Shown in pieces: positions 1-64,000 of a stretch of DNA of 64,000 nucleotides. The notes below the pieces were generated by a model, which saw nothing but the letters and a program-made list of their open reading frames with translations, searched no databases and was not told the DNA's origin. Both the position numbers and the translations under genes were made by a program. The DNA lies in contig CAMBZE010000002.1 of the NCBI GenBank assembly GCA_945872425.1, positions 1 to 64,000 of the forward strand, given 5' to 3'. The stretch is from Methylotenera oryzisoli (GTDB lineage Bacteria; Pseudomonadota; Gammaproteobacteria; Burkholderiales; Methylophilaceae). Each line of letters opens with the position of its first letter. The first letter of the stretch is position 1.

Positions 1-93
1 CGTTTGTCCGAAGGCTACGCCTTGAAAGCTTATGCACATCCCTGTAATGATTAATCCGCGAACACCCCAAGATTGCAATTTTTTGTGATCCAT
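1..93 (-). CDS. N-terminal fragment of a secreted/exported protein, truncated by the window edge
   Basis: Reverse-strand ATG at 93 preceded by GAGGAAT; reads MDHKKLQSWGVRGLIITGMCISFQGVAFGQT, signal-peptide-like, open to the window edge. Confidence 0.5.
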   Translation of the reverse strand, partial: MDHKKLQSWGVRGLIITGMCISFQGVAFGQT

Positions 94-311
94 TATAAAT
101 TCCTCAAAAAAACCTACGATAATCCAATATACTCACTGTGAATAACACACCATATCAGATGAAAAGTCAAATGAATTTATCATAATCGCGTTACTTTAAC
201 CATTGCGTCAATACTGCATTATTTTCACTTGCAATATATTTATAAAATAGCTATCATAGTGGGCTTCGTATTTTGAATAGCCTTTTAGGCAACTTTTAGG
301 AAAAAACACCG

Positions 312-575
312 ATGGCAAATACCGCACAAGCAAGAAAACGTGCTCGTCAAGCAGTTAAGCAACGTGCTCACAATGCAAGCTTGCGCTCTACTTTGCGCAC
401 AGCGATTAAAAAAATTATTAAAGCTGTAGAAGCTGGCGACAAGGCCGCTGCTACTGCTGCTTACAGCGAGAATGTAAGCGTGATTGACCGCATTGCGGAC
501 AAGCAAATCATTCACAAAAATAAAGCATCACGTCATAAAAGCCGCCTAAACGCAGCAATTAAAGCAATGGCATAA
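312..575 (+). CDS. rpsT: 30S ribosomal protein S20
   Basis: [26 protein letters not shown]... typical S20, 87 aa. Confidence 0.98.
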
Positions 576-596
576 TTGATTGCTTCCAGCATAAAT

Positions 597-628
597 AAAA
601 AAGCCGAACATCTGTTCGGCTTTTTTAT
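597..628. terminator. Rho-independent terminator, probably bidirectional (rpsT / purK)
   Basis: AAAAAAGCCGAACATCTGTTCGGCTTTTTT between convergent genes. Confidence 0.9.
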
Positions 629-686
629 TGCTGTCACCTTGACCAAATGGCAACGCGCTATCTAAATAAACTAATCTGCTATCAAA

Positions 687-1880
687 CTAGACCCCTATAT
701 TCAACTCTGAACGCACCTGCATTGCCTGCTTAATTGCCTCATCCCGACTTGCGTTAAGCACGGTAAAGTGACCCATTTTTCTACCATCCCGCGCCTCATG
801 CTTGCCATACAAATGCATTTTAAGTTGCGGATTGTTCAATGCAAGTAGCCATGCCGGTTCAGCTTGATGCCCAGTTTCAGCACCATTGGACCAAATATCA
901 CCTAGGATATTCACCATCACGGCCGGGCTATGCTGACGACTGCTACCTAATGGCAAGCCGGTCATAACGCGCACCTGCTGTTCAAATTGATTGGTAATAC
1001 AAGCATCAAGCGTATAGTGGCCAGAATTATGGGGGCGCGGTGCAATTTCATTGACTAATAATTCCCCGTCGCACACAAAAAACTCCACGCCTAAAACACC
1101 CGTATATTCCAACTTCTCGGCTACGCTAACTGCCAACTTTTGCGCACGGTGATTCACAGCATCGCTGCCACGTGCCGGCACAATAGAAACATCCAAAATA
1201 CCATTCAGATGACTATTCTCTGCTGTAGGAAAAGTGACCGCATGTCCATTCACATCGCGCGCCAGTACTACAGAGATTTCATAATCCAGTTTCAGCATTT
1301 TTTCTAAAACACATTCTTCTTGCGAAAACTCTGCAAAAGCCTGTTTGGCTTCACTTAAATTGGCAACACGTGCTTGGCCTTTGCCATCGTAACCAAATCT
1401 TGCTACTTTAAGAATGGCGGGGTAAATATCGCTATCATCTGCAGGCAAATCTGCTTCAGCATCAATCACTGCATATGGCGCCACCGGCAAGCCCGCATTC
1501 TTGAGAAAGTTTTTTTCACTGACACGATGCTGCGCAATCGCAACACTTTGTGCAGCGGGGCGAACAGGAATGGCTTGCGCCAAAGTCTCCAACGTTGCCG
1601 CAGGCACATTTTCAAATTCGGTGGTTACTGCCTGACAAGTCTCAACAATTTGCTTTAATGCAGCGGCATCATCATATTTTGCACAAATATGCACATCTGC
1701 AATCTTACCTGCGGGGCTATTTTTATCTGGATCTAACACCGTCACTTTATAACCCATTTCATGGGCGGCAATCACAAAAAAACGACCCAACTGGCCGCCG
1801 CCTAGCATACCCAGCATGGCGGGTGGCAAAATAACTGGGTGTTGATCCAAATTCTGTTGATCTATGTGTGAATGGTTCAT
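687..1880 (-). CDS. purK: 5-(carboxyamino)imidazole ribonucleotide synthase
   Basis: LGMLGGGQLGRFFVIAAHEMGYKVTVLDPD, ATP-grasp protein, next to purE. Confidence 0.97.
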   Translation of the reverse strand: MNHSHIDQQNLDQHPVILPPAMLGMLGGGQLGRFFVIAAHEMGYKVTVLDPDKNSPAGKIADVHICAKYDDAAALKQIVETCQAVTTEFENVPAATLETLAQAIPVRPAAQSVAIAQHRVSEKNFLKNAGLPVAPYAVIDAEADLPADDSDIYPAILKVARFGYDGKGQARVANLSEAKQAFAEFSQEECVLEKMLKLDYEISVVLARDVNGHAVTFPTAENSHLNGILDVSIVPARGSDAVNHRAQKLAVSVAEKLEYTGVLGVEFFVCDGELLVNEIAPRPHNSGHYTLDACITNQFEQQVRVMTGLPLGSSRQHSPAVMVNILGDIWSNGAETGHQAEPAWLLALNNPQLKMHLYGKHEARDGRKMGHFTVLNASRDEAIKQAMQVRSELNIGV

Positions 1881-1944
1881 ATATTAAACGCTATTGAAAT
1901 TTTGTTTTTTTAACTGACGACTACCGATTAAAAACTACCAGTCT

Positions 1945-2445
1945 TCAAGGTTTGTCACTTAACTCCATGTTATGTACTTTTTCAGTTTGCTTTTTGCGAT
2001 AATCGGCAAGCTGTTTCGCCAAGTCTGCATCATGATTGGCAAGTATGGAAACAGCGAACAAGCCTGCATTCGCCGCCCCCGCATCGCCAATCGCAAAGGT
2101 TGCCACCGGGATGCCTTTGGGCATTTGCACGATAGATAGCAGTGAATCCTGCCCTTGCAGATGCTTGGATGGCACAGGCACCCCTAACACCGGTAATGTG
2201 GTTTTAGCTGCCACCATACCAGGCAGGTGCGCGGCACCACCAGCACCGGCGATGATTACTTGATAGCCTTCGCCTGCGGCATTCTCGGCAAACTGAAACA
2301 TTAAATCAGGGGTGCGATGTGCAGAAACAACTTTTGCTTCATAAGCTACACCAAAATCCGCTAACATTTGCGCAGCATTTTTCATTACGGGCCAGTCACT
2401 GTCTGACCCCATAATGATGGCTACTAATGGTTGATTGTTTGTCAC
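1945..2445 (-). CDS. purE: 5-(carboxyamino)imidazole ribonucleotide mutase
   Basis: [37 protein letters not shown]. Confidence 0.97.
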
Positions 2446-2520
2446 ATGCGTTCCTTTAAGCGATCTCTATATTCAAAAATTGATGACTAACACTGCGACT
2501 TCGACGCGATCTGCGTCCTA

Positions 2521-3654
2521 CTAAAGTAAAACCAAATTGTCACGATGAATCAGCTCAGCCTCATCCACATAACCCAATATCTCGGCTATTTCCTGGCTAG
2601 ATTTGCGCATAATTCTTGCCGTTTCACTTGCCGAATAGTTCACCAGGCCACGCGCGATTTCCTGACCGCTTTCATCCACGCAGGCAACTACGTCGCCGCG
2701 CTCAAAATAACCATCAACAGCTCTCACGCCGATTGGCAGCAGGCTTTTACCATCCGCTTTAAGCACTTTTACCGCCCCTGCATCTAACACTAATTTGCCT
2801 GACATACGCAAATGATCCGCAAGCCATTGTTTACGCGCAGCCGTTTTCATTTGCGTTGTTTCCAGATGCGTGCCGATTGCTTCACCGGCGCTCAATCGTA
2901 CCAACACGTCTTTTTCACGCCCTGATGCAATTACGGTATGCGCGCCGCTACGCGCAGCACGTTTTGCTGCCAATATCTTGGTTAGCATACCGCCAGTACC
3001 CACACTGCTGCCAGCACCGCCCGCCATTTGCTCTAGGGCGGCATCACCGGCAGTTGCATGTTGAATAAATGTTGCATTCGAATCTTTACGTGGGTCCGCA
3101 GAATATAAGCCGCGCTGGTCAGTCAAGATAACTAAAGCATCCGCTTCGATTAAGTTGGCAACCAATGAGCCCAAAGTATCATTATCCCCAAAACGAATTT
3201 CATCCGTTACTACGGTGTCGTTTTCATTGATAATTGGAATCACCTTCATATCCAGCAAGGTACGCAAGGTGCTACGCGCGTTAAGATAGCGCTTTCTATC
3301 TACCAGATCATCATGCGTCAGCAATACCTGTGCCGTATGTAGCTGATGCTGACTAAAGCAACTCTCATACATTTGCACCAAACCCATTTGACCCACTGCG
3401 GCTGCTGCTTGCAATTCATTGACGGCTGTTGGGCGTTTTTTCCAACCCAGCCTTTGCATGCCTTCAGCCACAGCACCGCTAGAAACCAATACCACCTGCT
3501 TACCTTGCCGTGCCAATGTTGCAATTTGTGCTGCCCAGGCAGCAATTGCAACACGATCCAAACCATTACCATTATTGGTAACAAGGCTAGAGCCAACCTT
3601 GACCACAATAACTTTAGCGTTATGAACTAGAGATTTAGAATCAGATGATGTCAT
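2521..3654 (-). CDS. proB: Glutamate 5-kinase (AAK + PUA domains)
   Basis: [19 protein letters not shown]... [27 protein letters not shown]-terminal PUA-like region. Confidence 0.97.
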
Positions 3655-3665
3655 TCTCGGTATCT

Positions 3666-4784
<1,119 letters not shown>

Positions 4785-4798
4785 AATCTTCGTAAATA

Positions 4799-5056
4799 TT
4801 AAGCTGGAATGATATTCACAGTTTTACGTTTTAATGCGCCTTTAACAGTAAAGCTCACTTTACCATCAGCTTTAGCGTACAAGGTGTGATCTTTACCCAT
4901 GCCAACGTTTTCACCAGCGTGCATTTTAGTACCGCGCTGACGCACGATGATACTGCCGGCTGAAACCACTTGCTCACCAAAGGCTTTAACGCCCAAGCGC
5001 TGTGAATGTGAGTCGCGACCGTTACGTGAACTACCGCCTGCTTTTTTGTGTGCCAT
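4799..5056 (-). CDS. rpmA: 50S ribosomal protein L27
   Basis: [27 protein letters not shown]. Confidence 0.98.
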
Positions 5057-5097
5057 GATTTAATCCTTAATTCTTTAGCTGCTAATTTAGCAGCGCG

Positions 5098-5412
5098 TTA
5101 TTTAGACTTAATAGTATCAATTTGAATTTCAGTAAAACTTTGGCGATGGCCTTGTGTTTTACGATAATGTTTACGACGACGGAATTTGAAAATCATCACT
5201 TTATCACCACGACCATGTGAAAGCACGGTTGCTTTTACGGTTGCACCTTTAATGATAGGTGAGCCAATGGTTGTTTGGTCGCCATCTGAAACCATTAAAA
5301 TTTGATCCAGCGTTACAATGCCGCCAACTTCAACTTCTAATTTTTCAACTTTCAATTTCTCGCCAGGAATGACGCGATATTGTTTACCACCAGTTTTGAT
5401 TACTGCATACAT
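5098..5412 (-). CDS. rplU: 50S ribosomal protein L21
   Basis: [31 protein letters not shown]. Confidence 0.98.
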
Positions 5413-5626
5413 GATTATGCCTTTAACTCATACTTCAAAAGAATCGCGCATTATACGCAAAATATCACGCAAAGCAAATCATAATCTGAAGCAAATATAA
5501 AAAAATATAACAATCTATTTGAGTTTGAAATTATCTCACGCAATGTGATCAAAACTACACCGCTACTTTCATAAAAATTAAAGTTCGCTGTGCTAGAATA
5601 ATCGCTCATTTTTTGAGCCTAGCAAC

Positions 5627-6595
5627 GTGACATTAAGCATTATTCAATCCTGTATCGCCGACGATATGCACATGGTAGATGGCGTCATCCGCCAATCTCT
5701 ACACTCCGAGGTCGCCCTCGTTAATCAGGTTGCTGACTATATCGTCAATAGTGGCGGTAAGCGCCTGCGCCCAATGCTGGTTTTATTATCCGCTGGATTG
5801 TTTGGCAAAATTCAGCCTCAACACCACCAACTTGCTGCCGTGGTTGAATTTATTCATACCGCCACTTTATTACATGATGACGTCGTGGATGCATCATCGA
5901 AACGGCGCGGGCAAAACACAGCCAACGCGCTATTTGGTAACGCAGCCAGCGTGCTGGTTGGCGACTTTGTATATTCCCGCGCGTTCCAAATGATGGTTTC
6001 CGTACAAAATATGCGCGTAATGGAAGTGTTAAGTAGCGCCACCAACGTGATTGCAGAGGGCGAAGTATTGCAATTGCTGAATGTGCACAATGCTGACATT
6101 ACTGATGATGCCTATTTGCAGGTCATCCACTATAAAACCGCTAAACTATTTGAAGCTGCAACACGTTTAGGGGCCATTATCAGCAATGCCAGCGCGCATG
6201 ATGAAGCCTCACTTACCGTATATGGGATGCACCTGGGCACCGCATTTCAACTCATTGATGACATGCTTGATTTAAGTGGCAATAGCGACGCCATTGGCAA
6301 AAACCTGGGCGATGACTTGGCTGAAGGCAAGCCGACATTACCATTGCTCTACGCAATGCGTAATAGTAACGCGGCACAAAGCCAGATGATTCGAAACGCA
6401 ATCGAGCAAGGCGGGTTGGAGCATTTGCCTCAAGTCATTGAAGCTGTGAAGAATTCTGGTGCGCTCGAGCACGTTAAAAAACTCGCTGAAGCCGAAACAA
6501 CTATATGTCGCTCAGCAATTGCACACTTTCCTGAATCAAAATTTAAGCAGGCATTGATTGAATTAACAAACTTCGCGGTAAACAGAAGTTTTTAA
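5627..6595 (+). CDS. ispB: Polyprenyl (octaprenyl) diphosphate synthase
   Basis: GGKRLRPMLVLLSAGLFG, LLHDDVVDASSKRRG, LIDDMLDL; GTG start; divergent from rplU-rpmA. Confidence 0.95.
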   Translation: MTLSIIQSCIADDMHMVDGVIRQSLHSEVALVNQVADYIVNSGGKRLRPMLVLLSAGLFGKIQPQHHQLAAVVEFIHTATLLHDDVVDASSKRRGQNTANALFGNAASVLVGDFVYSRAFQMMVSVQNMRVMEVLSSATNVIAEGEVLQLLNVHNADITDDAYLQVIHYKTAKLFEAATRLGAIISNASAHDEASLTVYGMHLGTAFQLIDDMLDLSGNSDAIGKNLGDDLAEGKPTLPLLYAMRNSNAAQSQMIRNAIEQGGLEHLPQVIEAVKNSGALEHVKKLAEAETTICRSAIAHFPESKFKQALIELTNFAVNRSF

Positions 6596-6627
6596 TTCTG
6601 CTTTAGGGAAGCATTACTTGGATGAAA

Positions 6628-6990
6628 TTAATTCAAAGTGATTTTCTCGCCACTATCCGCATGGTAGTAACTTAAATGCGCGTAATTATTGGTGCCAGCC
6701 GTGAGCGAGCCATCAAACAAGGATTTCCCGTCAACATCAACAACCGCGTATCCATTATGATACAAGGTAACCTCTGCAAGTTTTGGTGCTTTTGCTGAAC
6801 TTTGACGCATGGCAAAGCTGATGCAGTTTTCTTCTTCTGCCTCTGAATATACTTCCCAATCCTGTCCGCCTACCAATTGAGATAACCAACTTGGCAGATC
6901 GACCTCTACGCGGCAAATAATAGGCTCATCCCATTCTGGGTGATGTACCTCTGCCTGCATAAACTCCATTGCGTTTAGTTGATTAGTCAT
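6628..6990 (-). CDS. Hypothetical protein
   Basis: ORF runs to 7071, but ATG at 6990 (MTNQLNAMEF...) has a GGGTGA Shine-Dalgarno; no family recognised. Confidence 0.6.
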   Translation of the reverse strand: MTNQLNAMEFMQAEVHHPEWDEPIICRVEVDLPSWLSQLVGGQDWEVYSEAEEENCISFAMRQSSAKAPKLAEVTLYHNGYAVVDVDGKSLFDGSLTAGTNNYAHLSYYHADSGEKITLN

Positions 6991-7218
6991 TTCTGTCACC
7001 CTATTCCCCTCTTGCTGATATGCCATCATTATAATATTGATTACAATGTTTACTGCCATTAGTTGTGGCATTGTTGGTAAATTTCAAGTGGTGTTTTCAA
7101 ATCGCACCTAAACCAAGTCTGTTGCCATAGCGGCTTAACGATGCGATGATGCGTTTAGTTTACCTATTATTTAACGGCAGCTTCGCTTAAACAATCAGAC
7201 TAGCACCAAAAATTTTTT

Positions 7219-8088
7219 ATGCCCAATTCATTGATAGAGCTATCGAACATACTGCAACAAAACGGTGTCATCTTTGTCGCTGTGTCTACAATTTTTGGTT
7301 TAATGGTCGGCAGCTTTTTAAACGTAGTGATTTATCGAATGCCCAAGATGATGGAGCAGGAATGGCACAACAACTGTCTTGAGCTGCAAGGCAAGGCTAC
7401 CCCATCACAGGCACCGTTCTCACTATCCCAACCGCGCTCCGCCTGCCCTAATTGCGGACACAAAATTAGCGCGCTGGAAAACATCCCTATCATCAGCTAC
7501 CTAGCATTAATGGGAAAATGTCGCGGATGCAAAACGCCAATCAGCGCCCGTTACCCGCTCATTGAGGCACTCACCGGCGCTTTAATTGGCTTGATTAGCT
7601 GGAAGTTTGGGGCCAGCAGTGCCACAATTTTCGCCTGGCTTTTTACTTTTGCGCTCATTGCGCTGACTTTTATTGATTTTGATACGCAACTATTACCAGA
7701 CGACATCACGCTGCCCCTGCTATGGCTAGGGTTGTTGTTTAACTTGAATTTTGGCTTTACCGATTTAAAATCGGCAGTCATCGGTGCCGTGGCGGGATAT
7801 TTAATATTATGGTCAGTTTATTGGCTGTTTAAGCACATAACTGGCAAAGAGGGGATGGGTTACGGCGACTTCAAATTACTCGCAGCGATTGGGGCGTGGT
7901 TTGGCTGGGAGCTGCTTCCGGCAGTTATTTTGCTGTCTTCGACTTTAGCTGCAATTATCGGCATTGCTTTAATCGTACTGAAAAAACGTGTCAAAGAAGA
8001 AGCGATGCCATTTGGTCCATTTTTAGCCATTGCTGGCATTGTTGCCCTGTTTTTTGAGCAACAGCTTACCACTATTTACTTGCCATAA
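7219..8088 (+). CDS. pilD: Type IV prepilin peptidase / leader peptidase
   Basis: GSFLNVVIYRMP, two CxxC pairs (CPNCGH, CRGCK), GMGYGDFKLLAAIGAWFG. Confidence 0.95.
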   Translation: MPNSLIELSNILQQNGVIFVAVSTIFGLMVGSFLNVVIYRMPKMMEQEWHNNCLELQGKATPSQAPFSLSQPRSACPNCGHKISALENIPIISYLALMGKCRGCKTPISARYPLIEALTGALIGLISWKFGASSATIFAWLFTFALIALTFIDFDTQLLPDDITLPLLWLGLLFNLNFGFTDLKSAVIGAVAGYLILWSVYWLFKHITGKEGMGYGDFKLLAAIGAWFGWELLPAVILLSSTLAAIIGIALIVLKKRVKEEAMPFGPFLAIAGIVALFFEQQLTTIYLP

Positions 8089-8093
8089 AACCA

Positions 8094-8711
8094 ATGATCA
8101 TCATTGCACTCACCGGCGGCATAGGCTCCGGAAAAACCGAAGCCTCTAGGCAGTTTGCCAAACTTGGCGTACCAGTGGTGGATACCGACATCATTGCCCA
8201 TGAGTTAACGCAGATTGGCGAACCTACCCTCGCCGAAATCGGACGTATTTTCGGCACCCATTTTCTAAATACTGATGGCTCGCTCAACCGCGCCAAGCTG
8301 CGCGCCCATATACTTAACGACTCCGCCGAACGACTTAAACTTGAAGCCTTGCTTCACCCTGCCATTCATGACCGCGCGATAAAATTACTGACCGACAATC
8401 AAAACCGGCTACATCCAGCCTATCAAGTTTTAGTCGTTCCCTTGTTATTTGAAAGCAATCATTACCAAGCAATGGTGAACAAAACATTGGCGATTGATTG
8501 TGATGAAAGTTTACAAATCCAGCGCGTAATCGCACGTAGTCAATTAACAGAATCGACAGTAAAAGCAATCATGGCGACACAAACAAACCGAGCAACTCGG
8601 TTAAGACTTGCGGATGAGGTCGTAGAAAATAACGGCTCAGTTGAAGAGTTGGCAGAAAAAATTAACAAATTACATAATAAATTCATTAAAACTTGCATAG
8701 TTAGCAAATAA
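8094..8711 (+). CDS. coaE: Dephospho-CoA kinase
   Basis: IIALTGGIGSGKTEASRQFAKLGVPVVDTDIIAHEL. Confidence 0.95.
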   Translation: MIIIALTGGIGSGKTEASRQFAKLGVPVVDTDIIAHELTQIGEPTLAEIGRIFGTHFLNTDGSLNRAKLRAHILNDSAERLKLEALLHPAIHDRAIKLLTDNQNRLHPAYQVLVVPLLFESNHYQAMVNKTLAIDCDESLQIQRVIARSQLTESTVKAIMATQTNRATRLRLADEVVENNGSVEELAEKINKLHNKFIKTCIVSK

Positions 8712-8814
8712 ATTGAATAATTCAGTTCAACTTTTAACGCACATCTAACTTTGCTACTTACAAACCCATATTTGGATTTGGCGAGGCGCTACTTGAGCGA
8801 ATACGTTATAAACT

Positions 8815-9573
8815 ATGCCTAGTTACGATTATCCTTTTAATGAGCGCATACGCACACTGCTGCGCGTGGAGGATTTGTTTGCCAAAGTTTTGTATAACGT
8901 AGAGGCCGGTCATGAATATCAACATCACTGTGCGCTGCTCACGTTGCTGCAAATTTTAGATGTGGTTGATCGCGCCGAGCTCAAATTAGATTTACTGCAA
9001 GAGCTGGATCGTCAAAAAACAGCTTTGCGATTGCTCGTTGGCAATCCGGCCATTGTGGCGGATACACTAGAAGCTACTCTGGCTGACATTGAAGTTGCCG
9101 TTGAGCCACTGCGTGCTGAAACAAGCAAGCTGGGGCAGATATTAAGAGCAAATGAGTGGTTAATGAGTATCAAGCAACGCGCCGGCATTCCTGGCGGTAT
9201 CTGCGAGTTTGATGTGCCCTCGTATCATTATTGGCTAGGCCTTGGCGAAGCCAAACGCAGGCAGGATCTGGATGCCTGGCTCAAGCCCCTCATCCCCATG
9301 CAGCAAGCTATCGTGATTATTTTACGTATTCTGCGCGGCAGTGGTACAACCAGCAAATTAGTCGCAAGCAATGGTGTTTACCAACAAATGCTTGCTGGCG
9401 CCAAACCCGCGCAAATGTTGAAAATTGAAATCGCAGATGAGCTCCCCTGTTTTCCTGAAGTAAGCGCTAACAAATATGCGATTAACATACGATTCAATGT
9501 GCTTGATTGCTCACAAAAACCGCAAAAATATGAGGAAGACGTTAAATTTTCTCTGACGTTATGTAACTTATAG
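8815..9573 (+). CDS. zapD: Cell division protein ZapD (YacF/DUF1342)
   Basis: YPFNERIRTLLRVEDLF... sequence and pilD-coaE-zapD synteny. Confidence 0.93.
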   Translation: MPSYDYPFNERIRTLLRVEDLFAKVLYNVEAGHEYQHHCALLTLLQILDVVDRAELKLDLLQELDRQKTALRLLVGNPAIVADTLEATLADIEVAVEPLRAETSKLGQILRANEWLMSIKQRAGIPGGICEFDVPSYHYWLGLGEAKRRQDLDAWLKPLIPMQQAIVIILRILRGSGTTSKLVASNGVYQQMLAGAKPAQMLKIEIADELPCFPEVSANKYAINIRFNVLDCSQKPQKYEEDVKFSLTLCNL

Positions 9574-9613
9574 TTGGATATAGCCCCCTCAAATTGATTA
9601 CACCATTATTTAT

Positions 9614-10168
9614 TTGAAGGAATTACTTATGAGCCACTCCACACTCAAATCTCTTGCGCACCACGCCTTAACATTAACGTTAGCAACTTGTGCTATTTTC
9701 GCATCTGCCAAAGAGGCAACTCCGGTTCAAAAAGCGCTAACAAGCAAAAATACCGTGTCCATACAAAATGCATGGGTGCGCTCTACTAGGGCAGGGCAAG
9801 ATGTAGGCGCTGCCTACATGACGCTTATCAGCAAACAAGATGCTGTCCTGGTGCAAGTGGAAAGCAATGTCACTAAAAGCATTGAAATTCATAGCATGGT
9901 GATGCAAAAAGGTGTGATGAAAATGCGTATGCTGGAAACATTAGCGCTGACTGCAGATAAACCATACAAATTGGAGCCGGGCGGCTTTCATTTAATGCTA
10001 TTTGATTTAGCAAAACCGCTTAAAGAAGGTGAGCAAGTAAATTTTGAACTCACTTTTAAAGATAAAGATAACGTTAAATTCAAACAAAATATTAACGTAC
10101 CGATACAAACTTCAGTCAATGGTAACGACAGAAACCCTCATGAAGGACACCACGAACACCATCACTAA
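9614..10168 (+). CDS. PCu(A)C-type periplasmic copper chaperone with His-rich C-terminus
   Basis: Signal peptide; IEIHSMVMQKGVMKMRMLE...LEPGGFHLML copper-site pattern; tail HEGHHEHHH. Confidence 0.88.
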   Translation: MKELLMSHSTLKSLAHHALTLTLATCAIFASAKEATPVQKALTSKNTVSIQNAWVRSTRAGQDVGAAYMTLISKQDAVLVQVESNVTKSIEIHSMVMQKGVMKMRMLETLALTADKPYKLEPGGFHLMLFDLAKPLKEGEQVNFELTFKDKDNVKFKQNINVPIQTSVNGNDRNPHEGHHEHHH

Positions 10169-10187
10169 ACGCACATAAACTTGTGTT

Positions 10188-11261
10188 TTATAAATCTGCC
10201 CATGCACCACGAAGCATGGCAACGCCGTGCGCACCATGCAATCTGGCGACATGTAAATCATCTATTTGCATACCGCCCAATGCAAACACAGGCAATGAAT
10301 AGTCAGCGATCATCTCTGCGAAACTCTCCCAACCAAGTGGCTTTGCACCTTCATGACTGCGTGTAGCCTGCACCGGCGATAGCATCACGTAATCCAGCCC
10401 CAGTTTGGCGGCCTGCACCAATTCCTCCTGATTGTGACAGGATGCGCCACACAACACGCCTTCAGGTTTGGATTGTAATTGCATCAATTGTGGCGAGGAA
10501 AAATGTACACCGGCAGCATTTAACGCTTGCGCCAAATTCAAATCAGAATTGATAAACACCTTTGCTTTATAAGGTGCAGCTAACTTAATCACATGCTCAG
10601 CGAACAACATTAACGCTTCTGGTGAAAGTTGTTTTTCGCGCACTTGTATCAGCATTAAACCGTTTGCCAATGCAATTTTCAAACGCTCAAAAAACAAATC
10701 CTCGCCTAACTCGCTTAAATTGGTAATCGCATAAATGGGTGACAATCCCAGCCCAGTCAATATCGGTATGTTTGCCGGCAACATCGGGCCAACGTTAACT
10801 TTTTCCGGATTTTGCCAACTAATCGTTTGCCGCTCTAACCCTAACGGCTCGCCATCCCATGCCGTCACAATAAAAAAATTTAGCTTCACTGTTTTTGCGT
10901 GACTCTCCAGTTTTCCGGTTGCATCATATTTCGCTTCATAAGCGTAGGTGCGGGTAAGCCATGGATAATATTGCGTTGCGGTAATGCCCAACTCTTCCTG
11001 CAACTCTCTTTTCAAAGCTTGCGCAAGCGTTTCATTTGCTTCAACCTTGCCCCCAGGAAACTCCCAATAGCCAGCCCAAGGCTTGCCGGTTGGCCGTTCA
11101 CCTAGCAATACCAAGCCATCACCGCGCTGAATAATACCAACAGCGGCTTCGGTAATAGCGCCATCGGCCAGGCGTGCCGCTGTATCAAGCGCATTCAATT
11201 TTGGCAACCCGTTGGAGAAAAGCAATTTATAGACAATACCTTTAAGAGCGATAATCGGCAT
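10188..11261 (-). CDS. Nudix hydrolase (MutT-like) fused to a ThiE-like thiamine phosphate synthase domain
   Basis: Nudix box [25 protein letters not shown]-terminal TIM-barrel region [14 protein letters not shown]...ALGGM. ORF extends to 11318 and overlaps argJ, so the start is uncertain. Confidence 0.88.
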
Positions 11262-12468
11262 TGATTTTGACGTAGTCATAAGAGAAGTCACAGGTCCAAA
11301 TTGTGATATTTTCATCACCGCGATTCAGCACCACGCGCACCAGAATATCAGACTCTTTCATAATGGCAGCCCCTTGTTCTTCAACGTAGGAAGCCGCTCT
11401 ACCGCCCTTTTCGGCGACCAGCACATCACCTAAATACAGTTGCAGCGCATTCACATCCAAATCATCAATACCCGCATAACCAATCGCCGCTAGAATTCGG
11501 CCTAAATTAGGGTCTGAAGCAAAAAATGCGGTTTTAATGAGGGGCGAATGTGCAATGGCGTAGGCAACTTTACGACACTCCTCTTCATTGTTGCCGCCTT
11601 CTACCGTCACGGTCATAAACTTGGTTGCACCTTCGCCGTCGCGCACAATCGCTTGTGCAAGCTCAATGGCCACGTCGGTTAATGCATCACGCAAGACAAT
11701 GAAATCCGCGCTGTTTTCTGTGATTTCTGCATTACCGGCTTGATTGGTTGCCATCATAATCAAACTATCGTTAGTAGAAGTATCGCCATCTACCGTAATG
11801 CAGTTGAACGATTTATTGACCGCATACTGAATGATGCTCGCCAGCGCAGACTGGCTAACAGCAGCATCGGTAGCCACATAACCCAGCATGGTCGCCATGT
11901 TAGGGTGAATCATGCCAGAGCCTTTGCTAATGCCGGTAATAATGACCTGCTTGCCGCCTAAAACAATGCTGCGTGAAGTGCCTTTGGCAACAATATCCGT
12001 TGTCATAATCGCTTCCGCCGCGTTGAGCCAATTATCTTCCTTCAAATTGTCAATCGCTGCCGGTAAACCAGCAATCACTTTATCCACGGGCAAAGGCTCT
12101 AAAATCACACCGGTAGAAAATGGCAATACTTGATTCGCTTCAAAATTGAGTAAACTCGCCAAAGCATCGCAACTTTGCCGGGCGCGATTCAAACCATCTT
12201 CGCCTGTGCCTGCATTGGCACAACCGGTATTCACTAATAACGCACGAACGCCTGTTTTCTGCGCCAAAAAATCTTTACATAAAGTCACCGGCGCTGCGCA
12301 AAATCGGTTTTTGGTAAACACGCCAGCCACACGACTGCCTTCAACCAACGTCATCACCAACACATCTTTACGATTAGGTTTACGCACATAAGCCTCGGCA
12401 AAACCCAATTGCACACCTTTAACAGGCAATAGCGATGTGGCTTGCGGGGCAGTTAATTTCACCGGCAT
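11242..12468 (-). CDS. argJ: Glutamate N-acetyltransferase / amino-acid N-acetyltransferase
   Basis: [39 protein letters not shown]-type motifs. Confidence 0.97.
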
Positions 12469-12512
12469 ATCAATTCCTTACTTGATTCTAATAATATTTA
12501 AACGATAAGCAG

Positions 12513-13901
12513 TTAAGCGCGACGCCAAGTGGTGCCTTGCGGCGTGTCCTCTAGTACGACACCTGCATCCGCCAATTGTTTTCTAATCGCATCGGCTTCA
12601 ACAAAGTTTTTATTTTTCTTGGCGGTTAGGCGCGCCTGAATTAGCCTTTCAACATCCAACGCATCTGAAGCTTCGCCCTGCAAAAAGTCATCCGGCTTAC
12701 GCTGTAACAAACCCAGTACACCCGCCAAGTTTTTAAGCAAGCCAGTTGCTTCTTGCGACTTGGTTTTATTCACTTCATTCGCCAAATCGAACAGCACGGC
12801 CATCGCTTCCGGTGTGTTGAAATCATCATTCATCGCATCTTTAAAACGCGCCGCCTGCGGATGCTGCCAATCAACCATTGAATCGCTGACATGATGCCCA
12901 CGCAAAGCGGTATAAAGGCGAGTAAGTGCTAACTTTGCATCGTCCAAATGCTGGTCGCTATAATTAAGCGGACTGCGATAATGCGCACGAAGAATAAAAA
13001 AGCGCACAACCTCGGCATCATATTTTTCCAGCACGGTACGAATAGTGAAAAAATTGCCTAAAGATTTAGACATTTTTTCATCATCCACACGGACAAATCC
13101 ATTGTGCATCCAGTAATTCACCATCTGACACGATGCGCCATCATGGCCATGCGCGGCTTCGCCGTGTGCAGCTTCGCTCTGGGCAATTTCATTCTCATGA
13201 TGTGGAAACTGCAAATCTTGCCCACCGCCGTGTATATCAAAATGCTCGCCTAGCAATTGCGAACTCATGGCTGAGCATTCAATATGCCAACCTGGGCGGC
13301 CTTTACCCCAAGGTGAATCCCAGCTTGGTTCACCGGGCTTGGCGGCTTTCCATAACACAAAATCCATCGGGTCTTTTTTGAAAGTATCAACTTCCACTCG
13401 CTCACCTGCGCGCAGGTCTTCGAGCGACTTGCCAGATAACTTACCGTAACCTTCAAAATTTTTCACCGCATAAAACACGTCGCCATTGGCTGCCGGATAA
13501 GCGAAACCCTTATCAATTAAAGCGGCAATCATTGTTAACATGCCACTCACAAACTCTGTCGCTTTGGGCTCAACATCAGGGCGTAGCACCCCTAATTTAG
13601 CCGAGTCTTCATCCATTGCATCAATAAAACGTTGGGTTAACTGCGCAATGGTTTCATTATTTTCATTAGCGCGTTTGATGATTTTGTCATCAATATCTGT
13701 AATGTTGCGCACGTAAGTGACCGCATAGCCAGAGGCGCGGAGCCACCGACTCACCATATCAAACACCACCATCACTCGCGCATGACCCAAATGGCAGTAG
13801 TCATACACTGTCATGCCGCAGACGTACATACTGACTTTGCCGGCAACTATCGGCGTAAACGTTTGCTTTTCACGAGCTAAGGTATTGTAAATTTTGAGCA
13901 T
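12513..13901 (-). CDS. cysS: Cysteinyl-tRNA synthetase
   Basis: [32 protein letters not shown]. Confidence 0.98.
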
Positions 13902-14200
13902 AATCAGAGGGGAAAATGTTGTTGAAGTATTGGTTTTCGCTGAGTATTGTCTATAGTCGGGTTAAAAATGGGCTGTTTAGCGAAATATATTAGCTTAAAC
14001 CGAAATGAGCTATTGGAGGTTACTTAGGCTATTGATAGAATTACGTTGTATTTTTTCACCTAAAAAGTATATCACATTGAATAATTTTATTGCGGCACCC
14101 ACTCCCTTTATCACAAGGCTTGCATTGGTTGACTCCGCCAGTTCTTACTGTCTTTTGCGCATGCAGACGCGCTTAAAGATATTTCACAATTAAGGAATAT

Positions 14201-14758
14201 ATGCGCAAACTCTATGCCGCTTTAATACTCACGCTGCTTTGTGGCTCGGCTCTAGCGGCTAATCCACAAGTGATTTTTGAAACTAATCGTGGCAATTTTA
14301 TTGTTGAGTTGTATCCAGACAAAGCCCCTAAAACTGTGGCTAATTTCATGCAATATGTAAATTCAGGCTTTTACAAAGACACTATTTTCCACCGCGTCAT
14401 CAATCGCTTTATGATTCAGGGTGGCGGTTTTACTGCAACCATGACAGAAAAAGACACGCGTGCGCCTATCATCAATGAAGCTGGCAATGGGCTACAAAAT
14501 GAAATTGGAACCCTTGCAATGGCAAGAACCTCAGATCCTAACTCGGCCACCTCGCAATTTTTTATCAATCTCGAAAACAATCAATTCTTAAATTACCAAA
14601 GTCCGGATCCGGACCTGATCGGTTACTGTGTATTTGGACGTGTGCTCAAAGGCATGGATGTCGTTCGTGAAATTGGTGCCAGCCCTACCGGATTTAGCGA
14701 TACCCCTAAAGCGAGTATCGTCATCCATCAAATTAAGCCAAATGACGCACCTTTATAA
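14201..14758 (+). CDS. ppiA: Periplasmic cyclophilin-type peptidyl-prolyl isomerase
   Basis: Signal peptide then NPQVIFETNRGNFIVELYPDKAPKTVANF, FHRVINRFMIQGG. Confidence 0.92.
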   Translation: MRKLYAALILTLLCGSALAANPQVIFETNRGNFIVELYPDKAPKTVANFMQYVNSGFYKDTIFHRVINRFMIQGGGFTATMTEKDTRAPIINEAGNGLQNEIGTLAMARTSDPNSATSQFFINLENNQFLNYQSPDPDLIGYCVFGRVLKGMDVVREIGASPTGFSDTPKASIVIHQIKPNDAPL

Positions 14759-14816
14759 GGATTGCGGCTTTTACTATAGATTAAATCTTTACAACACTCT
14801 TTATTAAGGAAATTTT

Positions 14817-15308
14817 GTGGTTAAACTTCACACTAACTTTGGCGAAATCACTTTGGAACTTGACGCTGAAAAGGCACCTATTACTGTTGCCAACTTTTTA
14901 CAATACGTTGATAACGGCTTTTATGACGGCACTATTTTTCACCGTGTTATTAGCAACTTCATGATTCAGGGCGGCGGCTTCGACACCGCAATGAAGCAAA
15001 AAACAACCGAAGCTGAAATTAAAAATGAAGCAGACAACGGCTTAAGTAATGACCAATACACCATTGCCATGGCGCGCACCTCAGCGCCACACTCTGCAAG
15101 TAGCCAATTTTTCATCAACGTAGCAAACAATGCATTCTTGAACCATACCGCCCCTACAGGTAGCGGCTGGGGCTACTGCGTGTTTGGCAAGGTCATTGAT
15201 GGCATGGATGTTGTTGATAAAATCAAGCAAGTAGCAACAACCAGCGTCAAAGGCCATCAAGACGTGCCATCAAGCAACGTCATTATTGAGCGTGCGACGC
15301 GCGCCTAA
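14817..15308 (+). CDS. ppiB: Cytoplasmic cyclophilin-type peptidyl-prolyl isomerase
   Basis: [26 protein letters not shown]; no signal peptide; GTG start. Confidence 0.94.
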
Positions 15309-15314
15309 GTCACA

Positions 15315-16103
15315 ATGTGTATATTGGATAAATCAGAATCAGAATCTGGCAGGTCTGATTTATCCAGTCCAAAACTATCTGAAACTTACCTCTTCATCTC
15401 CGATTTGCACTTATGTGCAAGTCGCCCGCATATCACCACCGCTTTTTTAAGTTTTTTACAAAACACCGCGATACAAGCTCATGCGCTTTATATTTTAGGC
15501 GATTTATTTGAATACTGGGCTGGGGATGATGATATTGATGATGCGTTTCACCAGCAAGTGATTGTTGGCTTTCGGGCGCTAGCTGATGCAGGGGTAAAAA
15601 TATATTTAATGCATGGCAACCGTGATTTTCTCATTGCCCAAGGCTTTTGTACCGCAACAAAAATCACGTTCATCAATGACCCCGCTTTAATTGACCTGCA
15701 TGGTAAAAAAACGCTATTAAGCCACGGCGATGACCTATGCACTGACGACATCACGTACCAAACCTTTAGGCGCCAAGTCAGAGACAAAGCCTGGCAGACT
15801 GAGTTTTTAAGCCTACCCTTGCCATCTCGTAAAAAACAAATCGAGGCAATTCGAGCACATAGCGAACAAGCAAAATCACACAAGTCAGCACAAATAATGG
15901 ATGTTAATGCAGACGCTGTTCAGGCATTATTGCAAACCTACCATTACCCTGAATCATTGATCCATGGCCATACGCACAGACCGAACCAACATCAGATACA
16001 ACTTAACGGTCACAGTATAACGCGCTGGGTTTTGGGAGACTGGTACGAACAAGGCAGCTACCTTGTTTGCGATAAGCAAGGCTGCAGGAGTGTGGGCTTG
16101 TAA
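15315..16103 (+). CDS. lpxH: UDP-2,3-diacylglucosamine diphosphatase
   Basis: LFISDLHLCASRPH, GDLFEYWAGDD, HGNRDFL, HGHTHRP. Confidence 0.94.
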   Translation: MCILDKSESESGRSDLSSPKLSETYLFISDLHLCASRPHITTAFLSFLQNTAIQAHALYILGDLFEYWAGDDDIDDAFHQQVIVGFRALADAGVKIYLMHGNRDFLIAQGFCTATKITFINDPALIDLHGKKTLLSHGDDLCTDDITYQTFRRQVRDKAWQTEFLSLPLPSRKKQIEAIRAHSEQAKSHKSAQIMDVNADAVQALLQTYHYPESLIHGHTHRPNQHQIQLNGHSITRWVLGDWYEQGSYLVCDKQGCRSVGL

Positions 16104-16132
16104 AAAAAGTGCCTCAAATCAGGTGCTTTTTT
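16102..16132. terminator. Rho-independent terminator (lpxH / tRNA-Arg, convergent)
   Basis: AAAAAAAGTGCCTcaaatcAGGTGCTTTTTT; stem includes G-U pairs. Confidence 0.7.
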
Positions 16133-16141
16133 ATACAGAAT

Positions 16142-16218
16142 TGGCGCGCCCGGCGGGAGTCGAACCCACGACCTTCGGCTTCGGAAACCGACACTCTATC
16201 CAACTGAGCTACGGGCGC
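16142..16218 (-). tRNA. tRNA-Arg, anticodon CCG, CCA encoded
   Basis: Cloverleaf read on the minus strand: GCGCCCG acceptor / CGGGCGC, anticodon loop TTCCGAA, T-loop TTCGACT, 3' GCCA; 77 nt. Confidence 0.96.
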
Positions 16219-16320
16219 ATGTGAGGGGTGCATTATAACAAACTGAGGCGTCCTTTGCTCCTTAACTTGAAGAGCGGGTATAATCACCTTTTATCAATTA
16301 TTTTCCGGGAACAAACTGTA

Positions 16321-16803
16321 ATGAGCAACATAGATACTGACGCTAAAGGCTATTCACTAGGACAAATTCTGCTCGCAACTTTTGTGGGGATCGTTGGTTT
16401 CGCTTTGTTTGTGTTGTTGGTGGCCAAAATTTTCGGTGTGACCGATAAGATTGAAGTGGCAGCGCCTACAGCAGCGGTGGCTAAAGTGGAAGAAAACATC
16501 AAGCCGGTGGCGGTGGTTGAGGTGGCGGCAGCAGATACGGGTGCAAAGGTTGAGAAAAGTGGCGAAGAGGTCGTTAAAGCGAGTTGCGCCATGTGTCATG
16601 CGGCAGGATTGATGAATGCGCCTAAGATTGGCGACAAAGCGCAATGGGGGCCTCGTATCGCGCAAGGTTATGAAACGCTGGTTAAACATGCCATTGACGG
16701 CATTCGCACAATGCCTGCTCGTGGCGGCAACTCAGCTTTAAGCGATACTGAAGTTGCTGGTGCAGTAAAATATATGGCAAATGCTGCGGGCGCTGGTTTT
16801 TAA
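16321..16803 (+). CDS. Membrane-anchored cytochrome c5-family protein
   Basis: N-terminal TM helix, CAMCHAAG heme motif, distal Met (MPARGG); ORF extends upstream but ATG 16321 is the likely start. Confidence 0.9.
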   Translation: MSNIDTDAKGYSLGQILLATFVGIVGFALFVLLVAKIFGVTDKIEVAAPTAAVAKVEENIKPVAVVEVAAADTGAKVEKSGEEVVKASCAMCHAAGLMNAPKIGDKAQWGPRIAQGYETLVKHAIDGIRTMPARGGNSALSDTEVAGAVKYMANAAGAGF

Positions 16804-16870
16804 TTGAACGGCTGATTTTGGTGACAAGACTGCTTTAATGAATAGTTCAGTTCTGTAGGTTGCCGCCCCT

Positions 16871-16903
16871 AAAAAGCCACTTAAAACATTAAGTGGCTTT
16901 TTT
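16871..16903 (+). terminator. Rho-independent terminator after the cytochrome gene
   Basis: AAAAAGCCACTTAAAACATTAAGTGGCTTTTTT. Confidence 0.88.
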
Positions 16904-16941
16904 GTTTTATTTGAGGATATTTTTTCGATGGTGATTAGCTC

Positions 16942-17772
16942 GTGACTACTTACGCAATAGGGGATATTCAAGGCTGTTATCATGCTTTTCAGGCATTGCT
17001 TTCCCGCATTCAATTTAACGCCAAAACAGACCAACTGTGGCTGGTAGGTGATTTAGTCAATCGCGGCAATGGCTCGCTGGAGGTGTTGCGTTGGTGTTAT
17101 ACGCATCAAAATAGCTTGAAGGTGGTGTTGGGTAACCATGATTTACACACGCTAGTCGTGGCGCATGGCATTGTTGCCGCGCACAGGGGTGATACCTTAG
17201 ACGAGCTATTGGCTGCAGAAGATTGTGACGTTCTGCTTAACTGGTTGCGCCATCAGCGCCTTGCTTATCAGGAAGAAGATTATTTGATGGTGCATGCCGG
17301 GGTGTTGCCGCAATGGACTGCGGAGCAAGCAGTAGGCTACGCGACTGAAGTCGAGGCGGCTTTACGCAACCATGATTATTTGAATTTTTTAACGCACATG
17401 TACGGTAACTTGCCTAATGTTTGGAGCGAATCATTGACTGGCATTGATCGCTTACGTTTGATTACCAATGCTATGACACGGCTGAGAGTATGTACCACGC
17501 AGGGTGAAATGGAGTTTAAATTTAAAGGCGAGCTGCAAGATATACCGATTGGGTATATGCCTTGGTTTGACGTGCCTAATCGTGCTACGCAACGGACACA
17601 AGTGATTTTTGGGCATTGGTCAGCGCTGGGGTTGCAGCAACGTGAAAATCTCTACGCGCTTGATACCGGTTGCTTGTGGGGGGGTAAGCTCACTGCGATG
17701 GATATTCATACCAAAGCAATTACACAGGTGGATTCACATCCACTAGATAACCCCATAAAGCTAAGCCCATGA
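16942..17772 (+). CDS. apaH: Symmetrical bis(5'-nucleosyl)-tetraphosphatase
   Basis: YAIGDIQGCYHAFQALLSRIQFN, GDLVNRG, LGNHDLH; GTG start. Confidence 0.96.
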   Translation: MTTYAIGDIQGCYHAFQALLSRIQFNAKTDQLWLVGDLVNRGNGSLEVLRWCYTHQNSLKVVLGNHDLHTLVVAHGIVAAHRGDTLDELLAAEDCDVLLNWLRHQRLAYQEEDYLMVHAGVLPQWTAEQAVGYATEVEAALRNHDYLNFLTHMYGNLPNVWSESLTGIDRLRLITNAMTRLRVCTTQGEMEFKFKGELQDIPIGYMPWFDVPNRATQRTQVIFGHWSALGLQQRENLYALDTGCLWGGKLTAMDIHTKAITQVDSHPLDNPIKLSP

Positions 17773-17785
17773 AGCTAAAAATAGA

Positions 17786-18571
17786 TTACAAAGCCAATTT
17801 ATTACGAATTAAACCTTCAACGTGCAGCGTCAGCTCGCGTCTGTCCATAAGGGCATAGGCTGCCGGAGAGATAGTGTCCAGGAAATGCAATTCAATGACA
17901 GGTTGCTTCTGCAACAAGATCTGTTGCATGGATTCAATCAAGGTGGTTTCCCCTGCATAAGCAACCCCCGTATTGACGCTGCCATCCGCATTGGGATAGC
18001 AAATAGCGACGGGCCAGACAGTGGCGTCAGCCAGAATCGCCGCCTGAATTAAGCTGCTTTTAAACGGCTTGATTTCAGTGCCATCTGTGGTGGTGCCTTC
18101 AGGGAAAAAACATAAATTATCACCAGCCTGCAAGCTTTTTTGGGCAATATCAATCGTGCGCTTGGCATCCTGCCGCTTGTTACGGTCAATAAAAAGTGTA
18201 TTTGCTTTGCTGACCAAGTAACCAAAGATGGGCCAGTTTCTAATTTCTGATTTAGCGATAAATCTTAGCGGAATCAAACTGTTGAGTGCATGAATATCTG
18301 CCCACGAAATGTGGTTAGCCACAAACATGGTTTTTGACAGTGATGCGGTTGCTGCGGGGATATGACCAAAACTGATGACACGCAGATTGAAAGCCACGAG
18401 CAATTGGCGACACCACCATTGAATCAAGCGCGCCTTGAATCGCTGACCAGCAAATGGAAATAGCAGCGCCGAAATGAGCAACCCCGACAGGGTGTGCACA
18501 AAAATGTGGCTCATCCTGAAATAGCGGGTGATGATATTAGTTTGGGGCGTGTGCGTATCGGATACTTGCAA
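17786..18571 (-). CDS. 1-acyl-glycerol-3-phosphate-type acyltransferase, OlsA/PlsC-like
   Basis: VANHISWADIHAL (NHxxxxD), FFPEGTTTDG; adjacent to OlsB-like GNAT. Confidence 0.88.
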   Translation of the reverse strand: MQVSDTHTPQTNIITRYFRMSHIFVHTLSGLLISALLFPFAGQRFKARLIQWWCRQLLVAFNLRVISFGHIPAATASLSKTMFVANHISWADIHALNSLIPLRFIAKSEIRNWPIFGYLVSKANTLFIDRNKRQDAKRTIDIAQKSLQAGDNLCFFPEGTTTDGTEIKPFKSSLIQAAILADATVWPVAICYPNADGSVNTGVAYAGETTLIESMQQILLQKQPVIELHFLDTISPAAYALMDRRELTLHVEGLIRNKLAL

Positions 18572-18674
18572 GGTATTTTAGTTGAGTTGTTGACGGCTGA
18601 CATTTTACATTAGAAGCCAGCCGTCAATGTAAGCTATGGCCATGTATGCGTCATGCGTGAATCTGAAACATTGA

Positions 18675-19448
18675 TTATTTCAAAAAATGTGCTGCATACC
18701 GTGGGTTGATTCTGGATAACGGCAACATCACCAACATATCTGCCGTGTTGAAGTAAGGATCCCATGCCGGTTCGCCGCAAATATAAGCGCCAAGCCGCAA
18801 ATAACCTTTAATTAACGGCGGGCAGGCTACCTGTAGATCATTATGTAATGAGTGAATTGGTAATGGATTACGCGCAAAAACTCGATATTCGAGTGGCGAC
18901 AAATAATCATCTTTTAGCTTTTGATACAAGCTGGCCGCTGCGTGACCGCCATCAGACATGCTGACACTGCCACAGCCTATCATGTATTCATAATTGTGAA
19001 TTTGCATATATTTTGCAAGGCCGGCCCACAGCATGGTGATAGTGCCGCCGTTGCGATAATTCTGGTGCACACAAGCACGGCCTACCTCAACGGTGCGGTC
19101 AAACAAATGTGCTAATCGGCCAAGGTCAAATTCGCCCGCAGAATAGTAGCCCCCAGCTTCGTTCGCTTTTTCTGGACTTAAAATCCGATAAGTGCCTATG
19201 ACTTGATTGGTGCCGCTATCGCGCACAATTAGGTGGTCGCAAAACTGATCAAAGCCATCAATATCCAAACCGCCAGTACCTGAAAGTTGCGCGCCCATTT
19301 CTTCTGCAAATACTTTGTAACGCAGGCGTTGCGCCTCTTCTATCTCGGCCTGTGTGCGTGCAAGGCTTACGTAGAGCCGTCTTTGTGTGGCAAGTTCACG
19401 ACCACTTGTTTTTGTGTTTTCAATTAAAGTAAAATCTTTGCGAACCAT
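18675..19448 (-). CDS. OlsB-like N-acyltransferase (GNAT; ornithine-acyl-ACP N-acyltransferase family)
   Basis: LRYKVFAEEMGAQL...DQFCDHLIVRD...IGTYRIL...EVGRACVHQNYRNGGTITMLW; start moved to MVRKDF (RBS GGAGAGAC). Confidence 0.82.
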   Translation of the reverse strand: MVRKDFTLIENTKTSGRELATQRRLYVSLARTQAEIEEAQRLRYKVFAEEMGAQLSGTGGLDIDGFDQFCDHLIVRDSGTNQVIGTYRILSPEKANEAGGYYSAGEFDLGRLAHLFDRTVEVGRACVHQNYRNGGTITMLWAGLAKYMQIHNYEYMIGCGSVSMSDGGHAAASLYQKLKDDYLSPLEYRVFARNPLPIHSLHNDLQVACPPLIKGYLRLGAYICGEPAWDPYFNTADMLVMLPLSRINPRYAAHFLK

Positions 19449-19501
19449 AAAGTCTCTCCTTTTTGTTAGAGAAACTTTAATCAGCAAAAGTTAAAAATTG
19501 A

Positions 19502-19529
19502 TGACAGAAAAATGACTATTTATTGACAG
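19502..19529 (-). promoter_or_regulatory. Putative Pho-box array (three 11-bp-phased repeats) upstream of the olsBA-like pair
   Basis: Minus strand CTGTCAATAAATAGTCATTTTTCTGTCA: CTGTCAA-TAAA-TAGTCAT-TTTT-CTGTCAT, 7+4 periodicity. Confidence 0.65.
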
Positions 19530-19579
19530 TTCACGCTGCTGACCATATTTGAGATATGGAAAACAATTGATAAAAAAGG

Positions 19580-20032
19580 CTAGTGCGAAACTCTGGTAGC
19601 ACCGCCGCTTTCAATCAGTCGTACTTTTTCACCTGCCTTAAATGGCTCATCCGCTTCTTGTACGACAGCGACCAAACCGCCGCCATCCAATTTAACGGTA
19701 ATTTCCAACCCGTCTTTACGGGTGAGGGCTTCTTCAGCGGCTGCACCTGCAATGCCCCCGACGACAGCGCCCGCAACAGCACCCACTGTACTGCCACGCC
19801 CATGACCTACTGAGCTACCGGCAATACCGCCAACAGCAGCTCCTGCAATGGTGCCGATTTGTGATTTCGTGCCTTCAAGTTTAACTTGGCGCACGCTTTC
19901 TACCACACCTGTTTTAACAGTTTGCACTTTACGAGCTTCGTCGCGGCTATATACGCTGCCAGAGTTAGAACTTGCACATGCCGCTAAGAACAAGCTTAAC
20001 AGCCCGATTACTACCAGTTGAGTTGTACGCAT
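19580..20032 (-). CDS. Glycine-zipper 2TM-domain outer-membrane lipoprotein (SlyB / 17 kDa antigen-like)
   Basis: Lipobox LAACASS; GTIAGAAVGGIAGSSVGHGRGSTVGAVAGAVVGGIAG. Confidence 0.9.
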   Translation of the reverse strand: MRTTQLVVIGLLSLFLAACASSNSGSVYSRDEARKVQTVKTGVVESVRQVKLEGTKSQIGTIAGAAVGGIAGSSVGHGRGSTVGAVAGAVVGGIAGAAAEEALTRKDGLEITVKLDGGGLVAVVQEADEPFKAGEKVRLIESGGATRVSH

Positions 20033-20064
20033 TTTGGTTTCCTCCTGATTGATTCTAAACGCAT

Positions 20065-21021
20065 TTATTTAGTTAAGGTTTCACCGGCGAGCGATTCATT
20101 TACCAATGCCTGAGTGTAGATAGCCTCAATGTCATCGCGTGTCGGCGTGTGGTTTTGTCCGCCACGACTGGCAATTTTAATTGCCCCCATGGTTGCCGCC
20201 AATCTACCGCAGGTTGGCCAATCCCACCCTTTTGCTATCCCATATAATAGGCCAGCGCGATAGGCATCACCGCAACCAGTTGGATCAACAATCCTTTCCG
20301 CCTTAACGCATGGAATATCGAAGCGTTGACCCTCTGCATAAATCTGTGAGCCATTGCCGCCTAGTGTAACAATGAGTGCTTTTACCTTACACGCTAATTC
20401 ATCAAGCGACAACCCTGTTTTGTCCTGTATGATTTGCGACTCATAATCATTCACCGCTAAATAATCGGCCATTTCAATGAAATATAAAAGCTCTTCACCA
20501 TTGAACATTGGCAAGCCTTGGCCGGGGTCGAACAAGAACGGGATGCCGACCTCAAAACATTCACGCGCATGCTGAAACATACCATCGCGCCCATCAGGGG
20601 CAATCACCGCTAGGTTTACATTGATAGCTTCATTGACGCTGTTTTGGTGAGATTCAATCATCGCACCCGGGTGAAAGGCAGTTATCTGATTGTCGTCGGT
20701 GTCGGTGGTGATAAAAGCTTGCGCAGTAAAGCTATTGGGGATAATTTTGATGTGCGAAGTGTTAAGCTGATTTTTGTTCAGCCATTGCGTGTAAGTGGCA
20801 AAATCTTCACCCGCCGTTGCCATGATGAGCGGGTTACCATCAAGCAGTTGCAAATTGTAGGCAATGTTGCCTGCGGTGCCGCCAAACTCACGCCGCATTT
20901 CCGGTACATAAAATGCCACACTCAGCGCATGAATTTTATCGGGCAAGATATGATTTTTAAATTGATCTTGAAACACCATGATGGTGTCGAAGGCAAGTGA
21001 ACCGCAAATAAGAGTATGCAT
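20065..21021 (-). CDS. PfkB-family carbohydrate/nucleoside kinase
   Basis: FGGTAGNIAYNLQLLDG, DPTGCGDAYRAGLLYG. Confidence 0.9.
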   Translation of the reverse strand: MHTLICGSLAFDTIMVFQDQFKNHILPDKIHALSVAFYVPEMRREFGGTAGNIAYNLQLLDGNPLIMATAGEDFATYTQWLNKNQLNTSHIKIIPNSFTAQAFITTDTDDNQITAFHPGAMIESHQNSVNEAINVNLAVIAPDGRDGMFQHARECFEVGIPFLFDPGQGLPMFNGEELLYFIEMADYLAVNDYESQIIQDKTGLSLDELACKVKALIVTLGGNGSQIYAEGQRFDIPCVKAERIVDPTGCGDAYRAGLLYGIAKGWDWPTCGRLAATMGAIKIASRGGQNHTPTRDDIEAIYTQALVNESLAGETLTK

Positions 21022-21025
21022 GAGA

Positions 21026-21054
21026 ATAATAGGTGTTTTGAAAACACCTATTAT
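21026..21054. repeat. 29-bp palindrome directly upstream of the PfkB-kinase start
   Basis: ATAATAGGTGTTTT-G-AAAACACCTATTAT, 14-bp perfect arms. Confidence 0.95.
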
Positions 21055-21099
21055 CTTAGGTATTTGCCTATGCAGGCAAGCTTAACTAGGCTTCGCTAA

Positions 21100-21525
21100 T
21101 TAAAAAGGTTTTACTATGACGAGTATTACCACAGCACTTAATACCAGAACCGGCAGTTCATTAAACCATCTATACCAGATATGACTATGCTGATTGATAT
21201 TGCGACTAAAGTCATTGACGAGCTTTCCGCAATACAAGTGGTAGGCAATAAGCACGGTGACGAGTGTTAATTTAGCATGCATCCAGCCACCAGAGAAATC
21301 GTAACCTAGCCATAACCAAATGCCAAAGCCTAATGCCAGCAGGGCAAGCGGCAACATGAAACGATATAGCTTATGCTCCATAAGTTTTAAGCGCTCAGAG
21401 GCTACGCTATCAGATGCCTCGGTATCCAGCACCATGGCATGATTTACAAATAATCTAGGCAGGTAAAATAATCCGGCAAACCAGCCCATCACAAAAATAA
21501 TATGGAATGATTTAATCCAGAGCAT
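21100..21525 (-). CDS. CopD/HemJ-like membrane protein
   Basis: MLWIKSFHIIFVMGWFAGLFYLPRLFVNHAM, four TM helices. Confidence 0.85.
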   Translation of the reverse strand: MLWIKSFHIIFVMGWFAGLFYLPRLFVNHAMVLDTEASDSVASERLKLMEHKLYRFMLPLALLALGFGIWLWLGYDFSGGWMHAKLTLVTVLIAYHLYCGKLVNDFSRNINQHSHIWYRWFNELPVLVLSAVVILVIVKPF

Positions 21526-22025
21526 CAGGGGGTTAGTTCCTTGTTGAGTAATTGGTGTAGTGCGTTGAAATCCAATTCACCTATGGTGCGCTGCAATAGG
21601 TGACCCTGTTTATTGTAAATAAATGCGGTAGGCGTCAGGTTTACTTGACCAAATTTATTAGATACTTCAGCCGAGCTGTCATGCATGACTGGGAAAGGCA
21701 ATGACTGGGATTTGCTGTAATTCAGTACTTGGGTTATCTGATCGTAGTGCATGGCTACGGCTATCACTTCCAGGCCTTTGGTGTGATATTGCTTATAAGT
21801 TTTAATGAGTTCAGGCATCTCTTTAATGCAACCCGGGCAGTCGGTTGCCCAAAAGTTTACTAACACGACTTTGCCTTTTAATGCGCTCATGGAAATTTGT
21901 TTGCCGTCGATGGTAGTAAATGTCACATCAGGTGCAACGGGCTTATGGCTTAATTGCCATGCTAACAGACCAAGCAGGGCAACAACGATAATGGGTAATA
22001 GTGATTTTTTTAATAAATGATTCAT
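21525..22025 (-). CDS. TlpA-family thioredoxin-like protein
   Basis: LKGKVVLVNFWATDCPGCIKEMPEL with N-terminal anchor. Confidence 0.92.
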   Translation of the reverse strand: MNHLLKKSLLPIIVVALLGLLAWQLSHKPVAPDVTFTTIDGKQISMSALKGKVVLVNFWATDCPGCIKEMPELIKTYKQYHTKGLEVIAVAMHYDQITQVLNYSKSQSLPFPVMHDSSAEVSNKFGQVNLTPTAFIYNKQGHLLQRTIGELDFNALHQLLNKELTP

Positions 22026-22182
22026 GATGCTAGTGTAACGTTTTCACATGGCCCGTCTAGAGTATTTGTTAAAAAATAACCGCTTGAGTTTATCAATAAC
22101 CATAAAACGGTTGCGCTTATTTGCTGGTTCACAGCATGTTACAATGTCGCTTTTAATAGCAAAGCTATTTATCAAAAAATAA

Positions 22183-25100
22183 ATGAACGCACCTCTACCC
22201 GGCAGTATTCTTCACGCAGAACCTCGGTCTGCATCGCGCCTGCGCGAAATCCCTTACAATTACACCTCGTTCTCAGACCGTGAAATCGTCATTCGGTTTC
22301 TGGGTGAGGAAATTTGGGGCATTCTAAACGAATTACGCGGCGAGCGTAAAACTGGCCGTTCAGCACGCATGTTGTTTGAAGTGCTTGGGGACTTATGGGT
22401 AGTGACACGCAACCCATATTTGCAGGATGACTTGTTAGAAAATCCAAAACGTCGCAAAGCCCTAGTGGATGCTTTGCATCATCGCATCGCTGCGATTGAT
22501 GAGCGCCGAATGAGCAGTGGTGATCATGATGGCACAGGTAATGCAAAAGTTTTGAAATTGGTAGTAGCTGCGCGTCAAGCGGTGACTCAGTTTGAAGATT
22601 TTTTCAAGCTAACTGCTAATCTACGTAGAAAAGCACTCGCCAGATTCACAAAAATTACCCGCAAAGATAATGTACAGTTTGATGGCCTAGCGCGCGTGTC
22701 ACACGTCACTGACGCTACCGACTGGCGTGTTGAATACCCCTTTGTTGTACTGAATCCTGATACTGAAAAAGAAATTGCTGCATTGGTGCGAGCTTGTATT
22801 GAGTTAGGACTCACTATCATTCCGCGTGGCGGTGGTACTGGCTATACCGGTGGTGCGATCCCGCTCACACCACTGTCGGCGGTGATTAACACTGAAAAGT
22901 TAGATCGGCATACTGGTGTGCAAATGCGCACCCTGCCTGGTGTTGCGCGCCAGGTGGCGACCATCGAGTGTGGTGCGGGCGTGGTGACGCGCCGTGCCAT
23001 GGAGGCTGCGAGCGATGCCGGTTTGGAGTTTGCTTGCGACCCGACCAGTGCTGATGCTTCTTGCATTGGCGGTAATGTGGCAATGAATGCAGGCGGCAAA
23101 AAGGCTGTGCTGTGGGGAACGGCGTTAGACAACCTTGCTTCATGGCGCATGGTAACGCCGGATGCCGAGTGGCTGGAGGTAGAGCGCCTGGATCATAATT
23201 TAGGCAAAATTCATGATATTGAAACTGCGCGTTTCAAAATTAGTCGCTATAGCGACGACATGAAAACTTTGCTGGCAGAGCCTGAGATTTTAGAGATTCC
23301 GGGGCCAAGTTTCCGCAAAGTTGGTCTAGGTAAAGATGTGACTGACAAGTTTTTATCAGGCTTGCCTGGCATTCAAAAAGAAGGTTGTGACGGCTTAATT
23401 ACCAGTGCCACGTTTATTTTGCATCGTATGCCTAAGTATGTGCGCACCATTGCTTTGGAGTTTTTTGGCAACGTTTCACACGCCGTACCTGCGATTGTAG
23501 AAATTAAAGATTATCTTGATGCGACCGCAAAGCAAGAGCCGGCTGTCATTATGGCGGGCTTGGAGCATATGGATGAACGCTACATTAAAGCGGTTGGCTA
23601 TGCCACTAAGGCTGCGCGTCAGCAACGCCCTAAAATGGTGTTGATTGCAGATATTGCTTCGGATGATGAAAATGCCGTAGGCGAAGCTGCATCTGCGATG
23701 GTGCGTATGTGTAATGCCCGCAATGGCGAAGGTTTTATTGCGGTATCAAGCGAGGCCCGCAAAAAGTTTTGGTTGGACCGTGCGCGCACTGCGGCGATTG
23801 CCAAGCATACCAATGCGTTCAAAATCAATGAGGATGTGGTGATTCCATTGCCACGTTTGGGCGAATATTCAGATGGTATCGAGCGTATTAACATTGAGTT
23901 TTCCATCAATAACAAACTCAAGTTATTGGATGCTTTAGAAATTTGTATGCAAGGGGACTTGCCATTACAAGCGGATGAAGATGGCAATGCTGACATTGAG
24001 ATGGTGAAAACCAAGCAAGTCATGGTGCTGGAATTGCTCAGTGATTTACGCACGCGCTGGAGTTTAATACTTAACAATCTGGATGCACCGGTTTCTGCGC
24101 TGGGTGAGCAGGGCGCCGCGTATGCACAATATGAAAATATATTCCGTGCGGTGCAGTCTTACGATTTGCGTATCTCTTGGAAACGTGAATTAAAACGTCC
24201 AATGGCAGATATATTTGCCGGGCGCGAGTATCAAAAAATTCTTGACCGCTTTGATGAAATCCACAAAAAAGTACTAAAAAGCCGCGTGTTTGTTGCTTTG
24301 CACATGCATGCGGGTGATGGCAATGTACATACTAATATCCCAGTCAACTCCGATGATTACGAGATGATGAAGCAGGCCCATGAAGCTGTCGCGCGCGTGA
24401 TGGCGTTGGCAAAAGGGCTGGATGGCGTAATTTCTGGCGAGCACGGCATTGGCATTACCAAGATGGAGTTCTTGGAACAAGCCACCATTGATTCATTTAC
24501 TGCCTATAAAAACAAAGTTGACCCGAATGGGCACTTTAATAAAGGAAAATTGTTAGCGGGTTCTGGGCTGGATAATGCCTATACGCCCAGCTTTGGCTTG
24601 TTAGAGCAAGAGTCTATCATCATGGAGCAGTCTGCCATCGGTGGAATTGCGGACTCAATCAGTGATTGTTTGCGTTGCGGCAAATGCAAGCCGGTGTGTA
24701 CCACGCATGTGCCACGTGCGAACCTTTTATACTCACCACGCAATAAAATTTTGGCGACATCTTTGCTCATCGAGGCTTTCTTGTATGAAGAGCAAACCCG
24801 TCGCGGCATCTCACTCAAGCATTTTGATGAGTTTAATGATGTGGCTGATCATTGTACGGTGTGTCACAAATGCTTGAATCCATGTCCTGTGGATATTGAT
24901 TTTGGTGATGTGTCTGTTGCTATGCGTAATTTTTTACGCGCGCAGGGTAAAAAGCAATTTAACCCAGGCACAGCTGTTGGTATGGCGTTTTTAAATGCAA
25001 AAGATCCAGCAACCATTAAGCTGTTGCGCACAGTGATGATAGGTTGGGGCTACAAAGCACAAAACTTGGCGCATAGCTTAGCTAAAAGGTTTGGTCTGCT

Positions 25101-26076
25101 TAGCAACAAAAAACTGCCCCCTGCAACCGTGGGCAAGCCGGAAATCAAGGCGCAGATGATTCATTTTATCAATCGCCCTATGCCGAAGAAGATGCAGTCT
25201 AAAACCTCACGTGCCATGCTTGGTGTAGAAGATGACCACATGATTCCTGTCATCCGCAACCCGCAAAAAGTCACGGAAGATTCCGAAGCCGTATTCTATT
25301 TCCCGGGTTGTGGCTCTGAGCGTTTATTTTCAAACGTAGGTCTGGCCACGCAAGCAATGTTGTATGAAGTGGGGGCGATTACCGTATTGCCGCCCGGCTA
25401 TTTATGTTGCGGCTATCCGCAAACCTCTGCGGGCAATCATGACAAAGGCCAGGAAATTACAGCGGATAATCGCGTGCTGTTTCATCGCGTGGCAAATACG
25501 CTGAATTATCTCGACATTAAAACAGTGATTGTGTCTTGCGGCACCTGCATGGACCAATTGCAGAAATACGAGTTTGAAAAAATATTCCCCGGTTGCCGCT
25601 TGTTGGATATTCACGAATATTTGATGGAGAAAGATATGCGCCTGCAAGGGGTTACCGGTACGCGCTATATGTACCATGACCCATGCCACACTCCAATGAA
25701 AACGTATAAGCCACTAGACGTGACTAAATCGCTTATGGGACAAGATGTTGCACTTAATGACCGCTGTTGTGGCGAAAGCGGTACATTTGCCGTTGCCCGC
25801 CCAGATATTGCCACGCAGGTGAAAATGCGTAAGCAGGAGGAGTTGGAAAAAGGCGTGGAGAAAATGGGCTTAACGGTAGGCGCACCAGAGGAAAAAGTGA
25901 AAATTCTTACTTCATGTCCAAGTTGTCTGCAAGGGTTGGCTCGTTATGGTGAAGACACCGGAATTGAAGCCGACTATATTGTGGTGGAAATGGCAAAACA
26001 TATTCTGGGCGAAAACTGGATGCAGGACTATGTTCAGAAAGCGAATAACGGTGGGATAGAGAAGGTGCTGTTATAA
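22183..26076 (+). CDS. Large FAD-linked oxidase / Fe-S oxidoreductase (D-lactate dehydrogenase-like, DUF3683-type N-terminus)
   Basis: FAD-binding [28 protein letters not shown]; ferredoxin-like [11 protein letters not shown] and [17 protein letters not shown] motifs [25 protein letters not shown]. Confidence 0.9.
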
Positions 26077-26089
26077 AAGTTAAGAAAAT

Positions 26090-26830
26090 TTAAAATGGCA
26101 AAAAGAACGCCGTAGCAAGATTTTGCATGACGCGTGAAATAAGCCGCTGAGATTTTTCTGCAAGTGCAATGGCGTACAAGTCTGTTCGACCGATCATTTT
26201 TCCGAATTCGCGTTCAAATGATAAGTTCTTTTCGGTATCATTAATTTCATTGGTGAGTAAAAAAAGCGCGCCGTTGCTATCGCGCGCATTTGAGAGCTTC
26301 CATACCGCAATTTCTATGTTTCTGGCGACATTATAAAGACGCTGTGGATCTAAACTGTCAGTAAAATAAAAATCGGTTTTATCGTTATGCGCTTTAAGCA
26401 GCATGGTGTGCAGGCCTACAATAAATGGCAGCACACGATCGCCAGTGTAGTCCGGCTTAAACGTTAAAAAAATCGCATCTGTCCCTTGCAGATTATTAAT
26501 TTCTGCAAACTGAAAATGGTGTTGCGCGCCACCATCAAATACCCAGGTCACCATTTTTTCTGCAACGTCAGCGGTGCTCTTTTGTAACTCACGTGGGTTA
26601 CGTTTATAAAGCTTAAACATCAATAGGCGCAAGCTCTCGGTATTTTCGCGGATTTCAACATCAGCCAAGCGGTCAAAATCGGCTTTGCCAAGCTGGTTAA
26701 TGGTGGTGCTGTCCTGTTGTTGCGGAACGGGTCTATTGGTATTGCCAACTTTAGTTGTTGTGTCGCTCGCACATGAGGGTAAGATAAATATCAGGAAAAT
26801 ACTGAAAAATAATTTAGAGGTGATTTTCAT
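26090..26830 (-). CDS. Putative lipoprotein of unknown function
   Basis: MKITSKLFFSIFLIFILPSCAS lipobox; downstream of phoR. Confidence 0.75.
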   Translation of the reverse strand: MKITSKLFFSIFLIFILPSCASDTTTKVGNTNRPVPQQQDSTTINQLGKADFDRLADVEIRENTESLRLLMFKLYKRNPRELQKSTADVAEKMVTWVFDGGAQHHFQFAEINNLQGTDAIFLTFKPDYTGDRVLPFIVGLHTMLLKAHNDKTDFYFTDSLDPQRLYNVARNIEIAVWKLSNARDSNGALFLLTNEINDTEKNLSFEREFGKMIGRTDLYAIALAEKSQRLISRVMQNLATAFFLPF

Positions 26831-26867
26831 ATCTATCAATTGCCCCTTTTAATTTCAATCGTATGGC

Positions 26868-28166
26868 TTATTTTTGTAAAGTGCGCGCTTTAGAAAATAT
26901 CGCACTGAAGGTACTTCCAGCGCCAAGCTCGCTTACAATTTCCAACTTGGCTTGATGGCGCGTAAGAATGTGTTTAACGATAGAAAGCCCTAGCCCGGTG
27001 CCGCCTGTTTTACGGCTACGGCTACGGTCGACACGATAAAAGCGTTCTGTGAGTCTATCAATATGCTTTTGCTCAATGCCAATGCCGTTGTCGCGCACAC
27101 TAAACACCGCTTGCTCGTTGCGTAATTGCCAACTTAGGTGAATTTCACCACCTTCAGGCGTATAGCGTATCGCATTGCTGACCAAGTTGCTAAGGGCACT
27201 TTGTAGCTCATCAACTGCGCCGACCAAGTTAAGATTGGACATTGTTTCTACACTAATTTTATGTTTCCCCTGACTTAAAGCTTTTGCATCATTAAGCATC
27301 ATATTGATTAGCGACGCCATTTCAATCGGCCGATCTTCAGGGGGCTGTGTATTGCTTTCAATGAGTGAGAGTGTGAGTAAATCTTCAATCAAACGGCGCA
27401 TACGCGTCGTTTGCTCTTGCATCATGTCAAAATAATTACGTATGCTTATGGGAATAACGCCATCCATGTCTGATAGCGTTTCAATAAAGCCACTGACTAC
27501 CGTAAGTGGCGTGCGCAATTCGTGTGAAACATTGGCAATAAAATCGCGGCGCATGGAATCAACTTTTTCAATTTGGGTAACATCTCGACTGATTAACAAC
27601 TTTTGTCCAGTAGCGAGCGGGATTAGCCAGATTTCGAGGGTGGCTTCTGTATTTCTGGAATGTTTAAGTTTGAAGGGCTCGCGATAAGATTCGCTATATA
27701 AATAAGCAATAAAATCACTATTTCTAACTAAGTTGACAATCGGCAGGTTGATATCAGTGGATAAATCTAAATCCAGTTGACTCTCTGCATGCTTGGTACA
27801 CCATTCGATGTGATTGGTGGTACTGAGTATGACTAATCCATCAGGGATGGCATTGGCGGTAATGGTAAAGCGTTCTAATGCTGAATTTAATGCAGCTTGT
27901 TTTAGGGTGTTTTTTCGTTCATATTTAAGTAGCGCGCTGTAAACATCTTCCCAGATACCGGAGCCTTCCGGGATTTTTTGCAAAACAGGTGTTTTAAGCC
28001 AGCGATGTAATTGATACAACCAAACAATATGGCTCGCTAAATAAATTAAAAGACTTATTGAGAATACAAGTAGCGCAGTGACCAAACTGCTGATTAGCCA
28101 CAGAAACACGCAGATTGCGCTTAAAGCACATACGAATAATCCCGCTCTCCAACGAATATCTAGCAC
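26868..28166 (-). CDS. phoR: Phosphate-regulon sensor histidine kinase
   Basis: DFIANVSHELRTPLTVVSGFIETL, NAIRYTP, GGTGLGLSIVKHIL; adjacent to phoB. Confidence 0.93.
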   Translation of the reverse strand: MLDIRWRAGLFVCALSAICVFLWLISSLVTALLVFSISLLIYLASHIVWLYQLHRWLKTPVLQKIPEGSGIWEDVYSALLKYERKNTLKQAALNSALERFTITANAIPDGLVILSTTNHIEWCTKHAESQLDLDLSTDINLPIVNLVRNSDFIAYLYSESYREPFKLKHSRNTEATLEIWLIPLATGQKLLISRDVTQIEKVDSMRRDFIANVSHELRTPLTVVSGFIETLSDMDGVIPISIRNYFDMMQEQTTRMRRLIEDLLTLSLIESNTQPPEDRPIEMASLINMMLNDAKALSQGKHKISVETMSNLNLVGAVDELQSALSNLVSNAIRYTPEGGEIHLSWQLRNEQAVFSVRDNGIGIEQKHIDRLTERFYRVDRSRSRKTGGTGLGLSIVKHILTRHQAKLEIVSELGAGSTFSAIFSKARTLQK

Positions 28167-28250
28167 GGATTAAATTTATTCAATAGATTCATTATCTCGA
28201 TTATAGCGAGAATTTGGGTGACAAGTGGTTTTTACAGTGCGGGATTTTAG

Positions 28251-28949
28251 TTAATGATTACTATTTTGTGCTGATAAGCGATAGCCAGCTCCCCGCACGG
28301 TTTGAATCAAATCTTCATGCCCTGAAATGGATAGTGCATTGCGTAAGCGGCGAATATGTACATCTACGGTGCGATCTTCAACAAATACGCGGTCACCCCA
28401 CACTTTATCAAGTAGCTGACTGCGGCTATGTACACGTTCAGCGTTGGTCATAAAAAAATGTAGCAATCTAAATTCGGTTGGACCTAAATCTATGGTTTTT
28501 TGATTACCAGTCACGCGATGCGTCGTTGGGTCTAGCCGTAAGCCGTTTAATTCGATAGGGTCATCTGTCATTTGCGGTGCACGGCGACGCAACACTGCCT
28601 TAATTCTGGCGTTAAGTTCACGCGGGCTGAATGGCTTGGTTACGTAATCATCTGCACCCACCTCTAAACCACGGACTTTGTCGTATTCTTCACCGCGTGC
28701 AGTGAGCATGATAATTGGGATGTTTTTTGTTAAAGAGTTAGACTTTAAACTACGCGCAAACTCTAAACCATTCATCCCAGGCAGCATCCAATCCAATAAA
28801 ATTAAATCGGGGATGGTTTCACGCATGAGATCTTGTGCAATCTCAACACTTAAAGCGCGTATGGCATTATGTCCCGCTTGGGTAATGTTAAGTGCCAGCA
28901 ACTCTTGAATGGCAGGTTCATCTTCAACAACTAATATATTGGCTGGCAT
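28251..28949 (-). CDS. phoB: Phosphate-regulon response regulator
   Basis: ILVVEDEPAIQELLALNITQAGH, LLDWMLPGMNG, C-terminal OmpR-type DNA-binding domain. Confidence 0.95.
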   Translation of the reverse strand: MPANILVVEDEPAIQELLALNITQAGHNAIRALSVEIAQDLMRETIPDLILLDWMLPGMNGLEFARSLKSNSLTKNIPIIMLTARGEEYDKVRGLEVGADDYVTKPFSPRELNARIKAVLRRRAPQMTDDPIELNGLRLDPTTHRVTGNQKTIDLGPTEFRLLHFFMTNAERVHSRSQLLDKVWGDRVFVEDRTVDVHIRRLRNALSISGHEDLIQTVRGAGYRLSAQNSNH

Positions 28950-29027
28950 GTTTTTCCTTAATCAATTTGCCTTAATAAATTCTTAAGCCTGGTCAATTTG
29001 TGACACTGGTGAGTTTATGATGTTAGT

Positions 29028-29045
29028 GTGACAAATTCATGACAA
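29028..29045 (-). promoter_or_regulatory. Putative Pho box upstream of phoB
   Basis: Minus strand TTGTCATGAATTTGTCAC, 15/18 to CTGTCATAAATCTGTCAC. Confidence 0.7.
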
Positions 29046-29186
29046 AAATTAAAGGCATTAAAATATCAAATAATGATCATAACTAAATTGCCATTTTTCT
29101 TGTTTTGTTACACCATACAATAAGTTACCAATTTACAAATCTAACCAAAGTATATATAAAAAAAATAATTTGAGGGAGTCAATAGA

Positions 29187-30869
29187 ATGTCAGGTTTTCT
29201 TTCAAAAGAACATATCACGGCAGGTGCAAATTTTAATCGCTGGCTAGTGCCGCCAGCCGCGTTGGCCGTGCATCTTTCTATTGGCATGGCTTATGGTTTT
29301 AGTGTGTTTTGGAAGCCGCTTGGCAACGCCTTGGTGGATGATGCAGGCAAACCATTGGCGGCCTGTGCAGCAGGGGCAACTACGTTTGGTGAAAAACTAT
29401 CCGGCACGGCGACGGCATTATTTGCTACCGATTGTAACTGGACGCAGTTTGATCTAGGCTGGATGTACACCCTATTTTTTGTGTTATTAGGCTGCTCAGC
29501 GGCATTGTGGGGCGGTTGGTTAGAGCGCGAAGGACCACGTAAAGCCGGTTTGGTTTCGACTTTATGCTGGTGTGGAGGCTTACTCATCTCGGCCTATGGT
29601 GTGTATACCCATCAGTTATGGATGATGTGGCTCGGATCGGGCGTAATAGGCGGAATCGGCTTGGGTTTGGGTTATATTTCACCCGTATCTACGTTGATTA
29701 AGTGGTTTCCGGATCGCCGTGGCATGGCCACAGGTATGGCGATTATGGGGTTTGGTGGTGGCGCAATGATAGGCTCACCTCTGGCCACTAAACTCATGAA
29801 TTTTTTTGCTACCCCTACTAGCGTTGGCGTGTGGCAAACATTTGTTGTTTTAGCAGCGATTTATGCTGTATTTATGCTGTGCGGCTCATTAGGCTACCGA
29901 GTGCCACCTTTGGGGTGGAAGCCGGCCAATTGGACACCCCCTGTTGCTCAGCAAAATGCCATGATTGCATCGCGTCACGTACATTTGAAAAATGCCCATA
30001 AAACGCCGCAATTTTGGTTATTGTGGATTGTGTTGTGCATGAACGTGTCAGCCGGGATAGGCATCATTGGTGCGGCTGCGCCTATGCTGCAGGAGACCTT
30101 TGGTGGTGCTCTCATCGGCCAGGCAGGACTAGGGTTTGATGAGATTAAAAAAGATGCAGTCTTGACCGCTGCTGCAGCTTCAGTGGGTGCAGGTTTTGTG
30201 GGGCTAATCTCTATTTTTAATATTTTTGGTCGTTTTGCTTGGGCGACTTCATCCGATAAATTAGGTCGAAAACGTACTTATTATATTTTCTTTATACTCG
30301 GCGCATTGATGTATTGCACGGCAACCTATGTGGCAGGATTTAAATCTCTGGCTTTGTTTGTTGGCAGCTTTTGTGTGATTGCATCGATGTACGGCGGTGG
30401 TTTTGCCACCATACCAGCCTATTTGGCGGATATGTTTGGCACGCAATTCGTTGGTGCAATTCATGGCCGGTTGTTAACCGCATGGTCAACTGCCGGTATT
30501 TTAGGACCGGTGGTGGTGAATTATATGCATGACACCAGGCTTGAAGCGGGGGTACCCTTTGACCAGATTTATGCCCCAATATTTTTGATGCTTGCAGGTT
30601 TATTGGTGGTGGGTTTCATTGCGAACCTGCTGGTGAAACCAGTTGCCGAAAAATATTACATGACAGACGCGGAGCTTGAACAAGTGCATCAATTGGCGCA
30701 TGAGAAAATGATAGCCACGAATGGTGGCAACAACACAGCCAATTTGGATGCGGCTTCAAAATCGTCAAATCACACAGTGCTCATAGTCTTGGTATGGGCT
30801 TTTGTGCTTATCCCGATTAGTTTCGGGGTATGGAGTACGATTCAAAAAGCATGGGTTTTATTTCATTAA
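29187..30869 (+). CDS. MFS transporter, OFA (oxalate/formate antiporter-like) family
   Basis: 560 aa, ~12 TM; GIGLGLGYISPVSTLIKWFPDRRGMATGMAIMGFGGGA. Confidence 0.88.
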   Translation: MSGFLSKEHITAGANFNRWLVPPAALAVHLSIGMAYGFSVFWKPLGNALVDDAGKPLAACAAGATTFGEKLSGTATALFATDCNWTQFDLGWMYTLFFVLLGCSAALWGGWLEREGPRKAGLVSTLCWCGGLLISAYGVYTHQLWMMWLGSGVIGGIGLGLGYISPVSTLIKWFPDRRGMATGMAIMGFGGGAMIGSPLATKLMNFFATPTSVGVWQTFVVLAAIYAVFMLCGSLGYRVPPLGWKPANWTPPVAQQNAMIASRHVHLKNAHKTPQFWLLWIVLCMNVSAGIGIIGAAAPMLQETFGGALIGQAGLGFDEIKKDAVLTAAAASVGAGFVGLISIFNIFGRFAWATSSDKLGRKRTYYIFFILGALMYCTATYVAGFKSLALFVGSFCVIASMYGGGFATIPAYLADMFGTQFVGAIHGRLLTAWSTAGILGPVVVNYMHDTRLEAGVPFDQIYAPIFLMLAGLLVVGFIANLLVKPVAEKYYMTDAELEQVHQLAHEKMIATNGGNNTANLDAASKSSNHTVLIVLVWAFVLIPISFGVWSTIQKAWVLFH

Positions 30870-30941
30870 CGTAGAGATCCTAGTGATATGCGGTAAAATG
30901 TGGCTTTATGCAATTTAAAGCCAGTTGAAGGATATTAAGAC

Positions 30942-31391
30942 GTGAGAGAAATTGAAAGAAACCTGAATGGTGCCGGCATGCAAGTTGGCATCGTGCTATC
31001 AAGATTTAACAGTGATATTGGTGATGGCCTGCTGAGCGCATGTAAAAGTGAATTGCTTAAATTGGGTGTGGCACATGATGCCATCACGATTGCCACCGTA
31101 CCCGGCGCACTAGAAACTCCGCTCATATTGCAGCACATGGCGTTGAGCGAAAAATATGACGCCTTGATTGCATTAGGAGCCATTATTCGTGGCGAAACCT
31201 ATCATTTTGAAGTGGTTGCCAATGAATCTGCACGTGGCATTTCTGAAGTGCAATTGAACACAGGTGTGCCGGTTGCCAATGCCGTACTGACGACAGAAGA
31301 TGATGATCAGGCCATTGCACGCATGCATGTTAAAGGGACTGAAGCTGCGCAAGTGGCAGTTGAAATGTACAATTTGGTTAGGGCGTTATGA
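30942..31391 (+). CDS. ribH: 6,7-dimethyl-8-ribityllumazine synthase
   Basis: [48 protein letters not shown] start. Confidence 0.96.
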
Positions 31392-31933
31392 TTGATCATA
31401 ATAAACCAACACGGACCAGCTTGATTGTCGAGCCTGATGCCGGCAAGGAAAAGAATGCCAACAGTAATCGTGCAGTAAAAAGCGGGGCGACTAAAAAAAA
31501 TGGTAGTAAAAGCCGTAGAAAATCTCGTGAACTTGCTTTAAAGGCCGTTTATCGCGGCATGTTGAATCAGTCAGAATTGTCGCAAATATTTCGTGACATG
31601 GTAGATGACCCCGATTACAACAAGGCTGATGAGGCATACTTTAAGCAGTTATTACAAGACGTGATGACTCACCTTAATGCAATTGATGACAAGTTGCTCA
31701 ATTTCATTGATCGACCAATAGCAGAGCTTAGCCCTATTGAGCATGCGATATTGCGCATCTCTGGCTGTGAGCTGATGTTTGACTTAAGCATTCCATATCG
31801 AGTGGTAATTAACGAAGGGGTGGAGCTTGCCAAGCTGTTTGGCGGTACAGATGGGCATAAATATATCAATGGGGTATTGGATAAATTTGCTGCCGATGTG
31901 CGTGAGGCAGAGGTGGCGCGTGCCAGAAGTTAG
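31388..31933 (+). CDS. nusB: Transcription antitermination protein NusB
   Basis: [16 protein letters not shown]... [30 protein letters not shown]. Confidence 0.95.
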
Positions 31934-31999
31934 AAGTGCAGATTACTGCCATTTTCAGGCAGCTTCATGGTCAGGGCATTTCCTTAGCAGTCTGTGCTA

Positions 32000-33190
32000 C
32001 TAACCTTTAGCGCGTAATTCCAAAATTTCCACTGCTGGCAATTTTTTACCTTCCAAAAACTCTAAAAATGCACCTCCCGCAGTGGAAATATAATCCACTT
32101 TATCCTCAATACCATATTTCTGAATAGCCGCAATGGTGTCACCACCGCCCGCCAAGGTAAACGCTTTCGTATTAGCAATTGCGTTGGCAATGGTTTTGGT
32201 CCCCTCAGCAAACTGATCAAACTCAAATACGCCCACTGGACCATTCCAAACTACGGTACCGGCATTTTTAATGATCTCTGCCAATTCATTAGCAGATTTC
32301 GCGCCAATATCAAAAATCATGTCATCAGATGTCACCGAGGCTACATCCTTCTTGACTGCAGGCTCATTGACATCAAATTTCTTGCCGCATACTACGTCCA
32401 CAGCAATGGGCACGGCGGCGCCTCTTTTGGACATTTTGTCCATTAAGGTGCGTGCAACCGGGACTAAATCATCTTCGCACAGTGATTTACCTACCTCAAA
32501 ACCCGCAGCTTTTAGAAAAGTGTTGGCAATGCCGCCACCAACAACCATTTGGTCAACTTTTTCAGATAAGCTTTCCAGTACTGTCAGTTTGGTAGAAACC
32601 TTGCTGCCCCCTACAATCGCCACCATAGGGCGCGCTGGATTGAGTAACGCTTTAGTCAGTGCCTCCAACTCATTTACAAGCAATATGCCTGCAGCAGCTA
32701 CCGGCGCGAACTTTGCCACACCATGCGTACTCGCCTCTGCACGATGCGCTGTACCAAACGCATCCATTACAAATATATCGCACAGCTTGGCATATTTTTG
32801 TGACAATTCATCAAGGCTTTTTTTCTCACCTTTGTTGAAACGGCAATTTTCCAGCACAACCAACTCACCGACTGCCACATCAAAACCACCATCCACCCAG
32901 TCTTTAATCAAGCGAACTGGTTTTGATAGTTTTTGTGAAATGACATCAACGACAGGCTGCAGTGAGTTCTCTTCTGAATAGATACCTTCTTCAGGGCGAC
33001 CAAGATGTGAAGTGACCATCACCATTGCACCAGCCTTCATAGCAAATGCTATGGTTGCCATTGAAGCAGTAATGCGCGCATCAGAGGTGACTTTGCCACC
33101 AGCCACTGGCACATTCAGGTCAGCGCGTATCAGTACACGCTTACCGCTCAAGTCTAGGCCTGTCATCTTGATTACATTCATTACATTCAT
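32000..33190 (-). CDS. pgk: Phosphoglycerate kinase
   Basis: [31 protein letters not shown]; start may be 33190 or 33181. Confidence 0.98.
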
Positions 33191-33193
33191 CCT

Positions 33194-34213
33194 TTATTTA
33201 GCTGCCATCATCGCAACAGCATTATCCAGCATGCGGCAACTGAAGCCCCACTCATTGTCATACCATGCACAAACTTTTACTAACATGCCGTCTTTAGTGA
33301 CCTTGGTCAAGGTCGCATCAAAGTTTGATGAGAAGCTGGTGTGATTATAATCAATAGATACTAACGGCGCCTCGTTGTAAGACAAAATGCCTTTGAGCGC
33401 GCCGCTTGCAGCGGCTTCGTGCATGATGTGATTGATTTCTTCTTTTGTGGTTGGGCGTGATGGCGTAAATGTTAAATCCACAATTGAAACATTGATAGTA
33501 GGAACACGAATCGCAAAACCATCCAGCTTGCCATTTAACTCAGGCAACACCAAACCAACGGCTGCCGCAGCGCCCGTTTTAGTTGGAATCAATGACGTGG
33601 TTGCAGAACGTGCGCGACGCATATCTGAATGATGCGCATCTGTTAGTACTTGGTCATTGGTGTATGAGTGTATGGTATTCATCAACCCGTTTACGATACC
33701 AATTTTCTCATGTAATGGCTTTACCATTGGCGCTAGGCCATTGGTGGTGCATGAGGCGTTGGAAATCACCGTGTGACTGGCTCGGATGACATCATGATTA
33801 ACCCCATAGACCACCGTCGCGTCGATATCCTTATCGCCAGGCGCTGATAACAGCACTTTTTTAGCCCCTGAATCAATATGTACTTGTGCCTTAGCTTTAC
33901 TATTAAATGCACCGGTACACTCCAATACAATATCTATGCCTAAATCACGCCATGGCAATTCTGCCGGATTGCGCGTCGAAAATGTTTTAATTTTTTGACT
34001 GCCGATAATCATGGCATCACCATCCACGCCCACATCAAATGGGAACCTGCCGTGCGCACTGTCGTAACGCGTTAAATGCGCATTGCTTTCTGCGTCGCAG
34101 CCTGCGCTATTAATTGCAATAATCTCAATGTCTTTACGACCTAACTCATATACTGCACGCAACACCATGCGCCCAATACGACCATAACCATTAATTGCTA
34201 CTCGAATTGCCAT
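33194..34213 (-). CDS. gap: Glyceraldehyde-3-phosphate dehydrogenase
   Basis: [30 protein letters not shown]. Confidence 0.98.
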
Positions 34214-34313
34214 GATAATCCCTAAACTTTCTCAATTGACTCAAAGCCGACTAAACACAAATAGCTTAAATCCACACACAACTTAACACTAAAAACCAGC
34301 TCTATAAAAAATT

Positions 34314-34345
34314 AAGGCACCCCAGTATTGAGGTGCCTTATTAAA
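34314..34345 (-). terminator. Terminator-like hairpin downstream of tkt
   Basis: Minus strand AAGGCACCTCAATACTGGGGTGCCTTAATTTTTT. Confidence 0.7.
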
Positions 34346-34394
34346 CTAGCTGACTAGACTTACAAAATTACCAAGATTAGTCAGCGTTAGTGAA

Positions 34395-36380
34395 TTAAAG
34401 CACCGATTTAACAGTTGCCACTACATTTTCAACTGTAAAACCAAAATGTTTCAACAACACGCCACCTGGCGCTGATTCACCAAATGTATCAATACCAACC
34501 ACAGCGCCTTCCAGACCTACATATTTACGCCAGAAGTCTGAGTGCGCTGCTTCAACCGCCACCCGTTTAACACCCGCAGTCAATACGCTGTCACGGTATG
34601 CTTTGTCTTGACGGTCAAACACGTTGGTTGATGGCATTGAAACCACACGTACTTTAGTTCCGGCGGCATTCAATTCAGCCGCAGCTTTAACAGCCAAATC
34701 AAGCTCAGAACCATTAGCAATGATGATGACATCCGCTTTACCGGCAACGTCTGAGAATACATAGCCACCTTTACGCATTAAATCAAACTGCGCTGCATCA
34801 TGTTTGATGCCAGCCACGTTTTGACGGCTTAATACCAAGCTGCTAGGACCATTTTTGCGCTCAACTGCAGCAACCCAAGCTACCGCCGTTTCTGTTGAGC
34901 TACCTGGACGCCATACATCCATGTTAGGAATGTAACGCAAGCCAGATGTGTTCTCGATTGGTTGGTGAGTAGGACCGTCTTCTCCTTGACCGATAGAGTC
35001 ATGTGACAGTACAGCGATAGTGCGTTGTTTCATCAGTGCTGCCATACGCAATGCGCTCTTGGCGTAATCTGAGAACATGTGGAATGTACCGCCGAATGGC
35101 AACAAGCCACCGTGCAATGCCATACCATTCATGATCGCGAACATACCGAATTCACGCACACCGTAAGAGATGTAATTGCCTGGCTCTTTGCCAGATACGT
35201 GTTTGAAGCTTGGTGCTGCAGTCAGGTTAGAGCCTGTCAAGTCAGCTGACCCGCCCAAGAACTCTGGCAATACGATAGCCAAAGCAGTGATTGCATTTTG
35301 TGAAGCTTTACGAGTAGCAATACCTTCTGCTTTTTCGTTAGTCGCGGCAATCAATGCATCAGTGGCTTGTTTCCAGTTAGCTGGCAAATCACCTGCCATG
35401 CGGCGTTTGAATTCTGCAGCTTCTTCCGGGAATGCTTTAGCATAAGCTTCAAACTTAGAGTCCCATTCCGTTTCCAGTTTAGAGCCCTTAGCTTTACCAT
35501 CCCAGCCAGCGTAAACATCAGCTGGAATTTCAAATGGCGCATGTGACCAACCAATCGCCGCACGCGTAACCGCAACTTCAGCATCACCTAATGCAGAACC
35601 ATGGCAGTCATGGCTACCCGCTTTGTTTGGTGAACCTTTACCAATAATGGTTTTACAGCAGATCAATGATGGCTTGTCTGTTACTTTTTTCGCAGCTTTA
35701 ACAGCAGCATCAATCGCAGCAGAATCATGACCATCAACTGATTGAACGTGCCAGCCGTAAGCTTCAAAACGTTTAGCAGTGTCGTCTGTGTACCAGCCTT
35801 CAATGTGACCGTCGATAGAAATGCCGTTGTCATCCCAGAAAGCCACCAATTTACCCAAGCCCCATGTACCAGCCAAAGCACAAGCTTCATGTGATACGCC
35901 TTCCATCATACAGCCATCACCCAGGAAGCAGTAAGTGTAATGGTCAACAATGTCGTGGCCTGGCTTGTTGAATTGGTCGGCCATTAATTTCTCAGCCATT
36001 GCAAAACCAACTGCATTGGTAATACCTTGACCTAATGGGCCTGTTGTTGTTTCAATGCCTGGAGCATAGCTGTACTCTGGGTGACCAGCACATTTTGAAT
36101 GCAATTGACGGAAAGTCTTGATTTCATCCATAGGCAAATCATAGCCTGTTAGATGTAACAATGAGTAGATCAACATTGAACCGTGGCCGTTAGAGAGCAC
36201 AAAGCGATCACGATCAGCCCAGTTTGGATTAGTTGGATTGTGACGCAAGTGGTGATTCCACAATACTTCTGCAATTTCTGCCATACCCATAGGCGCACCT
36301 GGGTGGCCAGAGTTAGCCTTTTGCACTGCATCCATAGATAACGCACGAATCGCGTTACACAGATCTTGACGTGTTGCCAT
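34395..36380 (-). CDS. tkt: Transketolase
   Basis: [47 protein letters not shown]. Confidence 0.98.
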
Positions 36381-36611
36381 TGTTTTCTCCCTTAATGATT
36401 AGAACTTGAGGACTTATTAAAGGTGGCGTTTTGCGCGGAACCTCATAAAACCTGAATTAAATTTGTTAAAAAGACAGTAAAACTCACCGCTTTTCGTTGA
36501 AAGCTAAATTATTGCTTATATAGCCTTTTTCGGCAAGTGCAACATCCGAAAAGTGGTGTTTTAGGGCAACAATTAGCTAAAAAATAACATCCTGAAATGA
36601 CAATTTAAGAC

Positions 36612-37673
36612 TTAGCCAATAGTTATTAGGCGCTCGTTTGCAGCAGACTGCAATGTCGCTTCAATTGCCCGACAATTTGCTTTTGCATCGGTGAAAGTTA
36701 AATGGGGCTGCTTATCATTCAATACGCAATCACTAAAATGTTCTATTTCTAGATTAAAGTGATTGCTTGGCGCAAAGCGTTCCTCTGCGTATTTTCCATC
36801 TTCTAAACCCCAGGAGATCACAGGCACATCATTTTGAAATACCCAGGCCGCATGGCATTTCACCCAACCTTTGGTGCCAATAATTTCGTATTCAGATTTG
36901 CGTGAGCGTTCAAAACTAATATCAAAATGGCCAAAACGAGCACGGCCTTCTGCATCTTGTCCAAAATCTAATACACCGCTAGTGACAATGTCCGCCCCCA
37001 CCTCATTAAATTTAGCATGAGCAATCACAGATTGTGGCTCTGCCGGCGTGCCGTCCCGACCAAAACACCAGCGCAGAGAATGAATGGCATAAGGGCCAAT
37101 ATCCCACATAGCACCACCGCCCTGCTCAACCCCAGCGGCAATGCGATACATGCGCGCCGGTCGCATCAAGAATGAATAGGATGTGCGCACTGAAAGCACA
37201 TCACCGATCAAGCCGGATTCAACAATCTCCTGTACCCGTGCATGCTGCGGATGGAAGCGATACATAAAGCCTTCCATCACTTTCACCTTATTCTTGATAG
37301 CGGCGGCTTCAATCGCCTCGATAGCGGCAACCGTTAACGCCATCGGCTTTTCAATCAGCACATGCTTGCCTGCATTGATGGCTTTGAGTGCCCATATTGC
37401 ATGCTCATTATTTGCCATTGGGCAGTAAATAGCTTCTATATTTTTATCGGCAATCAGCGCATCTAAATTGTCATAACATTGCACGCTATTAGCATGCTTT
37501 TCTATAAAACCCAGGGGCGCATATTTTTCCAGCGTGGCTTTAGCCGCACCAGCACGACGACTGGCAATAGCAACGAGTTGTGAGTTAGACGCTTCAATAA
37601 TCGCTGGCAGCAAACGCTCATTGACACGAGCAGCGCCCAATATGCCCCAACGCAGCTTTCTATTTTCAATCAT
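36612..37673 (-). CDS. Gfo/Idh/MocA-family oxidoreductase
   Basis: LRWGILGAARVNERLLPAI, GKHVLIEKPMA. Confidence 0.93.
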   Translation of the reverse strand: MIENRKLRWGILGAARVNERLLPAIIEASNSQLVAIASRRAGAAKATLEKYAPLGFIEKHANSVQCYDNLDALIADKNIEAIYCPMANNEHAIWALKAINAGKHVLIEKPMALTVAAIEAIEAAAIKNKVKVMEGFMYRFHPQHARVQEIVESGLIGDVLSVRTSYSFLMRPARMYRIAAGVEQGGGAMWDIGPYAIHSLRWCFGRDGTPAEPQSVIAHAKFNEVGADIVTSGVLDFGQDAEGRARFGHFDISFERSRKSEYEIIGTKGWVKCHAAWVFQNDVPVISWGLEDGKYAEERFAPSNHFNLEIEHFSDCVLNDKQPHLTFTDAKANCRAIEATLQSAANERLITIG

Positions 37674-37703
37674 CTACTCAACCCACTAACTTTCAGCCTA
37701 TCC

Positions 37704-38270
37704 TTAAATAGACTCCTGAGCGAACCATTTAATGCTGCAACCGATACTGGCGATCTGATCCTTAGGACCTTCGCCAGTTTCTGCAATCAACTTCATAGCA
37801 TCAAACAAATCTCTCGGATTATTTTGCTCTGGCGCATGACGACCCGTTGCATCAAATCTGCCACGATATTGCAGCTCTAAATGTGCGTTAAACCCGAAAA
37901 AGTCAGGCGTGCAAACCGCACCATAAGCCCTCGCGACTTCCTGCGTATCATCCAGCACATAGGGAAACGGAAAATTAAACAACTTCGCCTCTTCCATCAT
38001 GCGCTCATAGGAATCTTCAGGGTAATTCTCTGCATCGTTGCTTTGAATCGCGATGGTATTGATCCCGTACGTCAACAACTCACGACAGTCATTGACCAAG
38101 CGGGTTTTAATGGCCTTGACATAAGGGCAGTGGTTGCAAATAAACATCACTAACAAACCATTTTTACCGGCAATATTCGCCAAAGAATAACGCTTACCGT
38201 CAACACCAAGCAAATCAAAATCAGACGCGCGCTGACCAAAATTGCATACTGGGGGATTTAAGCTAGCCAT
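37704..38270 (-). CDS. Thioredoxin-fold (AhpC/TSA-like) protein
   Basis: LLVMFICNHCPYVKAIKTRL. Confidence 0.9.
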   Translation of the reverse strand: MASLNPPVCNFGQRASDFDLLGVDGKRYSLANIAGKNGLLVMFICNHCPYVKAIKTRLVNDCRELLTYGINTIAIQSNDAENYPEDSYERMMEEAKLFNFPFPYVLDDTQEVARAYGAVCTPDFFGFNAHLELQYRGRFDATGRHAPEQNNPRDLFDAMKLIAETGEGPKDQIASIGCSIKWFAQESI

Positions 38271-38376
38271 CTTATTCTCCTTATTTCGTTATACTTATTA
38301 TTGATGTGATAACGTTAGCGTTTATATTATCACTATTCGTTTTATTTTTTTCTTAACTTTTGGAGTTGCCCATTTT

Positions 38377-39111
38377 ATGGCTAATTTGCGCTTTTTTACA
38401 AACTCGCCTTTGGCATTAAATACATCCGTGCAACTCTCAGATAACGCGGCCGCACACGCTACGCGAACATTACGTTTAAATGTGGGCGATAACGCCATCA
38501 TGTTTAATGGTGATGGCTTTGATTATGAATGCACACTAACCTCTATCAAGAAAAACAATGTAATCGCAACAATCACAAGCGCAACACCAGTAAGCAACGA
38601 ATCTGCTCTAAACATCACTTTGCTACAAGCGATTTCCAGTGGAGATCGCATGGATTTTACTATTCAAAAAGCCGTAGAACTTGGTGTAAAAAACATTCAG
38701 CCGATTACCAGCCAACGCAGCGTGGTAAAACTATCTGCTGAACGCGCTGAAAAACGTACAGAACATTGGCAGAATGTGGCGATTTCCGCATGCGAGCAAT
38801 CAGGTCGCGCAGTCATCCCTAAAGTCTTTCCGCCGCTGTCGCTTGAAAACTGGCTCAGTCAAAATCCAAACAATCATGCAACCCGCATTTTGCTCAATCC
38901 TGTCGGCGCAAAACGCTTAGCAGAAATGCAACAACCGACATCCGCGATTCAGCTACTTATCGGCGCAGAGGGCGGGTTAAGTCAAAGCGAAATTGACCTT
39001 GCAAGCTCACAGGGCTTTCAGTCCATTGTGCTTGGGCCGCGTATCTTGCGCACGGAAACTGCTGCATTAACTGCGATTTCAGCCATGCAATGCCTATGGG
39101 GGGATTTTTAA
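38377..39111 (+). CDS. rsmE: 16S rRNA (uracil(1498)-N(3))-methyltransferase
   Basis: RSVVKLSAERAEKRTEHWQNVAISACEQSGR, IGAEGGLSQSEIDLA, LGPRILRTETAAL. Confidence 0.95.
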   Translation: MANLRFFTNSPLALNTSVQLSDNAAAHATRTLRLNVGDNAIMFNGDGFDYECTLTSIKKNNVIATITSATPVSNESALNITLLQAISSGDRMDFTIQKAVELGVKNIQPITSQRSVVKLSAERAEKRTEHWQNVAISACEQSGRAVIPKVFPPLSLENWLSQNPNNHATRILLNPVGAKRLAEMQQPTSAIQLLIGAEGGLSQSEIDLASSQGFQSIVLGPRILRTETAALTAISAMQCLWGDF

Positions 39112-39156
39112 CAACATTCAAATGGCATACTTTGCACTGCGCCTTGAATTGCAATA

Positions 39157-39175
39157 ATTTGTATTTATTACAAAT
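39157..39175. promoter_or_regulatory. Putative operator O1 upstream of the XRE-argA fusion
   Basis: Inverted repeat ATTTGTA-TTTAT-TACAAAT overlapping candidate -35 (TTGTAT, 39159-39164). Confidence 0.6.
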
Positions 39176-39187
39176 AAGCCCTATAAT
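39159..39187 (+). promoter_or_regulatory. Putative sigma-70 promoter of the XRE-argA fusion
   Basis: TTGTAT - 17 bp - TATAAT. Confidence 0.65.
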
Positions 39188-39205
39188 AATGTAAATATTA
39201 CAAAT
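39187..39205. promoter_or_regulatory. Putative operator O2 upstream of the XRE-argA fusion
   Basis: TAATGTAAATATTACAAAT with core dyad TGTAA-ATA-TTACA; shares TATTACAAATA with O1 at an exact 30-bp offset. Confidence 0.6.
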
Positions 39206-39220
39206 ACAGGCGCCTACGCT

Positions 39221-40831
39221 ATGCCTCTCGGCAACCACATTCGCAATTTACGTAAATCTCGCAACCTCACCTTGCAGCAGCTTTCCTATCTTGTGGATGC
39301 CGATGCGGGAAATTTATCCCGTATCGAACGTGGTGAATTGGGCGTTTCAGAAACGATGCTGCGTAAAATTGCTGCAGCGCTGAATACAACACCCGCCAAC
39401 CTTTATGCTGAAAGTGATGCCTCCGAAGCTCAGTTAGCGGTTGATGAGCGACGTTCAGCCTACATTACCCCGCAGACCCAGGTGTTAAATAAAGCAGGCA
39501 CCACTAATGCCAAAGACTTTGTGTATTGGTTTCGCTCTGCTACGCCTTACATTCATGCGTTTGGTGGACGCACGTTTGTCATTGCTTTCGGCGGCGAGGT
39601 GGTTAATGAGCAGCAGTTCATCGCGCTATCGCACGACCTCAACCTGCTTGCCAGCCTTGAGGTCAGGCTAGTGTTGGTGCATGGTGCACGTCCGCAAATT
39701 GAGCAGCGCTTAAAACGAGACAAACTTACCCCCATATTTCATAACGGCTTACGTGTCACCAATGATGAAGCGATGGAGGCGGTAAAAGAAGCAAACGGCG
39801 CAGTGCGCGTTGAAATTGAAGCTCTGCTTTCAATGGGGATTGCCAACTCACCCATGGCAGGCGCAGACATTCGCGTGGCAAGTGGCAACTTTGTCACCGC
39901 CAAGCCACTGGGGGTGCGTGACGGCGTAGATTTGCAGCACACCGGTGAAGTGCGCAAAGTGGATGCTGTCGGTATTCAAAAACGTTTGGATGACAATGAG
40001 ATGGTGCTGCTCTCACCGCTCGGCTACTCTCCCACTGGCGAAGCATTTAACTTAAGTTTGGAAGATGTTGCGGTGAGCACTGCCATTGCATTGGATGCGG
40101 ATAAACTCATCTTTTTAATGGATTCTGAAGGTGTGCATAACTTACGTGGTGAGTTACTGCGAGAGATGACCGCCGAAAAAGCCAAGAACCTGCTACGCAA
40201 TGTACGTGAAACTGAGCAGGCCATCAATATTTCCGAGGACGTTACTTATTACCTCCCTGCCGCTGTGCGCGCGTGTGAGTACGGCGTGGCGCGCACCCAC
40301 CTGATTAGCCGCCATATTGATGGCGCAATTATTCAAGAGTTATTCACATTGGATGGCATAGGCACCATGGTGACCGAGTTAAATTTAGAAAGTATGCGTC
40401 AGGCTGACATTGATGACGTCGGCGGCATATTAAAACTGATTGAACCGCTTGAAAATGAAGGTTTTTTGGTACGCCGCGGGCGCGAGCACATTGAGATGGA
40501 AATTAACCATTTTTATGTGATGGAGCATGACAATCGCATCATTGGCTGTGCGGCACTATACCCGTTTGTTACTGATAAAACCGCCGAATTTGCATGCCTA
40601 GCAATCGACCCGGCCTATCGCGGTGCGGGACGTGGCGATAAGCTGTTCGGTTACTGTGTAGCACAAGCCAAAGCACAGGGCTACAGAAGTCTGTTTTGCC
40701 TGACGACAAGGACAGAGCATTGGTTTTTAGAGCGTGGCTTTGTTGAGCAGAGTGTAGAAAAACTGCCAGCAGAAAAACAAAAACTTTATAATTTTCAGCG
40801 CAAATCCAAGGTGTTTAGCAAAACATTGTAA
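39221..40831 (+). CDS. argA: N-acetylglutamate synthase (AAK + GNAT) with N-terminal XRE/Cro-type HTH domain
   Basis: Residues ~4-66 GNHIRNLRKSRNLTLQQLSYLVDADAGNLSRIERGELGVSETMLRKIAAALNTTPANLY; from ~98 KDFVYWFRSATPYIHAFGGRTFVIAFGGEVV... through the GNAT domain FLVRRGREHIEMEINHFYVMEHDNRIIGCAALYPF. Confidence 0.93.
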   Translation: MPLGNHIRNLRKSRNLTLQQLSYLVDADAGNLSRIERGELGVSETMLRKIAAALNTTPANLYAESDASEAQLAVDERRSAYITPQTQVLNKAGTTNAKDFVYWFRSATPYIHAFGGRTFVIAFGGEVVNEQQFIALSHDLNLLASLEVRLVLVHGARPQIEQRLKRDKLTPIFHNGLRVTNDEAMEAVKEANGAVRVEIEALLSMGIANSPMAGADIRVASGNFVTAKPLGVRDGVDLQHTGEVRKVDAVGIQKRLDDNEMVLLSPLGYSPTGEAFNLSLEDVAVSTAIALDADKLIFLMDSEGVHNLRGELLREMTAEKAKNLLRNVRETEQAINISEDVTYYLPAAVRACEYGVARTHLISRHIDGAIIQELFTLDGIGTMVTELNLESMRQADIDDVGGILKLIEPLENEGFLVRRGREHIEMEINHFYVMEHDNRIIGCAALYPFVTDKTAEFACLAIDPAYRGAGRGDKLFGYCVAQAKAQGYRSLFCLTTRTEHWFLERGFVEQSVEKLPAEKQKLYNFQRKSKVFSKTL

Positions 40832-40866
40832 ACAAATTTTGGTTACAATTACGCAAACTAAACTAA

Positions 40867-41778
<912 letters not shown>

Positions 41779-41795
41779 TTTCTTTAGATTTTAAT

Positions 41796-42428
41796 ATGCG
41801 CAATAAAATCTGGATTTTTGATTTGGATGACACGCTGCACAATGCCTCTGCGCACATTTTTCCCGTGATGAATCGTGCCATGACGCAGTACATTATGGAC
41901 TCGTTAGATTTGGATGAATCCGAAGCACAAAAATTACGTCAGCACTATTGGCGCATCTACGGCGCCACGCTAAAAGGGCTCATGCGCCACCACAACACTG
42001 ACCCGCATCATTTTTTGCAGGAAACACACCGTTTAATGAATTTACCGGAAATGGTTATTCAAGTACAACGTCTTCGGCATATGTTGAAATGCCTCTCAGG
42101 ACGTAAGTTAGTGTTCACAAATGCGCCTCGCAGCTACGCCCTGCGCGTACTGGAGATATTAGGCGTTGATGATGTTTTTGAATTGATATTCAGCGTCGAA
42201 TCCACACAATTCCATGCCAAACCGTCAGCGCGTGGTTTTCAGAAATTGCTTAAAACCATTAAAGCCAAAGCGTGCGACTGCATTATGCTGGAGGATAGCT
42301 TGCCGGCACTCATGACAGCAAAACGGCTCGGCATGAAAACAGTCTGGGTAAGCAAAAAATTGCAAAAGCCGAATTTTGTAGATTATCGAATATCTACAGT
42401 GTTAGCACTTACTCACATTAAGCTATAA
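41796..42428 (+). CDS. HAD-family pyrimidine 5'-nucleotidase
   Basis: WIFDLDDTLHNASAHIFPVMNRAMTQYI. Confidence 0.92.
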   Translation: MRNKIWIFDLDDTLHNASAHIFPVMNRAMTQYIMDSLDLDESEAQKLRQHYWRIYGATLKGLMRHHNTDPHHFLQETHRLMNLPEMVIQVQRLRHMLKCLSGRKLVFTNAPRSYALRVLEILGVDDVFELIFSVESTQFHAKPSARGFQKLLKTIKAKACDCIMLEDSLPALMTAKRLGMKTVWVSKKLQKPNFVDYRISTVLALTHIKL

Positions 42429-42457
42429 TCTGAACGAACATTTGTTAGGAAAATAAA

Positions 42458-43015
42458 ATGGCAGGCGAACGCAAACAACAAATTCTGGAAACTCTAGCCA
42501 AGATGCTAGAGGCACCAAAACGTGAGAAAATCACCACCGCATCGCTGGCAGCCAAGCTGGAAGTCAGTGAAGCCGCACTGTACCGTCATTTTGCCAATAA
42601 AGCGCAAATGTTTGAAGGTCTGATTGCATTTATTGAAGAAACGATTTTTGGCTTAATCAACAAAATCAGCACTGAAGAAACTGAAGGCTTCAGACAAATA
42701 CAACGCATTGTTACCATGTTGTTAGTGTTTGCAGAAAAAAACCCTGGTATGACCCGCGTGCTGACGGGTGATGCACTGGTGAATGAAGACGACAAACTGC
42801 AACACCGCATCAATCAACTCCACGACCGCATTGAAGTTACCTTGAAGCAAAGTCTGCGTATTGCAGAGACGCAAACTAGCCACAAATTTGATGCAGAAGC
42901 ACAGGCGAACCTGATTGTTTGCTACATTGTTGGGCGCTGGCAGCAATATGCCAAGAGCGGATTTAAGCGCAAGCCAACGGAGTTTATCGAGCAGCAATTA
43001 CCGAATTTACTATGA
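42458..43015 (+). CDS. slmA: TetR-family nucleoid occlusion factor SlmA
   Basis: RKQQILETLAKMLEAPKREKITTASLAAKLEVSEAALYRHFANKAQMFEGLI. Confidence 0.93.
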   Translation: MAGERKQQILETLAKMLEAPKREKITTASLAAKLEVSEAALYRHFANKAQMFEGLIAFIEETIFGLINKISTEETEGFRQIQRIVTMLLVFAEKNPGMTRVLTGDALVNEDDKLQHRINQLHDRIEVTLKQSLRIAETQTSHKFDAEAQANLIVCYIVGRWQQYAKSGFKRKPTEFIEQQLPNLL

Positions 43016-43058
43016 TTTAGATTAGGTTAATTATCGCTATTCTGTTAAATAATCCGTT

Positions 43059-43195
43059 ATGCCGTGCACGACATGGCATCCAGTGTCTTTAATTGAACAA
43101 CCCTAGAGTCACTGGATACCGGCTTTTCTCGCATGAATAATCTGCTTTAGCAGATATATTCTGCGGTGATGACCTTTACGGTCACGCCGGTATGA
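43059..43195. repeat. Intergenic cluster of nested stem-loops (REP/BIME-like)
   Basis: ATCCAGTG(43078-43085)/CACTGGAT(43110-43117); ATACCGGC(43116-43123)/GCCGGTAT(43186-43193); TCTGC-ttta-GCAGA(43141-43154); TGACC-tttac-GGTCA(43170-43184). Confidence 0.75.
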
Positions 43196-43246
43196 CAACA
43201 AAAATAACCATCGTATTATTTACTGGAATAGACTTAGGAAAGAAAC

Positions 43247-43471
43247 ATGGAAGGCAAAATTTTTGGTTTTACTGAGGCGCAGATTACCGAATTTGGTATG
43301 ACGTTTGGTGTTGGTGGTCTGATGCTATTAATGATTTTTATCGTAGGCCACTTGGCATGGGAATCAAAAGTAGGCAAATTTGGTACATTTATCTTATTTT
43401 TAGGGTTAACCTTTGGCTTGATTGGCTTTGTCGCCAAGTATTTTATACAGCACTCACTTAACATTCAATAA
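43247..43471 (+). CDS. Small membrane protein, DUF2788-like
   Basis: 74 aa, two TM helices, strong RBS (AGGAAAG) upstream; family from memory. Confidence 0.75.
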   Translation: MEGKIFGFTEAQITEFGMTFGVGGLMLLMIFIVGHLAWESKVGKFGTFILFLGLTFGLIGFVAKYFIQHSLNIQ

Positions 43472-43545
43472 ATCCACGCCCTATCACCCCTAGCATTTTT
43501 CTAGCCAATAACTGATTACCAAAATTCAGAAACCGGCAAACAAAG

Positions 43546-44769
43546 TTATAAGACTTTCATTACTGCCTGCAACCTTGCATCATGCACTGCATCCTTGATT
43601 TTTTCCGGATCATTATGCATCGATGCCACCGCTCCCGCATCCACACTTAGTGCAGCAGTTAACACTTTCAACATTAAATCTGCGGCTGGTGTTGGGCAGT
43701 TCTCCAGCCCGATTCTGCCTCGAGCATCTGCTTCACAAGCCTGTAAAAAACATTGAAATCTGACTGGCTGACGAATGGCGTCGAGCTGAATTAAAAACTC
43801 CAACAGTGTGCTGGGACGCATTTGTAGAGACTGATGCAATTTTCCATGAAACTTTGCAACCATCACCCCAAGTTCTTTGCAATCGTTAGGAACCCGTAAT
43901 CGTTTACAAATTTCCTTTAGCAAACTAACGCTATGCTCTTCATGCCCAATATGGCGCGGTAGCATTTCTTTAGGCGTTACGCCTTTACCAAGATCATGCA
44001 TCAAGGCAGCAAAGCGTACTGATAAGGTGAAATTCTGCCGTGCGGCATAATCAATCACCATCATCACGTGCACACCCGTATCAACCTCGGGATGATGTTG
44101 TGGTGGCTGTGGCACGCCCCACAACTTATCCAGCTCCGGCAATATTTTTTGCAATGCCCCGCACTCTCGCAACACTGCAAACATACGTGATGGTTTAGCT
44201 TCCATTAAGCCCTTGGCCAGCTCTTGCCAAACACGCTCTGCTACCAGTGCATCCACCTCTCCTGCATTGACCATTTGCCGCATTAAGGCAAGGGTTTCCG
44301 CTGCCACATTAAAGTCTGCAAGGCGTGCGGAAAAGCGCGCTGCGCGTAAAATTCGCACCGGGTCTTCGGCAAAGGCGTTGCTTACGTGGCGCAGTGTTTT
44401 AGATTTGATATCTGCCAAACCATTAAACGGATCAATCAAGCTACCATCATCACTTTTTGCAATCGCGTTAATCGTTAAATCGCGACGCGCTAAATCTTCT
44501 TCCAAAGTGACTTCTGGTGAGGCATGTACGCTAAAACCTTTGTAACCCTTTGCGGTTTTACGTTCAGTGCGCGCCAGCGCATACTCATCATGAGTTTGGG
44601 GATGTAAAAATACGGGGAAATCTTTGCCAACCGGCTTAAAGCCCGCCGCCACCATTGCTTCCGGAGTACTGCCAACAACAACATAATCTTTGTCTTTTAC
44701 TGCAAAGCCTAGCAACTCATCGCGAACCGCCCCGCCTACAAGATAGGTTTGCATAGTGTCCATTGGCAT
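43546..44769 (-). CDS. cca: Multifunctional CCA-adding enzyme (nucleotidyltransferase + HD)
   Basis: MQTYLVGGAVRDELLGFAVKDKDYVVVGSTPE, RRDLTINAIA, HD motif. Confidence 0.96.
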   Translation of the reverse strand: MPMDTMQTYLVGGAVRDELLGFAVKDKDYVVVGSTPEAMVAAGFKPVGKDFPVFLHPQTHDEYALARTERKTAKGYKGFSVHASPEVTLEEDLARRDLTINAIAKSDDGSLIDPFNGLADIKSKTLRHVSNAFAEDPVRILRAARFSARLADFNVAAETLALMRQMVNAGEVDALVAERVWQELAKGLMEAKPSRMFAVLRECGALQKILPELDKLWGVPQPPQHHPEVDTGVHVMMVIDYAARQNFTLSVRFAALMHDLGKGVTPKEMLPRHIGHEEHSVSLLKEICKRLRVPNDCKELGVMVAKFHGKLHQSLQMRPSTLLEFLIQLDAIRQPVRFQCFLQACEADARGRIGLENCPTPAADLMLKVLTAALSVDAGAVASMHNDPEKIKDAVHDARLQAVMKVL

Positions 44770-46799
44770 TACTTGTCTGCCAAAATAATTTCAAACATAC
44801 CAGCGCCTGGAATAACCCCCAAACGAGATTTTATACTTTGCACCCCCACACCCAGCCTCGGAGCATACATCTGTGCATTAGCCATCACTTTCTGTACGTA
44901 GTTTCTTGTTTCGCTGAAGGGAATCGTTTCTATGTAGATGGCAGCCTCTAACGGCTCGCTTGCCATCCAGCGTTTTGCACGACTTGGCCCCGCATTGTAT
45001 GCGGCAGTTGCCATTACCGCCTGACCACTCATCAGCTCTAGGGTGTAACGCATATAGTATGTCCCAATACCAACATTGGTTGATAAATCATGAATCATGT
45101 CATTGCTATAGCCATCCATGCCCATACGTTTAGCCGCCCATTTTGCAGTTGTTGGCATCAATTGCATTAAGCCTGTTGCGCCCACACCGGATTTTGCATA
45201 ATGCATAAAGCGGCTTTCCTGGCGCGCCAGACCATACATCCAAGCTTCATCTACATTTTCATTACGGGCAGAAGCGCGGAATAAATCACGATAAGGTATG
45301 GGGTAACGCAAACTATAATCATGCAATTGCTTAGTGTTATCTGCGGTGCTAATTGCGATGTCATACCATTTTTGTCGTGTGGCATATTCAGCGGCGGCAA
45401 GTAACTGCTTGTCATCAAAATTGCGCGTTGCCCACACCCACTCAGCCTTTGCCTCCCAACGCATATCAAGACGTTGCAACTCAACGGCACGCTTAATCGC
45501 TAGCTGACTCGCAATGGAAGTGACTTCATTTTCCGTGGCAGTGTATTCTTCTTGCACTTTGCCCATAACGCTTTCCAATTCTTCAGCTGCCAGCAAGCCA
45601 TAATAGTGGCGCTCTTTAGAAAGCGGTCCAAATATTGCATTTGCCTCAGCCTGCAGGTTTTGTTCTTTAAAGGCACGCGCGCGCCAATAACGCCATGCGC
45701 CCTCCTCCAACTGCTTGGCTGACATTAATGATATTGCACGCGCAACAGTGGCCCAATCATCAGCACGCAACGCTGCCCGCACCTGCCATGCAAGCTGCTC
45801 TTTATCTAAGTTTACATCTTTCGCCAAAGCATAATATTCAAGCGCATCAAGATGATGATTACGTGCGGCATGGTAAGCGATACGCCCCCAACCAAAGGCG
45901 CGGTTGTCCGGTGTGAATTTATTTTGCAGCTCATCAAAAACAGCAATCGCCTCCTCCACATTTGTTCGCGCTAGGCGATCAAGCGCATATAGATTAACTT
46001 CTATGCCATAGCGCGTTTTAAATGAAGCGCTCACGTTGCTATTCGTTTTTTTATGGCCAACTTTAATAAGTGTTGGTTTATTCTCCAACAAAGCCTGCGG
46101 TGACTGGTCTGCCGCATCCAAGAATTTAAGATCTTTTTCGTCAATATCCGGCAATCGCAACGCAACACTCTTGGCAACGCCCAATTTTCCATCTTGCAGC
46201 GCCAATCTGAACCTTGCCCAGACGTCATCCACAGTCAGTACGTCTTTTTTCTGCAGTGCATCGAACAACGGATCGCAATTGCTTGGCAGGTCTGCTGTTG
46301 TTAGCCACAAAGCTCGTGCTTGTGCAGCTATATCAACATCATTTAGCTGTGTATGTCCGAACAAGGCATAACACTGTAGCGCAACATCCTCACGCCTAAA
46401 ATTTGCATATTGCTCAAAAAACACAGGCCACTCTTGCTGCTTGCCCAGCTTTTTCAGCCACTCTCCGCGCAGACGTTCGGCAAAGGGCATGTCCTGATAT
46501 TGGCTTAAAAAATTCAAAACCTCAGTATTGTCAGCCTGCTCCAGACTGAGCAGCATTAACCAGTAGTCTGCATACGGGGCTAAAAGATATGCTTGGGCTT
46601 TAAGCTGACTAACATCCTCAGCTAAAGCGATTTTATTTTTGCTGGCGTAAGATTCACGCGCATGCTGAAAAAGTGACTGGTCTGACAGTGCCAATGCCTG
46701 AGTTGGCAAGAGCGCAATGTAAAGAAAAGTGCCCAAGAAAACTTTGCTCAGATAAAGCGCTGAGCAATGTTTCATTAAATTATTTAACGGGTTAAACAT
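44769..46799 (-). CDS. slt: Soluble lytic murein transglycosylase
   Basis: ARQESRFMHYAKSGVGATGLMQLMPTTAKWAAKRMG...TAAYNAGPSRAKRW; start MFNPLNN at 46799 overlaps the upstream small ORF stop. Confidence 0.94.
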   Translation of the reverse strand: MFNPLNNLMKHCSALYLSKVFLGTFLYIALLPTQALALSDQSLFQHARESYASKNKIALAEDVSQLKAQAYLLAPYADYWLMLLSLEQADNTEVLNFLSQYQDMPFAERLRGEWLKKLGKQQEWPVFFEQYANFRREDVALQCYALFGHTQLNDVDIAAQARALWLTTADLPSNCDPLFDALQKKDVLTVDDVWARFRLALQDGKLGVAKSVALRLPDIDEKDLKFLDAADQSPQALLENKPTLIKVGHKKTNSNVSASFKTRYGIEVNLYALDRLARTNVEEAIAVFDELQNKFTPDNRAFGWGRIAYHAARNHHLDALEYYALAKDVNLDKEQLAWQVRAALRADDWATVARAISLMSAKQLEEGAWRYWRARAFKEQNLQAEANAIFGPLSKERHYYGLLAAEELESVMGKVQEEYTATENEVTSIASQLAIKRAVELQRLDMRWEAKAEWVWATRNFDDKQLLAAAEYATRQKWYDIAISTADNTKQLHDYSLRYPIPYRDLFRASARNENVDEAWMYGLARQESRFMHYAKSGVGATGLMQLMPTTAKWAAKRMGMDGYSNDMIHDLSTNVGIGTYYMRYTLELMSGQAVMATAAYNAGPSRAKRWMASEPLEAAIYIETIPFSETRNYVQKVMANAQMYAPRLGVGVQSIKSRLGVIPGAGMFEIILADK

Positions 46800-46974
46800 A
46801 GAATATGCGTCGCAACACAAAAAGAATAGCCACCGCGACAACCAAGAACAGTGTGTATTTAAGTGTTTGTTTGAAGTAATTCAGGTATTTTTTATCATCT
46901 AACAACAAATACAAGCCAAGCAACACCATTGCGGTAATCACTAGCAGAACAAATATCAGGCGAATCATTAACAC
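46792..46974 (-). CDS. Small predicted two-TM membrane protein
   Basis: 60 aa, MIRLIFVLLVITAMVLLGLYLLLDDKKYLNYFKQTLKYTLFLVVAVAILFVLRRIFYV; stop overlaps slt start (ATGTTTAA). Confidence 0.65.
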   Translation of the reverse strand: MLMIRLIFVLLVITAMVLLGLYLLLDDKKYLNYFKQTLKYTLFLVVAVAILFVLRRIFYV

Positions 46975-47019
46975 GGCACGCCCCTTTCATGTTTATTTTA
47001 TTTTTACTAAACAATATAT

Positions 47020-47973
47020 TTAGTAAACCGGCTCTAGTATTAGCTGCTCGGATTGCGATAAAAATGCCGTGGGCGCATCTTCTTGTTTTTCAAACGTAAT
47101 GTATTCCCACGCAGTTTCATCTTGCATCAACGCCCGTAACAACTGGTTATTGAGCGCATGCCCTGATTTGTAAGCATAAAAAGCACCAAGTATCGGATGC
47201 CCCAACATATATAAATCGCCAATCGCATCCAGCACTTTGTGCTTTACAAACTCGTCGTCATAACGCAAACCGTCGCTATTTAATACGCGGTATTCATCTA
47301 ACACAATGGCGTTATCCAGACTGCCGCCACGCGCCAAACCATTAGAACGCAAATATTCAACCTCGTGCATAAAGCCAAAGGTGCGCGCACGACTAATTTC
47401 CTTAATGTAAGAATCGGCGGCAAAATCAATGCTGACATTGTTGCCGGAGTGTTCAAATACCGGGTGATTAAAATCAATCGTAAAATCAATCTTAAAGCCG
47501 TGATAAGGCTCAAAACGTACCCATTTATCGCCTTCTTTAACTTCAACGGTTTTTTTAACGCGTATAAATTTTTTAGGTGCAACCTGTTCAACAATGCCCG
47601 CTTGCTGCAATAAAAATACAAAAGGACCAGAACTCCCATCCATGATGGGTATTTCAGCAGCATCTACATCCACATAGACGTTATCCACACCCAGGCCAGC
47701 CAATGCCGACATGATATGTTCAACCGTCGCAACGCGGGCGCCATTGGCCTCCAGCGCAGAACACATGCGTGTATCGTGTACTGCGTCAGGAGTAGCCAGA
47801 ATTTCATTGGGTTGAGGCAGATCAACCCGTTTGAAAACAATACCAGTGTCAGGTGCAGCAGGGCGCAGGGTAAGAGTAACCTTTTCGCCGTTGTGCAAAC
47901 CAACGCCTGTGGCGCTAATCGCTTGTTTTAATGTGCGCTGCTTTAACATGTACTCTCTATTTTCCTGTTTCAA
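47020..47973 (-). CDS. lpxC: UDP-3-O-acyl-N-acetylglucosamine deacetylase
   Basis: [45 protein letters not shown]. Confidence 0.98.
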
Positions 47974-48091
47974 AACGTGTTAGCCACTTAATCATAGCCT
48001 GTATATTTGCCTTATGAATCAAGCAAATAATAACATAATTCGCTGCAGTCACTCCAGCAAACTAAACCGCCTCATCAACAGCAAGCATTAG

Positions 48092-49294
48092 TTAGTCCGC
48101 TTGTTTACGCAAAAATGCCGGGATGTCATACTCATCAACCCCTGACATTTTCATCGCTTCAACTTGTGCGCGGCGGCTATTTGAACCGAACACTGCAGGG
48201 GTTGCATCCTCTGCCATCATGCTATTGCCAACCATATTGCCACCCATGCCACCACCGACAAAAATAGGCTGATTAGTTGTGCCATCCCGTATCACTTGCT
48301 GTGGCATCACACGTAGCTCTGGTTTTGGTCGACGACCTTGCGCGCCAGTCAACCCAGTCGCTACCATCGTGACTCGCAGGCCATCACCCATGGCTTCATC
48401 AAACACGTTACCTACAATCACGGTTGCGTCTTCCGCAGTAAAGGCTTTGATGGTGTTCATCACGTCATAGTACTCTTTCATTTTGAAGGCGCTTGAAGTG
48501 GTGATATTCACTAAAACGCCACGTGCATTCGCCAAATTGACATCTTCCAGCAATGGGCTTGCCACTGCTTGCTCAGCGGCAATGCGCGCGCGCTCAGGGC
48601 CGGTAGCCAATGCTGAACCCATCATCGCCATACCCATCTCAGACATTACCGTGCGTACGTCAGCAAAGTCAACGTTCACCATACCAGCACAATTGATGAT
48701 TTCAGCGATGCCTGAAACTGCATTGTGCAACACATCATTAGCGGCTCTGAACGCCTCCAGGAATGGCACATCTTCGCCCAACACTTCCATCAATTTTTCG
48801 TTCGGAATCACAATAAGTGAGTCCACGTACTTAGATAATTCATCTAGACCATCAGCGGCGACTTTAGTGCGTTTTCCTTCAAAAACGAAAGGTTTAGTCA
48901 CGACAGCGACCGTCAAAATGCCCATTTCTTTTGCAATTTGTGCAATCACTGGTGCTGCGCCGGTACCGGTACCACCACCCATACCTGCAGTAATGAACAA
49001 CATATCTGCGCCATCAATCAGCTCAGCAATCGCATCGCGATCTTCCAGTGCAGCTTCGCGGCCGACTTCTGGTTTAGCACCGGCACCCAAGCCTCTTGTC
49101 ATTGCCTCGCCGATTTGCAATACCGTCTTGGCCTGGCTCTTTTTCAAAGCTTGCATATCGGTATTAGCACAAATAAATTCAACGCCACCGACACTCTTTT
49201 CAATCATATGCGCAACCGCGTTGCCGCCGCAACCGCCTACACCGATGACCTTAATCACGGCTTCCTGTGAATTTTTTTCCATAATTTCAAACAT
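48092..49294 (-). CDS. ftsZ: Cell division protein FtsZ
   Basis: GGGTGTGAAPVIA; C-terminal DEYDIPAFLRKQAD. Confidence 0.99.
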   Translation of the reverse strand: MFEIMEKNSQEAVIKVIGVGGCGGNAVAHMIEKSVGGVEFICANTDMQALKKSQAKTVLQIGEAMTRGLGAGAKPEVGREAALEDRDAIAELIDGADMLFITAGMGGGTGTGAAPVIAQIAKEMGILTVAVVTKPFVFEGKRTKVAADGLDELSKYVDSLIVIPNEKLMEVLGEDVPFLEAFRAANDVLHNAVSGIAEIINCAGMVNVDFADVRTVMSEMGMAMMGSALATGPERARIAAEQAVASPLLEDVNLANARGVLVNITTSSAFKMKEYYDVMNTIKAFTAEDATVIVGNVFDEAMGDGLRVTMVATGLTGAQGRRPKPELRVMPQQVIRDGTTNQPIFVGGGMGGNMVGNSMMAEDATPAVFGSNSRRAQVEAMKMSGVDEYDIPAFLRKQAD

Positions 49295-49424
49295 TTTGCT
49301 GCCTCCTCTTTTTAACTTTCACGATGACTAAGTTTACTTCTGCCTTTTACTGCTTTTCTACTGCTTAACACTTACAACTTTTTAAAAATCTCCCTAACAA
49401 CAAGCTGGCACCGATAAATGTTGA

Positions 49425-50663
49425 TTAAAAGTTACCTTGAAACCAACCTTTCATTCTCTCCAGAATTCTGCCAAATGAGCTTGATCCCAACTGCCCTCTC
49501 AAGTGACGCTCTAATTGCTGTTTTCCCATTAACACCAAGCCAACTCCAGTGGCATAACGTGGATTGCTAACAACTTCTGACAAGCCGCCCACATAACGTG
49601 GCAAACCCAAACGCACCGGCATGTGGAAGATTTCCTCACCCAACTCCACCATGCCGCGCATCATGGCCGAACCGCCGGTAATGACGATGCCCGATGCAAT
49701 CATGTCCTCCATTCCGCTACGGCGCAGCTCTTCGAGTACTAACTCATAAAGTTCAACCACGCGTGGCTCTAACACTTCAGCTAGGGTTTGTACTGATAAT
49801 TGACGTGGTTCACGACCATCCACCCCAGGCACTTCAACCACTTCACGCGGATCAGTCAATTGGCTCAATGCACAGCCATGTTTAATTTTGATGTCTTCTG
49901 CTGATTGCGTAGGTGTACGAAATGCCACCGCCACATCGTTAGTCATTTGGTCGCCTGCAATCGGCACCACTGCGGTATGACGTATCGCACCTTGCTTGAA
50001 CACGGCAATATCAGTAGTACCGCCGCCAATATCTACCAGGCAAACGCCCAGATCTTTTTCATCTTCGGTCAACACAGCCAAGCTTGAAGCCAACGGTTGC
50101 AATATCAAATCACTCACTTCAATACCGCAACGCTTGATGCACTTCACAATATTTTGTGCAGCCGCCACGGCGCCAGTCACGGTATGTACTTTTACTTCCA
50201 GTCGCATGCCGCTCATTCCCAATGGCTCGCGCACACCCTCCTGGCCATCAATAATAAATTCCTGCGTTAAAATGTGTAGAATTTGCTGATCCGCCGGCAG
50301 GGCGATAGCTCGTGCCGTTTCAATCACACGATCTATGTCCATTTGTGACACTTCATCCTCTTTGATTTTCACCATGCCATGAGAGTTAAGGCTCTTAATA
50401 TGGCCGCCAGAAATGCCGGTGTAAATATTGTTGATTTTGCAATCCGCCATCAGTTCAGCCTCTTCCAACGCGCGCTGAATCGATTGCATAGTAGATTCGA
50501 TATTCACCACCATACCTCTCTTCAGACCACGTGAAATGTGCTGCCCCAAGCCAATCACTTTGAGTGTACCTTCCGGTTGTAACTCAGCGACGATAACCAC
50601 AATTTTTGATGTGCCTATATCCAAACCCACAATTAAATTTTCATCTTCTTTGATTTTGCTCAT
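49425..50663 (-). CDS. ftsA: Cell division protein FtsA
   Basis: LIVGLDIGTSKIVVIVAE; IDIGGGTTDIAVF-type motif. Confidence 0.98.
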   Translation of the reverse strand: MSKIKEDENLIVGLDIGTSKIVVIVAELQPEGTLKVIGLGQHISRGLKRGMVVNIESTMQSIQRALEEAELMADCKINNIYTGISGGHIKSLNSHGMVKIKEDEVSQMDIDRVIETARAIALPADQQILHILTQEFIIDGQEGVREPLGMSGMRLEVKVHTVTGAVAAAQNIVKCIKRCGIEVSDLILQPLASSLAVLTEDEKDLGVCLVDIGGGTTDIAVFKQGAIRHTAVVPIAGDQMTNDVAVAFRTPTQSAEDIKIKHGCALSQLTDPREVVEVPGVDGREPRQLSVQTLAEVLEPRVVELYELVLEELRRSGMEDMIASGIVITGGSAMMRGMVELGEEIFHMPVRLGLPRYVGGLSEVVSNPRYATGVGLVLMGKQQLERHLRGQLGSSSFGRILERMKGWFQGNF

Positions 50664-50682
50664 CGTTTATCCCTTCCGTGAA

Positions 50683-51489
50683 TTAAGTCACGGTTTTTGT
50701 TTGTTTTCTTACAATTTCGTTTAACTTGGTGCTTTTAAAATCAATATCATCTGGCACTGCTTTAATTTGCTCAGCATCGTTAGATTTAATCGCCTCTGTA
50801 GGTTTACGCACGGCAAATCCATTGGGATAACGTAAATCTGCGTAGATAATTCTTTTGTTTAGTCTGACAATAGTTCTGCTGTAAACCGTAGTAAATTTTG
50901 CTAATCTAGGCTGCATTTCTGTTCTGCCCAACTCAACCACCATGCCATTTGTAGTGATTATTTGCCACGCGCGACGTGGTGTAAGCGTCAGCACAGCAAT
51001 TTCCAAGTCCGCCGTTTTTAGTACTTCATTAAACTCATTGTATTGAGATGCCACTTCTATCACACCGTCATCCGGGCCATAAAAAATCGGCAAATCACTG
51101 CCTAATGCCGCATGAAATAATTCTCCGTGCGTGTTCACCAAAGCAGCATTGCTCCACCGCGCCATCGCCTGATGCTCTTCTACCATCACCTCCAACTTAT
51201 CTGGCCAGCGGCGACGTACGCTTACATTGCGTGCCCAAGGCAGCTTTTCAAAAGCATCACGTGCCTTGATTAAATCCAAAGTGAAAAAATTACCTTTCAA
51301 ATGCTTGGCCACAATCAACTTCACCTGCTCACGACTCACATGACTCAACTGTCCATCCACCTTAACTTCCCGCAACGGAAAAATAGGCATATGCACTACC
51401 GCGTACAACGCTGCGTATAGCATTGCTACTACACTCAATGCGAACAGCAGGTTAGCTATCCAGTTCAGCAGTGTCGGTTTATCCCACAT
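50683..51489 (-). CDS. ftsQ: Cell division protein FtsQ
   Basis: TM helix then [24 protein letters not shown] (POTRA); start MWDKPTLL. Confidence 0.95.
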
Positions 51490-52387
51490 CGGCCAACTCC
51501 AAGATCTGCACTGCCAATTCATCAAAGCTGATACCGGCAGCTTTTGCCGCCATCGGCACGAGGCTATGGTCAGTCATGCCGGGGCTAGTATTAATTTCCA
51601 AAAAGTAATGATTGCCCGCAGCATCCATCAAAAAGTCCACGCGTCCCCAACCTCTACAGCCAATGGTACTGAACGCCTGCAATGCTTCCTGCTGAATTTG
51701 CGCTTCTTTTTCAGCAGTCAAGCCACATGGGCATAAATACTCGGTATCGTCGCGCAGGTATTTGGCCTCGAAATCGTAAAATTCATTTTTCGGCACGATA
51801 CGCACAATCGGCAGCGCCTTATTACCTAAAATACCGACGGTATATTCACCGCCGCCCACAAACTGCTCTGCGATGACCAACGGATCTGATTCGGCAGCAA
51901 GTTCATAAGCCGCTTTTAAGCCGCCTGCTTGTTTTACTTTGCTGATACCAATGCTTGAACCCTCATTGGCAGGTTTTACAAACAATGGCAACCCGAGTTT
52001 TTGTTCAATGGCAGTAAAATCAGAATCTGCTTTTACTAACTCAAACGCTGGAGTGCTAATACCAGCTGCCGACCAAATCATCTTGGTACGCCATTTATCC
52101 ATGCCAATCGCCGATGCCATCACACCGCTACCAGTGTAGGGAATACCCAGCAGCTCCAGCGCGCCTTGCATCGCACCATCTTCACCAAAGCGTCCGTGCA
52201 GAGAAATCATCGCTATATCAAAATTTTCCAAATCATGCAGTGGACGTGCGGCAGGATCGAAGGCATACGCATCAATACCTTGTCTCAGTAAGGCAGCCAG
52301 CACAGCTGAACCGCTTTTGATCGAAATTTCACGCTCGGCTGATTTACCGCCAAACAACACCGCTACTCTGCCAAAATCTCGCATCAT
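51479..52387 (-). CDS. ddlB: D-alanine--D-alanine ligase
   Basis: [39 protein letters not shown]. Confidence 0.98.
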
Positions 52388-53289
52388 TGCCTTACCTCCA
52401 GCGTCCCTAATGAAAGCTCTCCCAACATCTTAATCTCTTGCTGTAACGCCACGCCTTGCTTTGCCAGCACCGTGTCGCGTATATGCTTGATTAACAACTC
52501 AATATCCAGCGCAGTGGCGCCACCTACATTCACAATGAAATTGGCATGTTTTTCTGAAACTTGCGCACCGCCAATGATGTATCCTTTCAAGCCGCTTGCC
52601 TCTATCAATCGTGCCGCATAATCACCTGTTGGATTCCTAAAAGTAGAACCAGCACTCGGTAAATTCAGCGGTTGAGCATTCAGGCGCTTTGCTAACAATT
52701 CTTTAATTTTTCGCGCAGACTCATGAGCATCCCCATCAGCCAAACCAAGCCAAGCGGCAACAAACCACTCATCAGCTACCGGCTTATCAATATGCCGATA
52801 ACTCGGAACAAACTCTCCTGCATCGCGCGTATTTAACTCACCCTGTCTATTAATGGTGGTCACGCGCCTCACTACATTCCAGGTTTCACTACCGTAGCAA
52901 CCTGCGTTCATGGCAAGTGCGCCACCTAACGTACCCGGAATTCCCGCAAAAAACTCCGCACCAAACAAAGCCTCTTTGGCGCAGAATTTTGCCAATTTCG
53001 CACAGGTCACGCCGGCCTCGGCATAGACAAGACCCCCGTCCATTTTCAGCTCTGTGAGTACGTTATGTATCAACACTACCGTGCCACGCACACCACCATC
53101 ACGTACCAGCAAATTTGAACCCAGACCGACAAAGTAAATCGGTTGTGTTGCGTCCAGGCTTTTCAAAAACGCACGCAAATCATCCAGCCCCGCTGGGATA
53201 TAAAACTGATCTGCACGACCGCCCACACGCCAACTGGTATAGCGTGCCATGGGTTCGTTCAAAAGCAATTTTCCCGTGTGTTGGGTCAT
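52384..53289 (-). CDS. murB: UDP-N-acetylmuramate dehydrogenase
   Basis: [45 protein letters not shown]. Confidence 0.98.
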
Positions 53290-54698
53290 GCTGTCGCCAA
53301 TCCTTTCGTTTTTGCTGCCACTTGCCCAATTGAGCCTGCCCCCATCACAATCACCACATCATCAACACGCACCACATCTAAAATCGCCCGTGGCATTTCA
53401 TCGGTTGTTGCTACAAACAAAGGCTCCACCTTGCCTGCCACACGAATAGCACGAATAAGCGAACGCGTGTCTGCTGCCACAATGGGCACTTCACCTGCGG
53501 AATACACTTCCGTCAGCAACACGACATCTGCACCTGATAGCACTTTTACAAAATCTTCAAAACAATCTCGTGTACGCGTATAACGATGCGGCTGGAATGC
53601 CATGACCAAGCGCCGACCTGGAAAAGCTCCGCGAGCGGCCGCAATAACCGCCTGCATTTCTACCGGATGGTGCCCGTAATCATCAATCAGTGTGAACGTG
53701 CCACTTGCATTGCCGCTGCGAACCACCACCGGAATTTCACCATAGCGTTCAAAACGTCTGCCTACGCCTCTAAACTCTTTCAAAGCCTTGATGATTGACG
53801 CATCAGGCACATTCAACTCACTAGCAATAGCAATCGCCGCCAAAGCATTAAGCACGTAATGATTACCCGGCAAGTTCAATGTCACATCAAATTCAGTCGT
53901 CACGCCGTTAATCCGCTGTACGGTAAAGTGCATTTTTCCGCCGTCAGCACGCACATTTTTAGCTCTTACACGCGCATCTTCACTCAAGCCGTATGTCATC
54001 ACCGGCTTGGTCACTCGCGGTAATATCTCGCGGATATTGGCATCATCAATGCACACCACGGCCATACCCCAAAACGGCAATTGTTGTAAAAATTCTACAA
54101 ACGCACTTTTAAGCTTTTCAAAGCTATGCTCATAAGTGTCCATGTGGTCTTGGTCAATATTGGTGACCACCGCCATCACCGGGGTTAAATGCAGAAATGA
54201 GGCATCGGACTCATCAGCTTCTGCCACGATGTATTCACCGCTACCAAGTTTGGCATTGGCATTTGCCGCCTCCAGTTTTCCACCAATGACAAACGTAGGA
54301 TCCATTCCCGCTTCAGCCAAAATACTGGCGATTAAGCTCGTGGTTGTAGTTTTTCCGTGCGTACCGGCAACTGCAATCCCCTGTCTAAAACGCATCAGCT
54401 CCGCCAGCATGATGGCGCGTGGCACCACGGGAATGTTTTTAGCGCGCGCTGCTTTTACTTCCGGGTTTTCTTCATTCACAGCTGAAGACACCACCACCAC
54501 ATCCGCGTCTTTCACATTTTCTGCTGCGTGCCCCTGATACACGGTTGCACCAAATGCTGTCAGGCGCTTTGTCGTAGCGTTAGCCGTCAAGTCTGACCCA
54601 CTGACATTAAAGTCCAGGTTTATTAACACTTCAGCAATGCCGCTCATACCGGAGCCACCAATGCCAACAAAATGCACATTTTTTACTTTGTGTTTCAT
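53286..54698 (-). CDS. murC: UDP-N-acetylmuramate--L-alanine ligase
   Basis: [35 protein letters not shown]. Confidence 0.98.
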
Positions 54699-55759
54699 CT
54701 AGCCACCTCCATACAAATGGCAGCGACATCCGCTGTCGCCTCTGGTTTACCCAAAGCGCGTGCGCGTTTCGCCATTTGCAGACATTGTTCACGGCTTAGT
54801 TCACCTAAAATCTTTGCCAATTTCTCTACACTCAATTCTTTTTGCTGTATCACTATGGCCGCACCCGCCTCAGCCAAATAAGCAGCATTGCTCGTTTGAT
54901 GGTCATCCACCGCAAATGGAAACGGCACCAGCAGCGAAGCTAATCCCACTGCAGAAACTTCAGCAACCGTGAGTGCGCCTGAACGGCAAATCACGAAGTC
55001 TGCCCAGGCATACATGCCCGCCATATCATCGATAAAAGCGCGCGCATCAACCATTACGCCTGCTTTTTCATAATTCATTTTCAAGGCATCAATATGCTTC
55101 ACACCCGCCTGATGCACCACTTGTGGGCGTTTATCAGTGGCCAACAACGCTAATGCCTTCGGAATTACCTCGTTAAGCCCCTGAGCTCCTAAACTGCCAC
55201 CAACCACCAACAAACGTAATGCACCTTCACGGCCGGCAAAACGCTGCTCAGGTGCAACAAGCGTTGCAATATCAGCCCGCACCGGATTACCCACCAATGC
55301 TGCACGCTGACCAAAAGCCGCAGGAAAAGCTGCCAATACTCGTGTCGCGAACTTGGCTAATACTTTGTTAGTTAAGCCAGCTACAGAATTTTGCTCATGT
55401 ATCACCAATGGCTTACCTAGCACTTTCGCCATCAACCCGCCCGGGAAAGCCGCAAAACCACCCATCCCCAGCACCACATTTGGTTGATACTGTTTTAACG
55501 CTTTCACGCTTTGGCTAAACGCCTTAACCAATTTTACCGGTAGCAACACCCAGCCCAACAAACCTTTACCGCGCACACCTTGCATGGTGATTGTGGCTTT
55601 GCTGTAACCTTTACCTTCTATCAGGCGGTTTTCCATACCCGCTTGTGTGCATAACCAGACAATGTTCCAACCTTGCGCCATTAGATGGTCAGCCACCGCC
55701 ATCGCCGGGTAAACATGACCGCCGGTGCCGCCCGCCATTACCAAAAGTGTTTTGCTCAT
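54695..55759 (-). CDS. murG: UDP-GlcNAc:lipid I transferase
   Basis: [21 protein letters not shown]. Confidence 0.98.
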
Positions 55760-56919
55760 GTTGGTAATCCCTTCTGCAATCTTTTATTCTCAAAGTCGAT
55801 ACGCAGCAATATCGCCATCGCAATACAATTTGCCAAAATGCCGCTGCCACCAAATGAAAGCAAAGGCAAGGTCAGACCTTTAGTCGGCAGCAAGCCCATA
55901 TTCACCCCCATGTTGATAATGCCCTGCACCCCTATCCATACACCAAGGCCTTGTGCCAACAAAGCACCAAAATAACGTTCGTTGGCGATGGCTTCTTTGG
56001 CTATGCCAAAGGCACGGATAACAATCCACGCGAATAATCCAACCACGGCAGCCACACCCACAAATCCGAGCTCTTCTGCAATCACTGCCAATAAAAAGTC
56101 CGTATGTGCTTCCGGCAAATACAGTAATTTTTCTACGCTTGCGCCTAGACCAACACCAAACCACTCGCCACGTCCAAACGCAATGAGCGCATGTGAAAGC
56201 TGATAGCCCTTACCAAACGGATCAGCCCAGGGGTCCATAAAACCAACAACACGCTCCAGTCGGTAAGGTGAACTCCAAATCAAAAACATAAAGCCCAAGA
56301 CCAATAACACGATGAGGCCAATAAATATGCGCACATTGATGCCACCCAACCAAAGGATGGAAATCGAAATCGTGGCAATCACAGCAAATGCGCCAAAGTC
56401 CGGCTCACGTAGCAACAAGCCACCTACGAGCAGCATCACCATCAGCATTGGCATGAAACCCTTGGTAAAACTATCCATCACTGCGGCCTTGCGCACGGTG
56501 TAATCGGCCACGTACATCGCCGCAAACAGCTTCATCAACTCTGAAGGCTGCAAGTTAATGACAAACAAAGACAGCCAACGGCGACTACCGCCGACCACAC
56601 GCCCAATACCCGGAATCAGCACCAACACCAGCAACGCCAAGCCCAGTAAGAATAAATACGGTGCCATCTTTTGCCACCAAGCCACCGGGATATTAAATGC
56701 CACGAAAGCCGCACTCAAACTGATGATCAAGAATATCGCCTGGCGCACTAGGTAATAGCTACTGTTGTGACCTACTACCTTGTCAGCTTCGGCGATGGCA
56801 ATCGAAGCTGAATACACCATCACTAAACCGATGCCCAATAAAATCAGGGTGACCCAAAGCAAACTTTGATCGTAGCTGGGTGAGTTAATGCGCTCGCGGT
56901 TGAATATAGTCGTGATCAT
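55756..56919 (-). CDS. ftsW: Lipid II polymerase FtsW
   Basis: SEDS-family membrane protein; [26 protein letters not shown]. Confidence 0.97.
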
Positions 56920-58274
56920 GCAGGCAGCTCCTTCAAGCGTTTCACGGTACTCACAAATACTTCCGCACGCTGCACATAATTTTTGAACATATCAAAGCTG
57001 GCGCAGGCTGGGGATAACAAAACTGCATCGCCCACTTGTGCCAGCTTTTTGGCGATATTGACCGCCTCGGGTAAATCTACAGCGCGATACAAAGGCACGT
57101 CTGTGTGCAGCAATTCTGCTTCAATCAATGCTGCATCGCGCCCGATCAGTACCACTGCGCGTGCGTTTTCACTGACGGCCTCTTTAAGCGGTGAAAAATC
57201 CTGTCCCTTGCCATCACCGCCCGCAATCAACACTACTTTTTGGGGCAATCCTGAGAGGGCCGCGCAAGTCGCGCCGACATTAGTGCCTTTAGAGTCATCG
57301 TAATAATCAACGTCATGGATGTTGGCAACCCACTCCACACGATGTGGCAAGCCCTTAAAGTTGTACAATGCCTGCATGATCGGTGCATAATCCATGCCTA
57401 TACTGCGGCATAGCGCAATGGCCGCCAAAGCATTGGCTACATTATGCAAACCTGCAATCTTCAGATCCTGCACATTCATCAAATCATGCTCACCACAAGC
57501 AAGCCAGGTTTCGCCTTGTGCCTGCCTCAAACCATAACCATGCTCATCTTCGGGGGCATCGAGACCAAAAGTCACCTGCGCCAGTTTCGAGCGCGCCATC
57601 ATCATGCTCCACGCGTCATCGCGATTAAGCACTTGTAATTTTGCGTTGTAGAAAATGCGCGCTTTTGCAATCGCATATGCTTGCATGCTGTCATATCTAT
57701 CCATATGATCTTCAGAGAGATTCAGCATGGTTGCCGCATCCACCTGCAAATTACCGGTGGCTTCCAATTGAAAACTTGATAGTTCCAGCACATAAACATC
57801 TGGCGTTTCCATACTCAATGCATCCAGCACCGGCAACCCGATATTGCCCGCGACGATTGTTTTTAACCCGGCAGCCTTGCACATTTCACCGACCAAAGTC
57901 GTGACTGTGGTTTTACCATTTGCGCCTGTAATAGCGATGACCTTAGCGCCACTTGGGCGATATTGTGCAAACAGCTCTACATCACCCACCACTTCAACGC
58001 CACGCTTGATTACAGACTGAATCTCAGGCTCACTCAACGCCACACCCGGACTTGCAACCACCAAATCAATACCTTTGAATATTTCAGCAGTAAATGCACC
58101 ACTAACAATACGCACCTCAGGCAACTCAGTTTTTAATACCTCAATCCCTGGCGGATGATCGCGTGTATCAGCAACAGACAAGCGAGCGCCTTGGCGATTT
58201 AGCCAACGCAAGGCAGACAGGCCGGTATCTCCCAGCCCCAGCACCAATACTTGTTTGTTCTTAAGTTCTATCAT
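56916..58274 (-). CDS. murD: UDP-N-acetylmuramoylalanine--D-glutamate ligase
   Basis: [35 protein letters not shown]. Confidence 0.98.
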
Positions 58275-58311
58275 TATTTATTTCACTATTTTTTAGCTAG
58301 GCTAATTTTCA

Positions 58312-59415
58312 TTACCTGATTTTCAAACTCGCCAAACCAATCAGCACCAGCATCATGCTGACAATCCAGAAACGCACGACCACTTGTGTTTCCTTCCAAC
58401 CCTTTTCTTCATAATGATGATGCAACGGCGCCATCAAAAAAATACGTTGGCCGGTGCCCGTTTTGTACTTGGTGTATTTGAAATAGCTCACTTGAGCTGC
58501 CACAGACAGTGTTTCCATGACAAACACCCCACCCATAATGAACAATACGATTTCCTGACGCACAATCACCGCCACTATTCCCAGCGCAGCACCAAGCGCC
58601 AATGCACCTACGTCGCCCATAAATACTTCTGCTGGATACGCGTTAAACCACAAGAATCCCAATCCGGCACCTACCATCGCGGCACAAAACACCATCAGTT
58701 CACCCGCACCCGGCACATATGGAATAGCCAAATATTTAGCAAAATAAAAGTGCCCAGTCACATAAGCAAAAATCGCCAAGGCACCTGCCACCATCACAGT
58801 TGGCAGAATCGCCAGTCCATCCAGACCATCGGTCAGGTTGACTGCATTGCTGCTACCCACCACCACCAGATAGGTCAGCACAATGAACGCCAAACCACTC
58901 ATTGGAATCATCAGGCTTTTGAAAAATGGGATTAACAAGGTTGTTTCTGCCGGTGTAACCGCTGTTTGCTGCAAAAACACCGCTACGCCAAAACCCACTA
59001 CAGACTGCCAGAAATATTTCTCTTTAGCGGACAAGCCCTTGGGATTGCGATGCACCACCTTGCGCCAATCATCCACCCAGCCAATGACACCAAAACCCAG
59101 CGTGGTAAATAACACCACCCACACAAATCTGTTACTTAAATCCGCCCATAACAAAGTAGAGATCGCAATTGCCACCAATATCAGCGCGCCGCCCATGGTG
59201 GGTGTGCCCGCTTTAATCAAATGTGTTTGCGGACCATCGTCACGCACTGCCTGACCTACTTTGTAATAAGTGAGCTTACGAATCAAGCCCGGGCCGACCA
59301 CAAATGAAATCGTCAAGGCAGTGAGCGTAGCCAGCACAGCACGCAATGTGATGTAGTCAAACACATGAAATCCACGTATATCTTTTGCCAACCATTGCGC
59401 CAATTCGAGTAACAT
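58312..59415 (-). CDS. mraY: Phospho-N-acetylmuramoyl-pentapeptide transferase
   Basis: [28 protein letters not shown]. Confidence 0.98.
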
Positions 59416-59434
59416 TTTTTATCTCCCAATATGC

Positions 59435-62332
59435 TTATTTATTGTGGGCTACCAACAAATTCACCACACGTTCCATTTGCATAAAACGCGAACCTTTTAC
59501 CAATACCGTGGTGCCGTTGGCGAGTTGCGGCAATACCGCCTCAGCAATTTCCTGCGGGGAACTAAAGTGCTGCGCACCGGCGCCGAACGCTTTCACCATC
59601 TCCACACTTAGCCCCCCTAGGCAATACAGGGTTGTCAGCCCTGCTGCTTTGGCGTAAGCACCGATTTCAGCATGCATGCTTTTAGCATCAGCGCCCAGTT
59701 CACCCATGTCACCCAGCACCAGAATCTTTTCTCCCGCGAGCTTGGTTAGCACATTAACCGCTGCCATCATCGAGTCAGGATTCGCGTTGTAAGTGTCATC
59801 AATGATGACTGCGGCGTTGATGCCGACTTTGCGCTCTAAACGGCCATAGACACCGCTAAAACTTTCCAACCCTTTGGCAATATCTGCGTTAGAAACGCCC
59901 AAGGCATAAGCTGCGGCACTTGCTGCCAGCGCGTTGCTAATGTTATGTGCGCCTTGCACCTGTAGTTTGAAATTTACTCGGCCATTCGGTGTGCTTAAAT
60001 TGATTAAGCTAAAACCATCTGCTTCTTGATAAGTCGCAGTGACATCCGCCTGTGCATTTAAGCCAAAAGTCACGATTTTTCTTTGCGCATTTAACGATTG
60101 CCAGTAAGCGGAAAAATCGCTATCTGCGTTAATGACAGCAACGCCATCCTCTTGCAAGCCTGCAAAAATCTCGCCTTTGGCTTTGGCAATATTTTCACGC
60201 GAACCCAATTCGCCAATATGCGCCGACCCTGCGTTGTTGATCACCGCCACATTTGGCCTGGCAATCCGCGTTAAATAATCAATCTCGCCCAAATGATTCA
60301 TGCCCATTTCAACCACAACGTATGCATGGCTCGCGTTCATTTTGAGTAAAGTCAGCGGCAAACCAATATCGTTGTTCAAGTTGCCATCAGTGGCATGTAC
60401 CTTATCTTTACCTTTACTTGCGGCACTCAAAATCGCAGTGAGCATTTCTTTGGTAGTGGTTTTGCCGTTGCTGCCGGTAATGGCAGTCACAGGCGCATTA
60501 AATTTGTCGCGCCAATATTTGGCCAATTCACCCAGTGCCAGGCGCGTGTCCCGCACCAGCAATACCGGCTGAACTTCTATCGCCGCATCAGACAACATGA
60601 CGGCGGCGGCACCCTTTTTAATTGCTTCTGCTGCAAATGTGTTGCCATCAAAATTTGTACCTTTAAGCGCCACAAACAATTGGCCAGCCTTGATATTGCG
60701 ACTATCGCTACCCACACTATCAAACTGAATATCTGCACCTGTGTGCTTTGCGTTAAGCGCAATGGCTGCTTCTGATAAAACCATCATCTTGCTGCCCTGT
60801 TGTTTGAGCTCGCTTGCATTCAATGCGCTCTGGTTAAGCGCGGCCTTATTCAATGCGCTCTGATTGAGCGCGGCCTTATTCAATGCGCTCTGATTGAGCG
60901 CATTCTTCGCCACTTCAACATCACTGAATGGCATTTTTATTCCAGCCACTTCCTGATAATTTTCATGCCCTTTACCAGCCAACAACACAATGTCGCCTTT
61001 GCCGGCTGAGCATACGGTTTGTGCAATAGCACGCGCACGGTCAGGCTCAATCAAGGGGGGCTTAGTCATACCACTCACCACTTGCTGAATAATGTGATCC
61101 GGGTTTTCACTACGTGGATTATCTGAAGTTACAATCACGCTGTCGGCTAATTTAGCGGCGACCGCCCCCATCAATGGGCGCTTGCCTGCATCACGATCAC
61201 CGCCGCAGCCAAACACGCAAATCAGCTTGCCTTGAACTTGCTCGCGCAAAGTTGACAGTACTTTCTCCAGGGCATCAGGGGTGTGTGCGTAATCAACAAC
61301 CACCAATGGCTTTTCACCACCGCCTAATTGCTGCATGCGTCCTGGTACCGACCTGATTTTTGCAATCGCAGCAACGGCCTCTTGCAGGTCCACATCCAAG
61401 GCCAACAAGGTTGCCAGCACCGCCAACACGTTATAGGCATTAAAGCGCCCCAGCACCGGAGCGTTGATAAGCGCACACCCTTGCGACGTTGTCACTTGCA
61501 TGGTTAACCCTTGCTGATGCAATTGCAAAGCCGTACCGCGCACATCCCCTTGCGTTAAACCGTAAGTCATCAATGGCTTACCTTGCGCTTTGAGTGAAGC
61601 AGCAACACTTTGCCCAAACGCATCATCCAGGTTGAGTATTGCCATGCCCAAACCCTGCCAGGTAAACAATTGCTGCTTCGCTGCCGCGTAATCTTCCATG
61701 GTTTTGTGATAATCCAGATGATCACGACTCAAATTAGTTAATACCGCCAAATCAAACTCCACACCATTGACTCGACCTTGATGTAGGCCGTGTGACGACA
61801 CCTCCATGGCCACGGCATCGGCGCCATGCTGCACAAAATCAGCCAGCATCGCCTGTAGCAAAACCGCATCGGGCGTAGTATTAGTAGCTTCAGCCAAATC
61901 TGAGCCCTGCGCATCGACAAAGCCATTACCTATCGTGCCAATTACGGCAGTTTTTTTACCCAAAGCAGTTAAAGCCTGCGCAATCCATTGGCTGACTGAA
62001 GTTTTACCATTGGTCCCCGTGACGCCTATCATGCTCAACTTGCGTGATGGGTACTGATGAAACTCCGCCGCTATTTGCCCGACTCGAGCTTTTAAGTCGC
62101 TCACAGCAACGTTGCTTACATCAAATGCAGGGTTCCAGACAAAACCCTTACTTTCCCACGCCACGCCGGTTGCACCAGCCTGAATAGCTTGTGCAATAAA
62201 GTTACGCCCGTCGCTATGTGCGCCCGGGTAAGCCAAAAACAGTGAACCAGCTTTTACTTGACGGCTATCTGCAGTCATCGAAGTGAAGTGCATCGTAGCG
62301 AAAAGTTGACTGAATGATGAAGGCAAGGTCAT
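59435..62332 (-). CDS. murE-murF: Bifunctional MurE-MurF fusion
   Basis: 965 aa continuous ORF: MurE part (ITGVTGTNGKTSVSQWIAQAL-type, DNPRSENP) and MurF part (ITGSNGKTTTKEMLTAIL, DDTYNANPDSM) joined by an ALNxx-repeat linker. Confidence 0.96.
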   Translation of the reverse strand: MTLPSSFSQLFATMHFTSMTADSRQVKAGSLFLAYPGAHSDGRNFIAQAIQAGATGVAWESKGFVWNPAFDVSNVAVSDLKARVGQIAAEFHQYPSRKLSMIGVTGTNGKTSVSQWIAQALTALGKKTAVIGTIGNGFVDAQGSDLAEATNTTPDAVLLQAMLADFVQHGADAVAMEVSSHGLHQGRVNGVEFDLAVLTNLSRDHLDYHKTMEDYAAAKQQLFTWQGLGMAILNLDDAFGQSVAASLKAQGKPLMTYGLTQGDVRGTALQLHQQGLTMQVTTSQGCALINAPVLGRFNAYNVLAVLATLLALDVDLQEAVAAIAKIRSVPGRMQQLGGGEKPLVVVDYAHTPDALEKVLSTLREQVQGKLICVFGCGGDRDAGKRPLMGAVAAKLADSVIVTSDNPRSENPDHIIQQVVSGMTKPPLIEPDRARAIAQTVCSAGKGDIVLLAGKGHENYQEVAGIKMPFSDVEVAKNALNQSALNKAALNQSALNKAALNQSALNASELKQQGSKMMVLSEAAIALNAKHTGADIQFDSVGSDSRNIKAGQLFVALKGTNFDGNTFAAEAIKKGAAAVMLSDAAIEVQPVLLVRDTRLALGELAKYWRDKFNAPVTAITGSNGKTTTKEMLTAILSAASKGKDKVHATDGNLNNDIGLPLTLLKMNASHAYVVVEMGMNHLGEIDYLTRIARPNVAVINNAGSAHIGELGSRENIAKAKGEIFAGLQEDGVAVINADSDFSAYWQSLNAQRKIVTFGLNAQADVTATYQEADGFSLINLSTPNGRVNFKLQVQGAHNISNALAASAAAYALGVSNADIAKGLESFSGVYGRLERKVGINAAVIIDDTYNANPDSMMAAVNVLTKLAGEKILVLGDMGELGADAKSMHAEIGAYAKAAGLTTLYCLGGLSVEMVKAFGAGAQHFSSPQEIAEAVLPQLANGTTVLVKGSRFMQMERVVNLLVAHNK
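60818..60907. repeat. Three tandem 30-bp repeats encoding the MurE-MurF linker
   Basis: Units 60818-60847, 60848-60877, 60878-60907: attcaatgcgctctgattgagcgcggcctt with few differences; minus-strand product KAALNQSALN. Confidence 0.95.
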
Positions 62333-64000
62333 ATGCTCTCCTTCACTTCTTCGCCATCAGCAGTAATCACCACATTATTGTTCGGGGCATCTTGCGGTAT
62401 AGCCAGCATGCGCAACGCATCTGCCATTACCGCGCTAAACACTGGCGCGGCTACTGTGCCGCCGTAATATTCACCGCTACTGGGGTCATCAATCATCACC
62501 GCCATAATCAGGCGCGGATCAGATGCAGGCGCCATGCCGACAAAAGAGCCTACATATTTATCTTTTTCGTAACCATGGTCACCCAACTTATGCGTCGTCC
62601 CGGTTTTACCTGCAACGCGATAACCCAGCACTTGCGCCTTGAGCGCGGTACCGCCGGGTAACACAACAAGTTCCAGCATATCTTTAACATCATGTGCAGT
62701 TTTCGCCGTAAACACTTGCGTACCGACAGGCGCGTCTTTCAGTTTAAGTAAGGACACCGGCTTCAACTCGCCATCATTCGCGAACACCGTGTAAGCCCTG
62801 GCTAACTGCAGTAAAGTGACGCTAATCCCGTGACCATAAGACATGGTCGCCTGTTCAATAGGACGCCACGTTTTGTAGTCGCGCAACCTGCCGGAAGCCT
62901 CACCGGGAAAACCAATACGTGTTTTTGTACCAAACCCAATTTGATTAAACACACCCCACATATATTGGCGGTCAAGTGACAATGCCATCTTGACTGCACC
63001 CACGTTAGATGATTTTTGTATCACCTCCGCTACTGTCAACACTCCGTGCGGATGTGCATCATGAATCGTTGCAGGGCCAATTTTCATGTACCCTGGCGCC
63101 GTCTGAATTTTGGTATCTGACTGATATTGTCCTGACTCCAAAGCCGCAGCAGCCGTCACTGTCTTCATGGTAGAGCCTGGCTCGAAAACATCGGTAATGG
63201 CGCGATTACGCGATTTACCTTGAATATTCACAGGATTATTCGGGTTATAGGTCGGTACGTTCGCCATGGCGAGCACCTCACCGGTTTTGGCATCCAAAAC
63301 AATCGCGGCACCCGCTTTTGCCTTAAATTTCTCAACCGCTTTCACTAATTCACGATACGCCAAGTACTGGATTCTATAATCAATGGACAGCATGACATCA
63401 TGGCCATCTTGCGGAACCTTGACTGCCTCTAAATCATCAATAATATGATTAGCTCTATCTCTAATAACACGGCGACTTCCGCTTTTACCTGAAAGCGAGT
63501 CGTTCATGGTCAGCTCAAAACCCTCTTGACCTTTATCATCAATATCTGTGAAGCCAACCAAGTGTGCGGTCACCTCACCCGCCGGATACTGGCGTTTATA
63601 TTCGCGCTTCAAATAAACCCCAGGAATTTCAAGCTGCATTACCTCTGCCGCTAACCCAGGCGAAACACGACGTTTTAAATACACAAACTCGCGCTCACTG
63701 TTAGCAAGCTTTTTATCTACCACCTCATTTTTTATGCCTAACAACTCCGCAAGTTTCTTGGTTTGAGTTGTACTGATTTTCACATCGGATGGATTTGCCC
63801 ACACCGATTCCACTGGAGCACTATCCGCCAGCAACTCGCCATGTCTATCCACTATCCTTCCACGATGCGCAGGCAAAGTCAGCGTGCGACTGTAACGCGC
63901 ATCACCTTTCTCTTGCAAAAAACGCTTATGAAATACTTGCAGATACGCGCCACGCCCTAATAATGCGGCAAAGCCCAGCAATACCATCACCAATAAAACG
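62329..64000 (-). CDS. ftsI: Peptidoglycan transpeptidase FtsI (PBP3), N-terminus beyond the window edge
   Basis: PAHRGRIVDRHGELLADSAP; FEPGSTMKTVT; SSNVGAVKMAL; AGKTGTTHK; frame open past 63993. Confidence 0.97.
   Translation of the reverse strand, partial: VLLVMVLLGFAALLGRGAYLQVFHKRFLQEKGDARYSRTLTLPAHRGRIVDRHGELLADSAPVESVWANPSDVKISTTQTKKLAELLGIKNEVVDKKLANSEREFVYLKRRVSPGLAAEVMQLEIPGVYLKREYKRQYPAGEVTAHLVGFTDIDDKGQEGFELTMNDSLSGKSGSRRVIRDRANHIIDDLEAVKVPQDGHDVMLSIDYRIQYLAYRELVKAVEKFKAKAGAAIVLDAKTGEVLAMANVPTYNPNNPVNIQGKSRNRAITDVFEPGSTMKTVTAAAALESGQYQSDTKIQTAPGYMKIGPATIHDAHPHGVLTVAEVIQKSSNVGAVKMALSLDRQYMWGVFNQIGFGTKTRIGFPGEASGRLRDYKTWRPIEQATMSYGHGISVTLLQLARAYTVFANDGELKPVSLLKLKDAPVGTQVFTAKTAHDVKDMLELVVLPGGTALKAQVLGYRVAGKTGTTHKLGDHGYEKDKYVGSFVGMAPASDPRLIMAVMIDDPSSGEYYGGTVAAPVFSAVMADALRMLAIPQDAPNNNVVITADGEEVKESI

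Follow-up and report, generated by a model that had tools for sequence, protein, structure and literature searches.

The window, i.e., the whole 64,000-nt stretch of Methylotenera oryzisoli DNA that was analysed, contains a gene in which an XRE helix-turn-helix domain is fused to the N-terminus of an N-acetylglutamate synthase (NAGS, ArgA), with rsmE upstream and argB downstream (Table 1). The initial annotation had described this gene as an XRE-argA fusion and had placed two related dyads, here called O1 and O2, around its promoter. The fusion is real: a single open reading frame matches the argA equivalog model of NCBIfam (PRK05279; 690 bits against a cut-off of 344) over aa 95-536, and its N-terminal part exceeds the Pfam cut-offs for HTH_31 (36.7 vs 27 bits) and HTH_3 (29.2 vs 23 bits). 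The window also holds argJ, encoding an ornithine acetyltransferase (PF01960; 11245-12396, - strand), and ArgA may, therefore, be mainly anaplerotic in a cyclic pathway.

Table 1. Genes, protein domains and promoter elements at the XRE-argA locus (positions in the window; aa, residues of the fusion protein).
Feature	Position	Strand	Basis and remarks
rsmE (16S rRNA methyltransferase)	38377..39111	+	NCBIfam; upstream neighbour
Operator O1, ATTTGTA-TTTAT-TACAAAT	39157..39175	.	Perfect 7+7 dyad; presumed -35 in left half
Presumed -35, TTGTAT	39159..39164	+	Inside O1; 17-bp spacer to -10; conserved as part of O1
-10, TATAAT	39182..39187	+	Bases 1, 2 and last 96-98% conserved (48 orthologs)
Operator O2, TAATGTAAATATTACAAAT	39187..39205	.	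Dyad perfect only in core TGTA-N5-TACA; overlaps end of -10 and presumed start site; conserved at +29 to +44, counted from O1
XRE-ArgA fusion gene, 536 aa	39221..40831	+	ORF; Pfam HTH_31, AA_kinase and GNAT
XRE helix-turn-helix domain, aa 1-62	39221..39406	+	Pfam; recognition segment DAGNLSRIERGELG, aa 28-41
Disordered linker, about aa 69-96	39425..39508	+	pLDDT <50; length varies among orthologs
Kinked N-terminal helix of kinase-fold domain, aa 97-114	39509..39562	+	Model helices 97-106 and 108-114
Amino-acid-kinase-fold domain, aa 118-362	39572..40306	+	Pfam AA_kinase
Arginine-site motif ELFTLDGIGT, aa 373-382	40337..40366	+	Motif definition from PMC4490483
GNAT acetyltransferase domain, aa 416-509	40466..40747	+	Pfam
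argB (acetylglutamate kinase)	40894..41778	+	NCBIfam argB; 62 nt downstream of fusion gene

The AlphaFold model of the fusion protein (mean pLDDT 81.5) contains a confident XRE bundle (helices 2-13, 18-25, 29-36, 44-53 and 58-72, with pLDDT about 85-90), followed by the linker (disordered over aa 69-99 in the model) and by a kinked helix that leads into the kinase fold. Its closest full-length match by rmsd in the PDB is the arginine-bound NAGS of N. gonorrhoeae (3D2P), and the kinked helix is the counterpart of the element of that enzyme that moves upon arginine binding (PMC4490483). Glu353, the proposed general base of N. gonorrhoeae NAGS, maps to E456, which is invariant in the ortholog alignments, and the general acid Ser392 maps to an equally invariant T495, a conservative change. 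The arginine-site motif E-(L/I)-(F/M)-(T/S)-XX-G-X-G-T is present in 103 of 104 full-length orthologs, and the key arginine-site lysine K295 (40103-40105) as well as E373 are invariant in the alignments. With the arginine site and the main catalytic residues conserved, the sensor is probably the enzyme itself, in a form that still has its activity. Sequence and model thus reveal one feature of a trigger enzyme, an active-looking enzyme domain joined to a DNA-binding domain; the other, metabolite-dependent control of transcription, is a prediction for XRE-ArgA.

The fusion appears to be a family trait. The gene was found in 155 of 160 Methylophilaceae genomes, covering all 24 genera, and the Methylophilaceae genes that were read out carry the XRE domain. 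Among the matches listed for 250 genomes sampled across the order, only those from Methylophilaceae include this domain; matches from other families generally begin near residue 90-100, with a few starting earlier, some of them across a stop codon. No description of an XRE-NAGS fusion was encountered in the open-access literature searched.

Re-reading of the sequence upstream of the fusion gene located both dyads where they had been annotated, 30 bp apart from start to start, with the shared TATTACAAATA at 39166 and 39196. The pattern TTTGTA-N5-TACAAA has a single exact match in the 1.49 Mb genome, i.e., O1, and the 16-mer TGTANNTATTACAAAT has three exact copies, namely O1, O2 and one within the coding sequence of metW. 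The latter, TGTAAATATTACAAAT (G000:C5:38754-38769; L006 about 2255-2270), lies in the first metW codons at the metX-metW junction and is probably there by chance. The pairing of O1 and O2 itself is beyond chance: when the 110 nt ahead of the fusion gene were shuffled 3000 times with dinucleotides preserved, no shuffle reached the observed pair score.

Phylogenetic footprinting, which the initial annotation had suggested as a check, was carried out and indicates that the two dyads, the 30 bp between their starts and the -10 between them are conserved across the Methylophilaceae. The best dyad pair at 29-31 bp was significant for most of the 123 distinct regions upstream of fused genes (109 at p<=0.05, 82 at p<=0.01), and when spacings from 20 to 44 bp were searched, 30 bp was chosen in 43 of 64 loci. 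Upstream of unfused argA genes of other families the pair was significant in only 1 of 24 cases (mononucleotide shuffles), a contrast that is supportive but not matched, since the unfused genomes differ in base composition. In some reduced OM43-like genomes (L203, L206, L213 and L215) the XRE head has diverged and no O1/O2 pair stands out; one of these (L206) has a different, larger inverted repeat ahead of the start codon.

In the candidate promoter, TTGTAT and TATAAT separated by 17 bp, the -10 is present and conserved, but the -35 is weak by consensus, matching TTGACA at three of six positions; consequently, the consensus promoter scan did not list it, and what supports it is the conservation of the left half of O1. 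In the 48 aligned loci of the Leu40 class (see below), conservation peaks at O1, at O2 and at a TATWWT (O1+24 to +29), and little is conserved further upstream. By these peaks the -35 is covered by O1, while O2 takes in the tail of the -10 as well as the presumed transcription start (~39194-39195, from the dyad/-10 footprint). With O1 on the -35 and the spacer, and O2 on both the -10 end and the presumed +1, both sites should, by their geometry, block RNA polymerase.

This geometry also bears on what binding would bring about. The XRE domain might bind O1 and O2 but mainly activate, or behave as a switch like that of the controller (C) proteins of restriction-modification systems, in which one dyad activates and the other represses. 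Such proteins are described as forming concentration-dependent switches that both activate and repress; one of them, C.AhdI, is what the XRE domain matches best by sequence in the PDB, and a weak -35 would suit an activator. However, O1 occupies the -35 and the spacer and not a position ahead of the -35, and O2 sits on the -10 end and the presumed +1. We, therefore, regard activation or switching as very unlikely and repression as the highly probable outcome of binding. O1 and O2 together also form an inverted repeat, with 16-nt arms (39157-39172 and 39190-39205) that are 81% complementary, which might point to a function at the RNA level. Because the conserved -10 sits between the arms, O1 would not be transcribed, and an O1-O2 RNA hairpin was rejected on this ground; moreover, each site is itself a dyad, as is typical of protein operators, which makes an RNA-level role hardly credible.

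The identity of the DNA-binding protein is addressed by the variation within the family. Residue 40 of the fusion protein (ERGE-L-G vs ERGx-Q-G), together with residue 29, splits the Methylophilaceae into two classes, and each has its own operator: TGTA-N5-TACA for Leu40-type heads and TGCR-N5-YGCA for Gln40-type heads. In the 71 genomes with Leu40 heads, 209 half-sites are TGTA and 41 are TGC-, and in the 46 genomes with Gln40 heads the respective numbers are 9 and 112. Methylophilus, which is nested in the Leu40 clade, combines a change of Gly30 to Ser with an altered operator in which the TTTGCA left halves are kept while the right halves have decayed, and may thus have a different binding mode. 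In L047-L050, L052, L069 and L079 of this genus the TTTGCA left half-sites remain 30 bp apart. On a tree built from the ArgA part only there are about three Leu/Gln changes and about six changes of operator class, resulting in 2-3 independent pairs; long branches make the deep position of the reduced OM43-like genomes unreliable. With about 2-3 independent switches a phylogenetic sign test of the covariation could attain no significance. The covariation is, consequently, strong but not decisive: its direction is clear, and its statistical weight is limited by phylogeny. The co-occurrence of fusion and dyads, and the joint change of half-sites and HTH residues, lend support to the idea that the XRE domain encoded immediately downstream is the ligand of the dyads.

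The initial annotation had also proposed a scan for operators upstream of other arginine genes. This was negative: in the genome from which the window derives, no 11/12 or 12/12 match occurs at the argC, argD-argF-argG, argH, argJ and carA loci, and the 10/12 matches that exist at the argD locus lie away from the argD start. Across 41 genomes of the genus, perfect TTTGTA-N5-TACAAA sites were no commoner than matches of the reversed control, in scans that weak or asymmetric additional sites would escape. An arginine regulon was, therefore, rejected, and the result points to autorepression of argA. For the Gln40-class pattern TTTGCR-N5-YGCAAA, more matches than in the reversed control were obtained in 14 genomes, but most of the readable loci (roughly one per genome) lie within coding sequence and these sites were rejected as additional targets. 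The sequence data thus favour a circuit that looks like single-target autorepression, acting on argA and, if co-transcribed, argB. The latter is a probable co-target; an argB-like motif occurs downstream in 52 of 57 orthologous loci.

ArgR, the usual arginine repressor, has been described as conserved in gammaproteobacteria and absent in other classes (PMC5343134). Its domain (PF01316) gave no match above cut-off in 100 Methylophilaceae genomes, nor in the genome of the window, while the same profile detected it in 9 of 14 control genomes, including E. coli and B. subtilis. PF01316 is not among the Pfam matches of XRE-ArgA either, and the two proteins are unrelated, even though both presumably do the same job, i.e., arginine-responsive repression of arg genes. 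ArgR controls many of these genes, whereas the XRE-ArgA circuit appears limited to argA(-argB). In the Methylophilaceae, XRE-ArgA autorepression probably replaces the usual arginine repressor.

These observations also help to judge whether O1 and O2 could be the operators of a separately encoded regulator, with the XRE domain of ArgA serving another role. Regulators of a pathway commonly act in trans, TGTA-N5-TACA has the generic form of an XRE-like dyad, and the link between the XRE domain and the dyads is one that we infer. Nevertheless, the pair accompanies the fusion and shows no enrichment ahead of unfused argA, the operator class shifts with residues of ArgA's own HTH, and neither the dispersed set of sites expected of a trans-acting regulator nor an ArgR was found. 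A separate regulator is, therefore, unlikely, and binding of O1 and O2 by the XRE domain of ArgA is, judging from these patterns, very probable.

We thus propose, with a probability of roughly 75%, that XRE-ArgA is an autoregulatory trigger enzyme that represses argA via O1 and O2. The repressor-operator interpretation of the initial annotation gains support from the conservation of the pair in orthologs and from its co-occurrence and covariation with the HTH of the fusion. In the proposed mechanism, dimers of the N-terminal XRE domain of this N-acetylglutamate synthase would bind O1, over the -35, and O2, at the end of the -10 and +1, and would thereby occlude RNA polymerase, so that argA, and argB where it is co-transcribed, would be repressed. 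The 30 bp between the operators correspond to about 2.9 helical turns; both sites may be used cooperatively, and the odds that one oligomer contacts both operators seem about even.

According to a review (PMC4490483), the N-terminal helix of N. gonorrhoeae NAGS shifts and the hexamer changes shape when arginine binds. In XRE-ArgA the DNA-binding domain is tethered just ahead of the corresponding helix, which would provide a possible route from arginine to DNA binding. Since occupancy by arginine moves this helix, arginine in the kinase-fold domain probably strengthens DNA binding, and we consider it reasonably likely to be the co-repressor. Autorepression might instead be real but respond to another effector, such as glutamate, acetyl-CoA or N-acetylglutamate, or serve constitutive control of the ArgA level. 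XRE autorepressors often require no ligand, and the long disordered linker could make the coupling between the arginine site and the head weak. On the other hand, the arginine site is conserved, the head is attached beside the arginine-moved helix (PMC4490483), and no ArgR was found that could provide end-product control; an effector other than arginine is, therefore, possible but doubtful. A bolder reading, which we regard as somewhat less likely than not, is that a hexameric NAGS, the enzyme of the first step, would itself be the arginine repressor of the Methylophilaceae: one and the same arginine site would inhibit catalysis and drive XRE dimers onto two helically phased operators (three in one genus), so that feedback inhibition and repression of the gene would have one sensor in common, with no need for ArgR.

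The design of XRE-ArgA most resembles that of BzdR/BoxR, regulators of Azoarcus and other Betaproteobacteria that are likewise repressors with an N-terminal XRE domain, a linker and a C-terminal sensor with an enzyme fold, in their case shikimate-kinase-like. The best NCBIfam match of the XRE domain is the model for this type of regulator. PRK08154 reaches 30.8 bits (cut-off 204) and covers the XRE part only; the shikimate-kinase-like domain is absent, and XRE-ArgA is not a member of this group because its sensor domain is ArgA. Members of BzdR/BoxR bind TGCA repeats (PMC6449761), and TGCA is the half-site of the Gln40 operator class. As proposed here for XRE-ArgA, several repeats are bound, possibly cooperatively by several dimers (PMC3602430, PMC6449761). 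The repeats are spaced 1, 6 or 15 nt apart, in contrast to the 5-nt spacer of the XRE-ArgA dyads, and the operons controlled are catabolic, whereas the only XRE-ArgA target found is its own biosynthetic gene. Furthermore, BzdR uses its enzyme fold to sense benzoyl-CoA, and this fold is proposed to be no longer catalytically active (PMC3602430, PMC6449761), whereas the enzyme of XRE-ArgA looks active.

In PutA, NadR and BirA of E. coli, too, a DNA-binding domain is joined to a metabolic enzyme and controls the pathway to which that enzyme belongs, and PutA is a single-target trigger enzyme (PMC8249747). None of these belongs to the arginine pathway; XRE-ArgA catalyses the first step of it and carries the end-product feedback site. 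N. gonorrhoeae ArgA (PDB 2R8V/3D2P), the best PDB match in both sequence and fold, shares the kinase-fold and GNAT domains and the arginine-site motif but has no DNA-binding domain. C.AhdI and C.Esp1396I are XRE regulators whose binding sites are operator dyads of their own system, as is proposed for XRE-ArgA; they are small, free-standing proteins that have no enzyme domain and are not known to sense a metabolite.

If the proposal is correct, one protein would be enzyme, allosteric sensor and repressor at the entry to arginine synthesis in a family whose sampled genomes yielded no ArgR. It would add a case from arginine biosynthesis to the few known trigger enzymes, one whose enzyme domain, in contrast to that of BzdR, looks intact. 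The two HTH classes, each with its matching operator class, would represent a natural set for studying repressor-operator co-evolution, and the operator reading would account for a recurring non-coding element in Methylophilaceae genomes.

Two minor observations concern additional dyads. In one genus a third dyad is located 31-32 bp upstream of O1 (L148, L159, L160, L193, L194, L220 and L221); several of these are TGCGTTTAACGCA, and they overlap the end or stop region of rsmE. A third operator as a general feature was rejected, since 7 of the 9 matches come from this genus and two control windows gave 8; the third dyad would be in keeping with a hexamer that carries three XRE dimers, yet it is restricted to the one genus. 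In the genome of the window, the short gap between trpF and trpB (G000:C3:18121-18137; L081) contains a dyad with one mismatch, TATGTAGTGATTACAAA, followed by a near repeat, GTAGTGGTTACAA.
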